Positions 1 through 64,000 of a stretch of DNA of 64,000 nucleotides are shown in pieces (position 1 is the stretch's first letter; the number at the start of each line of letters is the position of its first letter). The position numbers were made by a program, and so were the translations under genes. The stretch lies in NCBI RefSeq assembly GCF_019802285.1, contig NZ_JAIEUJ010000004.1, positions 62,001-126,000 on the forward strand, given 5' to 3'. A model generated the notes under the pieces. That model did not search any database and was not told the DNA's origin. It worked only from the letters and a program-made list of their open reading frames with translations. The DNA comes from Novilysobacter antarcticus. Its GTDB lineage: Bacteria; Pseudomonadota; Gammaproteobacteria; Xanthomonadales; Xanthomonadaceae.

Positions 1-1
1 G

Positions 2-916
2 CGGATGCACCCGCTGGACACCATCAACAGCCACGACAAGGCGATGGCCTGGCTGCGCGAACACCAGCCCCGCGTCGCCCAGGCGCTCGACGCCCCGCAG
101 CACGCGGTGCGCGACTTCCGCTTCCTGCGCCATTTCAGCCACGACTGCGAGCAGGTGTTCTCGGCCGAGCGCTGGGCGATCACCGGCGAGGCCGGGCTGT
201 TCCTGGACCCGTTCTACTCACCGGGCAGCGACTTCATCGCGATCAGCAACGGCTACATCTGCGAGCTGATCGGGAAAGACCGCGCCGGCGCGCGTATCGG
301 CGCCCACGCCGAGCTCTACCAGCAGCTGCTGTTCTCGTTCTTCGACAACACGATGAGTCTGTACCAGGACCAGTACCCGCTGTTCGGCGACGCGCTGGTG
401 ATGCCGCTCAAGGTGGTCTGGGACTACACCTACTACTGGTCGGTGCTGGCGCCGCTGTACACCGCGGGCAAGATTGCCGACCTGTCGCTGATGGGGCGGC
501 TGCGCAAGCCCCTGGAGCGCGCGACCGCGCTCAACAAGACGACGCAGGTCCTTCTGCGCGGCTGGGGCGAGGCCAACGCCGCCGCCGGCTACGCCCCGCC
601 CGATGGGCGCGAGCTGGACCAGTCGGCGATCGGGTGGTTCCGCGATCTCAACGGGGCGTTGCTGGACAGTCCCGACGACGCGGAACTGTCCGCACGGATC
701 CGCGCCAACGTCGAGCGCATGGAAGTGCTCGCCAGCGAGATGGCGCAGCAGGCCTGCCGCCAACACCCGGCCCTGTCCGGGATGAGTCCGGTGGACGGAA
801 CCGCTGCCGCCGATGCCACGGCAATGTTGCTGCCGCCGGTCTGGTACGGCCTGGAAGACCTTCCTCCTGCCGGCCAGGCGGCGTCACCGACGCCTGGCGT
901 GGCCCTGACGGCCTAG
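2..916 (+). CDS. Flavin-dependent halogenase-like oxidoreductase, C-terminal part
   Basis: The reading frame is already open at the left edge, so the true start lies outside the window. The visible part has a run reading GEAGLFLDPFYSPGSDFIAI around residues 60-80, the FAD-pocket signature of the tryptophan-halogenase family. These enzymes use FADH2 and halide to halogenate aromatic substrates. Xanthomonadin clusters carry such a gene, and xanthomonadins are brominated aryl polyenes, so polyene halogenation is the likely role. The N-terminal GxGxxG and WxWxIP motifs that would separate a true halogenase from a general FAD monooxygenase are not visible. The gene converges on the minus-strand lipoprotein gene, overlapping its stop by 4 bases. 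Confidence 0.7.
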   Translation, partial: RMHPLDTINSHDKAMAWLREHQPRVAQALDAPQHAVRDFRFLRHFSHDCEQVFSAERWAITGEAGLFLDPFYSPGSDFIAISNGYICELIGKDRAGARIGAHAELYQQLLFSFFDNTMSLYQDQYPLFGDALVMPLKVVWDYTYYWSVLAPLYTAGKIADLSLMGRLRKPLERATALNKTTQVLLRGWGEANAAAGYAPPDGRELDQSAIGWFRDLNGALLDSPDDAELSARIRANVERMEVLASEMAQQACRQHPALSGMSPVDGTAAADATAMLLPPVWYGLEDLPPAGQAASPTPGVALTA

Positions 917-1398
917 TTGCGCGGCGGCTGGCTGCCGGGCGTGACCGTCGGCCGATAGTCCATCGGCGGCGGATCGAAGACGTAGATCGCGATCCCGGCG
1001 GCATGGGTCGGCGACGGGCTGACGTTGACACCGATACCACCGCCCACCGAGCTGCGCCGACCGTAGCTGCTGCTGCCCACGCCGATACCGACGTTGCTGC
1101 CGCCGTAGCCCTGCGCGGCGCCCTGGAACAGCACGCCGTTGGCACCCACCTGGGCGGCGGACGCGCGCAGCTTGCCCATGACCTCGTTGGTCTTGTTCTG
1201 CTCGCCGTAGGTCAGCGCGCCGCTGGCCGTGCTCAGCATCGCAATTTCCTCGTAGCGACCCGGCGGCGGGGTGTAATAGATGCGCACCTGCTCGGGCGCC
1301 ACGGCCGGGCGGGCCGGGCCGAGCATTGTTCGCGACGTGGTTGCGCAACCACTGGCCGCAACGGCCAGACAGACGATCAATGCGGTCTTGACGTGCAC
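913..1398 (-). CDS. Small predicted outer-membrane lipoprotein at the end of the pigment operon
   Basis: 161 residues. I chose the GTG at 1398 because AGGAGG sits 9 bases upstream and the product then starts with a lipoprotein signal, with hydrophobic residues ending at ASGC. The mature part has a compact region (YEEIAMLSTASG, then KLRASAAQVGANGV) resembling small DUF4156- or RcsF-like surface lipoproteins, followed by a Gly/Ser-rich stretch. No catalytic motif is seen. It lies about 100 bases downstream of the ketoreductase on the same strand, so it may be the last gene of the pigment operon or an independent neighbour. The function is unknown. Confidence 0.65.
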   Translation of the reverse strand: MHVKTALIVCLAVAASGCATTSRTMLGPARPAVAPEQVRIYYTPPPGRYEEIAMLSTASGALTYGEQNKTNEVMGKLRASAAQVGANGVLFQGAAQGYGGSNVGIGVGSSSYGRRSSVGGGIGVNVSPSPTHAAGIAIYVFDPPPMDYRPTVTPGSQPPRN

Positions 1399-1496
1399 GA
1401 TGGCATTCCTCCTGCGATGCGGCCCGGACGCCCCGGAACCGGTGTTCGGCACTCCGATTATGTCGCGCGCACGCGGCACGCGCAGGTGAAGCCGGC

Positions 1497-2231
1497 TCAT
1501 CCCATGCCGCCGTTGATGCCGATCACCTGGCCGTTGATGTAGCCCGCCGCGTCGGAACACAGGAAGCCCACCAGCGCGGCGACCTCCTCGGGACGTCCCG
1601 CGCGCCCTGCCGGGACCATCTGCTTGAGCACGTCGGCAGGAAACGCGTCCCCCGCCATGCGCCCTTCGATCACCCCCGGCGCGACCACGTTGACGCTGAT
1701 GCCGCGGCTGGCCATCTCACGGGCGAGCGACTTGCTGGCGCCGTGCAGGGCCGACTTGGCCGCCGCGTAGTTGACCTGGCCACGGTTGCCCAGCACGGCG
1801 GCGACCGAGGAAACGCTGACGATGCGTCCCCAGCGGCCGCGCGCCATCGGCAGCAGCAGCGGCTGGGTGACGTTGAAGAAACCGTGCACGGAGACATTGA
1901 TCACGCGCCGCCACTGCTCCTCGCTCATCCCCGCCATCGGGCCGTCCTCGTGGATGCCGGCGTTGTTGACCACCACCGGAATCGGTCCGTCCGCGAGCAG
2001 GCCTTCAAGCGCCGCGCGCGTCGCCGCGCCATCGGCGACATCGAACGCGACCGCCTGGGCACTGCCGCCTTCGTGGTGGATCGCGGCAACCACCTGCTCG
2101 GCACGGGCCAGGTTGGCGTTGGCGTGGACGATCACGTGCATGCCGTCGGCGGCGAGGCGGGCGCAGATCGCGCCACCGATGTCGCCGCTGCCGCCGGTCA
2201 CCAGCGCGCGCCGCGGAAAGGATGAAGTCAT
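1497..2231 (-). CDS. 3-oxoacyl-ACP reductase (FabG-type SDR) of the pigment cluster
   Basis: 244-residue short-chain dehydrogenase. It has the Rossmann motif TGGSGDIGGAI at residues 11-21, NNAG near residue 90, and the Ser-Tyr-Lys triad (SVSSVAAV, then YAAAKSA). It ends in the INGGMG typical of FabG. It would reduce the 3-keto group of the ACP-bound polyene with NADPH, the first of the two steps that create each double bond. The ATG at 2231 has a strong AGGAGG 6 bases upstream, and a 53-base gap separates it from the preceding dehydratase, so it is translated independently. Aryl polyene clusters normally carry a dedicated FabG paralogue of this kind. Confidence 0.88.
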   Translation of the reverse strand: MTSSFPRRALVTGGSGDIGGAICARLAADGMHVIVHANANLARAEQVVAAIHHEGGSAQAVAFDVADGAATRAALEGLLADGPIPVVVNNAGIHEDGPMAGMSEEQWRRVINVSVHGFFNVTQPLLLPMARGRWGRIVSVSSVAAVLGNRGQVNYAAAKSALHGASKSLAREMASRGISVNVVAPGVIEGRMAGDAFPADVLKQMVPAGRAGRPEEVAALVGFLCSDAAGYINGQVIGINGGMG

Positions 2232-2284
2232 GGCGTACCTCCTGTAGTGGGCGATTGTCGCCCATCGGGCTTGCGCAGGGACGG

Positions 2285-2746
2285 TCAGTCCGGTTGCGTG
2301 GCCGGCGCGGGCATCACCGCCGCGCGGCCTTCGGCCAGCAGTGCACCGGCGTGCAGGATGCGGAACTGGTACTGCCAGCCGCTGTCGCCGTCCATCAGCA
2401 GGCGCGCCTCGCCTTCCAGAGCACCGGGCAGGTCGTCGATCCGGCCCACATGCAGCGCCACCCCGCGCAATGCGACCAGCAGGCCGGGCCGGGCGACGCC
2501 GCCGGCGCGGCTGGCACGCAGGCCACCGTGCACCGCCATCGCCTGCGCACCGTATTCGCACAGGTGCACCGCGCGCAGGCGGCCACCGCTGCGCAGCGGA
2601 TGCGCGGGATCGCGGTGCCGCTCGGCAAGCAGGCGGATGCTGGCGTCGTCCCATTCCAACACGCGGTCCCACAGGCTCATGGCGCCCTGGTGCGGGATCA
2701 GGCTGGCGATCCGATCCGCGTCGATGGGCTGTGGTTCCCGGCTCAA
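2285..2746 (-). CDS. ApeP-like 3-hydroxyacyl-ACP dehydratase (hotdog fold)
   Basis: 153 residues. The N-terminal motif LIPHQGAMSLWDRVLEWD carries the conserved histidine of the ApeP/COG4706 dehydratases of aryl polyene clusters; the second conserved region reads HLCEYGAQAMAVHGG. It would remove water from the 3-hydroxyacyl-ACP polyene intermediate. The best start is a TTG at 2746 that shares bases with the TGA stop of the upstream exporter gene, which implies translational coupling; no ATG or GTG is available in this frame at the right place. Rare start use and coupling together suggest lower output than the exporter. Confidence 0.78.
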   Translation of the reverse strand: MSREPQPIDADRIASLIPHQGAMSLWDRVLEWDDASIRLLAERHRDPAHPLRSGGRLRAVHLCEYGAQAMAVHGGLRASRAGGVARPGLLVALRGVALHVGRIDDLPGALEGEARLLMDGDSGWQYQFRILHAGALLAEGRAAVMPAPATQPD

Positions 2747-5139
2747 TGGGGCACCTGCGCATGCTGATTTTCGGGCATGGGACCAGGCGTCGCGCCGGGT
2801 CCGGTCGCAGCAGCCGGCTGGCGCACGATCAACAGCGCCAGCACGAAGTTGAACACCACGCCCAGTGCCACGGTGCTGCCGATCGCCTGCAGCACCGGGA
2901 TGCTGGAGGTCGCCAGCAACGCGAACACCAGCAGGGTGGCCAGACTGCACACGATGATCGCGTGCAACGCACGCAACTGGCCCTCGCGGCTGTCGCCGGC
3001 GTGATCGAAGAACAGCCCGTAGTCCAATCCCAGTCCGCAGGCCAGGATCAGCGCCACGAGGTGGAACAGGTTCAACTCGACACCGAAGCCGCGCAACACC
3101 GCCAGCAGCACGATGATGGCCAGCGCCATGGGCGCGAGCACGCGCAAGGTTCGGTGGACGTCGCGCAGGGCGACCCAGATCGTCGCCACAAGCAACACCG
3201 CCGCCAGGGCGAGCGCCCACAGCAGGCGGGTGCGGTATTCGGCCACCAGTGATTCGGAGGCGTCCTTGAGGTCGAGCAACTGCGCACCGTGGGGTGCCAG
3301 CACCGCGGCCGCCGCGACGGGATCCTCCAGGCCGCTGAGCGCCACCAGTGCGGTGGCATGCGAATCACTGCGCAGGAGCAGGCCGTCGACCCGCGCCGCC
3401 AGCGGCGTGCCGGTCAGGTCGGCTGCCGTCAGCGGCGGCGCGGCCCGCGCGGCGGCGACGTCGGCAAGAAACGGCGCGAACACGTCACTGCGGAACGGAC
3501 TGTCAGCCACCGCCGCGTCCAGCGCCGCCTGCAGCGTCGGTGCATCCGGCAACCGCTCCTGGCGCGCACGCTGGGCCGCCACGCTGGGCAGGTAACGCGA
3601 GGCGAGGTCAAAGCCCTGCAACAACCCGTCGGCCTGCATCTGCTCGAGTACCGGCTCCAGCGCTTCGGACGCCTGGAGCGCGGCCTCGGCATCCGCGCCC
3701 TGGATGACCATCAGGTAGCGCACATCCGGCGCTCCCAGTTCGGCGCGCAGCTGGCCGTCCTGCACCAGCAGGTGCTCCGGAACCGGGGTCAGGCGGGACA
3801 GGTCGTTCTGCCAGAACGGTCCGGGCACGAGCCAGATTACCGCCAGGCCAGCCGCGCCCAGCAGGATGCCGGTGATCACGCCCATCCGCGGCCAGCGCGA
3901 AAAATGCCCCCACACCCGGGCCATCGCCGGCGACGACGCGGCGTCGTAGGGCTTGCCACCGTTTTCGGCAGTGTCGATCAGACCCGGCAACAGGTAGCGC
4001 GTGGTCAGCGCAGCCACGCTGAGGCCAGCGATGGTGAACACCGCGAGCTGCTTCAAGCCGTCCACGCCGGAGATCAAAAAGGTCAGATAGGCGATGCAGG
4101 TGGCGACCACGCCGGTGCCCAGAGTCGGCCAGAGCGAGCGCGCGTTGTCCCACGGCGAGAGCCCGGGGCGCTGGTGGCTGATCAGGTGGATCGGGTAATC
4201 CTGCGCCACCCCGATCAGGGTGAAGCCGAACGCCACGGTGATGCCGTGGATGCCGTCAAACCCCAAAGCGACGGCGGCCATGCCCGACAGCCCGCCGCTG
4301 GCCAGCGGCAGCGCGGCAAGCAGGGGAACCCGCCAGCTGCGGTAGGCGATCAGCAGCAGCAGCGAGAAAATGACGCCATCCAGACTGCCGATGAAGCTTG
4401 CCTCGCTTTGGGTACGCCCGCCGACCTCCACCGCAAACGCGCCCGGGCCACTGACCAGCAATTGCGAGGAACTGTCGCCGCGGGCAGCATCGAAGGCCGC
4501 GTGCAGCTTCGCCAATGCCGCCTCCTGGCCGCCGGGATCAAACCCGGCCGCTGTGGTCTGCACGGCCAGCAGGGCGCGCTTGCCCTCGCGGTCAAACCAG
4601 ACCCCGTGCTGTTGCTGAGGGCCGTTGGCCGGCTGCCAGGTGTCGGCCAGGGCCAGCACCTCCAGGGTCGGATCGGCCGGCAACAGCGGCTCGACCAAGG
4701 CGGCCACCGGCGAGCCCAGATCCTGCAGGCGCGCGTCCAGCTGGTCCGACAGGTACGCCGCGTCCAGCGCCTGGTGGTCCAGCGTGGTCGAGAGCAGATA
4801 GCGGTACGGGCGCAGCGCTTCGGGAATCGATTCCAGTCCGGCCACCCCGCCGTTGGCGGCGAGGCTGAAAGCCGGGTCCCCGGCCAGCGCGCCAACCATC
4901 GCCGCGGACTGTCGGGCCAGCACCTCGGGCCGGTCGCCGGAGATCGCCAACAGCAGCAGGCGCGAGCCGGGGCCCTCGCCGAGCTCGTCGATCAGCAGCT
5001 TCTGCGCGGGCGTGCGTGCCTCGGGCATGAACTTGCGCAGATCGCCGGTCAGCTGCAACTGCTGGCTGATCCACCAACCGCCCACCAGCAACAGCGCCAG
5101 CCACGTGAGGGCCAGCGAGAGGCGCCAGCGCGGACTCAT
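2743..5139 (-). CDS. MMPL/RND-family exporter of the aryl polyene lipid
   Basis: 798-residue membrane transporter. It has an N-terminal transmembrane segment, a large periplasmic loop, a block of helices around residues 240-400, a second periplasmic loop, and a C-terminal helical block. This is the duplicated RND layout of MMPL lipid exporters (COG4258). In aryl polyene and xanthomonadin clusters this protein is thought to move the finished polyene lipid across the inner membrane towards the outer membrane. The ATG at 5139 overlaps the LolA-like stop as ATGA. An upstream in-frame ATG at 5163 would extend it into the previous gene and is less likely. Confidence 0.85.
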   Translation of the reverse strand: MSPRWRLSLALTWLALLLVGGWWISQQLQLTGDLRKFMPEARTPAQKLLIDELGEGPGSRLLLLAISGDRPEVLARQSAAMVGALAGDPAFSLAANGGVAGLESIPEALRPYRYLLSTTLDHQALDAAYLSDQLDARLQDLGSPVAALVEPLLPADPTLEVLALADTWQPANGPQQQHGVWFDREGKRALLAVQTTAAGFDPGGQEAALAKLHAAFDAARGDSSSQLLVSGPGAFAVEVGGRTQSEASFIGSLDGVIFSLLLLIAYRSWRVPLLAALPLASGGLSGMAAVALGFDGIHGITVAFGFTLIGVAQDYPIHLISHQRPGLSPWDNARSLWPTLGTGVVATCIAYLTFLISGVDGLKQLAVFTIAGLSVAALTTRYLLPGLIDTAENGGKPYDAASSPAMARVWGHFSRWPRMGVITGILLGAAGLAVIWLVPGPFWQNDLSRLTPVPEHLLVQDGQLRAELGAPDVRYLMVIQGADAEAALQASEALEPVLEQMQADGLLQGFDLASRYLPSVAAQRARQERLPDAPTLQAALDAAVADSPFRSDVFAPFLADVAAARAAPPLTAADLTGTPLAARVDGLLLRSDSHATALVALSGLEDPVAAAAVLAPHGAQLLDLKDASESLVAEYRTRLLWALALAAVLLVATIWVALRDVHRTLRVLAPMALAIIVLLAVLRGFGVELNLFHLVALILACGLGLDYGLFFDHAGDSREGQLRALHAIIVCSLATLLVFALLATSSIPVLQAIGSTVALGVVFNFVLALLIVRQPAAATGPGATPGPMPENQHAQVPH

Positions 5140-5834
5140 CGGGAGGCGACGCCCCGATGGCAAAGACGGGCGACGCCGTCGGCGTCCACCACCGCCGGGG
5201 CCGCCTCCGCCGCGCTGGCCAGCAGGGTGCGCTGGGGCTGCAGCTCATCCACCATGCGGGTCTCGATGCAGCGCAGCTCGGCGTCCTGGCCGTACAGGGT
5301 GATCGTCTGCACTCGGCGAGCCAGTTCATCCTCAGCCGGGGTCAACTCCAGGCTCCAGTGCTGCCGGGTACCGTCACTGCGCAGGCGGTAAACCGACTCG
5401 AGCGCGGCGAGATCGCCTGACAGCAGCGCACCAAAACTGTCCTGCAGGCCGGCGAGCTCGGGCGCCCGCGCCAGCGAGAAGGTCCGCGGTGCGCGTCCGG
5501 CGCGCTCAATGGTGGCCTGGCCGGCGTGGATGGTCGTGGTCTCCACATAGGGATCGCGCACGGCGCGTACCAGGACACCGTCCTGTGGACGCCGGTACTC
5601 GCCGCTCAGCCGCAGCGCATTCTTGAGCATCCGCGACTCGCGCACCTCCACGAACGGCGTTGCCATCGGCGCCGGCTGGGCAAGCTTGCCGAGGATCCAG
5701 CCGGCAGTGACCGCCTCCCCGGGCTTGTCTGCCTCAGCCGCGCTCGCCGCCAACGCGCTCGCCAGCAACAACGGTACCGCCAGCCATCGCACGCCCGGCC
5801 GCGCCCGGTGCGGGAACGGGGTCGATCGCTTCAT
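5136..5834 (-). CDS. LolA-like periplasmic lipid carrier
   Basis: 232 residues from the ATG at 5834. It has a signal peptide with basic residues, a leucine/alanine-rich core, and likely cleavage near SALAASAAEA. The mature part resembles the LolA-related proteins (COG2834) of aryl polyene clusters, which are proposed to shuttle the polyene lipid across the periplasm with the MMPL exporter encoded next. An alternative ATG lies at 5855, without a better ribosome site. Either start lies about 100 bases inside the 3' end of the upstream acyltransferase gene, an unusually long same-strand overlap. The stop overlaps the exporter start by 4 bases. Confidence 0.78.
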   Translation of the reverse strand: MKRSTPFPHRARPGVRWLAVPLLLASALAASAAEADKPGEAVTAGWILGKLAQPAPMATPFVEVRESRMLKNALRLSGEYRRPQDGVLVRAVRDPYVETTTIHAGQATIERAGRAPRTFSLARAPELAGLQDSFGALLSGDLAALESVYRLRSDGTRQHWSLELTPAEDELARRVQTITLYGQDAELRCIETRMVDELQPQRTLLASAAEAAPAVVDADGVARLCHRGVASR

Positions 5835-6732
5835 CTTCGGGTTGCCAGAAGTCATAGAAATTGAACCAGTTGTAAGGGGCGTTGCGGACATGGTGCTGCA
5901 AGCGGTCGGCGTAGCGCTGAATGATCGCCTGCAGGGCGTGCTGGCGCTGCCTGCGCTCGATGCGGATGCACGGATCGAACATCTCGAACACCAGATCGTA
6001 GCGGTTACCGCCGCGATACAGGCCAAAGCCCAGCAGCACCGGCACTTTCAGCACGCTCGCCACCAGCCACGGCGCGGCCGGGAAGCGCGCTGTCCCTCCC
6101 AGGAAGCTCGCCGGGTGGGATGCTTGTCCGGGCTGGATCCGGTCGACCAGCATCGCCACCAGCGCCCCCGCATCGGTCGCCTCCTTGATCGCCAGCAGCA
6201 GCGAAGGCCCGTCCTGCCCGGCGTCGATCACGGTTTTGGCAACGCCGGGATTCAGCGAGTCCAGCAATTGGGTCAGTGCCGGGTTGTGGCCGACGTCCAG
6301 CACCACCCGCAACTGCACCTGCGGACGCTGGATGGCGAGCATCCGCAACACCTCGAAGCTGCCCAGATGGGAGCCGAACATCAGCACGCCGCGGCCGTGG
6401 TCGAGTTGCTCGACCAACTGCTCCACGCCGTCCACCCGCAGGTCGAACCGGGCGAGCTCGCCGCCAAGCAGGAACACCCGGTCCAGGATCGTCGCGGAAA
6501 ACACATGGACGTGGCGGAACACGTCGCGCCAGCGCGCCGGCCGTCCCAGCACGCGGCTCAGGTAGTCACGCGAGGCCCGACGCTCCGGGCCGCGGGCGAG
6601 GACGTAGTACGCCGTGATCGGCCACAGCAGCAGCCGGGTCGGACCGCGCCCGACTACTTCGGCGATCGTGCGGATCAATCCGAATGCAAGGCGGCTGCCG
6701 CCTTCAGGCCGTTCTACCCAGCTGTCACTCAC
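5734..6732 (-). CDS. LpxL/HtrB-like acyltransferase of the pigment cluster
   Basis: 332 residues. It carries the lysophospholipid acyltransferase hallmark HLGSFE around residue 122, DRIQPGQ near 193, and a C-terminal YNWFNFYDFW run typical of aryl polyene acyltransferases (COG4261). It probably transfers the ACP-bound polyene to a glycerolipid or sugar-lipid acceptor at the inner membrane. The start ATG at 6732 overlaps the stop of the upstream dehydratase as ATGA. The last 33 or so codons overlap the next gene and are low in conserved residues, so the functional domain probably ends near the FYDFW motif. Confidence 0.82.
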   Translation of the reverse strand: MSDSWVERPEGGSRLAFGLIRTIAEVVGRGPTRLLLWPITAYYVLARGPERRASRDYLSRVLGRPARWRDVFRHVHVFSATILDRVFLLGGELARFDLRVDGVEQLVEQLDHGRGVLMFGSHLGSFEVLRMLAIQRPQVQLRVVLDVGHNPALTQLLDSLNPGVAKTVIDAGQDGPSLLLAIKEATDAGALVAMLVDRIQPGQASHPASFLGGTARFPAAPWLVASVLKVPVLLGFGLYRGGNRYDLVFEMFDPCIRIERRQRQHALQAIIQRYADRLQHHVRNAPYNWFNFYDFWQPEDEAIDPVPAPGAAGRAMAGGTVVAGERVGGERG

Positions 6733-7055
6733 GAAGGCGACCCGGCAACCACTTCACCGCTGGCCAGCAAACTCTCGCCGCGGTGGATGCGGAAGCGCCA
6801 GCGCAGCGGTGCCTCCCCGGACAGCGCCTGCAGCTCGATCGACGCCGTCTGCTCGGGCAGCAGCGGCTGCAGGAACTTGACCTGCGGCAGGCGCAGCGGG
6901 GCGCCTGCGGCCTCCGGATAGCGGGATTCGATCAGTTCCAGCACACGGTCCAGCATCACCACGCCGGGCACCACCGGACGGCCGGGAAAATGGCCCGGCA
7001 GGCTGGGATGGTCGGCGGCGATCACGAACGGCACGGGGACCACGGAGGCTTTCAC
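6729..7055 (-). CDS. ApeI-like FabA/FabZ-type dehydratase (hotdog)
   Basis: 108 residues, about the size of ApeI-type thioester dehydratases. The motif HPSLPGHFPGRPVVPGV near residue 16 is the FabZ-like active-site segment: the His of GHFPG is the catalytic base. It should work with the ApeP-like protein on 3-hydroxyacyl-ACP intermediates. The start is a GTG at 7055; no ATG lies ahead of the conserved motif. It is 48 bases downstream of the membrane-protein gene and overlaps the acyltransferase start. Confidence 0.8.
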   Translation of the reverse strand: MKASVVPVPFVIAADHPSLPGHFPGRPVVPGVVMLDRVLELIESRYPEAAGAPLRLPQVKFLQPLLPEQTASIELQALSGEAPLRWRFRIHRGESLLASGEVVAGSPS

Positions 7056-7103
7056 GCTGCAGCAATGCGGACCGGCAAGGATAAGCCAGCGCGATGAACG
7101 GCG

Positions 7104-7793
7104 TCAGCGGAACATGTCGCGCCAGAAACCCGGGCCCAGCTGGCCCATCCGGCGCAGGAAGTCGACGAAGTTGCGATACGGCGGATCCGGGAACCAGCGC
7201 TTGCGCAGCAGGTACTCACCGATAAAGAACACCGCAAGGATCCCGTAATCCAGCAGATTGGCGAACCACGACCACGCCTGCTGGCTCACGCTGATGACCG
7301 GCGGGTAGCCCAACCGGGCCAGCACGCCATCGGGCACCGCGATCACCGCAAGTGCGGTATCGGCCAGCGCCAGCATGGCCAGCAGAACTGCCCAGGCGAG
7401 GGTCAGCCGCGTGGTGTAGCGCAGCAGGCGCGGCTCCAACGCATCGGGCGGGCAGCCTTCCATCGCCGCCGCGATCCGGGTGATCACCGGCACCCGCCCG
7501 CCGCGCAGGCTGCGGGCGAAGAACCAGGAGATCAACGCGGCGAACAACGCCGGTGGGCCGAGCAACAACACCACCGGCAGATCGCTGCCGCGCATCGCCC
7601 ACAGGCCGGCGCAGAAAAGCGCCAGCAGCAACCAGGCCCAGGCGCGGACGCGCAGCAACGGCTCCAGCAGCACCACCAAGGCCAGATCGAGCAACGCCAC
7701 CATCGCCAGCGCGTTGTTGGCATCCACGCTGGCGCGGTGGGCAAGCAGCGGATAGGCCGCCGCGAGCACCACCCGCAGCAGCACGATGACCAT
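7104..7793 (-). CDS. Conserved integral membrane protein of aryl polyene clusters (COG4648-like)
   Basis: 229 residues with about six hydrophobic helices. The arrangement and the C-terminal RKRWFPDPPYRNFVDFL stretch match the COG4648 membrane proteins that recur in xanthomonadin and aryl polyene loci. The biochemical role of the family is not established; it could help anchor the synthase or handle lipid. The ATG at 7793 is preferred over the adjacent GTG at 7796; neither has a good ribosome site. It lies 24 bases after the ACP stop, so it is certainly in the same operon. Confidence 0.75.
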   Translation of the reverse strand: MVIVLLRVVLAAAYPLLAHRASVDANNALAMVALLDLALVVLLEPLLRVRAWAWLLLALFCAGLWAMRGSDLPVVLLLGPPALFAALISWFFARSLRGGRVPVITRIAAAMEGCPPDALEPRLLRYTTRLTLAWAVLLAMLALADTALAVIAVPDGVLARLGYPPVISVSQQAWSWFANLLDYGILAVFFIGEYLLRKRWFPDPPYRNFVDFLRRMGQLGPGFWRDMFR

Positions 7794-7817
7794 CACCTGC
7801 GCTGGCGCGGCGGTGCG

Positions 7818-8087
7818 TCAGCCGGCCTTGTTCTGCTCCACATGCGCCGACAGCGAGCGCAGGGAGGCGAAGACCCGGCGGTTCTCGTCGCTGTCAGAGC
7901 GCAGCTGGAAGCCGTACTCCTTGCTGATCGCCAGCGCCAGTTCGAGCGCGTCGATCGAGTCCAGGCCCAGGCCGTCGCCAAACAGGGCCGCCTCGGGATC
8001 GATCTCAGCGGGCACCACGTCTTCCAGATTGAGGCTGTCAACCAGCAGTCGGGCAAGGGCGGCCTCGGCAGGGCTTTGTGCGGACAT
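7818..8087 (-). CDS. Acyl carrier protein of the pigment synthase
   Basis: 89 residues. The phosphopantetheine attachment motif is GLGLDSIDALEL, with the modified serine near residue 41, in a typical four-helix acidic ACP. It carries the growing polyene during elongation by ketosynthase, reductase and dehydratases. It corresponds in position to the ACP called XanC in Xanthomonas campestris. It is the first gene of the minus-strand pigment operon, so the promoter must lie between 8088 and xanB2. The ATG at 8087 is preceded by a GGAAG-type ribosome site. I see only one ACP here, though aryl polyene loci often have two. Confidence 0.85.
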   Translation of the reverse strand: MSAQSPAEAALARLLVDSLNLEDVVPAEIDPEAALFGDGLGLDSIDALELALAISKEYGFQLRSDSDENRRVFASLRSLSAHVEQNKAG

Positions 8088-8173
8088 CGAAGTACTTCCG
8101 TTGGATGGGATCGGGCAACGATCCGGCATGGCGCCGCCGGGCGCAACCACGCAACCGTCGCGGGGGCTCCGGT

Positions 8174-8179
8174 TATCAT
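8174..8179 (+). promoter_or_regulatory. Candidate -10 element (TATCAT) for xanB2
   Basis: TATCAT matches the sigma-70 -10 consensus at five of six positions and is AT-rich in a GC-rich divergent intergenic region. Transcription would start near 8186, about 105 bases before xanB2 and right at the ATG of a short upstream reading frame. No convincing -35 is visible. Confidence 0.4.
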
Positions 8180-8186
8180 GGCCGAC

Positions 8187-8294
8187 ATGACCGTTTTTGC
8201 ATCTCATCCGGGCGTTTTCCACGACCTGGCGCCGGACCGTATCCCCGCGTGCCCCCTGCTTGCGCCCCACCGCGTGCGGGACAACGCGGCATGA
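8187..8294 (+). CDS. Possible 35-residue upstream ORF coupled to xanB2
   Basis: The ATG at 8187 opens a 35-codon frame whose TGA overlaps the xanB2 ATG as ATGA, the usual sign of translational coupling. The ATG falls 8 bases after the candidate -10 element, so the transcript could be leaderless and this ORF would be read first. The peptide begins MTVFASHPGVFHDL and contains one Cys and several Pro and His residues; it has no recognisable domain. A second in-frame ATG at 8178 overlaps the promoter element. It could be a real small protein, a translational-coupling leader that sets XanB2 output, or chance. Confidence 0.35.
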   Translation: MTVFASHPGVFHDLAPDRIPACPLLAPHRVRDNAA

Positions 8295-9289
8295 CGGGAA
8301 TTACCCTGGCGGCCCCATCCGCCGCCGGACTGGACATCAGTTACAGCAACGACGCGCTGGACACGTTGCTGGCCGACGCCAGCACCTTGGCCGTGTTCGG
8401 CTTCGGCGAAGCGGCGCCATCCAGTGACGATCCGCGCTACCTCCGGGTCAGCCTCGAGCCGCACGGCCCGGCATCGCTGGAGATCTGGCGCAGCCACGGC
8501 CCGGTCCGCCACGGCCGCACCGACGGGGTGGCCTGGGCCGAGGACGGGCACCTGCAATTCGGCGCATTGCAACTGGACGAACCGGGCGGGCAGGACATCG
8601 GCGCCGCGGCGTGCGACGCCTACCGGCGCCTGCTGGCCTTCACCGGCGAGCGCGGCTACCCCCACCTGCTGCGCATCTGGAACTACCTGGACGCGATCAC
8701 CGACGGTGACGGCGACGAGGAGCGCTACCGGCGTTTCTGTGTCGGCCGCGCCGCCGGTCTGGGCGAGTACGAAGCGAGCCGGCTGCCCGCAGCCACCGCG
8801 ATCGGACGCCTCGACGGCCGGCGCCAGTTGCAGGTCTATTGGCTGGCCAGCACCACACCGGGACGGCCGCTGGAGAATCCGCGCCAGATCAGTGCCTGGC
8901 GATACCCCCGCCAGTACGGCCCGCAACCGCCCAGTTTTGCCCGGGCCATGCTGCCCGCCAGCCCGGCGATGCCGCTGTTGCTGTCGGGCACGGCGGCCAT
9001 CGTCGGCCATCGCTCGCTGCACGCCGATTCGGTGGCTACCCAGCTCGACGAAACCCTGGCCAACTTTGCCAGCCTGATCGGCGCCGCCCGCGAGCACCGT
9101 CCGGCCTTGCCCGCAGACTTTGGCCCGGGTTCGCGCCTCAAGGTGTATGTGCGCGACGCCGCCGAGCTGGACCACGTTGCCGGATTGCTGGACCAGCGAC
9201 TGGACCCGGCCGTCGCGCGGATCATCCTGCACGCGCAGGTCTGCCGCGGCGAGCTCGCCTTGGAAATCGACGGTTCGCATGACCTATGA
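8291..9289 (+). CDS. xanB2: XanB2-type chorismatase (3-/4-hydroxybenzoate synthase)
   Basis: 332 residues, the normal length for the FkbO/Hyg5/XanB2 chorismatase family. Family landmarks are IWNYLDAI near residue 130, RFCVGRA, SFARAM, the LSGTAAIVGHRS segment near residue 235, and a C-terminal EIDGSHDL. In Xanthomonas XanB2 hydrolyses chorismate to 3-hydroxybenzoate, the starter for xanthomonadin, and to 4-hydroxybenzoate, which feeds ubiquinone. It runs divergently from the ACP-led pigment operon, and its position beside hemB matches my recollection of the Xanthomonas locus. The start ATG overlaps the stop of a short upstream ORF. No close ribosome site is seen, consistent with coupling. Confidence 0.92.
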   Translation: MTGITLAAPSAAGLDISYSNDALDTLLADASTLAVFGFGEAAPSSDDPRYLRVSLEPHGPASLEIWRSHGPVRHGRTDGVAWAEDGHLQFGALQLDEPGGQDIGAAACDAYRRLLAFTGERGYPHLLRIWNYLDAITDGDGDEERYRRFCVGRAAGLGEYEASRLPAATAIGRLDGRRQLQVYWLASTTPGRPLENPRQISAWRYPRQYGPQPPSFARAMLPASPAMPLLLSGTAAIVGHRSLHADSVATQLDETLANFASLIGAAREHRPALPADFGPGSRLKVYVRDAAELDHVAGLLDQRLDPAVARIILHAQVCRGELALEIDGSHDL

Positions 9290-9362
9290 GCCTCGACCGG
9301 GGCGCCCTCCTGGGTGATATTGGCGCCATTGCGGCCACCGGCCGCTCCAAGGAGACATCAAG

Positions 9363-10689
<1,327 letters not shown>

Positions 10690-10721
10690 TCGCGGCCGCT
10701 CAGTGCGGCGCTGTCTCGCCG

Positions 10722-10727
10722 TAGACT
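10722..10727 (+). promoter_or_regulatory. Candidate -10 element (TAGACT) for aroE
   Basis: TAGACT lies 84 bases before the aroE start, in the hemB-aroE gap. The same hexamer occurs before the carbonic anhydrase and the indolepyruvate oxidoreductase genes, and TAGAAT before hemB, suggesting a recurring TAGAMT-type -10 in this genome. No clear -35 is seen. Confidence 0.3.
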
Positions 10728-10810
10728 GGGCGACAGAAGGGGATGCGGTACCGCGCGGTAGCCGTCCCGCCTGCCCCGGCAACCAATCCACTGTTCAAGC
10801 GAGGTCCGTC

Positions 10811-11659
10811 ATGTCCACTCCCCGATTTGCCCTGATCGGCCACCCTGTCGCGCACTCGCTGTCGCCACGGATCCACGCCGCGTTCGCGCGCCAGACCGGC
10901 ATCGCGATGGACTACGGCCTGATCGACGCGACCGCCGAGGAATTCGACGACGCCCTGGCCAAGTTCGCTGCCTCCGGTGGCAGGGGCGCCAACGTGACCC
11001 TGCCACACAAGGCGCGCGCCGCCGCGGCCTGCGAGAGCCTCAGCGACCGCGCGCGCCGCTGCGGCGTGGTCAATACCCTGACCCGCACCGCCACCGGCTG
11101 GGCAGGCGACAATACCGACGGCCTCGGGCTGGTGCGTGACCTGACCGATCGCCATGGCCAGGACCTGCGCGGCCGCCGAGTGCTGTTGATCGGCGCGGGC
11201 GGGGTTGCCCACGGCGTCGCCCCGGCGTTGCTGGACGCAGGGATCTCCGGCCTGATGATCGTCAACCGCACCGACAGCCGGACCGACGCGCTGGCCGACC
11301 TGCTCGGCGATCCGGCGCGCGTGCATCCGCGCAACTTCGCCGACCTGCACACCCAGGGTGTGTTCGACCTGATCATCAACGCCACCTCGATCGGCCACGC
11401 GGCTGACGGCGGCGAGCTGTCGCTGCCCAGCTCGCTGATCGCGCCGCGCGGCGACGTGGTCGACCTGGGCTACGGCGAGGCATCGATCGGCTTCCTGGCC
11501 TGGGCGCGCGCCGGTGGCGCCGACCAGATGATGGACGGCCTGGGGATGCTGGTGGAACAGGCCGCAGAGAGCTTCAACATCTGGCACGGCGTTCGCCCCA
11601 ACACCGACGAGATCTATGCCGAGCTACGCGCGGAGAGCGGCTCGACGGCCGTTGTCTGA
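10811..11659 (+). CDS. aroE: Shikimate dehydrogenase
   Basis: 282 residues. It reduces 3-dehydroshikimate to shikimate with NADPH. Visible motifs are [13 protein letters not shown] at the N-terminus (shikimate binding), NVTLPHKA with the catalytic lysine near residue 65, the nucleotide loop GAGGVAHG near residue 130, and NATSIG near 190. The length is normal. It feeds chorismate, the substrate of XanB2 encoded about 1.5 kb upstream, though that adjacency may simply be chance. A GAGGT ribosome site lies a few bases before the ATG. Confidence 0.95.
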
Positions 11660-11681
11660 CACCGCACGAACGTGATCATGA

Positions 11682-11703
11682 CCCGCCGCACCGCTGCGGC
11701 GGG
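11682..11703. terminator. Terminator-like hairpin after aroE
   Basis: An 8-bp perfect stem (CCCGCCGC / GCGGCGGG) with a 6-base loop starts 22 bases after the aroE stop. No T-run follows, so it may be only a pause or mRNA-end hairpin. Confidence 0.35.
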
Positions 11704-11775
11704 CGCCGCCGCATGCGCCGGCGCGTCTACCAAACAAGCCCCGGCAGCCGCCGAACCTGTGGAGACCCCGTAGCC

Positions 11776-11946
11776 GTGGACCCGATTCTGAAAAACGGTT
11801 TGATCATCACCCTGGTCGGCCTGGTGATCCTCATCATCGGTTACACCCGGCGCGAATCCCGCTCCGGGCCGTTGCTGATGTGGGCCGGCGTAACCACCAT
11901 GATCGGGGTGGTGGTGTATTACATCCTGCGCAATCTGGGAATCTAG
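11776..11946 (+). CDS. 56-residue two-helix membrane protein
   Basis: The GTG at 11776 gives MDPILKNGLIITLVGLVILI, a first helix, then a short charged turn (TRRESRSG) and a second helix that ends the protein. GGAG lies 11 bases upstream, a loose but usable ribosome site. The stop codon overlaps the 3' end of the convergent carbonic anhydrase gene by 4 bases. Many Xanthomonadaceae carry tiny proteins of this type; the function is unknown. Confidence 0.55.
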   Translation: MDPILKNGLIITLVGLVILIIGYTRRESRSGPLLMWAGVTTMIGVVVYYILRNLGI

Positions 11947-12488
11947 TCGCTGCCCGCCATCTTCAGATAGGCGTCCTTCAGGCGGACGTAGTGCTGCGCG
12001 CTGTAGCGCAGCTGTTCCAGCTCGCGCTCGGCAAGTTTGCGCACGAACCGCGCCGGACTGCCCAGCCAGAGCTCGCCTTCACCCACGGTCTTGCCGGGTG
12101 CGACCACGGCGCCGGCACCGACAAACCCGAAGCGCGACACCGTCGCGCCATCCAGCACCACTGCGCCCATGCCGACCAGGCAGAACTCCTCCAGCCGGCA
12201 CGCATGGATCACGGCGGCGTGGCCGACGGTCACGTCGTTGGCGATCACCGTGGGAAACCCGCCCGGCCGGGTGAACGGCCCTTCGTGGGTGACGTGGATG
12301 ATGGCGCCGTCCTGGATATTGGTGCGCGCGCCAATGTGGATCGAATTGACGTCGCCGCGGACCACGCAGGCTGGCCAAATGGAAACGTCGTCCTCCAGGG
12401 AGACGTTGCCGATGACCGTCGCGGCCGGGTCAACGTAGACGCGCGCGCCGAGCCGGGGAGTGTGGTCGAGAAAGGGTCGAATGCTCAT
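11943..12488 (-). CDS. Gamma-class carbonic anhydrase / YrdA-PaaY-like hexapeptide protein
   Basis: 181 residues with left-handed beta-helix hexapeptide repeats. The three metal-ligand histidines appear in order: SIHIG, the VGHAA region, and VIHAC, in the context GDVNSIHIGARTNIQDGAIIH. Gamma carbonic anhydrases and the related PaaY thioesterases share this pattern, so the exact activity is open. The C-terminal helix (AERELEQLRYSAQHYVRLK) is typical of the YrdA group. I prefer the ATG at 12488 over the adjacent GTG. A TAGACT -10 ends 6 bases before it, suggesting leaderless expression. Confidence 0.85.
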   Translation of the reverse strand: MSIRPFLDHTPRLGARVYVDPAATVIGNVSLEDDVSIWPACVVRGDVNSIHIGARTNIQDGAIIHVTHEGPFTRPGGFPTVIANDVTVGHAAVIHACRLEEFCLVGMGAVVLDGATVSRFGFVGAGAVVAPGKTVGEGELWLGSPARFVRKLAERELEQLRYSAQHYVRLKDAYLKMAGSD

Positions 12489-12494
12489 CACCCC

Positions 12495-12500
12495 AGTCTA
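12495..12500 (-). promoter_or_regulatory. -10 element (TAGACT) for the carbonic anhydrase gene
   Basis: Read on the minus strand, TAGACT ends 6 bases before the ATG at 12488 and no ribosome site lies between. This is the spacing expected for a leaderless transcript. Confidence 0.4.
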
Positions 12501-12545
12501 GTCGGCCTGCGTACAATCGCCACCCGCCAAACGCTTCGCGGCGTG

Positions 12546-13361
12546 CTACATCACCCGGAATTCGATCCGGCGGTTGCGGGCGCGGCCGTCATCGGTGTCG
12601 TTCTCTGCAACCGGGCGGTCGGGACCGAAGCCCTGCACGCTGAGGTTGTCAGCGCTGACGCCGCGCTGTTCCAGGTAGGCCTTCACCGCGATCGCCCGCT
12701 GCAGGCTCAGGGCGATATTGGATTCGCGCGAGCCCACGCTGTCGGTGTGGCCGATCACCTGGACCTGCTGCTGGCCGACTTTCTCCAGCGCCACCGCCAT
12801 CTCGTCCAGGATCGCGCGGCCGCCGTCGGTCAGGGTCGCGCTGCCACTCTTGAACTCGATGATGCGGTCGGCCAGGGTCTGGTCCAGCAGGTCCTGCTTG
12901 CTGCCACCACCGCCGACCAGCGAGTTCTTCAGCACGTAGCTCGGGCCCGCGCCAGTCGCTATCGCGCTGGCCACCTGTTGCCGCGCGGCCTCGTTGCCGA
13001 CCTGACCGGTGATGCGCACGCTGTTGCCGTCGATGGTCAGCTCGCCGCCCGACACCTCCTTCAGGTCCGGGCCGAGCATGCCCAGCACACGATCGCTCCA
13101 GTTGGGCGGGGCGATCACCGCGTCCACCTCGATCCGATCGACCACCCGGTTGGCGCCGTAGAGCTCGCGCAAGCGCTCCAGGATCGCCGCGCGGGTCGCC
13201 TCATCGGGCACCGTTCCGGTGGCAATCACCGGCTTCTCCGCCGCCGGCCCGTTCGCGCCGCCGGCCTGCGCGAGCCCTACCGCCGGTGAAAGCAGCAGGC
13301 CGATCGCCAGCAGCCACGAGGTAAGCGGTCCAGTCGCCGCCGGTACAGGTTGTGAGCGCAT
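12546..13361 (-). CDS. BON/OmpA-domain peptidoglycan-anchoring protein linked to T6SS
   Basis: 271 residues with an N-terminal signal peptide (TSWLLAIGLLLSPAVGLAQA). Residues of about 45-145 form two BON-like repeats, each an alpha-beta unit around GTVPDEATRAAIL and GNSVRITGQVGNEAARQQV. The C-terminal 105 residues are an OmpA domain with the peptidoglycan-binding pattern GHTDSVGSRESN and a terminal RNRRIEFRVM. It starts one base after the tagF stop, so it is part of the same operon. T6SS loci often include an OmpA-like protein that fixes the TssJLM membrane complex to the cell wall; here it is a separate periplasmic or lipid-free protein rather than a TssL extension. Confidence 0.8.
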   Translation of the reverse strand: MRSQPVPAATGPLTSWLLAIGLLLSPAVGLAQAGGANGPAAEKPVIATGTVPDEATRAAILERLRELYGANRVVDRIEVDAVIAPPNWSDRVLGMLGPDLKEVSGGELTIDGNSVRITGQVGNEAARQQVASAIATGAGPSYVLKNSLVGGGGSKQDLLDQTLADRIIEFKSGSATLTDGGRAILDEMAVALEKVGQQQVQVIGHTDSVGSRESNIALSLQRAIAVKAYLEQRGVSADNLSVQGFGPDRPVAENDTDDGRARNRRIEFRVM

Positions 13362-13362
13362 G

Positions 13363-14364
13363 TCAGGTTCCAAGGAAGGTCTCGTTGAACGTCTTGCGTG
13401 CGGCGCGCAGCGAGAGCTGGTCGCGATCCAGGTAACTGACCAGCCGGTTGAGGGCGTAGTCGCCGGCGATGTGTTCCTCGACCCACTCGGCATCATCGAC
13501 CGCGATCAGCTGCTCCTGGCCGACGCGGCCATCCAGCGTCGCCTGCAGCAGGCGGCCGTCGGCGCCGTTGAAGCCGATTAGCAGGCGCGGCCCGGCCGCG
13601 GACGCGGTGGCCGCGTCGCAAACCAGCACGGTCAGTTCGAAATCCGCCCGGCCCAGGAAGCCGGCCAGCAGGTCGAGCCAGAACGCCGCCACCAGCGGCC
13701 GGTACAGCGCGTCCACCGGCAGTGGCAGCGACAGCCCCTTGTCGACCTGGGCCGCACCGCCGGAGATCACCGGCTGCAGCAGCATCCCCAGCGCGGGCAG
13801 CAACCAGCGCAACTGGAGGTGCGGGTAGCCGGACTGGCGCAGCAACGCCTGCAGCGAGCCGATGTCCTGCAACTCGATGAAATCGTCGAACGCGGCGTCG
13901 TAGACGCGCGGGTCGGTGTTGATCGCGACGCGCCCGTCAGCCAATTCGCGCAACGGCTCGGCCGGATCCTCGGCGGCAACGATCTGCTGCCCGCTGCGCG
14001 CCAGCCTGGACCACAGCCGCGACAGCGCCAGCGGACTGCGGCCGATGAACGCCAGCGGCTGGGCGACCTCGAACCGCGTCGCAGCGAGAAACGGGAACCG
14101 GCGCTGCGAACTGTCCCGGCTGGGCAGGTAATGACCACCGATCGCCAGCCGGCTGCGTGAGCCGACGAAGGCGAAGTGCAGCGGGGATGCCTGGTCGTAC
14201 AGCTGCTTCCAACCCGGATCGCTGGCCAGCAGCTCCAGTCCCTGGCCGGCCCAGCGGTCCAGCAGCATCATCAGCTGGTGGCTTTCCGGGGTGCGCACGA
14301 AGTCCCCGCGACTGGGCAGTTTGCCGAAGTAGCTGACCGGGTGCGCCGTCTCGACTGCGACCAT
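13363..14364 (-). CDS. tagF: Type VI secretion-associated protein TagF (ImpM family)
   Basis: 333 residues. The N-terminal SYFGKLPSRGDFVR is the signature of the TagF/ImpM/TssT family, and RRFPFLAATRF near residue 90 is also conserved. In Pseudomonas TagF post-translationally represses T6SS assembly, acting with the Fha scaffold. It is longer than a minimal TagF of about 200 residues, with a C-terminal region of about 130 residues of unknown role. The start ATG shares one base with the tssM TGA (TGATG), so translation is coupled. The GTG at 14367 is a possible alternative start. Confidence 0.85.
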   Translation of the reverse strand: MVAVETAHPVSYFGKLPSRGDFVRTPESHQLMMLLDRWAGQGLELLASDPGWKQLYDQASPLHFAFVGSRSRLAIGGHYLPSRDSSQRRFPFLAATRFEVAQPLAFIGRSPLALSRLWSRLARSGQQIVAAEDPAEPLRELADGRVAINTDPRVYDAAFDDFIELQDIGSLQALLRQSGYPHLQLRWLLPALGMLLQPVISGGAAQVDKGLSLPLPVDALYRPLVAAFWLDLLAGFLGRADFELTVLVCDAATASAAGPRLLIGFNGADGRLLQATLDGRVGQEQLIAVDDAEWVEEHIAGDYALNRLVSYLDRDQLSLRAARKTFNETFLGT

Positions 14365-17300
14365 CACTGCGCCCCCGCCGGAGACGCGGCCCCCGTGGTG
14401 GTGGCGCCGGGCGAGGGTTGCGAGGACACCGCCGCGCCGGCCACCACCGCCGGCAGCTTCAGGCCCAGGGAATCATTGGCACCGGCGTTGGACTCCACCG
14501 TGCTGACGATCCGCAACTCCACCTCGACCTTGGCGCCATCGCGGTTCCAGCCCAGCCGGTAATGCTGGCGGCCCAGGCTGGTTTTCTCGGCTGCGTCGAA
14601 CATCGCCGAGGTCGCGCTGTCGCCCGGAGCGTTGAACACCTCCACGGTGCGCCCGTCGCCGGTGACCGCGTGGATCTGCACCCCCGGCACGCCCTCCCCG
14701 GGCAGCTGGAAGGTGTGCCACTGCGGCGGCGTATTGCGGTAGCGCATCTGCTGGCCATCGACGGTCATCGTGTATTCGCGTCCGTGCGCCGCCAGCGGCA
14801 GCACCTGGAAGACCATCGTCGGGCCCTCGCCGGCGGCGGTCGCGCCGACCCAGCGCCCGTAGCCGGCGACCAGTTCCGGGCGCAGATTGATACCGATGTC
14901 GGCCCACTGGCGAGGCGTCAACATGGTGCCGCGGCGGATCACCAGCGACCCGAGAGCGGACTCGCCAAACTTCGCGATCGCCCCCTGCGGGCCAAAGATC
15001 TGCTCGATGTCCGAGCGCGCCGCTTCCACCGTTGCCTCCGGCGTGTACGGATAACGCTGGCCGATGCCGTCCTCGAACGGGCGCAGCACCTGTGCGGTCC
15101 AGGTCTGGTTGATCTCGCCCTCGGTCGGCCGCACCAGCGCGGCGAACGCCTGCACCAGCGGTCGCAGCAGCAGCGGGCGCAGGGTATTGCGCTGGTCCTC
15201 GGCCAGGCCGTTGAGCATCTGCTCGTCCACCAGCTTCAAGGCCAGGTCCAGTTCGGAGCCGCCGTCCAGGGTGTCCTGCATCAGCTTGCGCGCGCCCGGA
15301 CCCGGGTCGCCCTGGGTCTTGATCTGGTTGAAGCGGCTGCGGACCTTGCCCAGCGCCTCGAAGTACTGCGGCAGCAACGCCGGCCCACCGTCGTGCTCGA
15401 CCAGCAGCCGCGCCAGACCGGCGAACTTCTGCCCCAGCGGTCCGGCTTCGGTCGTGCCCTTCTCGCCGGTGTCGGGATCCACCGACACCGGGATCGAGGT
15501 CGGATTGCGCCGCATGATCACCCGGTTGAACCAGCTGGCGATGCCACCCTTGACCGCGCCCGCGGTGGCGTTGGCGGCAGCCGGGTTGTCCCACACGGTT
15601 TCCCGGTTAACGGCTTCCAGCAGCACCCGCAGCGGCGAATTGACCGGATCGCCAAGGCGGTTCATCTGGGTCACCGCTTCCTCGAAATTGTCGAAGCGGG
15701 CGACGCTGATGCCTTGCAGGAACTTGCTCCACTCGCGCGCGTATTCCGCCTTGTACATCTCCGCCAGCTCCCTGGCGATGTGTTGTGGGCTGCCGGCCAG
15801 GGTCAGGTCGTTCTGCACCGTGGCCTCCAGCACCCAATCGGTGCTGCTCAACTCGGTGGTGGAGGCGTCCTTGATCGCGCCCTGGACGTAGTCCTCCCAG
15901 GCCTTGCGGGTGAAGGTGCCGGGAATCTGGTGGCTGCCGGTGACCGCGCCGCCGGTCTGCTTGTCGCCCAGCAGGCTGGCCACGGTGACCGGACTGAAGC
16001 GCGTTGCCGCCCGCGCCTTGATCTGGGCATACACGCGATCGCGCGCCGGCGTCCCCTTCATCACCTGGCGCAGCGCCTCGCGGCTGTCGTCCACCAGGCT
16101 GTACTTGAGCTCCAGTTGCGGCCAACCCGGGTCAGCCGACTGCTGGACATGGAAGGTCATGAGACGGCCGGCGGCGCGCAACAGCTCCTCGCGCGTCATC
16201 GCGCCCCGGTTCGCCTCCAGCCAACCGCGCCAAAAACGGGTCAGCTGGTCACTCAGGTGGGTCGCCTCCACGCGCTCGTGGTTGCCCAGCATCAGGTAGG
16301 TCTTGAGCGCGTTGTAGGCATCTTGCGAATCGGTCGCGACCGCATCCTCGTACAGGCGGGCGTCGCTGGTAGCGGCGGCATCGGCCGCATCGTCCTGGCT
16401 GTCGGACGGTGCGCCGGTCAGCGACGGCGGCTTCAGTTCGCTGCGCCTGGCCACCACCTGGGCCAGGTAGCTTTCCAGCTTGCTCGATACCGGCACCAGC
16501 ATCAGATGGCGCATGCCGTGGAAGTACTCCTCGCGCAACTTGGCTTCCACTGCGTCGCCCTGGTAGAGGCCCAGGCCCAGGCTCAGCGGGTGATCATCGC
16601 GATGGCGCTGCAGCTGCTCCAGTCGATCCTGCAGCACGAGCAGGGCCTCGATGCGCGACTGCAGATCGACCTTTTCCGCCTGCACCGCGATGGCCTTGTC
16701 CAGGTCCGCGGTGGCGTCGGCAACCAGCTGCTGGTTGCCGCTGTAGGACCAGGTCCAGCCCGCCAGTACGATCGCCAGCGCAGCGACGGCGCCGGCGAAC
16801 GCGGTGTAACGCACCCGGGTCCGACCCGGGTTGGAGTACTGCCGGACCAGCTGGCGGTCGGCGAAGATCACCTTCCGGAACAGCCCCAGCAGGAAGTGGC
16901 TGCTGTCGGCGGGGGCCACGGTCTCCCCGGTGCGGCTGCCGCCCTGCAGTTCGAACTGGCGCGCCACGCGCTCCGACGCGGGCTGCACGGTGACGCCCTC
17001 CTGCAGGGCGCTGGTGAAATAGAAGCCGCGGAACACCGGCTTGAACTGGTACGGGTTTTCCTCGAACAGCGTCGCGATGAAGGTCCGCAGTGCCGGCTTG
17101 ATCCCGGCGAACTCCATCGGCATCGCCAGCAGGCCCGGACTGACATCCCGCCCGCGGGCCATCGCCATCTGCGCCAGGCCCATCTCACGCAGGCCGTCGG
17201 CAAGCACATCGAAGTGCTGGTCGAAGGATTCCAGCGCGTCGCCCTCGCCGCTGCCGGTGCCCTGCCGGTCGAGCTCGTAGGGGAGCGTTGCGCCCCAGGC

Positions 17301-18152
17301 GTTCTCGCGCTCGGACGGGTCCAGACCGCGGAAGAATTCACTGAAACCGCTGATCAGGTCGGCCTTGGTGAACACGACATAGACCGGCGCGTGGACCTCG
17401 AGCCGCTCGGTCAACTCCTGCACCCGTTGGCGCAGGTTCTTGGCCAGGTCGATGGCGAACTCGGGCTTGCTGCCCGACAGCTCTGCGATCGAGGCGGCGA
17501 TGATGATGCCGTTGATCGGCGCGCGCGGCCGATGCTTCTTCAGCAGGTCCAGGAAGGTCAGCCATTCCAGCCGGTCCTCGGCGCTGACCGTGTAGCGGCC
17601 AGCCGTGTCCAGCACGATGCCTTCGGTGGTGAAGTACCAGTCGCAGTTGCGCGTGCCGCCGAGGCCGTGAATGACGTTGCTGCGGTTGTCCTCAAACGGA
17701 AAGCGCAGGCCCGAGTTGAGGATCGCGGTGCTCTTGCCGGCGGCCGGGTTGCCGATGATCACGTACCACGGCAGCTCGTAGAGCGCGGCGTTGCCCTTCA
17801 TCTGGCCCAGGCGCGAGGTCTTGATCGCCTTGACGGCCTCGGCCATGCGCTCGCGCAGGACTTCGGCGTCCGCGCGCGCGGCAGGCTTGGCGGCAGTGAC
17901 CGCGGTGTCGGCGTGCTCGGTGACCATGCTGTCCAGCCGCGTGGCGGCGCGCGCGGTGCGGACCTTACGCACGATGACGAATACCAGCCAGGCGACCACG
18001 GCGAGGATGAGCAGCGCCACCAGCCAGCCGCCAGCCGCCAGCAACGAGTCCTTGCCAAAGTAGGCGACGGCGGCGGCGATCACGATGCCCAGCGCGGCGA
18101 GCACGCGGTAATCCCTCAGCCAGAAACGGAGGTTGGTCCAGAAGCTGCTCAT
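14364..18152 (-). CDS. tssM: Type VI secretion system inner-membrane protein TssM (IcmF/VasK)
   Basis: 1262 residues, normal for TssM. Two N-terminal transmembrane helices (about 17-33 and 41-62) precede a cytoplasmic NTPase-like domain with Walker A GNPAAGKST at 134-142 and Walker B-like GIVLDTAGRY at 178-187. A third transmembrane helix near residue 445 leads into the large periplasmic IcmF C-terminal domain. TssM forms the envelope-spanning channel with TssJ and TssL. The intact Walker motif suggests an active NTPase, as in some but not all TssM. It starts 17 bases after the ketosynthase-like gene and overlaps tagF. No tssJ or tssL is in the window. Confidence 0.95.
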   Translation of the reverse strand: MSSFWTNLRFWLRDYRVLAALGIVIAAAVAYFGKDSLLAAGGWLVALLILAVVAWLVFVIVRKVRTARAATRLDSMVTEHADTAVTAAKPAARADAEVLRERMAEAVKAIKTSRLGQMKGNAALYELPWYVIIGNPAAGKSTAILNSGLRFPFEDNRSNVIHGLGGTRNCDWYFTTEGIVLDTAGRYTVSAEDRLEWLTFLDLLKKHRPRAPINGIIIAASIAELSGSKPEFAIDLAKNLRQRVQELTERLEVHAPVYVVFTKADLISGFSEFFRGLDPSERENAWGATLPYELDRQGTGSGEGDALESFDQHFDVLADGLREMGLAQMAMARGRDVSPGLLAMPMEFAGIKPALRTFIATLFEENPYQFKPVFRGFYFTSALQEGVTVQPASERVARQFELQGGSRTGETVAPADSSHFLLGLFRKVIFADRQLVRQYSNPGRTRVRYTAFAGAVAALAIVLAGWTWSYSGNQQLVADATADLDKAIAVQAEKVDLQSRIEALLVLQDRLEQLQRHRDDHPLSLGLGLYQGDAVEAKLREEYFHGMRHLMLVPVSSKLESYLAQVVARRSELKPPSLTGAPSDSQDDAADAAATSDARLYEDAVATDSQDAYNALKTYLMLGNHERVEATHLSDQLTRFWRGWLEANRGAMTREELLRAAGRLMTFHVQQSADPGWPQLELKYSLVDDSREALRQVMKGTPARDRVYAQIKARAATRFSPVTVASLLGDKQTGGAVTGSHQIPGTFTRKAWEDYVQGAIKDASTTELSSTDWVLEATVQNDLTLAGSPQHIARELAEMYKAEYAREWSKFLQGISVARFDNFEEAVTQMNRLGDPVNSPLRVLLEAVNRETVWDNPAAANATAGAVKGGIASWFNRVIMRRNPTSIPVSVDPDTGEKGTTEAGPLGQKFAGLARLLVEHDGGPALLPQYFEALGKVRSRFNQIKTQGDPGPGARKLMQDTLDGGSELDLALKLVDEQMLNGLAEDQRNTLRPLLLRPLVQAFAALVRPTEGEINQTWTAQVLRPFEDGIGQRYPYTPEATVEAARSDIEQIFGPQGAIAKFGESALGSLVIRRGTMLTPRQWADIGINLRPELVAGYGRWVGATAAGEGPTMVFQVLPLAAHGREYTMTVDGQQMRYRNTPPQWHTFQLPGEGVPGVQIHAVTGDGRTVEVFNAPGDSATSAMFDAAEKTSLGRQHYRLGWNRDGAKVEVELRIVSTVESNAGANDSLGLKLPAVVAGAAVSSQPSPGATTTGAASPAGAQ

Positions 18153-18169
18153 CTACACATCCATCATCG

Positions 18170-19666
18170 TCAAACGGTTTCCGCCGCGGGCGCGGCTGGG
18201 GATTCAGGGGTTGGCATTGGCGAGAGCGCGGCGGCGAATCGCACCCTGCCGTCGGCCACCGATGCGAGCACGACCGGCCCGTCATCGGCGGTGGCCTGCG
18301 CTGCCGCCGCGGCGAGCATCGCGAGTGCCGCAACCGCACCGGTCTCGCCACACACCAGGCCCAGGTGACGCCCCTGCTCGACCGGATCCAGCTCCGGGAG
18401 GCAGGCGGTCATCGCACCGGCGATCTCGATCGCACGGCTGGGGCGGTGGTCGGCGTCACTGAAGACGGCGGCGACGTCCTCGACCGGCAGCGCGGCGACC
18501 TCCAGCGCACGCTGCAGCAGCGCCGCCAGCTCGCGCCCGGCCGCACGCCCGTGGCCCGGTGCCCCGTGCACAACGCGATGCAGCCGCAGTGGCGGCGCGG
18601 CGCGACCCTCGCCCGGATTCGCCATCGACAGCCACAGTCCCGCCGCCCCTTCGCCGGGGATCAAGCCCTCCGGGTGGCCGCTGACCAGCAGCGAACGGGT
18701 TGCATCCAGTCTGCTCACCGCGAGTTCGTCCACGAGGCTGTGCGCCGCCAGCAACAGGTGGGTATCGGTTGGCGCCGCGTCCGCGGGTCCGTCGGTCTGG
18801 GCGAGACGGTCGATCACCCGCCACGCATCGGCGGCCCCGGCGACCGGCTCGACGCCAACCCGGAACGCGCCGCTCGCAAAACCAATCGCGCTTGCCTTGT
18901 CGGCGATCCAGGCGAGGCAGGCGCGACGCACCGGTTCAGTCCAGTGGGCCGGCAACAGCAGGCGGATGTGCAGCACCGGCGCTTGAGGCGGCGGAGCGAG
19001 GGCGCGCGAGGAGCGCGAGTGCTGCATCGCATGCGGGTGCATCGCCGTGTCCGTGGATGGTGCAGCCGCGATGCTCGCGTCGGCGGTCGGCAGGGCGGCG
19101 TAGAGCAGGTCCTCGGCCACCTGGTCCAGCAGCGCCAGCGCGCGGAGCTGGTCGTCGGCAAAGCCCGGCGAACGCGGTCCCGATTCCGGCAGCAGACCGC
19201 TGACGGCAACGCGGACCGACTCCACATCCAGATCATCGACCTGCGCGGCGAACACCGGCAGCCCCATCTGGTCGCGCAAGGACGGATGCAGCGACGGCCG
19301 CTGCGGCTGCAGCAGCGCGCCGGCCAGGACTTCGCCGCCGCTGCCGGCGCGGGTCAGGGCGGCGCTGTCCAGCAGATATACGATCCGGTCGGCTTCGACC
19401 TGTGTCGTTGCGACCTGGGGCGTGGCGCCGCCAGCGGGGGATTGCGGCGCCGCGTGGTCGCGGCGCGCCTTGCGCCAGCGCATGAGCGCCCGCACCAGGA
19501 GGAAGCCACCAATCAGCAACAGGGGCAGGACCAGCAGGTAGCCGACAATCTGCGGGGTGGCTGGAGTCGCCCCGCTGGCCCGCCAATACAGGATCGCCAC
19601 GAGCCAGACCGCACCGAACACCAGCACGACGCCCAGCAGTCCGCGGATGACCGCACCCACCCTCAT
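18170..19666 (-). CDS. Membrane-tethered protein with degenerate ketosynthase-like domain, T6SS operon
   Basis: 498 residues. Two transmembrane helices (about 8-28 and 40-60) are followed by a large soluble part. Two segments look like the thiolase/ketosynthase fold: LIPGEGAAGLWL at 335-346, matching the GFVxGEGAG strand-turn of FabF-type enzymes, and LGLVCGETGAVAALAMLAAA at 435-454, matching the GHxxGAAG helix. The catalytic histidines are not present in these places, and a Cys at 250 (RRACLAW) is the only candidate nucleophile at the right spacing. I infer a non-catalytic or altered thiolase fold serving a structural T6SS role. It is directly upstream of tssM in the same operon. No established name is known to me. 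Confidence 0.6.
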   Translation of the reverse strand: MRVGAVIRGLLGVVLVFGAVWLVAILYWRASGATPATPQIVGYLLVLPLLLIGGFLLVRALMRWRKARRDHAAPQSPAGGATPQVATTQVEADRIVYLLDSAALTRAGSGGEVLAGALLQPQRPSLHPSLRDQMGLPVFAAQVDDLDVESVRVAVSGLLPESGPRSPGFADDQLRALALLDQVAEDLLYAALPTADASIAAAPSTDTAMHPHAMQHSRSSRALAPPPQAPVLHIRLLLPAHWTEPVRRACLAWIADKASAIGFASGAFRVGVEPVAGAADAWRVIDRLAQTDGPADAAPTDTHLLLAAHSLVDELAVSRLDATRSLLVSGHPEGLIPGEGAAGLWLSMANPGEGRAAPPLRLHRVVHGAPGHGRAAGRELAALLQRALEVAALPVEDVAAVFSDADHRPSRAIEIAGAMTACLPELDPVEQGRHLGLVCGETGAVAALAMLAAAAAQATADDGPVVLASVADGRVRFAAALSPMPTPESPAAPAAETV

Positions 19667-19877
19667 TGCCCCTGTTCCGCGCGCACTGGTTCCCGTCCCC
19701 TGCTAGCGGCCGGCCACGGCGCCGCCGTGGGTGATCCACGCGTAGACAACATCAACGGGTTTCCACATCGCCTTGCTCCCTGGCTTTGCCCATCGGGCAT
19801 CCGGCTTTCCTGAGCCGCGGATCAAGATAGCAGGTGCGGCCGGCGGTTTTCACCTGCCTTCTCATCCAGTCACCGCC

Positions 19878-20759
19878 TCATCGACCGGCCGCGCGACGCG
19901 CCTGGCGGCAGTCCGACTTGAGTTCCAGATGGACGTAGTCCTTGATGCTGCGCCAGTTGCCACCCCATTCCAGACCCGCCTCCACGGCCAGTTGGCCGTA
20001 GAGAAAGTAGCCGCGGCGGGTCCACGGGTCCTCCATGTCCCACTGCAACTTGCCGTCGCGATAGAGCGCGCTGTCGACCGCCAGACCGTACTGATGGCAA
20101 CTCTGGCCGGCGCCGGCCTGGGTAACCGCGCCGCCCTTGGCGGCCAGTGCGGCTTGCCGTTCGGGGCTGCGATAGCCCTCGACCAGGACCATTTCGTAGC
20201 CGTGCACTTCGCGCATCACGCGGTAGATCGCGAGCACCCGTTGCTGGAAATCCGGTGCAATGCGCACCCACTTGCGATCGGCGCTGGAGATCTCCCGCGG
20301 CGCCACCACCGCATTGCCCTGCAGCTGCGCGGCCTCGGCGGCGAGAAACACGGCGGGTGGCAGGTCCGGTGGCGGAGCCAGACGCTCCCCGCGTAACAGC
20401 TGGACCACGTGACTGTCCGCCACAAAACCCGCACCGCCGCCGAAGTCCTCCCACATGACCTGGCGACCGAACTGCAGGACCAGCAGCGGTGGCAGCAGCA
20501 ACGCTGCGATGGTCGCGGCGAGCAACCAGCGACCACGGTGCAGCATCTGCCCCAGCCGCACGCTGCCTCCCCGCAGCGCGCGCGATGAGCCGCAGGCCCG
20601 CGCGCCCGCGCCCGCCTGCCAACGCCCGGCCACCGCCGACATCCGCGCCCGCCAGCGACCGACGCCTGCCAGCACGACATCGCGCGCCGCCGGAAACACC
20701 GCCAGCCATCCCAGCAATACCGTCAGCAGGAAAAACACCGCCATCCCAAGCGCGAGCAT
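19878..20759 (-). CDS. Membrane-anchored M15-family peptidoglycan peptidase (TagX/VanY-like)
   Basis: 293 residues. An N-terminal transmembrane helix (3-25) and a second one (79-96) precede a periplasmic peptidase domain. The zinc ligands of M15 peptidases are all visible: SCHQYGLAVD with His222 and Asp229, and DYVHLEL with His277. GLEWGGNWRS is typical of the L-Ala-D-Glu endopeptidase branch. I chose the ATG at 20759 because it begins the first helix. Acinetobacter T6SS loci contain a comparable membrane peptidase, TagX, needed to open the wall for the apparatus; the position upstream of the tssM operon fits the same job. Confidence 0.75.
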   Translation of the reverse strand: MLALGMAVFFLLTVLLGWLAVFPAARDVVLAGVGRWRARMSAVAGRWQAGAGARACGSSRALRGGSVRLGQMLHRGRWLLAATIAALLLPPLLVLQFGRQVMWEDFGGGAGFVADSHVVQLLRGERLAPPPDLPPAVFLAAEAAQLQGNAVVAPREISSADRKWVRIAPDFQQRVLAIYRVMREVHGYEMVLVEGYRSPERQAALAAKGGAVTQAGAGQSCHQYGLAVDSALYRDGKLQWDMEDPWTRRGYFLYGQLAVEAGLEWGGNWRSIKDYVHLELKSDCRQARRAAGR

Positions 20760-20906
20760 GTTGCCACCGTCCCTGTTGCCCCACCTGGCCGTCCGCCAGG
20801 CCATCCAATTGACGCCACTGCGACCCCAACGCAGAATGCCCGTGCACATCGTCCGGCCTGGTCCGGACCGTAACCAGCCGGATTGGCGGTCTGGAAAGGA
20901 GTCCAC

Positions 20907-21758
20907 GTGGATCGGCAAGATGCCAAACCCCGCCGTCCGAGCCTGTTGGCCGGTACACCCGGCCCCGGGCCGACTGTTGCGTCGCCGGCGCGGATCCTAG
21001 CAGACATGGGCGGCGGCAAGCCCGCTGCGGTCGCGACCCGTCCGGCTCCGGGACGAAAGACCCTGTTGATCACCACCGCGGCCATCGGCCTGCTTTGCTT
21101 GGCGTGGTGGTGGCAAGCGGGCAGCCGCGGCAACCTCCCGGCCGCCGATGCGACGGCAAGTGCCCAGCCCGGGTTGGCTCAGACGGGGTCCGATTCCGGC
21201 GGCGGTGCCGCCACGATCATCGATGAGCCTACTGTGTCGCCCGAAAGCACTGCCTTGGCCGCAGGCGCCGGGGAAGGACCCGGATACGAAGGCGAGGACG
21301 ACCCGCTGGCCTCGCCGTTTGCGCCCCCGGGCCCGACGACCGCGTCGGTGGCGATGCCCCGATCGGACCGCGCCAACCCGTTTACCCAGGCCGCGCCTGC
21401 GGTCACTCGAACCGCTCCTGCCTCAACGACGGCACGACCCACTCGTTCCGGTGAGGGAGCACGTGGCAGCCGCGGGAGCGAGCCGAACCTGATGGCCACG
21501 CTGCTGGGCAACATCAAGGCCGCCGACGCGGAGCCGGTCAGCGGGCTGGATACCCTGATCCGGAAAATGGAGAGCGACGAGGCAACCGTGGGCGCCGGCA
21601 AGCGGAGCGCCTCGGCCGACATCCAGCCAACGCGCTCGCAGCAGATCCAGTCCAACCTGCGTGAATGCCCCCCGGCCAACACTGCCAAGGGGCTGAAGTG
21701 CCGACAGGATATCTGTGCGGTCTATGCCGGACGCGACCCGGCGTGCCCGGCCGACTGA
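20907..21758 (+). CDS. Single-helix membrane protein with cysteine-containing C-terminus, divergent from the M15 gene
   Basis: 283 residues from the GTG at 20907, which has AGGAG 5-6 bases upstream. A cytoplasmic N-terminus of about 55 residues leads to one transmembrane helix (TLLITTAAIGLLCLAWWW), then a long low-complexity Gly/Ala/Ser/Pro/Thr linker. It ends in a compact region (ECPPANTAKGLKCRQDIC, then CP) with four cysteines that could form two disulfides in the periplasm. No known domain is recognised. It is divergent from the TagX-like gene, so the two may share a control region and a function at the cell wall. Confidence 0.6.
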   Translation: MDRQDAKPRRPSLLAGTPGPGPTVASPARILADMGGGKPAAVATRPAPGRKTLLITTAAIGLLCLAWWWQAGSRGNLPAADATASAQPGLAQTGSDSGGGAATIIDEPTVSPESTALAAGAGEGPGYEGEDDPLASPFAPPGPTTASVAMPRSDRANPFTQAAPAVTRTAPASTTARPTRSGEGARGSRGSEPNLMATLLGNIKAADAEPVSGLDTLIRKMESDEATVGAGKRSASADIQPTRSQQIQSNLRECPPANTAKGLKCRQDICAVYAGRDPACPAD

Positions 21759-21800
21759 GCCGTCGCCGCCCGGCCAGCAGCGGGTAGGAAAACGGTCCTG

Positions 21801-22817
21801 TTACCAGACCACCTCGGCCATCGAGCAGTTCAGACCGGAGCCGATGCCCAGCAGGGCGACGCGGTCACCCTTCTTCAGCCGCCCCATCTCGCGCAGCTTG
21901 CTGAGGACGATCGGCACCGAAGCGGGGCCGATGTTTCCGTGCTCGCCAAAGATCGTCAGGACCTTCTTCGGATCGATGCCCATGGCCTTGGTGAAGGCGG
22001 CCGTGTGCACCTTGCTGACCTGGTGGATGACGAATTCGTCCAGTTCCTCCGCCACCCAGCCCAGCTTGTGGCGAGCCACGGCGAAGGTCTTCTGGGCCAG
22101 TTTGATGCCCTCGATCAGCAGCATCCGGGTATCGGTGACCATGCCGTCGAGGTTGCCTCGGCACAGCTTGTTCCATTCCGTCGCCGCCCGGGTCACGCCG
22201 CCCTTGTAGCGCGGCGCGCCAGGAGCCAGCTCGGCGCGGGCCAAAACCATCGCCGCCGCACCGGAACCCAGCGTCAGCGTCGCCAGTTCGTTGCGGAAAT
22301 CGGCCTCGGTGCAATTCGCACTGGTCAGGCGCTCCAGGGTCTTCTCATAGGCCAGATCGGCCGTTTCGCCGTCCACCACCAGCGCATAGTCGATCTCGCC
22401 GCATTCGATCATGCGGCTGGCGATGTCCATGCCGTTGATGAACGCCAGGCACGCGTTGGCGACGTCGAAGTTCTGGCAGGTGTCGGCCAGGCCGAGGTTG
22501 CCACTGACGATCGACGCCGTGGACGGCTCCAGGTAGTCGCGGCTGACCGAGGTGTTGACCAGCAGACCGACCCGGTCCGGATCGATCCCGGAGTCGGCGA
22601 GCGCCTTCACCGCCGCCAGCGTTGCCGCGTCGGAGGCGAGCACGTCGCCGTCCCAGAGCCGGCGCGCGTGGATGCCGGCGATATCGCCGAGCACATCGGT
22701 GCGAATGCCCAAGCGGTCCAGAGTCGGCTTGAGCCGGAGGTTGATCTCATCCGAGCTCAACCGGCGTGGCGCGTCGATGTGGGCCAGACCGGCGATGGCG
22801 ACATGTTGGAACTGCAT
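21801..22817 (-). CDS. oleA: OleA, thiolase-fold enzyme of long-chain olefin/beta-lactone synthesis
   Basis: 338 residues, the same length as I recall for Xanthomonas campestris OleA and very close to it throughout. The active-site Cys lies in NFDVANACLAFINGMD near residue 143. The catalytic His lies in QVSKVHTAAF near 285, and Asn in FGEHGNIGPASVP near 315. OleA condenses two fatty acyl-CoA molecules head to head to a 2-alkyl-3-ketoacid; OleD, OleC and OleB then make the beta-lactone and alkene. None of those partners is in this window. Three short palindromes lie just upstream. The stop faces the convergent membrane-protein gene 42 bases away. Confidence 0.93.
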   Translation of the reverse strand: MQFQHVAIAGLAHIDAPRRLSSDEINLRLKPTLDRLGIRTDVLGDIAGIHARRLWDGDVLASDAATLAAVKALADSGIDPDRVGLLVNTSVSRDYLEPSTASIVSGNLGLADTCQNFDVANACLAFINGMDIASRMIECGEIDYALVVDGETADLAYEKTLERLTSANCTEADFRNELATLTLGSGAAAMVLARAELAPGAPRYKGGVTRAATEWNKLCRGNLDGMVTDTRMLLIEGIKLAQKTFAVARHKLGWVAEELDEFVIHQVSKVHTAAFTKAMGIDPKKVLTIFGEHGNIGPASVPIVLSKLREMGRLKKGDRVALLGIGSGLNCSMAEVVW

Positions 22818-22852
22818 GGGCGGCAAACCAGAAAAGACAGGTATCACGACAG

Positions 22853-22894
22853 GTTAACGCGTTAACGTCGCGCCTGCATTAATGCTTGCCGCAA
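22853..22894. promoter_or_regulatory. Palindromes upstream of oleA (operator-like)
   Basis: Three perfect palindromes stand in a 42-base AT-richer stretch: GTTAACGCGTTAAC (22853-22866), GCATTAATGC (22876-22885) and TTGCCGCAA (22886-22894). The first is 36 bases before the oleA ATG on the minus strand. Such sites often bind dimeric TetR/LacI-type regulators; no regulator gene is adjacent. The DUF4156 lipoprotein gene ends at 22901 on the same strand, so this is also the space after its 3' end. Confidence 0.45.
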
Positions 22895-22900
22895 TAACGC

Positions 22901-23296
22901 TCAACCGCCGACCGGATACGTCTGCACCGCGCTGTGTGGGATCTCCGACTCTGCCGACCCGGGTACCGCTGTCACGCTGCCGCAGCGATAGGCGGTGAAA
23001 CGCTGCTCACCACCGTCCGGCGGTCCCATCGGCTGGATGGTATCGGCCTGCAGGCCGGGCGCTTCGTTGCGGGCCAGGGTTTCCAGCTCTTCGCGCACGC
23101 GCAGGTTGTTGCGCTCATAGAAGGCGACGCTGTCCTTGACCGAGACCGCGATCTCGCCCTGGCGGGTGCATCCGGCGGGTGGGCCGCCGGCGCCGATCAC
23201 CCTGACAGCGCTTGCTCCGGGGGCCATTTTGACCCAGGTGCAGCCACCGGCGAGAACGAGTGCGGCGGCAAGGGCGATGGTCGACAAGCGGATCAT
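22901..23296 (-). CDS. DUF4156-family lipoprotein
   Basis: 131 residues. The signal peptide ends in VLAGGC, a valid lipobox, so the mature protein is lipid-anchored. The body (CTWVKMAPGA near residue 19, then GEIAVSVKDSVAFYERN and LETLARNEA) matches the DUF4156 family of small envelope lipoproteins of unknown function. GGAG lies 7 bases before the ATG at 23296. Its stop is only 84 bases before the oleA start on the same strand, but the palindromes in between suggest separate control. Confidence 0.8.
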   Translation of the reverse strand: MIRLSTIALAAALVLAGGCTWVKMAPGASAVRVIGAGGPPAGCTRQGEIAVSVKDSVAFYERNNLRVREELETLARNEAPGLQADTIQPMGPPDGGEQRFTAYRCGSVTAVPGSAESEIPHSAVQTYPVGG

Positions 23297-23471
23297 GGAA
23301 TCTCCAGGGTTCAGTAGGCCACCGGACCGGAGCCGGGCGGCAGAGTGGTGCGGGCGAACGATGTTATCGACGCGCGCGGTGAATCGGGCCTGACCGTGAG
23401 ACGGAACGTCGTGCACGGACCCCAACCGCCGGGAACGTCAGGCCCGGCCGGCGATTGGGAGTCCTTCCGCC

Positions 23472-26435
23472 CTACTCCGTCTGGACGGCGCTGCGGCCGG
23501 GCGCCACCGGCTTGCCGTCTTCGTCCAGCACCTGCACCGGGCCCAGCTCCAGCGCGCGCACCGGCGCTTCGATCTGGCCAAGATCGCCCACCACGACCCA
23601 GGTCAGCGCGGCCGGATCGATGGTCGAGGCGGCCTTGGCGACCACGTCCGGAGTCATTGCGTCGATCTCGGCCTTGTTGCGGAACACGTAGTCATCCGGG
23701 CGGTCGTAGCGGACGATGCCGGTGATCGTGGCCATCACTGCACTGCCCGTTTCGTAGGCGCCGGGCAGGCTGCGGATCTCGTTGGCCTTGACCTTGGCCA
23801 CCTCCTCCGCGGTCGCCGGCGCCTTGCCACTGGCGAAGTCGTTGATTTCGCGCTTCATCTCGGCCACTGACTCGGCGGTCTTGTCGATCTGCACCGGCGA
23901 GTAGGCCAGCCACGGACGCTGCCCGATCGCATTGCTGGCAAAGCTGTAGGCGCCGTAGGCCCAGTGCTTGTCCTCGCGCAGGTTCATGTTCAACCGCGAG
24001 CTGAACTGGCCGCCCAGCACGGTGTTGGCGAAACCGAACTCGGTCGCGTCATCGGACTTGGTCGACGGCACCAGTTCGCCGACGTAGATGTTCGCCTGCA
24101 CGGCGCCGGGCTGGTCGATCAGGAACACACGCGGCGCGGCCGGCAGTGCGACTTCCGGGACGTCCACCGGAGCGGGCACGTCACCCTTGCCCTTCCAGTC
24201 GCCCAGATGCCGGTTGAGCATCGGTACGATTTCCTTGAGCGTGGTGTCGCCGACCACGACCAGCGTGGCCGCCTCCGGCCGCACCCAGGCCTGATGGTAG
24301 GCCAGCAGATCGTCGCGGGTCAGTGCAGCGATCGTGTCCTCGGTGCCCGAGCCACTGAACGGCATGGCATACGGATGGCCCTCGCCGTAGAGCAGCGGCG
24401 GCAGCACGCGCAGGGCTGCGGAATTGGGCCGTGCCTTCTCCTGCTTGATGCCGGCGATCCAGCTGGCCCGCACGCGATCGATCTCGTTCTGGTCGAAGCG
24501 CGGCTTGCGCAGCATCTGGCTGAACAGGGCCAGTGAGGGATCAAGGTTTTCCTTCAACGCGGAGAGCGATGCGGTCGCGCCGTCCAGCGCGGCGCCGGCG
24601 CCCAGATTGGCCCCCAGCGCCTCGGCGCGGGCAGCAAAGCCGAGTGCGTCGTACTCGCCGGCACCTTCATCCAGCATGCCCATGGTGAAGCTGGAACTGC
24701 CCAGCTTGTCCGCCGGATCAACCTTGAACCCCCCGTCAAACATCAACGAGAACTGGACCACCGGGATGTCGTGGCGCTCCGCGAGGATCACGCGGGCGCC
24801 GTTGTTGAGCGTGGCGCGCTGGAGCTCGGGGAATTTCAGCTCGGGGAACTTGTCGGGAAGAGGCACGCCAGTGCTGCGGTCCACGCTGGACTGCGACACG
24901 CTGTAGCGCGAATCCACCGCCGGCAGGGTCAGCGGCGCCGGCTCCACGGCCGGATCCTCGGCCAGCGGCGTGCGCTCGCCGGGCATCACCACGAGCGTGT
25001 GGTCGCCCTTGCCGAGCCACTTGCGCCCCAACGCCTGCAGCGTTGCCGGCTGCACGGCGGCGACCGTGGCCATGCTCTCGCGGAAGCAGCCCGGGTCACC
25101 GGTGTAGATCGTGCAACTGGCCAGCGCGTCGGCCTTGCCGCCAAAGCCGCCGATGCGCTCGACGCCGCGGATGAAGCCGGCCCGAACCACGGTCTTGGCC
25201 TGCGCCAGCTCGGCGGCATCGGGACCTTCGGCCAGCAGCCGCTGCAGCTCCTCGTCGATGATCGCCTCGACCTTTTTCGGATCCACGCCTTCCTTGACGG
25301 TCGCGAAGACGAGGAAATTCGAGCCCAGCTGCGACTCGCTGAGCCCCGCGGTCACGTTGTCCACCAGCTTGTCGGCGTGCACCAGGCGCTTGGCCAGGCG
25401 CGAGGTGCTGCTGCCGCCCAGAACCTGGGCGAGCACACCGAGCTGATCGGCTTCCACGGTCGCAGTCGGTGGCACGTTCCAGGCACGGTAGATGCGCGCC
25501 TGCGGCACCCGGTCCTCGAGCACCTCGCGGGTCGAGGCGGGACGCTGGGCCACGTCGACCGGCGGTTGCGCCATGTCCGGGCCGGCCGGGATGTCGCCGA
25601 AGTAGCGAGCGACCTTTTCCTTCGCAGTCGCCACGTCGATGTCGCCGGCCAGCACCAGCACCGCGTTGTTGGGCCCGTACCACGCGCGGAACCAGTTCTT
25701 GACGTCCTCCAGCGAGGCGGCGTCCAGATCCGCCATCGAGCCGATCACGCTGTGGTGGTAGGGGTGGTCGACCGGGTAGAGCGACTGGTTGAGCTTGGTC
25801 CAGACCTGACCGTAGGGCTGGTTCTCGCCCTGGCGCTTCTCGTTCTGGACCACGCCGCGCTGCTCGTCCAGGGTGGCCTGGTCAATCGCGCCCAGCAGGT
25901 GGCCCATGCGGTCGGATTCCATCCACAGCGCGGTGTCCAGGGCGGTTGTCGGGACGTTCTGGAAGTAGTTGGTGCGGTCGGTATTGGTGGTGCCGTTCAT
26001 GTCGGTCGCGCCGACCATCTCGAACGGGTCGAAGTACTCGCCGCGGTGATTCTCCGAGCCGTTGAACATCAGGTGCTCAAAGAGGTGGGCGAAACCGGTG
26101 CGGCCCTTGGGCTCGTCCTTGCTGCCCACGTGGTACCAGACGTTGACCGCGACGATCGGCGCCTTGCGGTCGGTGTGGACGATCACGCGCAGGCCGTTGG
26201 GCAGGGTGAACTGCTCGTAGGCGATGTCCACCGGCGCCGCGCTGACCGCCGTGCGCGCGTGCGCGGGCTGCGGCAGCAATGCCAGGCTGCCCATCGCAAC
26301 GGCGACCCCGAGCGCCAGCGCGCCGTGGCGCAGCGAGCGCGGCCGTGGCTCGGTACCGGTGTTGCGGCGCGATCCGGGCCGGGACCCTGGCACGACGGTG
26401 GGAAGCAACGCAGCTACGCGGGACGATGCGGACAT
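23472..26435 (-). CDS. Periplasmic M16 zinc protease with two tandem M16 domains
   Basis: 987 residues. A long N-terminal region with a signal-peptide core (ALALGVAVAMGSLALLPQPAHA) is followed by an active M16 domain with the inverted zinc motif HLFEH at 117-121 and the third ligand in the NEKRQ region about 75 residues on. A second M16 domain (from about residue 510) lacks HxxEH and is the usual inactive half. Pitrilysin-type peptidases of this YhjJ/PqqL layout clear small peptides in the periplasm. I chose the ATG at 26435; the longer open frame upstream lacks conserved sequence. Confidence 0.9.
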   Translation of the reverse strand: MSASSRVAALLPTVVPGSRPGSRRNTGTEPRPRSLRHGALALGVAVAMGSLALLPQPAHARTAVSAAPVDIAYEQFTLPNGLRVIVHTDRKAPIVAVNVWYHVGSKDEPKGRTGFAHLFEHLMFNGSENHRGEYFDPFEMVGATDMNGTTNTDRTNYFQNVPTTALDTALWMESDRMGHLLGAIDQATLDEQRGVVQNEKRQGENQPYGQVWTKLNQSLYPVDHPYHHSVIGSMADLDAASLEDVKNWFRAWYGPNNAVLVLAGDIDVATAKEKVARYFGDIPAGPDMAQPPVDVAQRPASTREVLEDRVPQARIYRAWNVPPTATVEADQLGVLAQVLGGSSTSRLAKRLVHADKLVDNVTAGLSESQLGSNFLVFATVKEGVDPKKVEAIIDEELQRLLAEGPDAAELAQAKTVVRAGFIRGVERIGGFGGKADALASCTIYTGDPGCFRESMATVAAVQPATLQALGRKWLGKGDHTLVVMPGERTPLAEDPAVEPAPLTLPAVDSRYSVSQSSVDRSTGVPLPDKFPELKFPELQRATLNNGARVILAERHDIPVVQFSLMFDGGFKVDPADKLGSSSFTMGMLDEGAGEYDALGFAARAEALGANLGAGAALDGATASLSALKENLDPSLALFSQMLRKPRFDQNEIDRVRASWIAGIKQEKARPNSAALRVLPPLLYGEGHPYAMPFSGSGTEDTIAALTRDDLLAYHQAWVRPEAATLVVVGDTTLKEIVPMLNRHLGDWKGKGDVPAPVDVPEVALPAAPRVFLIDQPGAVQANIYVGELVPSTKSDDATEFGFANTVLGGQFSSRLNMNLREDKHWAYGAYSFASNAIGQRPWLAYSPVQIDKTAESVAEMKREINDFASGKAPATAEEVAKVKANEIRSLPGAYETGSAVMATITGIVRYDRPDDYVFRNKAEIDAMTPDVVAKAASTIDPAALTWVVVGDLGQIEAPVRALELGPVQVLDEDGKPVAPGRSAVQTE

Positions 26436-26554
26436 TCGACACTCCTTGTTCGGTCTCGCCCGATATGGACGGATACCCAATGCTAACGGCAGGGCGCATT
26501 CCGGGCCCCGGGTCACAAGTCACCCTGGCTGTCACCCGGCGCAGGCAGCGCCCG

Positions 26555-26560
26555 CATAAT
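26555..26560 (+). promoter_or_regulatory. -10 element (CATAAT) for a probably leaderless trmL
   Basis: CATAAT (five of six matches to TATAAT) ends 6 bases before the trmL ATG at 26567. No ribosome site lies in those 6 bases, so transcription should start at the start codon. Confidence 0.45.
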
Positions 26561-26566
26561 CGCGGC

Positions 26567-27070
26567 ATGTTCGACGTCATCCTCTACCAGCCCGAGATCC
26601 CGCCCAACACCGGCAACGCCATCCGCCTGTGTGCCAACACGGGCGCACGGCTGCACCTGGTGCGGCCTCTGGGCTTCAGCCTGGAGGATCGGCAGTTGCG
26701 CCGGGCCGGGCTCGATTACCACGAGTACGCCAGCATGCAGGTGCACGACGATCTGGACAGCGCGCTGGCGACAATCGCCCGAGCGCGCCAGACCGAACCC
26801 AGGGTGTTTGCGCTCAGCACGCGCGGCCGTGTCCGCCACGACACGCCGGCCTACCGCAGCGGCGATGTGTTCGTGTTCGGTTGCGAGACCCGGGGACTGC
26901 CGGCCGAAGTGCTGGCGAAGTTACCCGCCGAGCAGCGGGTCCGCCTGCCGATGCAGCCGGGCAACCGCAGCCTGAACCTCTCCAACGCGGTTGCCGTGGT
27001 GGTGTTCGAGGCGTGGCGGCAACAGGGTTTCGCCGGGGATGCGGGCGCTGACACCAGCGTGGGGGATTGA
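26567..27070 (+). CDS. trmL: tRNA (cytidine34/5-carboxymethylaminomethyluridine34-2'-O)-methyltransferase
   Basis: 167 residues, SPOUT superfamily. The trefoil-knot SAM-binding motifs are clear: LYQPEIPPNTGN at the N-terminus, FGCETRGLP near residue 107, and a C-terminal RSLNLSNAVAVVVFE. TrmL methylates the wobble base of tRNA-Leu isoacceptors. It is divergent from the M16 protease and convergent with pgl. Its start is likely leaderless. Confidence 0.93.
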   Translation: MFDVILYQPEIPPNTGNAIRLCANTGARLHLVRPLGFSLEDRQLRRAGLDYHEYASMQVHDDLDSALATIARARQTEPRVFALSTRGRVRHDTPAYRSGDVFVFGCETRGLPAEVLAKLPAEQRVRLPMQPGNRSLNLSNAVAVVVFEAWRQQGFAGDAGADTSVGD

Positions 27071-27112
27071 GCGCGCGAGCAGGAGAGGGCGACGTCCGCG
27101 GCACACGCCGGC

Positions 27113-27811
27113 TTACGGGCTCCAGTGGATCTGCACATCCACCGTGGGCGCACCCAGCACCGCCATCACCGGATGGCGCTGCGGATCGTTCAGCGCGATC
27201 GCTTCTTCCAACACGGCGCGCTTGGCCTCGCCGGTGATCAGCAGGTGCAGCGCATTGGAGCGCACCAAGCGCCCCACAGTCAGGCTGATCCGCGGGTACG
27301 GCGCTTCGGGGGGCAACGGGTCGGGATCGACACGGCACGCTTCCAGGACCGGGTCGTAGCCGCACGCCAGCTCGGGGGCGTCCGGAAACAGCGACGCGGT
27401 ATGGCCGTCGTTGCCCATCCCCAGTACGACGGCGTCAAAATGCTGTCGATGCAGCGCCAGCCAGGCGCGCGCCTCGATCAGGGAGGCGTCTGGATCGCCG
27501 TCGGGTGCGGTCAACGCCGCCAGTTGCACACCTTTGGCAGGCGCGAACGCCGCGCCCAGACCGCCCAGGTTGGATGCCGGCGAATCCACCGGCACGCAAC
27601 GATCATCGGTCGGCAAGAGCGTGACGTGCTGCCACGGCAATAGTGCCTGTGCCAAGCGCCGGTACACCGGCCACGGCGTCTGCCCGCCTGCGAGGGCAAG
27701 CATGGCGCTGCCGCGGGCCTCCAGACCCGCCCTCAACGAAGCTTGCAGCGAATCGGCCAGATGCACGGCCAGTTGGCCAGCGTCGGAATGGGTATGCAGG
27801 GTCCAGCCCAT
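27113..27811 (-). CDS. pgl: 6-phosphogluconolactonase
   Basis: 232 residues. It hydrolyses 6-phosphogluconolactone in the pentose-phosphate and Entner-Doudoroff pathways. The family landmarks are LALAGGQTPWPVYRRL near residue 40, LPTDDRCVP near 66, and the active-site segment GNDGHTASLFP near 135. The usual partners (zwf, edd, eda, glk), which lie together in Xanthomonas, are absent here, so the gene stands alone between trmL and cysM. Confidence 0.9.
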   Translation of the reverse strand: MGWTLHTHSDAGQLAVHLADSLQASLRAGLEARGSAMLALAGGQTPWPVYRRLAQALLPWQHVTLLPTDDRCVPVDSPASNLGGLGAAFAPAKGVQLAALTAPDGDPDASLIEARAWLALHRQHFDAVVLGMGNDGHTASLFPDAPELACGYDPVLEACRVDPDPLPPEAPYPRISLTVGRLVRSNALHLLITGEAKRAVLEEAIALNDPQRHPVMAVLGAPTVDVQIHWSP

Positions 27812-27864
27812 GATCGGACTCCCGGGAGGATGGCGCGGTCATGCTATCGACCGAGCCGGGGTCC

Positions 27865-28815
27865 TCAGATGAAGGGAGTCGGCTCCTCCGGCGCGCTGTC
27901 GGCCTGGACGAAATACTCCTGCAGGTATTTCTCGCCCTTGTCGCAAAACAGCGTCACCACGGTTTTCAGCTCCGGATGCAACTCGCGGACCCGCTTGGCG
28001 GCCAACAGGTGGGCGCCCGAGCTCGGACCGCAGAACAGCCCGTGCGCGCGGGCCAAGTGCCGCATCGCGCCGACCGCATCCGCACTGGCGACACTGGTGA
28101 CCTCATCGACCAGCGCGCCGTGCCGCTGGAAGATCCCCGGCACGAAGCCATCGGAGATACCTTCGATCTTGTGCAGGGCAACCTCGCCGCACAGCAGCGT
28201 CTGCGATTCGGAGGGTTCCATCGCAAACAGGCGGACGTCCGCATTCACCTCGCGGAACGCCTGGCCGACGCCGATCAGGGTGCCGCCGGTGCCCACGCCG
28301 GCCACCAGCGCGTCGGGCACCACGCCTTCAGGCAGCTGGGCGAGGATTTCCGGACCGAGGACGAGCCGGTTTTCCTCCACGTTCCACTCCGACTCGAACT
28401 GGCTGGGGCAGAAGTGGTTGGGCTGCGCGCCCAGCTCGCGCGCCTTCTCGAGCGCGGAATTGACGTGGAAGTCACCGCAGAACAGCACTTCGGCCCCGTA
28501 GGCGCGTGATATTGCGACCCTTTCGCCGGACAGGCCTTCAGGCATCACCACCAGCATCCGGTAACCCTTCACCGCCGCGACCATGGCCAGCGCGTTGCCG
28601 GTGTTGCCGCTGGTGGCTTCCACAATGGTGTCGCCCGGTTGCAACAGGCCGGCCTCCTCGGCCTTCTCGATCATGTACTTGGCGATGCGCGCCTTGATCG
28701 AGCCGGATGGATTCAGGAACTCGAGCTTGGCCAGGATCCCTTCCACCTCCACCAGGGGCGTATCGCCGACGGCGTCCAGAATGCTGGTTGAAACGGACGG
28801 AAAACGGATTGCCAT
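27865..28815 (-). CDS. cysM: PLP-dependent cysteine synthase B-type enzyme
   Basis: 316 residues. The PLP lysine lies in [12 protein letters not shown] near residue 40, the asparagine/SGNTG loop in [10 protein letters not shown] near 67, and the phosphate loop in [10 protein letters not shown] near 170. Cysteine synthases join O-acetylserine (or O-phosphoserine) with sulfide or thiosulfate. The ATG at 28815 has GGAG 7 bases upstream, so I prefer it over upstream starts. Whether it prefers sulfide or thiosulfate cannot be read from sequence by eye. It is divergent from ax21. Confidence 0.88.
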
Positions 28816-29008
28816 GCTGGACTCCTCGGAGATCGACCCCATCGTCGCGCGCCCATTCTGAAGACGGACGGGTCTGGGCTTCATGACGGCGGTCAACCCG
28901 GCGTTGGATATGCCAACCTGAACAGCACCTGTAGTTATTGAACGCTCAAGTACACAATTCAGTTGGGATTACTCGCCTGCGGCGATACTGCCCGCGTCCA
29001 GCTGGGAT

Positions 29009-29029
29009 GCCACCTTGGTTTGAGGTGGC
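29009..29029 (+). promoter_or_regulatory. Hairpin in the ax21 5' leader
   Basis: GCCACCT / AGGTGGC forms a 7-bp stem with a 7-base loop, centred about 53 bases before the ax21 ATG. It could stabilise the mRNA of this probably abundant outer-membrane protein. The promoter must lie further upstream in the 256-base gap shared with cysM; I see no confident -10 or -35. Confidence 0.35.
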
Positions 29030-29071
29030 CGCAGTCGGAATGAGACAACCCTTTCCAAGAGGCCGAGAATC

Positions 29072-29650
29072 ATGAAGAAGTCCCTGCTTGCCCTGAGCCT
29101 GATCGCCGCGCTTCCGTTTGCTGCTTCGGCCGCCGATGGGATCTCCTACAACTACGTCGAAGCCGGCTACATCGCTACCGACACCGATTACAGCGATGCC
29201 GACGGCTTCGCCATCCGCGGTTCCGGCGCCATTGCGCCGAACTTCCACGTGTTTGGTGACTACTCCAACCAGAAGACCGACGATTTCTTCGTTGGCCCGC
29301 TGCGCTACCGCGGTGTGAAGATCGACCAGTGGCGTCTGGGCGTGGGCTACAACCACGAGATCTCCCCGGCTGCCGATCTGGTGACCCGCGTCGCCTACGA
29401 GCGCTCAGAGGACGAGTTCAACAACAGCCTGAACGGCTACAGCGTTGAAGTCGGCGTGCGCGGCGCGCTGGCCCCGAACTTCGAAGGCTATGCGATGGCC
29501 GGCTATGAAGACGGCAGCGACTATGACGGTGACTTCTACGGCCGTCTTGGTGCGCAGGTGAAGTTCAACCCGATGTGGGGCCTGAGCGGCGACGTCAAGT
29601 TCGTCGACGGCGACACCCAGTGGTTCATCGGTCCGCGCATTACGTTCTGA
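29072..29650 (+). CDS. ax21: Ax21-family outer-membrane beta-barrel protein
   Basis: 192 residues. The signal peptide is MKKSLLALSLIAALPFAASA. The mature protein alternates short amphipathic strands with acidic turns (YNYVEAGYIATDTDY, NPMWGLSGDVKF) and ends in PRITF, a terminal aromatic typical of Omp85-assembled barrels. It closely resembles the Xanthomonas/Stenotrophomonas Ax21 family, small OmpX-like proteins released in outer-membrane vesicles and linked to motility and biofilm. Earlier reports that Ax21 triggers rice XA21 were withdrawn. An Ax21-type repeat pattern is visible in every strand pair. A strong terminator follows. Confidence 0.88.
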   Translation: MKKSLLALSLIAALPFAASAADGISYNYVEAGYIATDTDYSDADGFAIRGSGAIAPNFHVFGDYSNQKTDDFFVGPLRYRGVKIDQWRLGVGYNHEISPAADLVTRVAYERSEDEFNNSLNGYSVEVGVRGALAPNFEGYAMAGYEDGSDYDGDFYGRLGAQVKFNPMWGLSGDVKFVDGDTQWFIGPRITF

Positions 29651-29713
29651 GCACCACCAGGCAGTAAGTCGCGAACCCTCTCTCCCGATCCACTCCGGTG
29701 GATCGTCGCGATC

Positions 29714-29743
29714 AAAAAAGCCCGGCTTCGGCCGGGCTTTTTT
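29714..29743. terminator. Strong bidirectional terminator between ax21 and gpsA
   Basis: A 13-bp stem, AAAAAAGCCCGGC pairing with GCCGGGCTTTTTT, closes a TTCG tetraloop. The A-run on one side and T-run on the other make it work for both convergent genes. Confidence 0.95.
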
Positions 29744-29782
29744 ATGTGCGGATCCCTTTTTTATATACGGACCCCTGCGGAA

Positions 29783-30820
29783 TCAGCCAAACAGCGGACC
29801 CGGATACTCGGCTTTCTGCTCGCGTGCCATCAACTGGCGAAGACCCTGGGCGGGTGTGAGATCGCCATGCAACACCGCGAATACCGCTTCGGCGATCGGC
29901 AACTCGACCTCGTGGCGACGAGCCAGACGCATCACCTCGTCGGCGGTCTGCACCGACTCGACGACCTGGCCGATCTCGCGGACCGCATCCTCGATGGATT
30001 GACCACGGCCCAGCGCCAGGCCAAGGCGGCGGTTGCGTGACAGGTCGCCGGTGCAGGTCAGGACCAGATCGCCCAGTCCGGCAAGGCCCATCACCGTCTC
30101 GGGACGACCGCCCAAGGCGCGGTTGAGCCGCAGCATCTCGTTCAGGCCGCGGGTGATCAGGCCGGCGCGGGCATTCAGGCCCAACTCCATGCCGTCGGCG
30201 ACTCCGGTGGCCACTGCCAGCACGTTCTTCATCGCCCCGCCCAGTTCGGCACCGAGCATGTCATCGCCGGTGTAGGCGCGGAAGCTCGGGCCATGCAGGA
30301 CGTCGGCGACGCGCTTGGCAAAACCCTCCGTTGCCGAATGCACGGTCAGCGCGGTGGGCAGGCCAATGGCAACCTCCTTGGCAAAGGAAGGGCCGGTAAC
30401 CACCGCCAACGGAACCTGCCCGCCAAGCACCTCGGCGGCAACCTCGTGCAGGAAACGGCCGCTGCCCGGCTCGAAGCCCTTGCTGGCCCAGGCCACGCCG
30501 GCATGCGCGGGGCGATAGGGCGCAAGCAATCGCAGGGTGTCGGCAAAGGCATGCGAAGGCACCACCACCAGCACCAGGTCGGCGTCGTGCATCGCTGCGG
30601 CCAGATCACCGGTCGCGCGCAGCGTGTCCGGTAGCGTGATCCCTGGCAGATAACGGGCGTTCTGACGGTCGTGCTCGATGCCGGCGATGGCATCGGCATC
30701 CCGACCCCACAGCACCGTGTCATGGCCGTGTCTGGCTATCAACGCGGCCAGTGCGGTGCCCCACGAGCCCGCACCCAGCACGGCGACGCGCAGGGCGCTG
30801 GTTTCCAGCAGATCGCTCAT
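29783..30820 (-). CDS. gpsA: NAD(P)-dependent glycerol-3-phosphate dehydrogenase
   Basis: 345 residues. It makes sn-glycerol-3-phosphate from dihydroxyacetone phosphate for phospholipid synthesis. The N-terminal dinucleotide motif is [16 protein letters not shown] near residue 14. [11 protein letters not shown] near 145 and [11 protein letters not shown] near 260 are signature segments, and the catalytic lysine lies in GGAMKNVLA near 204. The ATG at 30820 follows the secB stop by 10 bases. The short extra N-terminus [10 protein letters not shown] is typical of xanthomonads. Confidence 0.95.
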
Positions 30821-30830
30821 GCCGCCGCGA

Positions 30831-31358
30831 TCAGGCGTTGCCGGCGGTCTCGACGCCGTCCAGTCCGGGGGTCGCGTTCTCGGCTTCCTTGGCGGCCCGC
30901 TGACGCAGGCTCTCGCTGTAGAGGGCCTCGAAATTGATCGGCTGCAGGAAGAACGGCGGGAAACCACCGGACTGGATCAGGCTGCTGATCAGGGCTCGCG
31001 AATACGGGTAGAGCACGTTCGGGCAGTGGATGCCGAGCATCGCGTCGAGCTGCGCCGGCTCAAAACCGGTCAAACTGAACACGCCGGCCTGCTTCACTTC
31101 GGCCAGGTACAGCGGCTTGTCGTTGGCATTGCAGGTCAGGGTGATGCCCAGAACGACTTCATACAGGCCTTCGTTGACCTGCTGCACGCTCTGGCTGAGA
31201 TTCATCTGCAGCTCCGGCTGGGCCTGCTCGTTGAACACGCCGGGGCCGCCGGGAACTTCGAAAGAGACGTCCTTGGCGTAGATCTTCTCGACCGTGAAAG
31301 ACGGCCCGGTGGCGGCTTCGGCCGGCGCGGCGGCACCGTTGAGGGTTTCTTCGGACAT
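30831..31358 (-). CDS. secB: Protein-export chaperone SecB
   Basis: 175 residues. It holds preproteins unfolded and passes them to SecA. The conserved core reads [14 protein letters not shown], then [21 protein letters not shown], and the SecA-contact region [24 protein letters not shown]. Acidic, Ala-rich tails at both ends are somewhat longer than in E. coli. GGAG lies 8 bases upstream of the ATG. The order yibN-secB-gpsA is shared with enterobacteria, minus grxC. Confidence 0.96.
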
Positions 31359-31479
31359 CGGGATTACTCCAGCGTAAAGACGGAAAGGTAACGATTATGG
31401 CATGCGATCAACGCTCGCCCCGCGCAAGACTGGGGGCGTCGGGCAGCGACGCAAGGGAGCGCTGGCGCCTACGGCGCGT

Positions 31480-31920
31480 TCAGCCGCGGCGTCCCTTCAC
31501 CAACGGCAGATCGGCCTGGCGCCATGCCTGGATGCCACCTTCAAGGACATAGACCTTCTCGAAGCCGGCCTTCTTCAAGCGCTTGGCCGACGCGCCGGCG
31601 GTCATACCGGTACGGCACACGACGATCACCGGCAGCGCCTTGGCGGCGGCGAGCTGCTTGCTCTCCGGATCGAACTGGCTGGGCTGGACCGACTTGCTGC
31701 CGGCGATGTGGCCCTTCTCGAAGTCGCTGCTGGGCGACAGGTCGATGACCAGCGCGTTGTCGCGGTTCATCAGCGCGACCAGCTCGGCCGGTCGCAGCCC
31801 GGCGTAACCCCGGAACAGCTGGGCGATTTCGGTGAACACCAGCGCCACGGTGATGCCGACCAGCGCCAACGAAAGCAGGGGGTGACGCTGGGCGAATGCC
31901 AGCAGTTCTTCAAAGGTCAC
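31480..31920 (-). CDS. yibN: Membrane-anchored rhodanese-domain protein YibN
   Basis: 146 residues. One N-terminal helix (PLLSLALVGITVALVFTEIA) is followed by a rhodanese fold with the active-site cysteine in VVCRTGMTA near residue 104. That Cys is present here, whereas E. coli YibN lacks it, so sulfur-transferase activity is possible. The start is a GTG at 31920, aligned with the E. coli start; a GTG four codons upstream is the alternative. It sits upstream of secB-gpsA, as in E. coli, and YibN has been linked to membrane-protein insertion. Confidence 0.85.
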   Translation of the reverse strand: MTFEELLAFAQRHPLLSLALVGITVALVFTEIAQLFRGYAGLRPAELVALMNRDNALVIDLSPSSDFEKGHIAGSKSVQPSQFDPESKQLAAAKALPVIVVCRTGMTAGASAKRLKKAGFEKVYVLEGGIQAWRQADLPLVKGRRG

Positions 31921-31987
31921 GGAATCACGCACGCGGGCTTGGGGGCGGCGATTGTCGCCCAGCGGCGGGGCGGGTGCAAAAACACGC

Positions 31988-32446
31988 TCATTGGCCGGCC
32001 CACAGATCAGGCAGATCACTGACCAGCCACCAGGCCTTGGCGTCCTCGTCCCAGCGCCACTGCTCCAGATAACGGACCGTGCGCTCGGCCATGGTGTGGC
32101 GGTTGATGACGCCGATCTCGATGTTGCGCACCGCGCGCCCGGCGGCGGTATCCACGGCACCGCCGACGTCGCGGTAGGAGGACACCTGGACCTGTTCGTA
32201 GCGGTCCATCTGCAGCTGCGTGAGCGGGTTCGCCTCGCGGACCGCGGGGTCAACCAGATTGCGCGCACCGCCGAAATCGCCCCAGCGGATCGCTCCGGAC
32301 CAGGCATATTGCGCGGAATCCAGCGCATTGGCCGCGGGACTGGCGCTGCCGCAGCCGGCAAGCACCAGCAGGGCGGCAAGTACAAGCAGCGCCGAGCGCA
32401 GGCCGGGCCAGCGCTTGCGCGGAATAAAAGAGGTAGGCCAGTGCAC
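31988..32446 (-). CDS. Small lipoprotein of unknown function
   Basis: 152 residues from a GTG start. The N-terminus is long and basic, then ALLVLAALLVLAGC gives a textbook lipobox, followed by GSASPAA. The body resembles NTF2-like or Tim44-like folds only in being short and mixed alpha-beta, with a C-terminal VRYLEQWRWDEDAKAWW that looks like a strand pair ending in aromatics. No catalytic motif is seen. It lies 67 bases upstream of yibN on the same strand, so it may share the yibN-secB-gpsA transcript. Confidence 0.65.
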   Translation of the reverse strand: MHWPTSFIPRKRWPGLRSALLVLAALLVLAGCGSASPAANALDSAQYAWSGAIRWGDFGGARNLVDPAVREANPLTQLQMDRYEQVQVSSYRDVGGAVDTAAGRAVRNIEIGVINRHTMAERTVRYLEQWRWDEDAKAWWLVSDLPDLWAGQ

Positions 32447-32508
32447 GATTGGGATTTCTCCAGGTGGCTAGCGGACCATCGTAACGGGGGCGCTGTGGTT
32501 GGGGCGGC

Positions 32509-32976
32509 TCAGCGGGCGATGGCGACGTAGCGGGCGCTGAAGTCGGTCGCCAGCCGACCGTCGGCCAACGTCAGGCGGGCGACCAGGCTGATGCGCGCGC
32601 GCCGGCGCTGGCGAAGGGTCGCGATGAATGCGTCCCAGCCGCCCGAGGGCGCCAGCTCGGCAGTGATTCGCAGGTCCTCGTAGACCGGGTGCAGGTAGCG
32701 CACCTGACTATCGGCGACGTAGATCCCCGCATCGAGTCCGGCGGCCTCGACCTGCATCGTCACCAGCCCCCAGGAAGCGAGCGTCAGCAACGACACCATG
32801 CTGCCGCCAAAGGCGCAGCCCTTGTCGTTGACGTGCAGGTCCAGCGGCGCCCGGAGAGTCAGCCTGTCGCCATCGAAGCTTTCGATCACAGGGGCCATCG
32901 CCGCTACCGGCGGCATTGAATGGAAACGCTGCTCGAGACGCTGCAAGGCCTCGCTGTAGGACGCAAACTGCGGCAT
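32509..32976 (-). CDS. Hotdog thioesterase of the YiiD C-terminal type
   Basis: 155 residues. The core matches the YiiD_C thioesterase family: NDKGCAFGGSMVSLLTLASWG near residue 51, with the Asn-Lys-GxxFGGS pattern, then ADSQVRYLHPV near 87. Such proteins probably cleave acyl-CoA or acyl-ACP thioesters; the substrate is unknown. It is divergent from hemD, with 104 bases between. Confidence 0.8.
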   Translation of the reverse strand: MPQFASYSEALQRLEQRFHSMPPVAAMAPVIESFDGDRLTLRAPLDLHVNDKGCAFGGSMVSLLTLASWGLVTMQVEAAGLDAGIYVADSQVRYLHPVYEDLRITAELAPSGGWDAFIATLRQRRRARISLVARLTLADGRLATDFSARYVAIAR

Positions 32977-33080
32977 GTAAACCCTGGCTGGAGCCGGATC
33001 GACCGGTAAAAAAAGAGGGGGAGTGCGCAGACAGCATAACGGGGCATGCAGTCCTCAATGGCGCATGCCAAGCTGTGCCG

Positions 33081-33842
33081 ATGACAGCGCGCAGCCAAGC
33101 CCCCGCATGGTACGTGATCTCGCTACGTCCACGTGGCGGCAACGCCACGTTGCGCCGCGCCGCCCTCCGCCACGATGCCGGCCTGCTGGCATTGGCGCCG
33201 TGGAAGCTGGAAACAATTGACAGCGTGGAAAGCCGCGCCGCGCTGGAGCGGGCGCTGGCCGCCGACCGACTGGTGTTCACCAGCCCGGAGGCCGCGCGGT
33301 CGGCTGCGACGCTTCGCGATCTTCGGGCGATGCCGGGCCAGGCGTGGTTTGCCGTCGGCTCGGGGACCGCCGCCGCGTTGCGACGCGCCGGGGTGGCCGA
33401 TGTCGCCGCTCCCACCCGCATGGACAGTGAAGGGCTGCTGGCGCTGCCGGGGCTGCAGCAACTGCGTGGCAGCACTGTCGGTCTGGTCACCGCGCCCGGG
33501 GGGCGTGGCACCTTGCCTCCGGCGTTGGCGGCTCGCGGCGCGCAGGTGATCCGCGCCGATGTTTACCGACGCGTTCCCGTCGTCCCGCCAGCGCACGCGG
33601 TGGCGGCCGTGCAAAACCTCGATGCGCCCGCGGTGCTCGCCGTATCCAGCGGCGAGGCCCTGCAGCTCGCATTGCAGACGCTGCCGGCGCCGGTCGTCGA
33701 ACGCCTGCTGGCACTGCCGGTGGTGGCGGCCAGCGCACGGCTGGTGGAACTGGCGCGCGACTCCGGGTTCGCCACCTGCCGGCAGGCCCGCAGCGCCCGC
33801 CCGACCGACATGATCGAGGCGGCCGCGCAACTGATGCCATGA
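33081..33842 (+). CDS. hemD: Uroporphyrinogen-III synthase
   Basis: 253 residues. It closes and inverts ring D of hydroxymethylbilane to form uroporphyrinogen III. The family is poorly conserved, but the two-lobed Rossmann-like pattern is clear: WYVISLRPRGGN, LVFTSPEAAR near residue 72, VGSGTAAAL near 93, and the DVYRRVPV segment near 163. The ATG at 33081 begins exactly before the conserved first strand. A CATAAC -10 at 33035-33040 would give a short leader. hemC, often directly upstream in other bacteria, is not here. HemX and HemY follow. Confidence 0.85.
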   Translation: MTARSQAPAWYVISLRPRGGNATLRRAALRHDAGLLALAPWKLETIDSVESRAALERALAADRLVFTSPEAARSAATLRDLRAMPGQAWFAVGSGTAAALRRAGVADVAAPTRMDSEGLLALPGLQQLRGSTVGLVTAPGGRGTLPPALAARGAQVIRADVYRRVPVVPPAHAVAAVQNLDAPAVLAVSSGEALQLALQTLPAPVVERLLALPVVAASARLVELARDSGFATCRQARSARPTDMIEAAAQLMP

Positions 33843-33899
33843 CGCCTGCGCACACGCCCGTCCGGTAGCATTGGAATCCCCACCAATCGACTGTATGAC

Positions 33900-34883
33900 G
33901 TGTCCAGCACTCCACCCGTCCCAACCCCCCGTCGCCGAGCGGCTTGGCCGTGGCTGCTCGCCCTGCTGGTGGTTGCCGGTGTGTTGGTCTACGGCGGTTA
34001 TCGCTGGCAGCATCATCAGGCCCAGGACGTCGCCCAGGCCAGCGATGTGGAGCTGCGGCTGGAAACGCTGAACCAGCGTCTGACCGCCTTGCGCGGGGAT
34101 CAGGGCGTGCAGGCCAAGCGCCTGCAACAGGCCATTGCCACCAACCACATCCTGCGGGACGAGCTGCTGGGTCTGTCCGAGCGCTCGGCCCTGATCGAGG
34201 ACAGCTTCGCCCGCTACAGCGATCCGGCACGCCTCGGCGCGCAGGCCCTGCGCCTGGACGAGGCCGAAGTGCTGCTCAGCCTGGGCCAGCAGCGCCTGCA
34301 GATCGCCGGCGACTTGGAGGGCGCACGGCGCAGTTATGCGCTCGCCGCCGGGGTGTTGGAGGCGATGGAAGACCCGGCTTACCTCAACCTGCGTCAGACC
34401 CTGGGCCAGGAGCGTGCGGCGCTCGATGCGCTGGGCGCCGAGCCGCGCACGCGCGCGCTGTCCCGGCTGGACGAATGGGCCAAGACCATCAGCGCCCCGC
34501 AACCGGCCAAGCCTGCCGTCGCTGCGTCCCCGCAACCCTGGTGGAAGCGCGCGTTCATCGGCATCGTGGAGGTGCGACACCTTGACCAGCCGCACGTCCT
34601 TGATCCGGCCGAGCAGGCCGACGCGCAAGCCGGCCTGCAGTTGGAGATCACGTTGGCGCGGGCCGCGGCCGAACGCCGCGACACGGCGGCGTATCGCGCC
34701 GCATTGGATCGCTCGGAGGCATGGCTGGACCGGATCGACACCACGCCCGATGCTGCCAACGACGCCCGTTCGCAGTTGCGCGAGATCGCCGCGATGCCCC
34801 TTTCACCCGCGCTTCCGACGCTAGGCACCACATTGATCCAGTTGCGCCAAGTGCGCGCGAGTAATCGGGAGCACCTGCCATGA
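33900..34883 (+). CDS. hemX: HemX-like uroporphyrinogen-III C-methyltransferase-family membrane protein
   Basis: 327 residues. The GTG at 33900 gives a Pro-rich start, a transmembrane helix (PWLLALLVVAGVLVYGGYRW) and a periplasmic or cytoplasmic coiled coil rich in Leu, Glu and Gln (LETLNQRLTALRGDQ). There is no SAM-binding motif, so despite the family name it is not a methyltransferase. It follows hemD and overlaps hemY by 4 bases (ATGA), the classic hemD-hemX-hemY operon. The role is probably structural in haem synthesis at the membrane. Confidence 0.85.
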   Translation: MSSTPPVPTPRRRAAWPWLLALLVVAGVLVYGGYRWQHHQAQDVAQASDVELRLETLNQRLTALRGDQGVQAKRLQQAIATNHILRDELLGLSERSALIEDSFARYSDPARLGAQALRLDEAEVLLSLGQQRLQIAGDLEGARRSYALAAGVLEAMEDPAYLNLRQTLGQERAALDALGAEPRTRALSRLDEWAKTISAPQPAKPAVAASPQPWWKRAFIGIVEVRHLDQPHVLDPAEQADAQAGLQLEITLARAAAERRDTAAYRAALDRSEAWLDRIDTTPDAANDARSQLREIAAMPLSPALPTLGTTLIQLRQVRASNREHLP

Positions 34884-36145
34884 ACCTGTTCCGCAACCTG
34901 TTGTTCTGGATCGTGCTGGCGCTGGTTGGCGCGCTGGCCGCCCAGCTGCTCGTCCAGGACCCGGGCGTCCTGACGCTCGACTTCCGTGGCACCCGCTACG
35001 TGACGACCCTGGCTGCGGCAATCCTGGTCGGCCTGGGGATCTGGATCGCGTTGTGGTTGATCTGGAAGATGCTCACCCTGCCCTTCATCACCCTGCGCCG
35101 GCGCCGCAACCGCGCCGCGCGGATGAAACTGGTCGATGGCTTGGGCGCGCTGGAGCTGGGGCAGTGGGGACGCTCGGAGAAGCTGCTCGACGAAGCCGCG
35201 CGCCAGCCCATGGCGCTGCGCCAGGGCGTGGCCCAGCTGGCCCATGCCGGCGCGGCACGCGCCGCCGCCGCGGCTGGTGATGCGCCGCGTGCGCGTCAGC
35301 ACCTGGACGCGTTGACCGGCTCCCACCCGGTCACCCGCGCGGTGATCGGCGCCGAACTGGCCTTGGCGGACGGTCGCCCCGCGGAGGCCCTGATGCTGCT
35401 GGAGACACCGGACGTGCAGCCGTTGCCGCCGCGCGGTTTGCTGCTGCGCGCACACGCATTGGCGGCGACCGGCGAGGTGGGCGAGGCGTACGGGCTGCTG
35501 GGCGCCATGCGGCAGCAGAAGGTGCTGCCGGCACCACAGCTGGACCGGCTGGAAGCGCAGTGGGCGAGCGCCGCGCTGCGCGAGGCTGGCGACGCGAATA
35601 TCCTTGCCGACCGGTGGGAATCACTGCCCAAGGCGTTCCGTACCGATCCCGACGCCGTGACGGCGTATGCCGAGCGAGCCGCCGCCCTGCGCTGGGAGGA
35701 CGCCGCGGCGAAAAGCGTGGAAAAGGCACTCGATGAGCGCTGGGACGAATCGCTGGCCGCGCTTTACGGCCGCCTGCCCATCGGTCACCTGGAGCGGCGG
35801 CGCGAAAACGCCGAGCGCTGGCTGCAGTCGCATCCGGGCAGCCCCGCACTCCTGCTGACGCTGGCGCGGATCAATCGCCTGCAGGGGCGCTGGGCGCAGG
35901 CAGAGAGCCACCTGCACCGCGCCATCGCCCAGGGCGCCGGCGCCGATGCGTGGGAGGAGTTGGGGCACGGGTTCGCGGAGTCCGGCGACGAGGCCCGCAG
36001 TCGCCTGGCCTACGCCAACGCCTTGCGCGCCAGCCGCGGCGAGGCCATCACCGAGTTGCCAGGTCGCGACATGCGCCAACAGTTGCATGACATGGCGGTG
36101 GTGGAGGAGCGCGACGAACACGGCATGCCGCGCCTGCGCGAATAG
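34880..36145 (+). CDS. hemY: HemY-type membrane protein with TPR region
   Basis: 421 residues. Two N-terminal helices (about 5-22 and 40-63) carry the HemY_N signature, including FRGTRYVTT, followed by TPR-like alpha repeats to the C-terminus. Enterobacterial HemY is required for normal haem pathway flux but has no known catalytic activity; it is unrelated to the protoporphyrinogen oxidase also called HemY in Bacillus. The start overlaps the hemX stop, so the two are coupled. Confidence 0.88.
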   Translation: MNLFRNLLFWIVLALVGALAAQLLVQDPGVLTLDFRGTRYVTTLAAAILVGLGIWIALWLIWKMLTLPFITLRRRRNRAARMKLVDGLGALELGQWGRSEKLLDEAARQPMALRQGVAQLAHAGAARAAAAAGDAPRARQHLDALTGSHPVTRAVIGAELALADGRPAEALMLLETPDVQPLPPRGLLLRAHALAATGEVGEAYGLLGAMRQQKVLPAPQLDRLEAQWASAALREAGDANILADRWESLPKAFRTDPDAVTAYAERAAALRWEDAAAKSVEKALDERWDESLAALYGRLPIGHLERRRENAERWLQSHPGSPALLLTLARINRLQGRWAQAESHLHRAIAQGAGADAWEELGHGFAESGDEARSRLAYANALRASRGEAITELPGRDMRQQLHDMAVVEERDEHGMPRLRE

Positions 36146-36230
36146 CTGTCGCGGAGCGCCCGCCGCGCCGGTTGGCGTGCCGGGCGCGATGCAGCCGGCG
36201 GTGCAGGGGGTGGATACGTAAACGGGTGCC

Positions 36231-37508
36231 TCAGCGCTCCAGAATCGCCACCACGCCCATGCCACCGGCGGTGCAGATCGACACCAGGCAACGTCCACCG
36301 CCGCGTTGCTCCAGCTCCTTGGCCGCGGTGGCGACGATGCGCGCACCGGTCGCCGCAAACGGATGGCCGGTCGCCAATGACGATCCGTTGGGGTTGATCC
36401 GGGCCGGGTCGATCCGTCCCAGCGGCGCGTCCAGCCCCAGCCGGTTCCTGCAGTACTCCTCGTTTTCCCAAGCGCGCAGCGTGCACAGCACCTGGGCGGA
36501 GAACGCCTCGTGGATCTCGTAGAAGTCGAAGTCCTGCAGGCTCAGGCCGTTACGGGCGAGCATCTCCGGCACGGCGATGGTGGGCGCCATCAGCAGCCCC
36601 TCACCGTGGGTGAAGTCGACCGCGGCGACCTGGGAGTCAACCAGATAGCACAGCGGCTCGTGGCCGTGCGCGGCAGCCCACGCCGGCGAGGCCAGCAGGC
36701 ACGCGGCGGCGCCATCGGTGAGCGGGGTGGAATTGCCGGCGGTCAGCGTGCCACGACCCGAGGTGCGGTCAAACGCGGGTTTCAGCGTCGCCAGCTTTTC
36801 CAGCGAACTGTCGGCGCGCAGGTTGTTGTCGCGGGAGACGCCGCGGAAGCTGACCACAAGGTCGTCGAAGAACCCGCGCTCGTAGGCGGCGGCCAGTTTC
36901 TGGTGCGACGACAGCGCCCACTCGTCCTGCGAATCACGCGAGATGTTCCATTCCTTGGCCATCTCCTCACAGTGCTCGCCCATCGACTTGCCGGTGCGCG
37001 GTTCCGCGACCCCGGGGAAATCGGGCTTGAGTTCGCGCAGCGAGAACCCCTTGAACGCGGCCAGCTTGCCCTTGGTGTCGCGCGCCGCAGCGGCAGCCAG
37101 CAGGCGCCGGCGCAACTGGCTGCCGTACACGATGGGCACGTCCGAGGTGGTGTCGGAGCCACCGCCGATGCCGGCCTCGATCTGGCCCACGGCGATCTTG
37201 TTGGCCACACCGACGATCGTGTCCAGCGAAGTGCCGCAGGCACGCTGCAGCGTGAGTCCCGGGGTCAGCGGGGAGAGGCCCGAGGACAGGGCCGCCTCGC
37301 GCCCGAGATTCCAGTCGCTGGAGTGCTTGATCACCGCACCCATCGCCACCTCGCCCAGTTGCTGCCCGTGCAGGCCGTATTTCTCGACCAGCGCGCCGAG
37401 CGTGCGTACGGACATGCCCAGGTTGCCGACATCCGCATAGGCGGTGTTCTGCCGGCAGAAGGGAATCCGGACGCCGCCGAGCACGGCAACGGGACGGGTT
37501 TGGCGCAT
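36231..37508 (-). CDS. fadI: Acetyl-CoA C-acyltransferase (thiolase) of the FadI type
   Basis: 425 residues. Thiolase active sites are present: the nucleophilic Cys in LQRACGTSLD near residue 92, EIHEAFSAQ near 344, the basic His in GHPFAATGAR near 377, and the second Cys in CTAGGMG near 415. It performs the last, thiolytic step of beta-oxidation. A GAGGTGA ribosome site lies before the ATG. The usual partner FadJ/FadB-type gene is absent from this window, so it stands alone, converging on hemY. Confidence 0.9.
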   Translation of the reverse strand: MRQTRPVAVLGGVRIPFCRQNTAYADVGNLGMSVRTLGALVEKYGLHGQQLGEVAMGAVIKHSSDWNLGREAALSSGLSPLTPGLTLQRACGTSLDTIVGVANKIAVGQIEAGIGGGSDTTSDVPIVYGSQLRRRLLAAAAARDTKGKLAAFKGFSLRELKPDFPGVAEPRTGKSMGEHCEEMAKEWNISRDSQDEWALSSHQKLAAAYERGFFDDLVVSFRGVSRDNNLRADSSLEKLATLKPAFDRTSGRGTLTAGNSTPLTDGAAACLLASPAWAAAHGHEPLCYLVDSQVAAVDFTHGEGLLMAPTIAVPEMLARNGLSLQDFDFYEIHEAFSAQVLCTLRAWENEEYCRNRLGLDAPLGRIDPARINPNGSSLATGHPFAATGARIVATAAKELEQRGGGRCLVSICTAGGMGVVAILER

Positions 37509-37582
37509 CGGTGGTCACCTCGTTGGAGCCCCGCCGCGGTCCGGCCAGAGCGGGGATTGCAGGGCCCGCGGTCGCTTGCGGG

Positions 37583-37588
37583 CATAAT
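37583..37588 (+). promoter_or_regulatory. Candidate -10 element (CATAAT) for the 311-residue protein
   Basis: CATAAT lies about 100 bases before the ATG at 37688, in the gap divergent from fadI. It matches the -10 consensus at five of six positions; no convincing -35 precedes it. Confidence 0.35.
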
Positions 37589-37687
37589 GTCCGCAGTGTA
37601 ACGCCGGGCCTCGCGCGCCACCAAACGCCTGCGTATCCAGTCAGGCCCGACAACCCGCCCGCACCCGGATTCGATCACGGACCCCCG

Positions 37688-38623
37688 ATGAGCCCAGCCA
37701 GCAACTCCGACCCTGTCTCCCGTCCTGACCCAGCGGACCCGCTGAGCGTGCTGGGTGCGTTCGCCATCGAAGTGGTCGGCGACGCGCCGGTCGACCGCGA
37801 CCGCCTGGCGCAGGCCGAAGTCGGTGCGCTGGCCCAGCTGATCGCCCGTGACCTGGCCGATTTCGCGCCCGAGGCGGCGCGACTGGAACTGATCACCGTC
37901 GGCGCCCACTACGATCCGGTCGAGTTGTTGCGGCCGGGCTGGCCACTGCATCGTGAACTGGACGAGTTGGCCGCCCGCGCGCCGCAAGGTGGCCTGGAGC
38001 GTGACAACGGCCGGATCATCGCCTTCGGTGCTAGCGGCTCGGTGCTGCCGGGCACGCTGGCGCCGTCGCCGGATTACCTCGGCGGTCCGCTGCGGCTGGT
38101 GCCGTTTGTGCTGAAGGGCGCCGAGGACGTGGTGGCGCGGGTCGGCGATGCGTTCGAGCGCGACCTGATCGAGGTGGGCATGGCGGCGGCGGATACCGCG
38201 CTGGCCGCCCAGGCCGCTTTCGGTCTGCAGGTGGAGCATGCGCGCTTCATGACCGTGCACGACCTAGCGGCGATGACCTCGATCCAGTATGAACACGCCG
38301 GTCTGGCGCCCCTGTGGCCGCTGCTGGAAACCGCATTACTGCGTCCGGGCCAGTCCGTCTGGCTGGACGAGGCGCCCGAGCCGCTGCTGCATTACGTCAA
38401 TGGCGAGGCGCGCATCGCCCTGATGTCACCCGCGAGCTGGGAACAGCACTATCCCCAGAGCGTCACCGCCGAGGAGGATGGCAAGCGCGAGCGCCTGCAG
38501 CGCCTGTTCCAGTTTTTCCAGGGGCGCCAGCGCCAGATCGCCGCGGTGCTCGGCGCGCACGGCATTGCCGTGCAGTTCGTGCACTGCGACCTCGGCGATG
38601 ATTGCCGCGCCGCGCTGGCCTGA
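37688..38623 (+). CDS. Conserved hypothetical protein, 311 residues
   Basis: Soluble, acidic and alpha-beta in look, without signal peptide or transmembrane segment. Segments such as VGAHYDPVELLRPGWPLHRE, GGLERDNGRIIAFGA and HYVNGEARIALMSPASWEQH suggest a globular enzyme-like fold, but I recognise no catalytic motif. It looks like a protein kept in xanthomonads without a named family. The stop TGA directly abuts the stop of the convergent acetyltransferase gene (TGATCA), leaving no terminator space. Confidence 0.6.
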   Translation: MSPASNSDPVSRPDPADPLSVLGAFAIEVVGDAPVDRDRLAQAEVGALAQLIARDLADFAPEAARLELITVGAHYDPVELLRPGWPLHRELDELAARAPQGGLERDNGRIIAFGASGSVLPGTLAPSPDYLGGPLRLVPFVLKGAEDVVARVGDAFERDLIEVGMAAADTALAAQAAFGLQVEHARFMTVHDLAAMTSIQYEHAGLAPLWPLLETALLRPGQSVWLDEAPEPLLHYVNGEARIALMSPASWEQHYPQSVTAEEDGKRERLQRLFQFFQGRQRQIAAVLGAHGIAVQFVHCDLGDDCRAALA

Positions 38624-39109
38624 TCAGTCGCGAAAACCCGCTTCGTAGATCCGGTAGCCGGCATCGGCCATGCCCAGCGCTTCGTAAGTGCGTTGGGCGA
38701 TGGCGTTGTCCCGCTCGACATAAAGACGCAGGCCGATGACGCCGTCGGTCTGGCGAGCGAGATCCTCGACATGGCGATACAGGGCGGACAGCACTCCGCG
38801 GCGGCGATAGCCGGGATCGACGTACACGCTCTGGATCCACCACCAGTCACCGTTGCGCCAGTCGCTCCACTCCCGGGTCAGCATCAGCGTGCCGACCGGC
38901 ATGCGCACCGTCTCGCGGCCAGCGAGCACCGCACTACCGACCGCAATGAAATACCGCGCCCGCGCGGCATCGGCGATGCCCGTCCTGACTCCCGCCAGGA
39001 TGGTGGCGGGGGTCAGCACCTTGGATTCGGTCTCCAGCGCCATCGCCGCCGACCACTGCGCCAGCAGGTCGGCGTCGTCGGGCGTCGCTTCACGGATGTC
39101 TATCTGCAT
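38624..39109 (-). CDS. GNAT-family N-acetyltransferase
   Basis: 161 residues. The acetyl-CoA pyrophosphate loop is VDPGYRRRGVLSALY near residue 96, and the C-terminal YVERDNAIAQRTYEALGM is the usual GNAT motif B. The tryptophan-rich WRNGDWWWIQSVYV strand is typical of this subgroup. The substrate is unknown. The ATG at 39109 is the first well-placed start; a longer upstream frame runs into sodC. Confidence 0.85.
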   Translation of the reverse strand: MQIDIREATPDDADLLAQWSAAMALETESKVLTPATILAGVRTGIADAARARYFIAVGSAVLAGRETVRMPVGTLMLTREWSDWRNGDWWWIQSVYVDPGYRRRGVLSALYRHVEDLARQTDGVIGLRLYVERDNAIAQRTYEALGMADAGYRIYEAGFRD

Positions 39110-39149
39110 GCGTCCAGCATCGCATCCGGGGAAGCCGGCGTCACACCCG

Positions 39150-39737
39150 TCAGCCCGCTTGGATGACCCCGCAGGCCACGCGTGCCCCGGCATCACCGGC
39201 GGGCTGGCTGGTGTAGTCGTCGGCTGCGGCATGCACGACCACCGCACGGCCGATGGCGTCGTTGGGCGCACCGCCGCCCAGCACCGGGCCGCTGGCATGC
39301 ACGTCGACCGTGGCCACGCCCTTGGCATCGGCAACGATGTTGTCCATGTCACCGGCGTGATGGGGTGTCGAACCCACCCGGCCGTGCATCACCCCGGCAG
39401 GATTGAAGTGGCCGCCCGCACTGCTGGCATCGGCTGCACTGCAGTCGCCCTTCTCGTGGATGTGGATGGCGTGGGTGCTGTTGGGCTTGAAGCCGCCGAT
39501 CTCGCCGCTGAAGTGCACGCCGTCACCCATTGGGGTGATGGTCAGTCGCCCGCTCACAATGCTGCCGGAGGCGCCAGCCAGGTTGACGTGGGCGCGCTGG
39601 ACCGTGGAGGTGGTCGCCATTGCCGCGCTGGATGCCGCCGATGGCGAGGGCGTCTTGCGGGGCTGGTCGGGGGTGCTGCTGCAAGCGGCCAAACCAAGCG
39701 CCACTACGGCGGCGCCGGCCAGAACGGTGGTCTTCAT
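39150..39737 (-). CDS. sodC: Periplasmic Cu/Zn superoxide dismutase, lipid-anchored
   Basis: 195 residues. The signal ends in LGLAAC, a lipobox, so the enzyme is a lipoprotein, with a Ser/Ala/Thr linker of about 30 residues. The metal sites are complete: HAIHIHEKGDC (copper ligands and disulfide Cys), GGHFNP, HHAGDMDN (zinc ligands), and VVVHAAADDY near the end. It converts periplasmic superoxide to peroxide. A tethered SodC of this form is common in Gram-negative bacteria exposed to host or predator oxidants. Confidence 0.93.
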   Translation of the reverse strand: MKTTVLAGAAVVALGLAACSSTPDQPRKTPSPSAASSAAMATTSTVQRAHVNLAGASGSIVSGRLTITPMGDGVHFSGEIGGFKPNSTHAIHIHEKGDCSAADASSAGGHFNPAGVMHGRVGSTPHHAGDMDNIVADAKGVATVDVHASGPVLGGGAPNDAIGRAVVVHAAADDYTSQPAGDAGARVACGVIQAG

Positions 39738-39963
39738 GGAACTCTCCTTGGGTGAAGAATCGCAGCGGAACATTATCCCGTCTGCGGTCGCAGGCTGGTG
39801 AAGCCGTCACGCCGGAAGGACGACAGGGGCCGGCGGTTCCCGGCGTTACAATCGGTCTCCACGGCCCCGCCGCTCCACTGGCTCGCGCGCGCAACACCCG
39901 CGAAACGAGACGGGGCGCGCCCGCCACCCCGCTCACCGGCCACCCTGCCTCGAGGTCCGCCCA

Positions 39964-40755
39964 TTGGACACCCCAACCCCATCGCCGAGTTCCGCCGCCA
40001 GCTATCCACCGGCCACCACCCTTGCGGATCTACGGCACAACCTGGACGCCGTCCAGGCACGCATCCAGGCGGCGTGCCAGCGGGTCGGCCGCGCTCCGGA
40101 AGAGGTCCGTCTGCTGCCGGTCAGCAAGACCATCGACGAGGCACGCCTCCGCCTGGCTCACGCGGCGGGCTGCACGTTCCTGGGCGAGAACAAGGTCCAG
40201 GAAGCGCACGCGAAGTGGCAGGCGATGGCCGACCTGACCGACCTGCGCTGGTCGGTGATCGGCCATCTGCAGACCAACAAGGCCAAGCTGGTGGCCAGCT
40301 TCGCCAGCGAGTTCCAGGCCCTCGACAGCCTGCGCCTGGCGCGGGCGCTCGATCGTCGCCTGCAAGAGGAGGGTCGCTCGTTGGACGTCTTCGTGCAGGT
40401 GAACTCGTCCGGCGAGGCCAGCAAGTACGGCCTGGCACCCGAGGACGTTGCCGCGTTCGTGCGTGAACTGCCCGCCTTCAGCGCCTTGCGCGTGCGCGGC
40501 CTGATGACCCTGGCGGCGCTGTCGCCGGATGCCGCGCGGGTGCGCGCCTGCTTTGTCCTGCTGCGCGATCTGCGCGACCGCCTGCGCCAGGATGCCCCGG
40601 ACGGCATCGGGATGGACGAGCTGTCGATGGGCATGTCGGGCGACTTCGAGACCGCGATCGAGGAAGGCGCGACCGTGGTCCGCGTCGGCCAGGCGATTTT
40701 CGGTGCGCGTGCGCTGCCCGACAGCCACTACTGGCCGACGGAATCTGGCGCGTGA
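39964..40755 (+). CDS. yggS: PLP homeostasis protein YggS/PROSC family
   Basis: 263 residues. The PLP lysine lies in [13 protein letters not shown] near residue 48. [46 protein letters not shown] are all family signatures. It binds PLP and buffers it rather than catalysing a reaction. No ATG exists in the expected place, so a TTG at 39964 is the likely start, which adds a Pro/Ser-rich lead of about 20 residues. A TACAAT -10 lies at 39847. It overlaps pdxY by 4 bases. Confidence 0.9.
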
Positions 40756-41612
40756 GCCACGCCGCGCAGCCGGAGGTGCTGGCATCCACGCTGCTGGCTC
40801 CACTGGCGATCGATGTGGTGTCGGTGCAGTCGCAGGTCGTTTATGGCCGGGTCGGCAACAACGTCGCCGTGCCGACGCTGCAGGCGGCCGGCCTGAGCGT
40901 CGTCGCCGTGCCCACGGTGCTGCTGAGCAATACCCCGCATTACCCGACCCTGCACGGCGGGCCTGTCCCAATCGACTGGTTCAGCGGCTATCTCGAGGAT
41001 CTCGACGCGCGCGGCGCATTGGCCACGCTGCGCTCGATTCTGGTCGGCTATCTGGGCGGTCCCGCGCAGGCGCAGGCGCTGGCGGACTGGATCGGCCGAA
41101 TGCATGAGCGCCACCCTGGCCTGCATGTGCAGATCGACCCGGTGATCGGCGACCACGACACCGGCGTGTACGTTGACCCGGCGATGCTGCCCGTGTATCA
41201 GCAGGCGCTGTTGCCGATGGCGCACGGCCTGACCCCGAACGGATTCGAGCTGGAACGCCTCAGCAACCTCCCGACCGACACCATCGAGGGCGCGATCGAT
41301 GCGGCGCGCGCGTTGCTGGTCGGCCACACCCAATGGGTGGTGGTGACCAGCGCCGCGCCCGACTCGTGGGCCGACGCGCGCATGCGGGTCGCAGTGGTCA
41401 GCCGTGAGGATGCGCAGGTCGTCGAACACGAACGCGTCGATGCCGCGCCCAAAGGTACCGGCGACCTGTTCAGCGCCGTGCTCAATGCGCAACTGCTGGC
41501 TGGAGTGCCGCTGCTGGAGGCCACCCGTCACGCCTGCGCCCGGGTCGTCGACGCGGTCGGCGCCACCCACCGTGCTGGCTCCGCAGAACTGCTGCTGCCC
41601 TCCATCACCTGA
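40752..41612 (+). CDS. pdxY: Pyridoxal kinase
   Basis: 286 residues, ribokinase family. Motifs: [14 protein letters not shown] at the N-terminus (pyridoxal binding), [13 protein letters not shown] near residue 135, and the anion hole/catalytic base [12 protein letters not shown] near 232. It phosphorylates pyridoxal to PLP. The GTG start overlaps the yggS TGA, so PLP synthesis and PLP buffering are translated together. The N-terminal 20 residues before the conserved SVQSQ are extra compared with E. coli PdxY. Confidence 0.9.
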
Positions 41613-41747
41613 GGTGGCCCGCGGCGGCCGGCGCCGGCCCGTTGGCTGAACCGTCCACGGTCAAATCAACGTCCTCTAGGGCCAACCCCAGCTGTCGGCG
41701 CGAACGGCACGCTCTATGTTCGACTCAGGAAACTGACGGAGTTGACC

Positions 41748-43505
41748 ATGAGCATCCCCCGCATTGACGGCGTCCGCGAGCGCTTCTTACCGCCACCTCC
41801 GCCGCCGCGGCAGCACGTGGTCAAGCATGGCGACTCGATCGCCACCATCGCCAAGGCCGAGGGCATCAGCGCGCAGAAGCTGCTGGCCGCCAACCCGCAG
41901 GTCCTCAATCCCGACGTGTTGTATCCGGGCGACCGGATCAACCTGCCAGAGGCAGCGCCGGCCAAAAACACGGCGGGCAGCGGCACGCTGGAGGCCAAAC
42001 CGGAAACCACCACCCGCACCGGCGACGCCGTCAACGGCACGGTCTCGACCAGCAAAACGGGGGTCAAGCTGACCGACAGCGGTGCCACGCTCAGCGGCAG
42101 CAGGAGCGACAAGACCACCACCGCCGGCAGCAACGGTACCTCCAGCACCACCGGCACCTCCGCCAACGGCAGCATCGGCTTTGACAGCGAGAAGGGCACG
42201 GTCAGCATCAGCGGCGGAGGCGGCTTCAGTCAGGGGTTGAAGAATGCCAAGGGTTACGGCGTGTCGTTCGGAATCGACGCCCAGACCACGGTGACCTCCG
42301 GCAAAAAGACCGACAACGGCGTGACCACGTACCGCAGTTCGGCGGATCTCTCGGTGACGCTCAACGCCGGTGTGGAGTCCAAGCAGGCCGGACTGGAGGT
42401 CGGCAGGACCGAGGGCATCAAGGGTTCCTTCGAGGTGTCGATGCCCGAGCAGATCGCGGCCAAGACCGACCTGAAAACGGTCAACCCGTTTGACCCCGAT
42501 TCCATGCCCACCGGCACGGTGATCAAGCTCGACGGTTCGCAGTACAGCGGCACCGAGTTCAAGGCCGCTTTCCGCCATATCGCCACCGAATCGAAGATCA
42601 CCAATTTTGAAGGCGCCAGCCTGCTGGTGGAAAAGACTGGCACCGATCAGGTCCGCGTCACCGGCGGCCCGACTGAAGCGATAGAAGCCTACAACGGCGT
42701 CGGCGTGGATTTCTCGGTAGCCAGCGCGATGCTCGGCCGCAACGACAAGCTCGACACCGCCACGCTGAAGACCGCGGAGTTCAACCTGTCCAGTGCTGAC
42801 GGCCGCGCCGCGTTCAATGACTACATCGCCACCGGCAGGATGCCGGCGGACAACGGCAACGGCGTGTCCGAGGTCGCCACCATCGAGAAGATCGACTACT
42901 CCTCGCAGACTCAGCTCAAGATCGAACTCGGCTCGCTGAAGGCGTCGCTGGACGGCGCCAGGAACACCGGCAACAGCGTGCTGACCACCCGTGCCGACGG
43001 CTCGGCGTCGGCGACCTGGGACCTGCAGTACGGCGACAATGTGCCCCTGTCGATCACCCAGAGCTTCAAGGCCGACGGCTCCGAGGTGATGGCCGACCGG
43101 CGTTACAGCTTTACCTACAACGCCGACGACAGTGTTGCGACCTTCCTCAATGTCGCCCAGAGCGGCGACGTCAAGCACGCAACGTCCGGTCCGGTGAAGG
43201 GCGGGGACACCGTAACCGTGAGCTACACCGAAGCGGAAATGGCCCAGTTACTGGGTCATGCGGACAAGGCCCTGGAAGCCTCCGGTGGCACTGACTTCCA
43301 GCTCAGATCTCTGATCAAGGACTACGACGGCAACACGATCAAGACCTGGGATTTCGCGATCGCACTGGCCCGCAACCTGGGCGGCTCGGACTACCAGAGC
43401 GCAGAGCGACTGTTCAGCATTTCCCAGGCGGCCGACGGCGATAGGGGCGACCGCAGCGGCGTCGCTCTGCCCGGCACGATGACGGTCACCAAACGCGCTG
43501 GCTGA
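41748..43505 (+). CDS. Large LysM-domain protein of unknown function (possible secreted cargo)
   Basis: 585 residues without signal peptide. A Pro-run (LPPPPPPRQ) leads into one LysM domain at about 23-67 (HVVKHGDSIATIAKAEG, then PDVLYPGDRINLP). A Thr/Ser/Gly linker of about 75 residues follows, then a long beta-rich region with many charged, repetitive strands (ISGGGGFSQG, then FGIDAQTTVT, ADLSVTLNAG) and a helical C-terminus. LysM at the N-terminus without an export signal suggests export by a dedicated machine, or a phage-like baseplate role, but no partner gene is adjacent. It is neither an annotated toxin nor an enzyme I recognise. Confidence 0.65.
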   Translation: MSIPRIDGVRERFLPPPPPPRQHVVKHGDSIATIAKAEGISAQKLLAANPQVLNPDVLYPGDRINLPEAAPAKNTAGSGTLEAKPETTTRTGDAVNGTVSTSKTGVKLTDSGATLSGSRSDKTTTAGSNGTSSTTGTSANGSIGFDSEKGTVSISGGGGFSQGLKNAKGYGVSFGIDAQTTVTSGKKTDNGVTTYRSSADLSVTLNAGVESKQAGLEVGRTEGIKGSFEVSMPEQIAAKTDLKTVNPFDPDSMPTGTVIKLDGSQYSGTEFKAAFRHIATESKITNFEGASLLVEKTGTDQVRVTGGPTEAIEAYNGVGVDFSVASAMLGRNDKLDTATLKTAEFNLSSADGRAAFNDYIATGRMPADNGNGVSEVATIEKIDYSSQTQLKIELGSLKASLDGARNTGNSVLTTRADGSASATWDLQYGDNVPLSITQSFKADGSEVMADRRYSFTYNADDSVATFLNVAQSGDVKHATSGPVKGGDTVTVSYTEAEMAQLLGHADKALEASGGTDFQLRSLIKDYDGNTIKTWDFAIALARNLGGSDYQSAERLFSISQAADGDRGDRSGVALPGTMTVTKRAG

Positions 43506-43565
43506 CGGTCCCTACGGCGCCCACTCCCGGCGGAGTTGCGCCGGCGGACTTGATCCATCGCAGCA

Positions 43566-43592
43566 GCGTCGGCCGGAAATCCCGGCCGACGC
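43566..43592. terminator. Terminator-like hairpin between the LysM gene and glnA
   Basis: A perfect 11-bp stem (GCGTCGGCCGG / CCGGCCGACGC) with a 5-base AAATC loop stands 9 bases after the glnA stop and 60 bases after the LysM stop. There is no T-run, so efficiency is uncertain; it could serve both convergent genes. Confidence 0.55.
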
Positions 43593-43601
43593 ATGACCGG
43601 G

Positions 43602-45011
43602 TCAGATCGCGTAGTACATCTGGTATTCCAGCGGATGGGTCGCGGCGCGGAACGCGGTGACCTCCTTCATCTTCAGCCGGATGTAGGCGTCGATGAAGTC
43701 ATCGCTGAACACCCCGCCGGCCTTGAGGAAGTCGCGGTCGCCGTCCAGCGCTTCCAGCGCCTGATCCAGGCTGTGGCAGACGGTGGGAATGTTCTTTTCC
43801 TCCTCCGGCGGCAGGTCGTAGAGATCCTTGTCGCTCGGCGGGCCCGGGTCGATCTGGTGCTTGATGCCATCCAGTCCGGCCATCATCAGCGCCGAGAAGA
43901 TCAGGTAGCCCGAGTTCATCGGATCCGGAAAGCGCATCTCGACCCGGCGCGCCTTGGGGTTGGCCACGTACGGAATGCGGCAGCTGGCGGAGCGGTTGGA
44001 GGCCGAATAGGCCAGCATTATCGGCGCCTCGAAACCGGGCACCAGCCGCTTGTAGGAGTTGGTGGTGGAGTTGGCAAAGGCGTTGATCGCACGCGCGTGC
44101 TTGAAGATGCCGCCGATGTACCACAACGCGACCTGACTCAGGCCGCCATAGCCGTCGCCGCTGAACAGGTTGACGCCGGCCTTGGTCAGGCTCTGGTGCA
44201 CGTGCATGCCGCTGCCGTTGTCACCGACCAGCGGCTTGGGCATGAACGTCGCCGTCTTGCCGTGGCGGTGGGCGACATTCTTGATGACGTACTTCATCGT
44301 CTGCAGCTCGTCGGCCTTGCGGGTCAGCGAGTTGAAGCGGGTGCCGATCTCCGACTGGCCGGCGGTGGCGACCTCGCGATGGTGCACTTCGACCTCAATG
44401 CCGACCGCCCCCAGCGTCTTGCACATCTGCGCGCGGATGTCGTGCAGCGAATCCAGCGGCGCCACCGGGAAGTAGCCGCCTTTCACGCCGGGGCGGTAGC
44501 CGCTGTTGCCGCCGGGGTACTCCTTGCCGGAGTTCCAGGCGGCTTCCTCGGAGTCGACATGGAAAAACGTGTGTCCCATCTCGTTGGCGTAGCGGACGCT
44601 GTCGAAGATGAAGAACTCCGGCTCCGGGCCGAAGAACGCCTGATCGGCGATGCCGCTGGACTTCAGGAAAGCCTCGGCGCGCTTGGCGATGCCGCGCGGA
44701 TCCCGGTTGTAGGCCTGCATCGTCGCCGGGTCGAGGATGTCGCAGGTCAGCACCAGGGTGGGATCGGCAGTGAACGGGTCGACGAACGCGGTCGACGGGT
44801 CCGGCAGCAGCACCATGTCCGAATCGTGGACGCCCTTCCAGCCGCCGATGGAGGAGCCGTCGAACATCCGGCCGTCCTCGAACAGCGCTTCGTCCACGAT
44901 CGATTCGGGAAACGTGACGTGGTGCTGCACGCCGCGCATGTCGGTGAAGCGCAGGTCGACGAACTCGATCTTGTGCTGCTGGACCAGTTTCTCGACGTTC
45001 TCGATGGACAT
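43602..45011 (-). CDS. glnA: Glutamine synthetase type I
   Basis: 469 residues. It makes glutamine from glutamate and ammonia with ATP. Signatures: [11 protein letters not shown] near residue 50, [17 protein letters not shown] near 263, and [14 protein letters not shown] near 350. The adenylylation site is the tyrosine of [14 protein letters not shown] near 397, so it is regulated by GlnE. AGGAA lies before the ATG. No sigma-54 promoter of the TGGCAC-N5-TTGC type was seen upstream; a sigma-70-like promoter is a better match. glnB and ntrBC are not in the window. Confidence 0.97.
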
Positions 45012-45058
45012 GCAGGGTTCCTGGTGATGGGGGAGGACTACAGTAGCAAGGCGCGGAT

Positions 45059-45088
45059 TTTATTCGATCCCCGATCGCCGGATGTCAT
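45059..45088 (-). promoter_or_regulatory. Candidate sigma-70 promoter for glnA
   Basis: On the minus strand ATGACA (45088-45083; five of six matches to TTGACA) is followed after 18 bases by AATAAA (45064-45059; four of six). This is about 50 bases before the glnA ATG and the AT-richest stretch of the gap. Confidence 0.4.
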
Positions 45089-45189
45089 TTTTTTGCACGC
45101 GACCCGGGGCGGGCGTCGGCGCTTGCCGTTATCCTCTGCCACCTCGTGCGCGCCACCAGCCGTGCATCCGCTCCGCTACCGGTGTTCCC

Positions 45190-45993
45190 ATGTCCGATAC
45201 CCTCGCCGCGCTGCTGCTCGGCATCCTCGAAGGCCTGACCGAGTTCCTCCCGGTGTCCAGCACGGGCCATCTGCTGATCGCCCAGCACTGGCTGGGCGCG
45301 CGCTCGGACCTGTTCAACATCGTCATCCAGGCCGGTGCGATCCTGGCGATCACGCTGGTCTTTCGCGAGCGCCTGTGGTCGCTGGCAACCGGACTGCGCG
45401 AGCGCGAGAACCGGCTGTACCTGGCGAAGATCGGCGCCGCCTTCCTGGTCACCGCGCTGGTCGGCCTGCCCGTGCGGCTGATGGGCTGGGAGCTGCCGGA
45501 AACGGTGTCGCCGGTGGCCATCGCCCTGATCCTGGGGGGGATCTGGATCCTCTTTGCCGAGCGCATCGCCGCCGGGCGTCCGCCCTCTCCGCGAGTCACC
45601 TGGACGGTGGCGATCCTGGTCGGCCTGGCGCAGGTGCTGGCGGGGATATTCCCAGGAACCTCACGCTCGGGTGCGGCGATTTTCATGGCGATGCTGGCAG
45701 GCACCGGGCAGCGTTCGGCGGCGACCGAGTTCGTGTTCCTGGTCGGCATCCCGACCATGTTCGCGGCCAGCGGCTACGCGGTACTGGAGTACTTCCTCAA
45801 GGGCAGCGGCGGCGCGGCCGGCGGCGAAGCCTGGGGTGAGCTGGCGCTGGCGTTCGCCGCCGCCAGCGCCACCGGATTCATCGCGGTGCGCTGGTTGATG
45901 GGCTACATCAAGCAACATAGCTACGCGCCGTTCGCGTTCTACCGCATCGCCTTGGGCGCCGTTCTGCTGCTCTGGCTGCCGGCGGGCGGCTGA
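45190..45993 (+). CDS. uppP: Undecaprenyl-diphosphatase
   Basis: 267 residues with about eight transmembrane helices. Both family motifs are complete: LEGLTEFLPVSSTGHLLI near residue 13 and GIFPGTSRSGAAIFMAM near 156. It recycles undecaprenyl pyrophosphate to the monophosphate carrier lipid for peptidoglycan and O-antigen, and loss or excess alters bacitracin sensitivity. It is divergent from glnA and convergent with the PEBP gene. Confidence 0.95.
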   Translation: MSDTLAALLLGILEGLTEFLPVSSTGHLLIAQHWLGARSDLFNIVIQAGAILAITLVFRERLWSLATGLRERENRLYLAKIGAAFLVTALVGLPVRLMGWELPETVSPVAIALILGGIWILFAERIAAGRPPSPRVTWTVAILVGLAQVLAGIFPGTSRSGAAIFMAMLAGTGQRSAATEFVFLVGIPTMFAASGYAVLEYFLKGSGGAAGGEAWGELALAFAAASATGFIAVRWLMGYIKQHSYAPFAFYRIALGAVLLLWLPAGG

Positions 45994-45998
45994 GTCAT

Positions 45999-46022
45999 CC
46001 GGCCGCTAACTGCAGCGGCCGG
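45999..46022. terminator. Terminator-like hairpin between uppP and the PEBP gene
   Basis: A 9-bp stem (CCGGCCGCT / AGCGGCCGG) with a 6-base loop starts 5 bases after the uppP stop and ends 21 bases before the convergent gene's stop. No T-run. Confidence 0.5.
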
Positions 46023-46043
46023 TCGGCAGAGGCTCCGGCGCGG

Positions 46044-46664
46044 TTACAGGTCCGGGTGCAGGCTGTAGGTCGCGTAGGTATCCGCCTCGGCCAGCACGTG
46101 ACCATGCATCGCCGTCAGTGCATCGGCGGCGGTGAAGCGGTCCGGCAGCTGCAGGCGCGCGATATCCAGCGCGAACACGCGGAAGAAGTAACGGTGCATG
46201 CGCAGGTCGTTGGGCGGCGGGAATGGACCGTCGTAGCCGTGCCAGTCGCCGGCCATGGCCGGATCATCGGCAAACCAGCCGGTGTAGTCGTTCAGTCCCT
46301 GGCGAGCGCCTTCCGGACCCGGCGGGTTCTGCTTGCCGTGCGGGACCACGCCATCGCTGCAGGCCCCGGCAGCGATTTCGGTCACCGTGGCGGGGATATC
46401 GACCATCACCCAATGGATGAAATCGGTACGCGGCTGGTCGACCGGGATGGAGACGCCTTCCTTGCCGACCATCTCGGCCACCGTGGGCACGTCGGGGTCG
46501 ACGCAGATAAGCACGAAGGAGCGCGTACCGTCCGGGACCTCATCCCAGGCCAGGTGCGGGTTGCGGTTGGGTGCGAAACCGAACCCGTCGGCGGTTGGCT
46601 GGCCGGCGGCGAACTCCGCCGGCAAGGGCTGGTGATGCTGGAAGCTGTCGCTGTGGATACGCAT
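46044..46664 (-). CDS. YbhB/YbcL-type phosphatidylethanolamine-binding family protein
   Basis: 206 residues. PEBP signatures: ICVDPDVPTVAEM near residue 54, DFIHWVMVDIPATV near 82, and MHRYFFRVFALDI near 155. Bacterial members bind small anionic or lipid head groups; their role is unclear. There is an inserted segment (about residues 62-80 and 120-140) making it longer than E. coli YbhB (158 residues). GGAG lies 8 bases upstream of the ATG. Confidence 0.85.
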   Translation of the reverse strand: MRIHSDSFQHHQPLPAEFAAGQPTADGFGFAPNRNPHLAWDEVPDGTRSFVLICVDPDVPTVAEMVGKEGVSIPVDQPRTDFIHWVMVDIPATVTEIAAGACSDGVVPHGKQNPPGPEGARQGLNDYTGWFADDPAMAGDWHGYDGPFPPPNDLRMHRYFFRVFALDIARLQLPDRFTAADALTAMHGHVLAEADTYATYSLHPDL

Positions 46665-46723
46665 GCGTGGACTCCGTGTGGCTACCGGAACAGTCTGCCA
46701 GATGGTCGCCGGCGCCGGCCGGA

Positions 46724-48793
46724 TCAGTCCTGCGGGTAACCCAGGCGCACCGCCACCGGTGTCAGCAGGGCGAACGCGTCGCCCAGTGGCTCGACAAATT
46801 CGCGCCAGCGCCCGGCGGCCATCCGGTCGGGACCGAAACGCCCCGGCGCGACCGCCGGCAGGCTGACGTCAAGGGCGTTGGCCAACATCTGGGCCAGGGC
46901 GGCCATGTCGTTCTCCACGCCGTCCATGCGCAGCAGGCGATGCGCGATCAGGTGGTGCTCGTGCAGCTCGGCGACCTGGTCCAGCACCTTGGCCAGCCAG
47001 CGCGCGCCGACCTCCGGCGACTCCAGCGCGAACGGCGCCGGTGCCCCGTGGGCGATCCAGTCCAGCAGCATGTCGCGCGGATCACGCAGCGCCACCAGCA
47101 ACATCGCCTCGGGCACGTGCTCGCGCAACGTCGGCACCAACGTGTTGTCCCACCACAGCAGCCAGTCGCAGATCTGATCGGGCTTGATCCCGCGTGAGGG
47201 CAACGCGGCGCGCCACTCGGCAATCAGCGCCGCGGGGTCGGCGGCACCGCTGGCCAGGGAGTTGACCGTGGCGAAGCGCTGGAAAAGGTCGTTGGGCGGC
47301 GTCGGGCCGAATCGGTCGGCGAACAGCGGAGCACCGGCCGCGTGCAGGGTACCGGCGACGCGCTCGATCAAGGAGCCCGGCGCGCCCCACAGCAAGAGGC
47401 CGCTGTGGCGGCTGACCTCCTCGCTGTCGTCGGCAGGCCAATCGCGGGCGATGCTCGGCTCCAGCAGCGGCAGGCGCTGGGTTGCAACTTCGCTGTGCAG
47501 CTCGGCCCAGGTGGCGACCGCGGCGGCAGGCTGACCGGCCGCGTCGAAACAGCGGCCCAGCAGCTGGCGCAGGTTGCGGCGCGCGGTCTCGTCCGGCGCG
47601 CGCGCAAGCAGCCCTTCGACATGGGTGATGGCGGCGTCGGGATCGCTTTGCAGCAGCCGCTCGAAGATCCGGGTCTGGGCCTTGGCGTGGCCGGGCTCCA
47701 GCTCGATGATGCGCGCGGCCAGTGCGTCGCCCTGCTCCGTCTCGCCGGCCACGTCGTGCAGGGTGATGCGGGCTTCCAGCGCGGACACACTGTCAGGGTC
47801 GAGCTGCTGCCAGCGGTTGACGACAGCCAGCGCTTCGGCGGAGGCAAACTCCTCGAACAGCAAGCGCGCGCGCCACAGGTCGATGTTGCCCGGCGCGGCC
47901 TCCAACAACGCATCCAGGGTCTCGCGTGCCTCGTCGGCGGCACCCAGCCGGCGCCAGGCCTCCGCCAGCGCGACGATGCTGCGCCGGTCCTCGGGGTTGG
48001 CCTTGACCAGCTCGCGCAGGCGATCGCGGGCCGACTCGTCGCGGCCGGCTTCCAGCTCGAGCTCGGCGACCATGCGGCGCAGCGCCGGAGCGACCCCATC
48101 GCCGGTCAACAATGGCGCAATCTCATCGGCGGCATCACCGGGGCGCCCCTGTCGCCGCAGCAGGTCTGCGATCAGTGCACGCAGTGGCAGCGAATCAGGG
48201 GTGGCGTCCAGCAAGCCGCGGAACGCCTGTTCGGCAAACGCCAGGTGGCCCTTGGCCAGATAGGCAAAGCCCAGCGCATGGCGCAGCGTGGGCTCGTCCG
48301 GCCAGCGCTTGGCGGCCGCGGACAGCCCGGCCAGCGCCTGGTCGGCGTCGCCCCGGCGCATCGCCAGGTTGCCTTCCAGTGCCGCAATCTGCGGGTGCTG
48401 GTCGACGATGCGCGCGGCGGTGCGGGTCAGCCGTTGGGCTTCGTCCAGATCACCGCGGCCCAGCGCCAGTTGCGCCTGGACCACGTATGCGGGGAACTGG
48501 TTGGGGTCCAGGCCGGTGCTGCGCGCCAGCGCCGCCTGGGCCTCATCGAGCTTGCGCTCCTGCAGCAGAAGCCCCGCCCGGTCCAGGTGCAGGTCCGCGT
48601 TTTCCGGCGCCAGGCGAATCGCCGCGTCGATGGCCTCCAAGGCCCCCTCGCGATCATCCGCCAGGCGCCGCGCGTAGGCGAGCCAACGATGAGCGGCCGG
48701 GTCGTCGGCGTGCTCCGCAACCGCGCCGCGCGCAGCAGTGAGGGCTTCGTCGGCGGCGCCGCGACGCAGGGCGTCGATGATCGGTTCGTACAT
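46724..48793 (-). CDS. TPR-repeat protein with C-terminal sulfotransferase-like domain
   Basis: 689 residues. Residues of about 1-430 are tandem TPR units (WLAYARRLADDREGALEAI, LGFAYLAKGHLAFAEQAF). The rest is sulfotransferase-like: LRDPRDMLLDWIAHG near residue 574 resembles the 3'-phosphate-binding motif of PAPS enzymes. The 5'-phosphosulfate loop (normally PKSGTTW) appears here as LLWGAPGSLIERV, lacking the conserved lysine, so catalytic activity is doubtful. The fused TPR part probably grips a protein partner. No signal peptide is seen. Confidence 0.75.
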   Translation of the reverse strand: MYEPIIDALRRGAADEALTAARGAVAEHADDPAAHRWLAYARRLADDREGALEAIDAAIRLAPENADLHLDRAGLLLQERKLDEAQAALARSTGLDPNQFPAYVVQAQLALGRGDLDEAQRLTRTAARIVDQHPQIAALEGNLAMRRGDADQALAGLSAAAKRWPDEPTLRHALGFAYLAKGHLAFAEQAFRGLLDATPDSLPLRALIADLLRRQGRPGDAADEIAPLLTGDGVAPALRRMVAELELEAGRDESARDRLRELVKANPEDRRSIVALAEAWRRLGAADEARETLDALLEAAPGNIDLWRARLLFEEFASAEALAVVNRWQQLDPDSVSALEARITLHDVAGETEQGDALAARIIELEPGHAKAQTRIFERLLQSDPDAAITHVEGLLARAPDETARRNLRQLLGRCFDAAGQPAAAVATWAELHSEVATQRLPLLEPSIARDWPADDSEEVSRHSGLLLWGAPGSLIERVAGTLHAAGAPLFADRFGPTPPNDLFQRFATVNSLASGAADPAALIAEWRAALPSRGIKPDQICDWLLWWDNTLVPTLREHVPEAMLLVALRDPRDMLLDWIAHGAPAPFALESPEVGARWLAKVLDQVAELHEHHLIAHRLLRMDGVENDMAALAQMLANALDVSLPAVAPGRFGPDRMAAGRWREFVEPLGDAFALLTPVAVRLGYPQD

Positions 48794-48891
48794 GGAGTGC
48801 TGCTCGTGGTTCGGTCAATCGGCCATTGTATCGACGCCGCGAGGGGCACGCCCGCGGGGCGGCAGGCGATCGGGCCCCCTGCCCGGCTGGC

Positions 48892-49878
48892 TCAACCGGG
48901 CGCGGCGAGCCGCTGCGCGAGCCACTGCTCGCCGAAGCCCTGCAATCGCCCGTTTTCGACGAACCCGCAATGGCCTCCCCAAGGCGATATCTGCAGGTCC
49001 ACGCAGGCCGACAGCCGGGTGCTGGCGAGGTCCTCGACCGGGATCACCGGATCGTCGGCGGCCATGAGGATGCTGGCCGGCACCTCAAGGCGGGCGAGGC
49101 GGTCGCCGGCCAGCGAGTAGCCTTCGAAATAGCTTTCAAGGGAGTCGTATTCGGTGCTGCGCTCGACCATCCAGCGCGTCAGCGGCCGCATGCGCAGGCC
49201 GAGCACGCGGTCGTCGAAGTCGTATTCCTGCGGAAACAGCTCGCGCTTGCGCTGCAGCGATCTCCTCCACTTGCCCTCGAAATGACGCATGTAGGCCGGG
49301 AATCCCGCCTCCATCGCGTCCATCGTCCGCGCCGGGTCCAGCAGCGGGCAGATGACTGCCACCTGCGCGATCGCCAGCCCGGCGGCGGGCGCGCGCAGGG
49401 CCAGGCGAAGGGCGAAGTTGCCTCCCAGCGAGTACCCGCCCACGGTCAGCGGCCGGAGCGGAAACCGCCGGGCGATGTCGGTGGTGGCATTGACGACCTC
49501 GTCGATCCGGTTGGAGTGGAACAGCCCGGAGTTGAGGTGGTGGGTGCCGCCGTGGTCGCGGAAATTGAGGCGGAGCACCTCAAAGCCCTTCTCCAGCAGC
49601 GATGCGGCGGTCAGGCGCATGTAACCCGAATCGGCGCTGCCTTCCCAGCCGTGCAGCAGCAGCGCCAGCCCGCGCGCCTCCACTCCGGGCATCGCGCTGT
49701 GCAGGCCCTGCAGGCGCACGCCATTGCCGCCGTCCAGCAGATGCGCGGTGGTGATCGCGCCGGTGGCGGCCAGCTGCTGTTCACCCATCCACTGGCGCAT
49801 GCCGCTGGATCCCAGCACGGTCTGCAGATGTGCGTTGCGAAGCCAGCGCGGCGGACGGAAATCGGCGGCGGTCAGCAC
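48892..49878 (-). CDS. YheT-family alpha/beta hydrolase
   Basis: 328 residues. The family landmarks are PPRWLRNAHLQT at the N-terminus, LLLHGWEGS near residue 73, nucleophile elbow GGYSLGGN near 146, and the catalytic His near the end in SPWGGHCGF. The substrate is unknown, probably a small ester or acylglycerol. The start is a GTG at 49878. It follows an acyltransferase gene by 10 bases, so lipid metabolism is likely. Confidence 0.87.
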   Translation of the reverse strand: MLTAADFRPPRWLRNAHLQTVLGSSGMRQWMGEQQLAATGAITTAHLLDGGNGVRLQGLHSAMPGVEARGLALLLHGWEGSADSGYMRLTAASLLEKGFEVLRLNFRDHGGTHHLNSGLFHSNRIDEVVNATTDIARRFPLRPLTVGGYSLGGNFALRLALRAPAAGLAIAQVAVICPLLDPARTMDAMEAGFPAYMRHFEGKWRRSLQRKRELFPQEYDFDDRVLGLRMRPLTRWMVERSTEYDSLESYFEGYSLAGDRLARLEVPASILMAADDPVIPVEDLASTRLSACVDLQISPWGGHCGFVENGRLQGFGEQWLAQRLAAPG

Positions 49879-49888
49879 CCTGGGACCC

Positions 49889-50692
49889 TCAGCTGTTCAT
49901 CGCCTCGAGAATACGGGCGCGCGCCGTATCGGCGATGCGACGGCGGCCCTCCACCTGCGCGGGCAGGATCGGTTCGAGGAAATGGATTTCCGCGACCCGC
50001 GGCGGCTCGCCAAGCAGGCGCAGGAAGTTGCCGACGAAGCGCTCCCGCGGCCCGAAGGCCACGATCCGCTGCGCACTGCCCTTCTCGCCATAGCGCAGCG
50101 CCACCGGTTGAATCTGCGCGCCGGCTTCCACCGCGGCGAGGAAGATTCGGGCATGGAACGGGCCCACTTCACCGCCGCCGCGGGTGCCGCCTTCGGGGAA
50201 CACGCCGACGGACCGGCCATCGCGCAGGCGCGCCAGCATTTCCTGCAACACGCCGCCCATCGATTCGGTGCTGCCGCGGGCGTGGAAGATGGTTTGCGCC
50301 CGACTGGCCAGCCAGCCCACCACCGGCCAGCCACGGATCTCGCGCTTGGCGACCATGCCCATCATCTGCTGGCTGTGCAACGCGGCGATGTCGATCCAGC
50401 TGACGTGGTTGGCGACAAACATGGTGCCGCCGGGCAACGGGGTACCGATACGGCGCAGGCGGAACCCGAATACCCGCATCAGTCCCGCCGACCAAAGCCG
50501 GATCATGCGATGGTCCAGGCGCTCATCGCCGACCCGGATTCCGCCAAACAGCGGACTGATCAGTACCAAAACCACCGGCAGGTCGATCAGCAGATGCCAC
50601 AACAGCATCGGCACCCGATAGAGGTAGCGGAACGTGCGTGCCAGTGGCGAGGTTTGCGCAGGGCTGGCGACAGGGGATTGCGGCGCATTCAT
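49889..50692 (-). CDS. 1-acyl-glycerol-3-phosphate acyltransferase-family (PlsC-like) protein
   Basis: 267 residues. One N-terminal membrane segment (PMLLWHLLIDLPVVLVLI) precedes the PlsC-type active site NHVSWID (HxxxxD) near residue 97 and FPEGGTRGGGEVGPF near 172, the phosphate-acceptor motif. It transfers acyl groups to lysophospholipid-type acceptors. The N-terminus is extended compared with minimal PlsC. It is 10 bases upstream of the YheT hydrolase. Confidence 0.87.
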   Translation of the reverse strand: MNAPQSPVASPAQTSPLARTFRYLYRVPMLLWHLLIDLPVVLVLISPLFGGIRVGDERLDHRMIRLWSAGLMRVFGFRLRRIGTPLPGGTMFVANHVSWIDIAALHSQQMMGMVAKREIRGWPVVGWLASRAQTIFHARGSTESMGGVLQEMLARLRDGRSVGVFPEGGTRGGGEVGPFHARIFLAAVEAGAQIQPVALRYGEKGSAQRIVAFGPRERFVGNFLRLLGEPPRVAEIHFLEPILPAQVEGRRRIADTARARILEAMNS

Positions 50693-50761
50693 GACCGCGA
50701 ACGATACAGGGTGGACCGGGCGCGCGGCAGGCGCAGGTCGACGACTCCGGCCGGGGAACGA

Positions 50762-51259
50762 CTACATCTGCGGCCGTGGCACGACCGCCAGGGTGAGGCG
50801 CGAGATACAGGCCAGACGGCCGCGGGCGTCTTCGATCCGGATTTCCCAGACCTGGGTGCGCCCACCCACGTGCAGCGCGGTGGCGGTGCCGGTGACCGTC
50901 CCGTCACGAACGGCGCGCAGGTGGTTGGCGTTGATCTCCAGACCGACGCACATGCTGTCTTCATCGACGCACAGGTTGCCGGCACTGCTGCCCAGCGTTT
51001 CTGCCAGCAGCACGGAGGATCCGCCGTGGAGGAGGCCATAGGGCTGCACCGTGCGCCCATCCACCGGCATTGTTGCCTGCAGATGGCTGTCGCCGATTTC
51101 CGTGAAGACGATGCCCAACGCCTGGATCGCGGTGTCGCGCGACAGGGAGTTGAGATGGTCCAGGGAGGTGCTGCGGCGGAACAGCCGACGCGGCACAGAC
51201 GCTGCGGCAGCGGGAGTATCGGCCTGGGAAGTGGCCTGGGAATCGGGAGGCGTGCTCAT
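50762..51259 (-). CDS. Hotdog acyl-CoA thioesterase (YdiI/PaaI-like)
   Basis: 165 residues. The core GLLHGGSSVLLAETLGS near residue 75 contains the HGG turn and catalytic glutamate of 4-hydroxybenzoyl-CoA thioesterase II/YdiI-like hotdogs; VGGRTQVWEIRIED near 131 is the matching second strand. Residues 1-30 are a disordered Ser/Ala/Pro extension. The product could act on aromatic or fatty acyl-CoA; a link to the hydroxybenzoate made by XanB2 is only a thought. The ATG at 51259 has no strong ribosome site. Confidence 0.8.
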   Translation of the reverse strand: MSTPPDSQATSQADTPAAAASVPRRLFRRSTSLDHLNSLSRDTAIQALGIVFTEIGDSHLQATMPVDGRTVQPYGLLHGGSSVLLAETLGSSAGNLCVDEDSMCVGLEINANHLRAVRDGTVTGTATALHVGGRTQVWEIRIEDARGRLACISRLTLAVVPRPQM

Positions 51260-51349
51260 CGCCCCAAGATAGCGGAGCCCGGACCGGGCTTCCATCAATG
51301 CGCAGTCCCGGGCGTGGCTGACCGGTGCCCGGGTGACTGCGCCCTGAGC

Positions 51350-51421
51350 GGTATTGCAGGTATTGCGGGTATTACGGGTATTACGGGTATTACGGGTATT
51401 ACGGGTATTACGGGTATTACG
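51350..51421. repeat. 9-bp tandem repeat (8 units of GGTATTRCR)
   Basis: Eight head-to-tail 9-bp units: the first two read GGTATTGCA and GGTATTGCG, and the next six are identical GGTATTACG. A degenerate ninth follows. The array is between the thioesterase start (51259) and the small peptide gene end (51448). A 9-bp unit preserves reading frame and is prone to slippage, so its copy number probably varies among strains. It is not in a gene I believe in. Confidence 0.95.
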
Positions 51422-51447
51422 GGTTACGCGTATTGGCCTGGCACGGC

Positions 51448-51672
51448 TCAGCTGATGCGGAACATCGACTGGCTGCCGGCAGTACTGCGGCGCGATCGGC
51501 GCAGATAGCTCTTGCCGACGTAGCTGCCGCGGTAGAGGTCGTTGCGGACCGGTGCGGTGGCCTGCGCCTCGTTGGCCTGGGCCAGCGGCCGGACGGTAGC
51601 AACCGGGGTGGTCTGCCCGACCGGCACGCTCACGATCGGAGCGGTTTGGACGGAACTGAGATGACGATTCAC
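51448..51672 (-). CDS. Small basic peptide A, possible secreted or modified peptide
   Basis: 74 residues from a GTG at 51672 with a perfect AAGGAG 6 bases upstream, which supports real translation. The N-terminal half is polar and Val/Thr/Gln-rich (QTAPIVSVPVGQTTPVATV). The C-terminal half is basic and Tyr/Ser/Arg-rich (YRGSYVGKSYLRRSRRST) and ends SQSMFRIS. It shares this C-terminal pattern with the neighbouring peptide B. There is no signal peptide, transmembrane segment or known domain. Leader-plus-core layout is compatible with a processed peptide, but no maturation enzyme is adjacent. Confidence 0.6.
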   Translation of the reverse strand: MNRHLSSVQTAPIVSVPVGQTTPVATVRPLAQANEAQATAPVRNDLYRGSYVGKSYLRRSRRSTAGSQSMFRIS

Positions 51673-51715
51673 TTCTGACTCCTTTTTTAAATGATTACAG
51701 TGGGTTACGAGACCC

Positions 51716-51721
51716 ATTGTA
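51716..51721 (-). promoter_or_regulatory. -10 element (TACAAT) for peptide A
   Basis: On the minus strand TACAAT matches five of six positions of the consensus and lies 43 bases before the GTG. It stands in an AT-rich gap between the two peptide genes; TGGGT/ACCCA repeats nearby could form an operator. Confidence 0.45.
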
Positions 51722-51750
51722 GCAGATTCAGTGAATTATGAATAGGGGGA

Positions 51751-51993
51751 TCAGTGAAACCTGAACAGGGAAGGGCTGGCGCTCTTCGAGTAGCGTCCAG
51801 CGCCCTGGTAGCCGTGGCGGCTGACGTAGCCGCTGCTGCGGCCGTAACCAATGCCGGGTTCACGCTCGGGGTGTTCGTGGTACTCCGCCGACATGACGCT
51901 CACCGCGTGAGCGGCCGTACGTGCCTGTGGCTTCGCGCAGTCACGGCGCGAATCGGCGGCTGAGGAGGATTGGGCGGATTGCTGGATGGACAT
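51751..51993 (-). CDS. Small peptide B, related to peptide A at the C-terminus
   Basis: 80 residues. The ATG at 51993 has AGGAG 7 bases upstream. The N-terminal 30 residues are Ser/Gln/Ala-rich and charged. The C-terminal half is Gly/Tyr/Ser/Arg-rich (GYGRSSGYVSRHGYQGAGRY) and ends SPSLFRFH. The motifs GYVSRHGY and SLFRFH line up with SYVGKSY and SMFRIS in peptide A, so the two are probably paralogues. One cysteine is present. Downstream peptide A has its own promoter and ribosome site. The role is unknown. Confidence 0.6.
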   Translation of the reverse strand: MSIQQSAQSSSAADSRRDCAKPQARTAAHAVSVMSAEYHEHPEREPGIGYGRSSGYVSRHGYQGAGRYSKSASPSLFRFH

Positions 51994-52058
51994 GACGATC
52001 TCCTGCTGTAGTGAATTGGTGTGCTGGTAATGTATAACACCACAGCAATCATGCTATA

Positions 52059-52075
52059 GGCCATAAGTCATGGCC
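52059..52075. promoter_or_regulatory. Inverted repeat upstream of peptide B
   Basis: GGCCAT-AAGTC-ATGGCC, a perfect 6-bp inverted repeat with 5-base spacing, lies 66-82 bases before the peptide B ATG. The AT-rich run just inside it (TTATACATTA read on the minus strand) contains likely -10 elements, so the repeat could be an operator for this promoter. Confidence 0.35.
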
Positions 52076-52134
52076 ATGAATTCGTTCAGGCGTCAGCAGG
52101 GTTCGGTGCGCGGGCACACGCCCGCCGATGCGGG

Positions 52135-54102
52135 TCAGAGGATCGGTGCCAGCCCCGCGCCGAAGGCGGTGAACAACCGGGTCGGCAACCCCTTCAGGGC
52201 GAGATTGACCTCGGGAAAGTCCCCTACCGGGCGATAGCACTGGCGGAAGTCCGGATCGTCAGGGGGTATGGGACGCGGGCAGGAGTCACCGGGCACGAAC
52301 TCGTAGCTGGTCGCGTAGCGCATCGGCCACAGATCGAACACCGGCAACCACTCGGAGATCTTGCCGATCGAGTACTCCAGTCCCGACAGCACCGGCGGCC
52401 TGTCGCGTGGCGCGATCACCCAGGAATTGGCCGGGCTGATGTCACGGCGGATGCTCGCCGCCAGCTCGCGCGCAAACGCGGCATCGTGGACGACCACCGC
52501 GCTTTCGGTGTTGTAGTTGTCCCCGCGCGGATCGAAGTTGTGGGTGCCCACCACGCCGATCCGGCGATCGATGACCAGCGACTTGGCGTGCATGCCCACC
52601 CGCACCCCGGCCCGTCGCAGAGGTACCGGCTCGTTGGACTGCCGGCGCAGGTGGCGGATGGCGCCGTATTCGGTCGCCAGCGGTTTGCGGTAGCGGGCGG
52701 AGCGCAGCACGCTGCGACGGTCCCGGGCCACACTCGGACCCGGCGGCAGGGGAGCATCGACGAACTCGGGCAGGAACGCGCCGGTGGCCTCCAGGTCGAT
52801 CGGCGCATCCTCCGGAAAGGGTTTGTATTCGTAGATGTTGAAGCCGAAATCGCGCAGGTAGCGGCGCTTGTACTTGTAGGAGAGCGCGTAGGCGATGAAG
52901 GCATCGGTTGCGGCCAGCGAGTTGGTCGACACCACCACGCGCGGTGCATCCGGACGCTGGTGCAAGCGCTCGAACAACGTCTGTGCCGGGCGCGAAAGCA
53001 CCAGGTAGGGCGTCTGCAGGACCACTTCCCGGTCGGCGGAAGCGATCAACTCCCCCAGAGACTGCGACGCAGCCGCAAATTCCGACGGGGTATCGGCCTC
53101 GTGCTTGCCCGGGCCGTCCGACACGTATTCGACCTTGCCCACCTGCAGTGCTTCGCTGGCCAGGCGCTCGAACACCAGCAGCGCATCGCCGGCATCCTGC
53201 CGCATCGATGCGGCACGCTCGGGGAGGCGGTACTGACCGGGCTCCAGCGGTGGCACACCGCGTTCCAGCAGCAGGCGGCCGACGTCGACCAGACGCGACG
53301 GTGGCACGGCGCGGCGGTCGTCCCAGAAGCGGCGGAAGTCCACCGCCATGATCCGTGCGACCGGGCCCGCCACCAGCAGGTCGCGGTCGCGGAAGTTGTA
53401 CTGGTCGCTCCAGTCGAAATAATCGTCCTGATAATTCCTGCCGCCGGTGATCGCCACGGCATCGTCGATCAGCAGCAGCTTGGTGTGCATGCGCTGGTTG
53501 AGTTGCCGCCAACAGCACGCCGCCGCGATCGCGTATTGCGGGTAGGTGACCCGCGCCCGTCCCATCACCGGGTTGTAGAGCTTGATGTGGAAATTGCGGT
53601 GCGCACCGGCCAAGGCCGCGAGCGACTCCACGCTCTGGATAGCGGACAGCTGGTCCATCAGAACGCGTATGCGCACGCCGCGCCGCGCCGCCGCGAGGAG
53701 CTCCTCGAGCACCAGCCGGCCGGCATCGTCGTCCTCATAGATGTAGGTCTGCAGGTCGATGCTGGTGGTGGCGCTGCGGATCAGGTTGATCCGGGCGAGC
53801 AGCGCGTCGGTGCCACGGTCGAGGATCACCGTGTAATGACGCGGCTGTTGCGGCGTCGACTCCCGCAAGGCCTTGTCGGCCAGCTGGTGCAGTGGCGATG
53901 GCTGGGCGCAGGCATCGCGCGCATCGCAGCTGGAGGCGTCGGACCGGGCCGCGCCGGCAATGGCATACGCGCGGTCGGCCTGCTGCGGACTGAGCGTGGC
54001 GCAGGCGGCCAACAGCAGGACCAACGCAGCGGTGCAAAACCGCAGCATCACACCGGAAAACCCATCGCCGAGCAGCGGCCACGCGGCCAGCGCCCGACTC
54101 AT
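52135..54102 (-). CDS. Cardiolipin synthase C-like phospholipase D lipoprotein
   Basis: 655 residues (637 if the ATG at 54048 is used, which gives a cleaner lipoprotein signal MLRFCTAALVLLLAAC). Two HKD motifs are intact: HTKLLLIDDAVAITGGRN near residue 206 and HAKSLVIDRRIGVVGTHN near 501. This pairing matches ClsC/YmdC, which makes cardiolipin from phosphatidylglycerol and phosphatidylethanolamine, at the outer face of the inner membrane. The ATG at 54102 overlaps the YceI stop (ATGA), favouring coupling and leaving the start choice open. Confidence 0.87.
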   Translation of the reverse strand: MSRALAAWPLLGDGFSGVMLRFCTAALVLLLAACATLSPQQADRAYAIAGAARSDASSCDARDACAQPSPLHQLADKALRESTPQQPRHYTVILDRGTDALLARINLIRSATTSIDLQTYIYEDDDAGRLVLEELLAAARRGVRIRVLMDQLSAIQSVESLAALAGAHRNFHIKLYNPVMGRARVTYPQYAIAAACCWRQLNQRMHTKLLLIDDAVAITGGRNYQDDYFDWSDQYNFRDRDLLVAGPVARIMAVDFRRFWDDRRAVPPSRLVDVGRLLLERGVPPLEPGQYRLPERAASMRQDAGDALLVFERLASEALQVGKVEYVSDGPGKHEADTPSEFAAASQSLGELIASADREVVLQTPYLVLSRPAQTLFERLHQRPDAPRVVVSTNSLAATDAFIAYALSYKYKRRYLRDFGFNIYEYKPFPEDAPIDLEATGAFLPEFVDAPLPPGPSVARDRRSVLRSARYRKPLATEYGAIRHLRRQSNEPVPLRRAGVRVGMHAKSLVIDRRIGVVGTHNFDPRGDNYNTESAVVVHDAAFARELAASIRRDISPANSWVIAPRDRPPVLSGLEYSIGKISEWLPVFDLWPMRYATSYEFVPGDSCPRPIPPDDPDFRQCYRPVGDFPEVNLALKGLPTRLFTAFGAGLAPIL

Positions 54103-54764
54103 GGCGCCGGATCCCGCAGCCGCACCTGCATGGTGAATCTCACCCGGTCGGACAATACCAGGCGCATGCCGGCAATGCCGTAATCACTGCGCGCGACGCT
54201 GCCACTGGCAAACGCGTCGCAGTCCTCGCCCGCGCGATCACAGCGCGCCGGCGCAACCACGAAGGTTTCCGGGCGGCTCACCCCGTGCATGCGCAGGTAG
54301 CCCTGCAGCAGTCCGCCCCGACGGGTCAGCACATCGTCGTGCGGCTCGGACACGAATTCGATATCGGGATGGTGCTCGGCGTCGAAGAACGCGTCGGAAC
54401 GGGCCATCGCGGCGTAGCGCTCCGATCCGGCGACATCGATCGAGCCGGCGGCCAAGCGGATCCGCACCTGGCGGCGACCGTCGGGCAGGAACAGGACCGT
54501 ACCGTCATACACCGGAAACTGGCCCTGCACGCGCTGGCCCCAACGGGTGCGCAGTTCGAATCCGAACCGCGTATGCGCGGCGTCGAAGGCATAGACGCGC
54601 ACGCCCGACTGCCTGGATCGGTCGGCAAACGCGCGGAATGCCTGGTCGGCGGCGGCCTGAACAGACACCACGGGTGCAGCGTGCTGCGCTGGCGCGGCCA
54701 GGGGCAGCGTCAGCAACAGCAGCAAGCACCATTTGTCGCGGAATCGTGCTGGCGTCACGGCCAC
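54099..54764 (-). CDS. YceI-like lipocalin-fold periplasmic protein
   Basis: 221 residues. The signal peptide is CLLLLLTLPLAAPAQ. The body carries the YceI pattern of amphipathic strands: FDAAHTRFGFELRTRWG, QGQFPVYDGTVLF, and SDAFFDAEHHPDIEFVSE. YceI proteins bind isoprenoid-type lipids in the periplasm. The GTG at 54764 overlaps the end of the upstream phosphatase gene by 10 bases, so start choice is imposed by the frame. It is followed, with overlap, by the cardiolipin synthase-like gene, which suggests lipid handling. Confidence 0.82.
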   Translation of the reverse strand: MAVTPARFRDKWCLLLLLTLPLAAPAQHAAPVVSVQAAADQAFRAFADRSRQSGVRVYAFDAAHTRFGFELRTRWGQRVQGQFPVYDGTVLFLPDGRRQVRIRLAAGSIDVAGSERYAAMARSDAFFDAEHHPDIEFVSEPHDDVLTRRGGLLQGYLRMHGVSRPETFVVAPARCDRAGEDCDAFASGSVARSDYGIAGMRLVLSDRVRFTMQVRLRDPAP

Positions 54765-55231
54765 CAGAACGCGTCGAGCCGGGCTACACCCGGCTCAAGG
54801 CGGGCGCCGTCGGGGATCGAAAGCACCGCGACGCTGCCCGGTGGCATCCCGCGGTAGTCACCGGTGCGGCCGCTGTACAACAGCGCCGCCAGCAACTCCA
54901 GGCCCGGGTTGTGACCGACCAGCATCAACCGTTCGACCCCCGGACTGTTGTCGGCCAAGGCGATCAGCGCGCCCGGCTCGGCGTCGTAGATCTCCTCCTG
55001 GATGCGCTGCTCGACGTAGCCGATGACGCCCAACACCGCTTCCAGAGTCTCCCGCGTGCGCCGCGCCGGCGAGCAGAGCACGCGGTCGGGCGCCATCTTG
55101 CGCTCCTCCAGCCAGCGGCCGGCGGCTTCGGCCTCGGCCAGTCCCTGAGCGGACAATGGCCGGTCGATATCCGCCTGGCCGGCAGTGGCATGTTCGGCGT
55201 GGGCATGGCGCAGCAGGATCAGTTCACGCAT
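54755..55231 (-). CDS. sixA: Histidine phosphatase of the SixA type
   Basis: 158 residues. The phosphohistidine intermediate lies in ILLRHAHAEHA at the N-terminus and the second catalytic His in LVGHNPGLELL near residue 104. SixA in E. coli removes phosphate from HPr-like phosphohistidine proteins. Here it is in a tight run with ParA, YceI and PLD genes, which does not suggest a phosphotransferase partner, so the substrate is open. Confidence 0.82.
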   Translation of the reverse strand: MRELILLRHAHAEHATAGQADIDRPLSAQGLAEAEAAGRWLEERKMAPDRVLCSPARRTRETLEAVLGVIGYVEQRIQEEIYDAEPGALIALADNSPGVERLMLVGHNPGLELLAALLYSGRTGDYRGMPPGSVAVLSIPDGARLEPGVARLDAFWWP

Positions 55232-55243
55232 GGCGGAGTCTCC

Positions 55244-55873
55244 TCATTTGGCCAGCCATTTCAGCAATGGCTGCCAATCGGACTGGTGATCGCGGACATT
55301 CGCGGAATGGTAGTCAAACAGACTTTTGCCGAGGCCGGCCAGCACCACGTAGGCCTGACTGTCGCGCAGTTGGGCGACGACCGGATAAGGCCACTTGTCG
55401 AGCATCGCGAGGGTTTCGCGCGAGGTGCTGGTCCAGGGCCGCAACCGGTTGGCTACCAGACCCACCTTCAGCTCGCCGCTGCGCACGCGGCGATGCCGCG
55501 CCAGCGAGTCCAGGAAGGGCACACTGGCCTCGATGTCCAGCAGCGATGGCTGGATCGGCACCACCACGGCGTCGGCGACGTCGAGGAAGCTCTCCAGCTC
55601 GTCGGCCATGGCCCCTGCCGGGGCGTCGATGATCACCCGCTCGGTGTCCGCAGGCACGCCGCGCTGCCACTTCCAGCGATTGGTGCCATCCACCGGCAGC
55701 ACCGCGCTGTCCAGCGCGGCCCGACGTTGCGCCCAGCCGTGGGACGAGCGTTGCGGGTCCGCGTCGACCAGCGCCGTGCGATGACCCTGCAGCGCGGCGT
55801 TCGCGGCCAAATGGGTGGCGATCGTGGTCTTCCCTGCACCACCCTTGGATGTGGCCACCAGCACCGTTTTCAT
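55244..55873 (-). CDS. Orphan ParA/MinD-family ATPase
   Basis: 209 residues. The deviant Walker A KGGAGKTT near residue 10 and the Walker B ALVDADPQRSS near 34 are intact, as is IIDAPAG. There is no ParB, no centromere-like repeat and no plasmid or phage gene nearby, so it is not a classic partition system. Small ParA proteins like this position other cell components, such as chemoreceptor arrays or carboxysomes. It sits 12 bases before sixA in the same operon. The start ATG at 55873 is the only one before the P-loop. Confidence 0.85.
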   Translation of the reverse strand: MKTVLVATSKGGAGKTTIATHLAANAALQGHRTALVDADPQRSSHGWAQRRAALDSAVLPVDGTNRWKWQRGVPADTERVIIDAPAGAMADELESFLDVADAVVVPIQPSLLDIEASVPFLDSLARHRRVRSGELKVGLVANRLRPWTSTSRETLAMLDKWPYPVVAQLRDSQAYVVLAGLGKSLFDYHSANVRDHQSDWQPLLKWLAK

Positions 55874-55968
55874 CGCGTCTCCGGGGTTTGCAGTCTGCGC
55901 TGCGCGTCAGGCTGCAGCGTACAACACCGGGAGCGCGCTTCACCGCCAAGGCGGGGCGGCTTGTGCGG

Positions 55969-57066
55969 TCAACGCGGCGGTGGCGGCAGCTGCCAATCCG
56001 CCGGCGGTGCCGCCGCGATACCCGCGCGGGCCAGCAACTTCGCCATCGCACCCAACTCGCCATCGCTGGCGACCCAGCGCGCGTACTCGTTGGCTCCTGG
56101 CGTGCCGCTGACATCGGCGAGCAATGGCAGTGACTGCTCCTGCCACCACGCGAGCTGGCGCATGCGCGGCGCCCACTGGTTGGTCAGCCCGGGATCCAGT
56201 CCGACCAGCAGTCGGGTCGCCATCTGTGCATACGGCAGGTTGGTGTCGTCCGCGGCGAGCCGGGAGAGCAGCGCGATGCAGTCGCTGCGCAGGCCCGGAT
56301 CGCGCGCGAGTTGAGTGGAACCCGGTCCGCACAAGTGGCTGACGCCCTGCATCGGCGCCAGCGCGATGGCGGCCCATTGACCCAGTGCCTGCGTGGCCAT
56401 GAAATCCGCCGGCGCGCGGGTGCCGGTTGCGGCCTGCATGCCGGCGGACACGCGCGGATCCATGGTGGGCACCGCCGCTCCCGCGCGCGCGTCGAGCAAC
56501 AGGGCCAGCAATTGGCCGGCGTGGGGTTCGTAGCGGGGCGCGACAGCGGCCGAATGCAGGTACTCGCGAGCGGCGCGCAGATCACCCGACTCCAACGCAA
56601 TGCCGTTCGCCCACAGGTGGCTCGCGGCGTTGTTGCCGTCCAGCTGCAGCAGGCGTGCAATCGCAGCGTCACGATCGCAGCCGAGAACATGGCAATCGGT
56701 AACCTCCACCCAGGCGACCAGCGGGTCGGTCGGCCCGAGCTGGCGGGCACGTGCGAACCAGCCGCGCGCCTGCGGTCCCAGCACGCCGGGCGCGTTATCG
56801 GATGTGCCGTCCTGGGCGGGCATGATCATCATCGCGCCCAGCAGGCTGCGGACATCGCCGCGCTGCGCCAGCGACTGCGCATGCGCCGCCATCGCGGACT
56901 CATAGTCGCGGCTCCACGCCTCCATCGCCGCCTGCGTGGCGGGATCGTCCAGCACCGCACGGTCGAGGCCGGGAGCCTGTCCCGCCGCGTGAACGGACCC
57001 CACCAACGACACGGCAACGAGCAGGACCGTGGCGAGGGTTCCTTCACGCAGTCGTCTACTCAGCAT
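55969..57066 (-). CDS. Exported alpha-helical (TPR-like) protein
   Basis: 365 residues. The N-terminal signal peptide is LATVLLVAVSLVGSVHAAG. The mature part is helical with paired hydrophobic residues (GWFARARQLGPTDPLVAWVEV, LESGDLRAAREYLHSA), in the style of TPR or Sel1 repeats, and has two cysteines near residue 130. No catalytic motif is recognised. It is followed after 95 bases by parA on the same strand and preceded by another exported protein, so the three may share a transcript. Confidence 0.65.
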   Translation of the reverse strand: MLSRRLREGTLATVLLVAVSLVGSVHAAGQAPGLDRAVLDDPATQAAMEAWSRDYESAMAAHAQSLAQRGDVRSLLGAMMIMPAQDGTSDNAPGVLGPQARGWFARARQLGPTDPLVAWVEVTDCHVLGCDRDAAIARLLQLDGNNAASHLWANGIALESGDLRAAREYLHSAAVAPRYEPHAGQLLALLLDARAGAAVPTMDPRVSAGMQAATGTRAPADFMATQALGQWAAIALAPMQGVSHLCGPGSTQLARDPGLRSDCIALLSRLAADDTNLPYAQMATRLLVGLDPGLTNQWAPRMRQLAWWQEQSLPLLADVSGTPGANEYARWVASDGELGAMAKLLARAGIAAAPPADWQLPPPPR

Positions 57067-57107
57067 TCCGTTGCTCCCGTTCGAGTGGTAGAGTGGTCAG
57101 GCGCGGA

Positions 57108-57767
57108 TCAGCGCCATTGTGGCGGATCAGCCTGCCACGCTTGTTGGACCTTCACGAGTGTCTCGCGCTCGGCGGGCAACCAATCGGGCAACAGCTCTTC
57201 GTACCGATCGGGGTAGCTCCAGCGGTCCGGGTGCGTACGCACGGCAGCCGCATACCACTCCACCGCCTCGTCCTTGCGGTCGAGTTGCCACAACGCCAGG
57301 GCAAACGTGGTCGGCATCCAGTCGGCGGTGACGTTGCGCGCCTTGACCAGCGTGTCCCAGCGCTCCAGCGCGGCTTCCGGGTCGCCGTTGCGGAGCAGGT
57401 CCCAGCCGTAGTTCCACAGCACCGGGCGATACAGGACTTCGGTCGTGCTCAGATCACGCAGCACGCGCTCGTAAAGCTCCACGCCCAGCTCGGGCCGCCC
57501 GCCGCTCATGGCGACATGGGCAAGCTGGGCGGTCTCGGCTTGGGCACGCGGCTTACGCGCGATCACCTTGAGCAGCGCTTCGGCCACCGCCTCGCCTTCG
57601 CCCCGGATGGCGATCACCGGACGCGTCGTGCGCGCCTCCTCGGCGAAATAGAACTCCGACGCCGGCACCAGCCGGCTTTGCGCCGCTGCCCCACCGGTGA
57701 CCAGCAGACAGGCTGCCAGCGCGGCACCCAAAACCCGGCCACTGAGCGGCCGCTTCAAATTCAACAT
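57108..57767 (-). CDS. Exported TPR-like protein of unknown function
   Basis: 219 residues from the ATG at 57767, preceded by GGGGGGA at a good spacing (an ATG at 57773 is too close to it). The signal peptide is VLGAALAACLLVTGGAAAQ. Two or three TPR-like pairs follow (AETAQLAHVAMSGGRPELGVELYERVL, LRNGDPEAALERW). It resembles the downstream neighbour in layout and lies 41 bases upstream of it, so the two are probably co-transcribed. No enzymatic motif is seen. Confidence 0.7.
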   Translation of the reverse strand: MLNLKRPLSGRVLGAALAACLLVTGGAAAQSRLVPASEFYFAEEARTTRPVIAIRGEGEAVAEALLKVIARKPRAQAETAQLAHVAMSGGRPELGVELYERVLRDLSTTEVLYRPVLWNYGWDLLRNGDPEAALERWDTLVKARNVTADWMPTTFALALWQLDRKDEAVEWYAAAVRTHPDRWSYPDRYEELLPDWLPAERETLVKVQQAWQADPPQWR

Positions 57768-57835
57768 GCACATTCCCCCCTGGATTGCGCCCTCATGGTA
57801 GCGCGCGCGGCCCGCTGGACAAAGCCGTTGGCTGT

Positions 57836-57841
57836 TAGACT
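57836..57841 (+). promoter_or_regulatory. Candidate -10 element (TAGACT) for the indolepyruvate oxidoreductase
   Basis: TAGACT lies about 125 bases before the ATG at 57968, in the gap divergent from the exported protein gene. It is the same hexamer seen before aroE and the carbonic anhydrase. Confidence 0.3.
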
Positions 57842-57967
57842 CCCGCGGCTGCGCCCACGTCGCGCACCGGTCATTCACCCTCAGACCCGGCGGGTGCAGC
57901 AGCGTTTCCCGAGCCGACTTCAGATCCCCGCAGCCACCTCGCGGCCGCCGCCGCGTCGGAGCCCCGC

Positions 57968-60900
57968 ATGACCAGTACCGCCCAGCTCTCCTCGCCCGCC
58001 TCGGCCGACACCGTCGGCCTCGCCGACCCCGATTACGGCCTGGACCACAAGTACAGCCGCGAATCCGGTCGGATCTATCTGTCCGGCGTGCAGGCACTGG
58101 TGCGGTTGCCGCTGATGCAGCGCCTGCGCGATCAGGCCGCCGGACTGAACACCGCCGGCTTCATCTCCGGCTACCGCGGCTCGCCGTTGGGCGGATTCGA
58201 TCTGGAGCTGTGGCGGGCCAAGCAGCACCTGACCAAGGCCGGGGTGAAGTTCATTCCCGGACTCAACGAGGACCTCGGCGCGACCATGGTCTGGGGCACC
58301 CAGCAGACCAACCTGTTTGAAGGCGCGAAGGTCGATGGTGTGTTCGGCATGTGGTACGCCAAGGGCCCCGGCGTGGACCGCAGCGGCGACGTGCTCAAAC
58401 ACGCCAATGCCGCCGGTACCAGTCCGCTGGGCGGTGTGCTGGCGCTGGCCGCCGACGACCACGCCTGCCGCAGCTCGACGCTTCCCCACGGGTCGGAGGG
58501 CGAGTTCACCAGCGCGATGATGCCGATCCTGAATCCGGCCGGGGTGCAGGACATCCTCGACATGGGCGCGATTGGCTGGGCGATGTCGCGCTACACCGGG
58601 CGCTGGGTCGGCTTCAAGACGATCGCCGAGACGGTGGAGTCCTCCGCTTCGGTCGACGTCAATCCGCTGGCGCTGCAGATCGTCACTCCGGACGACTTCG
58701 AGATGCCGGTCGGCGGCCTCAACATCCGCTGGCCGGATCCGCCGCTGGACCAGGAAATGCGCCTGCACCGGTATGCCGTGAAGGCCGCGCAGGCCTTCGC
58801 GCGGGCCAACGCGATCGACCGCATCGTGATCGACTCGCCGAACCCGCGCCTGGGCATCATCACCACCGGCAAGTCCTACCTGGACGTGTTGACCGCGCTG
58901 GAATACCTCGGCCTGGACGAGCGCGCCTGCGAGGACCTGGGCATCCGCGTGTACAAGGTCGGCATGACCTGGCCGCTGGAGCCGGTCGGCCTGAAGCGTT
59001 TCGCCGAGGGTCTGGCCGACATCGTGGTGGTGGAGGAGAAGCACGCCTTCATCGAGAGCCAGATGAAGGAGGCGATGTACAACTGGGGCGGCGGCGCGCG
59101 TCCCTCGATCGTCGGCAAGTACGACGAGCAGGGCAACTGGATCCTGCCCAGCACCGGCGAGCTGACCCCGGCCACGATCGCCGGGGTGATCGGGCGGCGG
59201 ATCCAGAAGTTCCACGACAACGAGCGCATGCGCGAGGTGATGCGCTGGATGGCCGAGAAGGAAGCCGAGTTGGCGCTGCCGCGGGCGCAGTTCCCGCGCG
59301 TGCCGCATTACTGCTCCGGCTGCCCGCACAACATCTCGACCGCCGTGCCGGAAGGCTCGCGCGCGCTGGGCGGGATCGGTTGCCATTACATGGTGACCTG
59401 GATGAACCGCAGCACCGACACCTACACCCACATGGGCGGCGAGGGCGTCACCTGGGCCGGGCAGGCCGCGTTCACCGACACCGAGCACGTGTTCCAGAAC
59501 CTCGGCGACGGCACCTACTTCCACTCCGGCACGCTGGCGATCCGACAGGCGGTCGCGGCCGGGGTCAACATCACCTACAAGATCCTCTACAACGATGCGG
59601 TCGCAATGACCGGCGGCCAGCCGGTGGACGGCCAGTTGAGCGTGCCGCAGATCGCCCATCAGGTCCGCAGCGAAGGCGTGCACGCGATCGTGGTGGTGTC
59701 CGATGAGATCGGCAAATGGCGCCGCCGCGACCTGTTCCCGAGCGACGTCGAGTTCTTCGACCGCGCCGAACTGGACGCGGTGCAGAAGCGCCTGCGCGAG
59801 GTCAAGGGCACCTCGGTGCTGATCTACGACCAGACCTGCGCGACCGAGCTGCGACGTCGCCGCAAGCGCGGCAAGGTGGTCGATCCGGCCAAACGCGTCA
59901 TGGTCAACTCGCTGGTCTGCGAGGGCTGCGGCGACTGCGGCAAGAAGTCGTTCTGCGTGTCGGTGCTGCCGAAGGAAACCGAGTTCGGCCGCAAGCGCGA
60001 GATCGACCAGTCCAACTGCAACAAGGACTACAGCTGCGTCAGCGGCTTCTGCCCCAGCTTTGTCACCATCGAAGGCGGCGGGTTGCGCAAAAAGTCCGCC
60101 AGCAACGCACGCGACCGGCTGGCCAATCTGCCGATGCCGGTACTGCCGACGCTGGAGCGGCCATGGAACATCCTGATCACCGGCGTTGGCGGTACCGGCG
60201 TGGTGACCATCGGCGCGTTGCTGGGCATGGCCGGGCATCTGGAGGGCAAGGGCTCCAGCGTGCTCGACCAGACCGGACTGGCGCAGAAGGGCGGCGCGGT
60301 CACCACCCACATCCGCATCGCCAACAGCCCGGCCGAGATCCACGCGGTGCGCATCGCCGCCGGTGAGGCCGATCTGGTGCTGGGCTGCGACATGGTGGTT
60401 GTCAACGACTACTGGGCGCTGTCGAAGATCCGCGGCGGCCGCAGCCAGGTGGTGCTCAACAGCTACGAGGCGATGCCGGGCAGCTTCACCACCCGTCCGG
60501 ACATCCAGTTCCCGGCGGCCGACATCATCAGCGCGGTGCAGACGGCGCTTGGCGGCGAGAAGCCGTTCGTGGTCGACGCGACCCAGATCGCCACCGCCCT
60601 GCTCGGCAACGCGATCGGCAGCAACCTGTTCCTGCTCGGCTATGCCTGGCAGCGCGGCCTGGTGCCGATCTCGCTAGACGCGATCATGCGCGCGGTCGAG
60701 CTCAACGGCGCGGCGATCGAAATGAACAAGACCGCATTCGCCTGGGGCCGGCTGGCGGTGATCGATCCCAACGCGGTGGCCGATGCGGCCGGACTGGTGC
60801 GCAACCAGCCGACCGCGGCGGAAGCCACCCCACGCGACCTGCCGATGCTGGGTGCCGGCGACTGGGAAGGCAGCGAATTCGCCAGCCCGTCGGCGCCACT

Positions 60901-61663
60901 GGGCGGGCGCAACGAGGACGAACTGCGCCACGTGCCGCAGAACCATCCCGGCGACCGCGTCGCGTTCCTGCCGATGGACGACTCACGCCTGTCGCGCTCG
61001 CTGGACGAACTGATTGGCCGCCGGGTGCAGTTCCTGACCGAGTACCAGGACGCCGCCTATGCGCGCCATTACGCCAGTCTGGTCAACCGTGTGCGCGACG
61101 CCGAGGCCGGCAAGGCCGGCGGCAGCACCGACTTGACCGAGGCGGTCGCCCGCTACGCGTTCAAGCTGATGGCCTACAAGGACGAGTACGAGGTCGCACG
61201 CCTGTACACCAGCGGCGAATTCCTGCGCCAGGTGGAGCAGCAGTTCGACGGCGACTACAAGATCAGGTTCCACCTCGCACCGCCGCTGTTTGCCAAGCGC
61301 GACGACAACGGCCAGCTGATCAAGCGCGAGTTCGGGCCGTGGATGTTCACCGCGTTCAAGTGGCTGGCCAAGCTGCGCACCCTCCGCGGTGGCAGGCTGG
61401 ACGTGTTTGGCTACACCGCCGAGCGCCGCGCCGAGCGCCAGCTGATCGTCGACTACTTCAAGACCATCGACGCCCTGCTGCCGACGCTGGACCGCGGCAA
61501 CGTCGCCCTAGCCGTCGAAATCGCCACCATTCCCGAGCACATCCGCGGCTACGGCCACGTCAAGGAGGCGCATCTGGAAAAGGCCAAGGCGCGCGAGGCG
61601 GAGCTGTTGAAGGAGTGGTCCGGCGAGGCGCCGTCGCGGTTGGAGCTGCGTCTGATCGCCTGA
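57968..61663 (+). CDS. Fused indolepyruvate ferredoxin oxidoreductase
   Basis: 1231 residues: the alpha/TPP subunits and the gamma subunit in one chain. The TPP-binding domain (about 1-620) includes GIGCHYMVTWMNRSTDTYTHMGGEG. A cysteine cluster (CEGCGDCGKKSFC near 660, then CNKDYSCVSGFC) holds Fe-S clusters. The gamma domain follows with GVGGTGVVTIGALLG near 740. The enzyme oxidatively decarboxylates aryl-2-ketoacids such as indolepyruvate to acyl-CoA with reduced ferredoxin, in aromatic amino-acid catabolism. The reading frame is intact over the whole length. No ferredoxin gene is adjacent. Confidence 0.92.
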   Translation: MTSTAQLSSPASADTVGLADPDYGLDHKYSRESGRIYLSGVQALVRLPLMQRLRDQAAGLNTAGFISGYRGSPLGGFDLELWRAKQHLTKAGVKFIPGLNEDLGATMVWGTQQTNLFEGAKVDGVFGMWYAKGPGVDRSGDVLKHANAAGTSPLGGVLALAADDHACRSSTLPHGSEGEFTSAMMPILNPAGVQDILDMGAIGWAMSRYTGRWVGFKTIAETVESSASVDVNPLALQIVTPDDFEMPVGGLNIRWPDPPLDQEMRLHRYAVKAAQAFARANAIDRIVIDSPNPRLGIITTGKSYLDVLTALEYLGLDERACEDLGIRVYKVGMTWPLEPVGLKRFAEGLADIVVVEEKHAFIESQMKEAMYNWGGGARPSIVGKYDEQGNWILPSTGELTPATIAGVIGRRIQKFHDNERMREVMRWMAEKEAELALPRAQFPRVPHYCSGCPHNISTAVPEGSRALGGIGCHYMVTWMNRSTDTYTHMGGEGVTWAGQAAFTDTEHVFQNLGDGTYFHSGTLAIRQAVAAGVNITYKILYNDAVAMTGGQPVDGQLSVPQIAHQVRSEGVHAIVVVSDEIGKWRRRDLFPSDVEFFDRAELDAVQKRLREVKGTSVLIYDQTCATELRRRRKRGKVVDPAKRVMVNSLVCEGCGDCGKKSFCVSVLPKETEFGRKREIDQSNCNKDYSCVSGFCPSFVTIEGGGLRKKSASNARDRLANLPMPVLPTLERPWNILITGVGGTGVVTIGALLGMAGHLEGKGSSVLDQTGLAQKGGAVTTHIRIANSPAEIHAVRIAAGEADLVLGCDMVVVNDYWALSKIRGGRSQVVLNSYEAMPGSFTTRPDIQFPAADIISAVQTALGGEKPFVVDATQIATALLGNAIGSNLFLLGYAWQRGLVPISLDAIMRAVELNGAAIEMNKTAFAWGRLAVIDPNAVADAAGLVRNQPTAAEATPRDLPMLGAGDWEGSEFASPSAPLGGRNEDELRHVPQNHPGDRVAFLPMDDSRLSRSLDELIGRRVQFLTEYQDAAYARHYASLVNRVRDAEAGKAGGSTDLTEAVARYAFKLMAYKDEYEVARLYTSGEFLRQVEQQFDGDYKIRFHLAPPLFAKRDDNGQLIKREFGPWMFTAFKWLAKLRTLRGGRLDVFGYTAERRAERQLIVDYFKTIDALLPTLDRGNVALAVEIATIPEHIRGYGHVKEAHLEKAKAREAELLKEWSGEAPSRLELRLIA

Positions 61664-61688
61664 CTGCTGCCAAGGACCTGCCAGCCGA

Positions 61689-61735
61689 GCGCTGGAGCAC
61701 CGAGTATCTGCAAAAGATCCACGGTGCTCCAGCGC
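61689..61735. repeat. Perfect 14-bp inverted repeat (large hairpin)
   Basis: GCGCTGGAGCACCG at 61689-61702 is the exact reverse complement of 61722-61735, with a 19-base AT-richer loop. It starts 26 bases after the oxidoreductase stop. It could terminate that transcript, though no T-run follows, or bind a dimeric protein upstream of the lipase gene. Confidence 0.9.
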
Positions 61736-61812
61736 ACTAGGGTCCGCCCCAGCTACCGCGGCGCCTTGCATCCGCCCTATGGTCGGTACAGGCGCCGAAA
61801 AGGAGGCGGGAC

Positions 61813-63636
61813 ATGTTGATCGGTCAGGGTGGACTCAGCGGACTCACCAACCGCTTGCAGATGTTGGCACCGTTGCAGAACCTGCAGCGACCCGTGCCGT
61901 TTTCGCCGTTGCCACTGGGCACGAGCGGTCTGCGCGAACCGAGCTACCACCCGCAGCTGGCTTCGCTGTCCCCGGCGCGACTGGCGCCACAGGCCCCGCC
62001 GTCTCCCCCCAGCCCCTATGCCCTGCCTGCCGGCAGCACGCTGAAGGATGCCGTCAGCGGTACCAAGGCGCAGCCGTTCGATGTGACGATGTCGCAGCTG
62101 GCCACCTCGGTCTACGGAACGCGAGGCGCACCGCCCGAGGGCTGGAGCGCGGTCAGCGACTCGATGCTGGAATCACGCGGGATCGAGAACCCGGCCACCT
62201 GGCGCCAGGAATTCCTTGGCGGCGTCGAGCAGACCACCGCCAACCAGTTCAAGGCCGAGGTCTACACCGACGGGGAGGGAAACTTTGTCCTGGCCTATCG
62301 CGGCACGGCGGAAGGCGCGGCGGACTGGGGCGACAACTTCCAGCAGGGCCTGGGTTTCGAGACCGGTTCGGTCGACAAGTTCACCGGCCTGGCAGCCGAC
62401 AGCGCCATCGAGTTCGCCCGGGTCTTCGGCGATGGAGAACCCGGCGCCGCAACCAACCTGGCCATCACCGGTCACTCCCAGGGCGGTGGTCTGGCCTCCG
62501 TCGCATCGCTGGCCACTGGCATTCCGGCGGTCACCTTCGACGCCTCGGGCATCCACCCCAACACCTTGGACCGGTTGGGACTGGCCAGTCCCCAGCAGGC
62601 GCGCGACATCGCTGAAGGCGGCCAGATCCGCGCCTACTCGATGAAAACCGATCTGCTAACACGGGTGCAGGAGTCCGGCCCGCTTTCGCTGGCAGCGCCC
62701 GACGCGCTGGGCACCAAGATCGTGGTCGAGCCCAAGGGCATCGACCAGCACACGTTGACCGGACGCGCCGCAAAACACGAGTTCGACCTGCCGCTGCTCG
62801 GCCAGGCTGGCGCCAACGCGTTGGTGGAAGCGATGCGCAACAGCGGCATCCCGGTCATCAGCAGTGCCGGGCAACTGGCCTACAACGCGCTCAGCCACAG
62901 CCCCAACCTGCTCACCGACACCATGATTGCGCGTGAGCCCTGGCAAGCCGGTTACCAGAACCCGTCGGACTTCGGCAAATCCCTCCACGACATGGTGCCG
63001 GAAGGCCTGCGTGATGATTTCGCGCGCAACACCCATGAGGTGGCCGATGAGGTCGTCGGTGTATTCAAGACCGACATGGCGGATGGCAATTACCTGCAGG
63101 GTTCGGTGAAGATCGGCGGGCATGTGGTGGACGGCGTGCTCAACTCGGTTGGCGATACGATCCACCACACCGCGGAAGGCGTTGCGGCGCGCGTTGAAGA
63201 GCGGGTCGCCGGGCCGGCGGGCGATCTGTTGGCCGGTGCGATTTCGATCGGCGGCAAGGCTGCCCAGTTCACCGCCGACAAGCTCGGCGACGGGATTGAG
63301 CAGATCGCCGGCGTCCAGGGCGCGATGGTGCAGAACACCGTCGACGGCATTGTCTGGGCGGGTGGCAAGGCGATCGAAGGCATCCAGTGGACGGGCGAGA
63401 AAGCGATCCAGGGAAGCACCTGGGTGGCTGGGAAGGCCGTCGAGGGCGCCAAGTGGACCGGCGAAAAAGTCGTCGAGGGCGGTATCTGGGTCGCTGGCAA
63501 AACGGTCGAGGGCGCGAAGTGGGCCGGTAACAAAGTGGTTGAAGGCGCCACCGCGATCAAGGATGGTGTGACCAACACCGGCCGCGCGATCGGCGAGGCC
63601 GTCTCCAACTCGCGGGTCATGCCCTGGAACTGGTAA
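61813..63636 (+). CDS. Lipase-fold putative effector with six 11-residue C-terminal repeats
   Basis: 607 residues, no signal peptide, perfect AAGGAGG 7 bases upstream. A Pro-rich N-terminus of about 80 residues precedes a lipase_3-like alpha/beta hydrolase: YRGT at 162-165, nucleophile elbow GHSQGG with Ser222, and candidates for acid and base at Asp280 (MKTDLLTRVQ) and His313 or His322. Residues 513-578 are six exact 11-mers with invariant Trp, Lys and Gly. The layout (cytoplasmic lipase, membrane-active tail, ankyrin lipoprotein immediately after) fits an antibacterial phospholipase effector and immunity pair exported by a contact-dependent system. The secretion route is not shown by this sequence. 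Confidence 0.72.
   Translation: MLIGQGGLSGLTNRLQMLAPLQNLQRPVPFSPLPLGTSGLREPSYHPQLASLSPARLAPQAPPSPPSPYALPAGSTLKDAVSGTKAQPFDVTMSQLATSVYGTRGAPPEGWSAVSDSMLESRGIENPATWRQEFLGGVEQTTANQFKAEVYTDGEGNFVLAYRGTAEGAADWGDNFQQGLGFETGSVDKFTGLAADSAIEFARVFGDGEPGAATNLAITGHSQGGGLASVASLATGIPAVTFDASGIHPNTLDRLGLASPQQARDIAEGGQIRAYSMKTDLLTRVQESGPLSLAAPDALGTKIVVEPKGIDQHTLTGRAAKHEFDLPLLGQAGANALVEAMRNSGIPVISSAGQLAYNALSHSPNLLTDTMIAREPWQAGYQNPSDFGKSLHDMVPEGLRDDFARNTHEVADEVVGVFKTDMADGNYLQGSVKIGGHVVDGVLNSVGDTIHHTAEGVAARVEERVAGPAGDLLAGAISIGGKAAQFTADKLGDGIEQIAGVQGAMVQNTVDGIVWAGGKAIEGIQWTGEKAIQGSTWVAGKAVEGAKWTGEKVVEGGIWVAGKTVEGAKWAGNKVVEGATAIKDGVTNTGRAIGEAVSNSRVMPWNW
63349..63546 (+). repeat. Six in-frame 33-bp units encoding 11-residue repeats
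   Basis: Consensus xxW[TAV][GA][GEN]K[AVT][VI][EQ]G, six consecutive copies at residues 513-578 of the lipase-like protein, with the Trp, Lys and final Gly invariant. Periodicity of 11 residues is that of amphipathic 11/3 helices in synucleins, apolipoproteins and LEA proteins, which lie on lipid bilayers. DNA units differ at many third positions, so this is an old repeat kept by selection. Confidence 0.92.
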
Positions 63637-64000
63637 ATGCGTGCAGGATCGCGGATAGACTCGCTTGTCCCGGGCCGCCTCAGCGGCGCCCTTTTCGCCG
63701 CGTTCCTCTTCTCCGCTACCGGGTGTGATCCACAGTCCATGAGCAATGAAGCCTTCGCCAATTCCAGCCTCGAGCCGCTGGCCCAAGCGGTTGCCAGCGG
63801 TGACAGCGTCGAGATAAAGCGCCAACTTGCCAGCGTCGACCCCAACACCCCCGGCGCAGAGGGTGCAACCTTGCTGGTAGCGGCCATTGGCGCTGAGAAC
63901 CTGACCGCGACCCAGGCACTGCTGGATGGCGGAGCGGATCCCAACCAGCCGGGCGGCGGCGGTGAAACACCGGTGCATGCGGCGGCATTCGTCGCCAATC
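63637..64000 (+). CDS. Ankyrin-repeat lipoprotein, probable immunity protein (3' end cut by the window)
   Basis: The ATG directly follows the lipase stop (TAAATG). The N-terminus reads as a lipoprotein signal, ALFAAFLFSATGC, so the mature protein would be lipid-anchored in the periplasm. Ankyrin repeats begin about residue 45: LAQAVASGDSVEIKRQL, then ATLLVAAIGAENLTATQALLDGGADPN, and the next starts ETPVHAAAFVAN at the edge. No stop is reached within the window. Periplasmic ankyrin lipoproteins encoded next to T6SS lipase effectors neutralise them; this is the most natural reading here, not proven. Confidence 0.75.
   Translation, partial: MRAGSRIDSLVPGRLSGALFAAFLFSATGCDPQSMSNEAFANSSLEPLAQAVASGDSVEIKRQLASVDPNTPGAEGATLLVAAIGAENLTATQALLDGGADPNQPGGGGETPVHAAAFVAN

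Follow-up and report, generated by a model that had tools for sequence, protein, structure and literature searches.

What does the long, repetitive C-terminal tail of a candidate lipase effector contribute to the enzyme, and do the relatives of this protein support a role for it at the membrane? The gene lies near the end of the stretch of Novilysobacter antarcticus DNA analysed here (the window, 64,000 nucleotides), and a first-pass annotation had read the repeats near the end of its product as a membrane anchor of the synuclein kind. The gene, its parts and its downstream neighbour are as follows.

61813..63636, + strand: Tle6-like lipase effector candidate of 607 amino acids, from the open reading frame and domain matches
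62053..62802, + strand: lipase domain, spanning approximately residues 81-330
62476-62478, + strand: putative nucleophile Ser222 within GHSQGGG; Ser kept in 36/36 aligned members
62650-62652, + strand: putative catalytic acid Asp280; Asp kept in 35/36 aligned members
63025..63348, + strand: first part of the tail, residues 405-512, amphipathic at 98 degrees and without Trp repeats
63349..63546, + strand: six Trp/Lys/Gly 11-mers, residues 513-578, from TRF and lag-11 identity
63547..63633, + strand: C-terminal end, residues 579-607, with MPWNW as the last residues
63637..64000, + strand: start of the gene for a 255-residue ankyrin lipoprotein (the rest lies beyond the window), likely the immunity protein

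The window protein exceeds the Pfam cut-off of the Mbeg1-like family (25.1 bits, cut-off 21.1) and scores below that of Lipase_3 (16.6 bits, cut-off 22); its nearest named relative is from Lysobacter sp. A03 (94% identity). Residues 103-288 match the T6SS lipase effector of Enterobacter cloacae (7ubz/9cys) with an E value of 1.5e-10, and the two share the GHSxGGG nucleophile motif. The authors of the Enterobacter study propose the name Tle6 for their effector and, in the part of the text available, describe phospholipase activity and an Arg-Lys glycation crosslink and state that an ankyrin immunity protein is invariably encoded alongside a Tle6 lipase (Jensen et al., 2024, PMC11470151). The E. 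cloacae enzyme is paired with the ankyrin immunity protein Tli, and the window lipase likewise adjoins a downstream ankyrin lipoprotein gene, whose product carries a lipobox-like SATGC. The two enzymes differ in layout, as the lipase domain of E. cloacae Tle6 is C-terminal (residues 172-472, according to the accessible text of PMC11470151), whereas the window protein continues for about 275 residues beyond its lipase domain, including the 11-mer tail.

Homologous proteins were collected from 395 genomes of the family, drawn out of a larger group, and from picked regions. At least 176 of the 395 genomes give a lipase match among the matches listed, which include many shorter relatives. We kept homologues of at least 440 amino acids (65, including near-copies and some duplicated loci) and reduced them to 38 nonredundant proteins at 80% tail identity, a set biased towards tail-bearing proteins because 20 picked regions and most of ten others had been selected by long open frames or by a tail match. 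The alignment has 36 rows and omits L055 and one L056 frame. An ankyrin-like open reading frame follows the lipase in 37/38 nonredundant homologues (64/65 with near-copies), the single exception being L055, where bases are masked; a strict lipobox pattern is present in 16 of those 37 frames. On these sequence grounds the window gene is likely a Tle6-like lipase effector candidate and the downstream ankyrin protein its likely immunity protein, so that the effector status proposed for the lipase by the first-pass annotation gains support from both domain and neighbour. Elsewhere in the window, between two minus-strand frames at 51350-51424, a 9-bp unit, GGTATTACG, is repeated about eight times with 96% matches; the site may be an upstream region that is prone to slippage.

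The six repeats at 63349-63546 read IVWAGGKAIEG, IQWTGEKAIQG, STWVAGKAVEG, AKWTGEKVVEG, GIWVAGKTVEG and AKWAGNKVVEG. They are unbroken 11-mers in which W, K and the last G each occur in 6/6, exactly as first described. The array is visible in the DNA as a 66-bp unit (TRF score 185), and over the last 200 residues of the protein the lag-11 identity reaches a z of about 7, a value to be set against 42 comparison open reading frames of at least 250 residues from the window and its downstream flank, none of which reaches 2.5 (best 2.3). Over 50 units from seven tails, the repeat consensus has K/R at position 5 (46 units), D/E/Q at position 8 (42) and G at position 9 (39), and positions 3, 6, 7 and 10 are mostly small, with Gly at position 3 in 32 units. 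Gly makes up 21% of the window repeats, in which V, I, T and W are also numerous. The aromatic end recurs as well, with W or F among the last four residues in 32/38 tails.

Comparison of the 38 nonredundant tails showed that the 11-residue period is a property of the whole domain. The lag-11 identity of these tails has a z of 36.5 and the lag-22 identity a z of 21.9, while the lipase domains of the same proteins give 6.4 and 3.7; individually, 34/38 tails have a lag-11 z of at least 2.5. In the 26 tails without Trp arrays, hydrophobicity is strongly positively correlated at lags 4, 7, 11, 15 and 18 and strongly negatively at lags 2, 9 and 13, a pattern that constitutes a helical signature. The Trp parts of seven Trp tails, with Trp masked, repeat this pattern, lags 4, 7, 15 and 18 being positive and lag 2 strongly negative. 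In a set of eleven proteins that includes four close orthologues, 63/70 Trp spacings (the last pair left out) are either 11 (54) or 18 (9), and both spacings preserve one helical face. The 66-residue tail of the first-pass annotation therefore stands as a repeat array but is merely the end of a family-wide domain of about 200 residues, and what is conserved among homologues is the 11-residue helical periodicity and not the Trp array.

Trp arrays occur in 8/36 aligned rows. These eight do not group together on the lipase tree: they require four changes, three of which are forced by well-supported branches, and a single clade is rejected with an AU p value of 2.6e-11. We therefore rejected the idea that the Trp tail was simply inherited. 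The smallest well-supported group contains ten rows besides that of the window, none of them with Trp arrays. This scatter suggests several origins or transfers of the Trp form against a shared background of 11-mers, whether by independent gain or by tail exchange. A Dokdonella lipase, from another family, has 57% identity to the window tail in the best segment and 49% over the aligned tails, compared with 38% for the whole protein.

We then asked where else the tail occurs, using a profile built from five tail rows with no lipase sequence and searched at E 1e-4 against 398 genomes of the order. The profile matched 7/398 genomes, and all seven proteins carry a lipase domain; two of them had been part of the query and five came from other genomes, so the search for the repeat in other effectors that had been proposed at the outset returned lipases throughout. 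Two of these five, L072 and L069, belong to the class-3 lipases and are not matched by the window protein at E 1e-8; L072 also has a Phasin_2 match below the cut-off. Eleven-residue repeats away from lipases do exist, in a Zymomonas plasmid protein and in a small lipoprotein-like frame of genome G766. A tblastn search of plasmids and phages with the tail returned Zymomonas records only, and Phrogs gave one match (E 0.37). The plasmid protein (L041:3959-4840, Zymomonas mobilis pZM36) has eight 11-mers of the NWVKEKVRQAL type followed by a likely membrane segment, and no lipase; its Apolipoprotein, Synuclein and Perilipin scores are below the cut-offs and its Grg1 and Docking scores above them.

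To place the side chains we projected the repeats on an 11/3 helical wheel, which puts the aliphatic residues on one side, K, D and E on the other, and Trp among the charged residues. In the seven tails of the common Trp type, mean Trp directions lie at -136 to -156 degrees relative to the aliphatic side; ten tails were examined, and the remaining three give 38 degrees (L037, near the aliphatic side), -48 degrees (L006) and -76 degrees (L056), Trp being scattered in the last two. The idea that Trp and Lys are well placed for insertion into the bilayer thus finds no support in the sequence, since Trp lies on the charged side, some 150 degrees off the aliphatic face. A single amphipathic helix with its Trp residues in the bilayer was rejected on this ground, as Trp faces away from the aliphatic residues in all seven common-type tails. 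The relative L037:1441-3306 has another Trp consensus, of the WNTATDVAGSA type; its Trp residues fall on the aliphatic side, and it keeps the MPWNW end.

The amphipathic character of the repeats depends on the scale and on how Trp is counted. With Trp included on the Fauchere-Pliska scale, 348/1000 shuffles of the window repeats reach the observed moment at 98 degrees, which is not significant, 992/1000 do so in a scan of 90-110 degrees, and the best moment is found at 131 degrees. Once Trp is masked, or the Eisenberg scale is used instead, 0/1000 shuffles reach the moment in each case. The amphipathic 11/3 helix proposed earlier is thus upheld by the latter two measures and not by the first. 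Residues 405-512 of the tail give 0/1000 at 98 degrees. Among other arrays scored on the Fauchere-Pliska scale with Trp, those of L004 (431 per 1000), L051 (187) and L005 (176) are not significant and those of L052 (21) and Dokdonella (1) are; two array-free stretches fail the same test, that before the Dokdonella array (162/1000) and that of L058 (97/1000). The window repeats alone, Trp masked, show weak correlations at lags 4, 7, 15 and 18 (z 0.3-1.4), and their Chou-Fasman means do not favour helix (1.05 versus 1.01).

The resemblance to synucleins extends from the 11-residue phase to the order of residues. Against Synuclein PF01387 (Pfam gathering score 23.3 bits) the whole window protein scores 17.2 bits, or 22.4 bits in a six-frame search, both below the cut-off, and the 66-mer alone 23.6 bits, just over it, whereas the Dokdonella relative reaches 27.7 bits as a whole protein and 31.9 bits as a segment and also exceeds the cut-off of the Senescence domain (26.0 versus 24.6). 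Column-permuted decoys matched Synuclein in 1/9 cases for the window (11.5 bits) and in 2/9 for Dokdonella (best 17.9 bits), and 2/9 Dokdonella decoys exceeded the cut-off of an unrelated family; repetitive sequence can thus score by chance, which makes the 23.6 bits of the window weak evidence and the Dokdonella match firmer. This residue order is rare: a phylum-wide six-frame search found PF01387 at E 0.001 in 2/374 genomes, with the window genome, included by design, as the best, and none of the 374 genomes rose above the Pfam cut-off. The other match, L081:1390-1719 (reverse strand numbering) in G766, is the small lipoprotein-like frame, with 11-mers of the KTKETAERVAD type. The synuclein-like phase pointed out in the first reading is therefore real, and the HMMER alignment shows a likeness in residue order too. 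The window tail differs from synucleins in having a Trp in each repeat and in being bacterial and fused to a lipase, and the likeness would more likely reflect convergence on one 11-mer code than descent.

Perilipin offers a second comparison. Plin4 forms a long helix of 11-mers that is only slightly hydrophobic and whose polar face is charged, as far as the available text of PMC5889406 describes it, and in this respect is comparable to the window tail; its helix is, however, said to lack bulky residues (PMC8064757, available in part), unlike the window tail with its Trp in each repeat. The window protein has no match to Perilipin PF03036 up to E 1, and among ten proteins compared the scores were 10.5 bits for L037 and 13.5 bits for the Zymomonas protein P0002 (cut-off 33). 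Among bacterial effectors, WalE1 of Wolbachia has an alpha-synuclein-like region, binds and bundles actin, and is given no other domain homology in the accessible part of PMC4958246. It thus resembles the window tail in being a synuclein-like bacterial effector and departs from it in its actin bundling, and the family match is weak (NF047982: window tail 17.5 bits, Dokdonella 22.9 bits, cut-off 90). With WalE1 already described (PMC4958246, in the part available), synuclein-like effectors are not a new idea. Among the literature matches listed, which cover few subscription papers, we recognised no account of 11-mer tails on lipase effectors, nor of the link of synuclein-like repeats to lipases, their spread or their repeated origin.

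Our preferred reading, which we hold tentatively and at a little short of even confidence, is that the protein is an antibacterial phospholipase of the Tle6 kind whose 11/3 helical tail lies on a lipid surface and holds the enzyme on the membrane. The observations under this reading are the repeats, the helical periodicity across the family, the similarity to lipases, the ankyrin gene next to it and the T6SS sheath gene of the genome; from these we infer its enzyme activity, delivery, lipid binding and toxicity, and the role of Trp. The tail of about 200 residues would consist of 11-residue helical repeats, with the six Trp repeats near its end, and would be loosely folded in solution, as synuclein and perilipin are. 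On a lipid surface it would form a long 11/3 helix whose small aliphatic residues (V, I, A, T, G) face the lipid while the charged side points outward, and in this way may keep the enzyme at the membrane of the cell it is injected into, the site of its substrate. The Trp residues would form a ridge on the outer, charged side, where contacts with other helices, headgroups or envelope glycans are likelier than insertion into the bilayer.

The strongest competitor, although we consider it unlikely, is a hendecad coiled coil or self-packing helical bundle serving as an oligomer or stalk, in which the small Gly/Ala/Val face would pack helix on helix and lipid would be incidental. Hendecad coiled coils have their hydrophobic core at a, d, e and h, and the small residues at repeat positions 3, 6, 7 and 10 match this spacing; Trp on the opposite side could meet a partner, and an 11-residue helical phase is not specific to lipid binding. 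The core would, however, be unusually small and Gly-rich, given the frequency of Gly at position 3, the best Pfam score of the repeat segments is Synuclein, and the proteins matched by the tail profile all carry a lipase domain.

A second alternative is that the tail serves secretion or loading and packs the effector for export by the T6SS or some other machinery. The window genome (G000) contains the T6SS sheath gene TssC on the same contig, about 40 kb before the window start, and gave no match to VirB10/TrbI; the T4SS signal XVIPCD (PF20410) has no match in the window protein and is not one of the 19 families listed across the 36 aligned proteins. Among the matches listed, 33 of the 395 genomes have the strongest lipase matches (E 1e-60 or better), and TssC is found in 16/33 of these against 91/362 others (p 0.007), whereas VirB10/TrbI is found in 17/33 against 186/362 (p 1.0). 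TssC was not found in the Dokdonella genome, whose TrbI match is partial (a 141-residue frame with an internal stop). Genomes G128, G243, G180 and G005 have a lipase match at E 1e-60 or better and matches to neither TssC nor VirB10/TrbI, a second search again giving no TrbI in these four; they may use a different delivery route or have lost a system. The T6SS as the sole delivery route was rejected as a general rule, as 17/33 genomes with the strongest matches among those listed lack TssC.

The C-terminal position of the tail, its variation between species, the sheath gene in the genome and the enrichment of TssC would suit a loading domain, but the strongest-match genomes that lack TssC do not, nor do the Trp tails, with their four changes on the lipase tree, three of them forced. 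A further point against it is L069:1891-4008, a T4SS lipase effector candidate (XVIPCD 3.3e-29). Like the window protein it has a class-3 lipase followed by 11-mer repeats, which give a weak Apolipoprotein match below the cut-off; unlike it, L069 belongs to a different lipase group and ends in XVIPCD, with the 11-mers between the two. Since the protein has a known secretion signal elsewhere, its repeats probably do not act as one. We therefore regard a loading domain as improbable; with the tail profile matching lipases in 7/7 cases, one of them bearing a separate T4SS signal, a role of the repeats in lipase function is likelier than one in export.

Structure prediction bears on a further possibility, that the Trp repeats adopt a beta structure, either a solenoid or stacked strands, perhaps for binding envelope glycans. 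AlphaFold2 on three sequences gave no helix in the repeats, which were mostly coil with a pLDDT of 23-25 (mean 33), and with the tail alone, as one sequence, gave weak strands at low confidence (pLDDT about 53-64). These strands are regularly spaced in the repeats, and the Gly content, the frequent V, I, T and W and the best moment angle of 131 degrees would also suit strands. AlphaFold2 without an alignment is, however, unreliable on tandem repeats; the Trp spacings of 18 and 11 keep a helical face and would disrupt an even coil, and the Trp-masked lags of the seven Trp tails, positive at 4, 7, 15 and 18 and strongly negative at 2, run against strands, so that we think a beta-solenoid very improbable. 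The predictions being of low confidence and free of helix, the case for a helix rests on periodicity.

The evolution of the array speaks to whether it has a function at all. Within the window, repeats 3 and 5 (0.73 of residues) and 4 and 6 (0.82) are most alike, and synonymous differences between repeats (ps 0.37-0.89) are high relative to nonsynonymous ones (pn 0.12-0.49), which indicates that the array is no fresh duplication. Four orthologues of the genus have 6, 6, 5 and 5 repeats, and the two with five lack Gly in places (VDAAR, AIQST, VDVAK), so the invariance of Trp, Lys and Gly claimed at first holds within the window protein and not across its orthologues. Over these four, dN/dS is 0.06 in the lipase and about 0.18 in the repeats, residues 405-512 also giving 0.18. 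A low-complexity linker that slippage has lengthened, with no specific function, would fit the varying repeat number and the nearest lipase-tree rows without Trp arrays, but is the least probable reading of all in view of this dN/dS, the excess of synonymous differences between repeats and the Dokdonella tail, which is more similar (57% in the best segment, 49% aligned) than the whole protein (38%).

If the lipid-lying helix is the right reading of the tail, a wider proposal follows that we put forward as possible, though on the doubtful side: an 11-residue helix of the synuclein/perilipin class may be a reusable membrane-holding module that was gained or swapped more than once among bacterial weapon lipases. 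It would serve in two secretion contexts (Tle6-like, and T4SS with XVIPCD), and its Trp form, with the Trp ridge on the outer face, would be a bifacial variant unlike the lipid-lying helices known to us. The available part of PMC11470151 gives no description of a substrate-finding step for Tle6. If true, the proposal would explain how interbacterial lipases find their substrate and stay on it, would show that bacteria have their own natural version of the 11-mer code of synucleins and perilipins, and would offer many natural variants for testing which residues set lipid choice.
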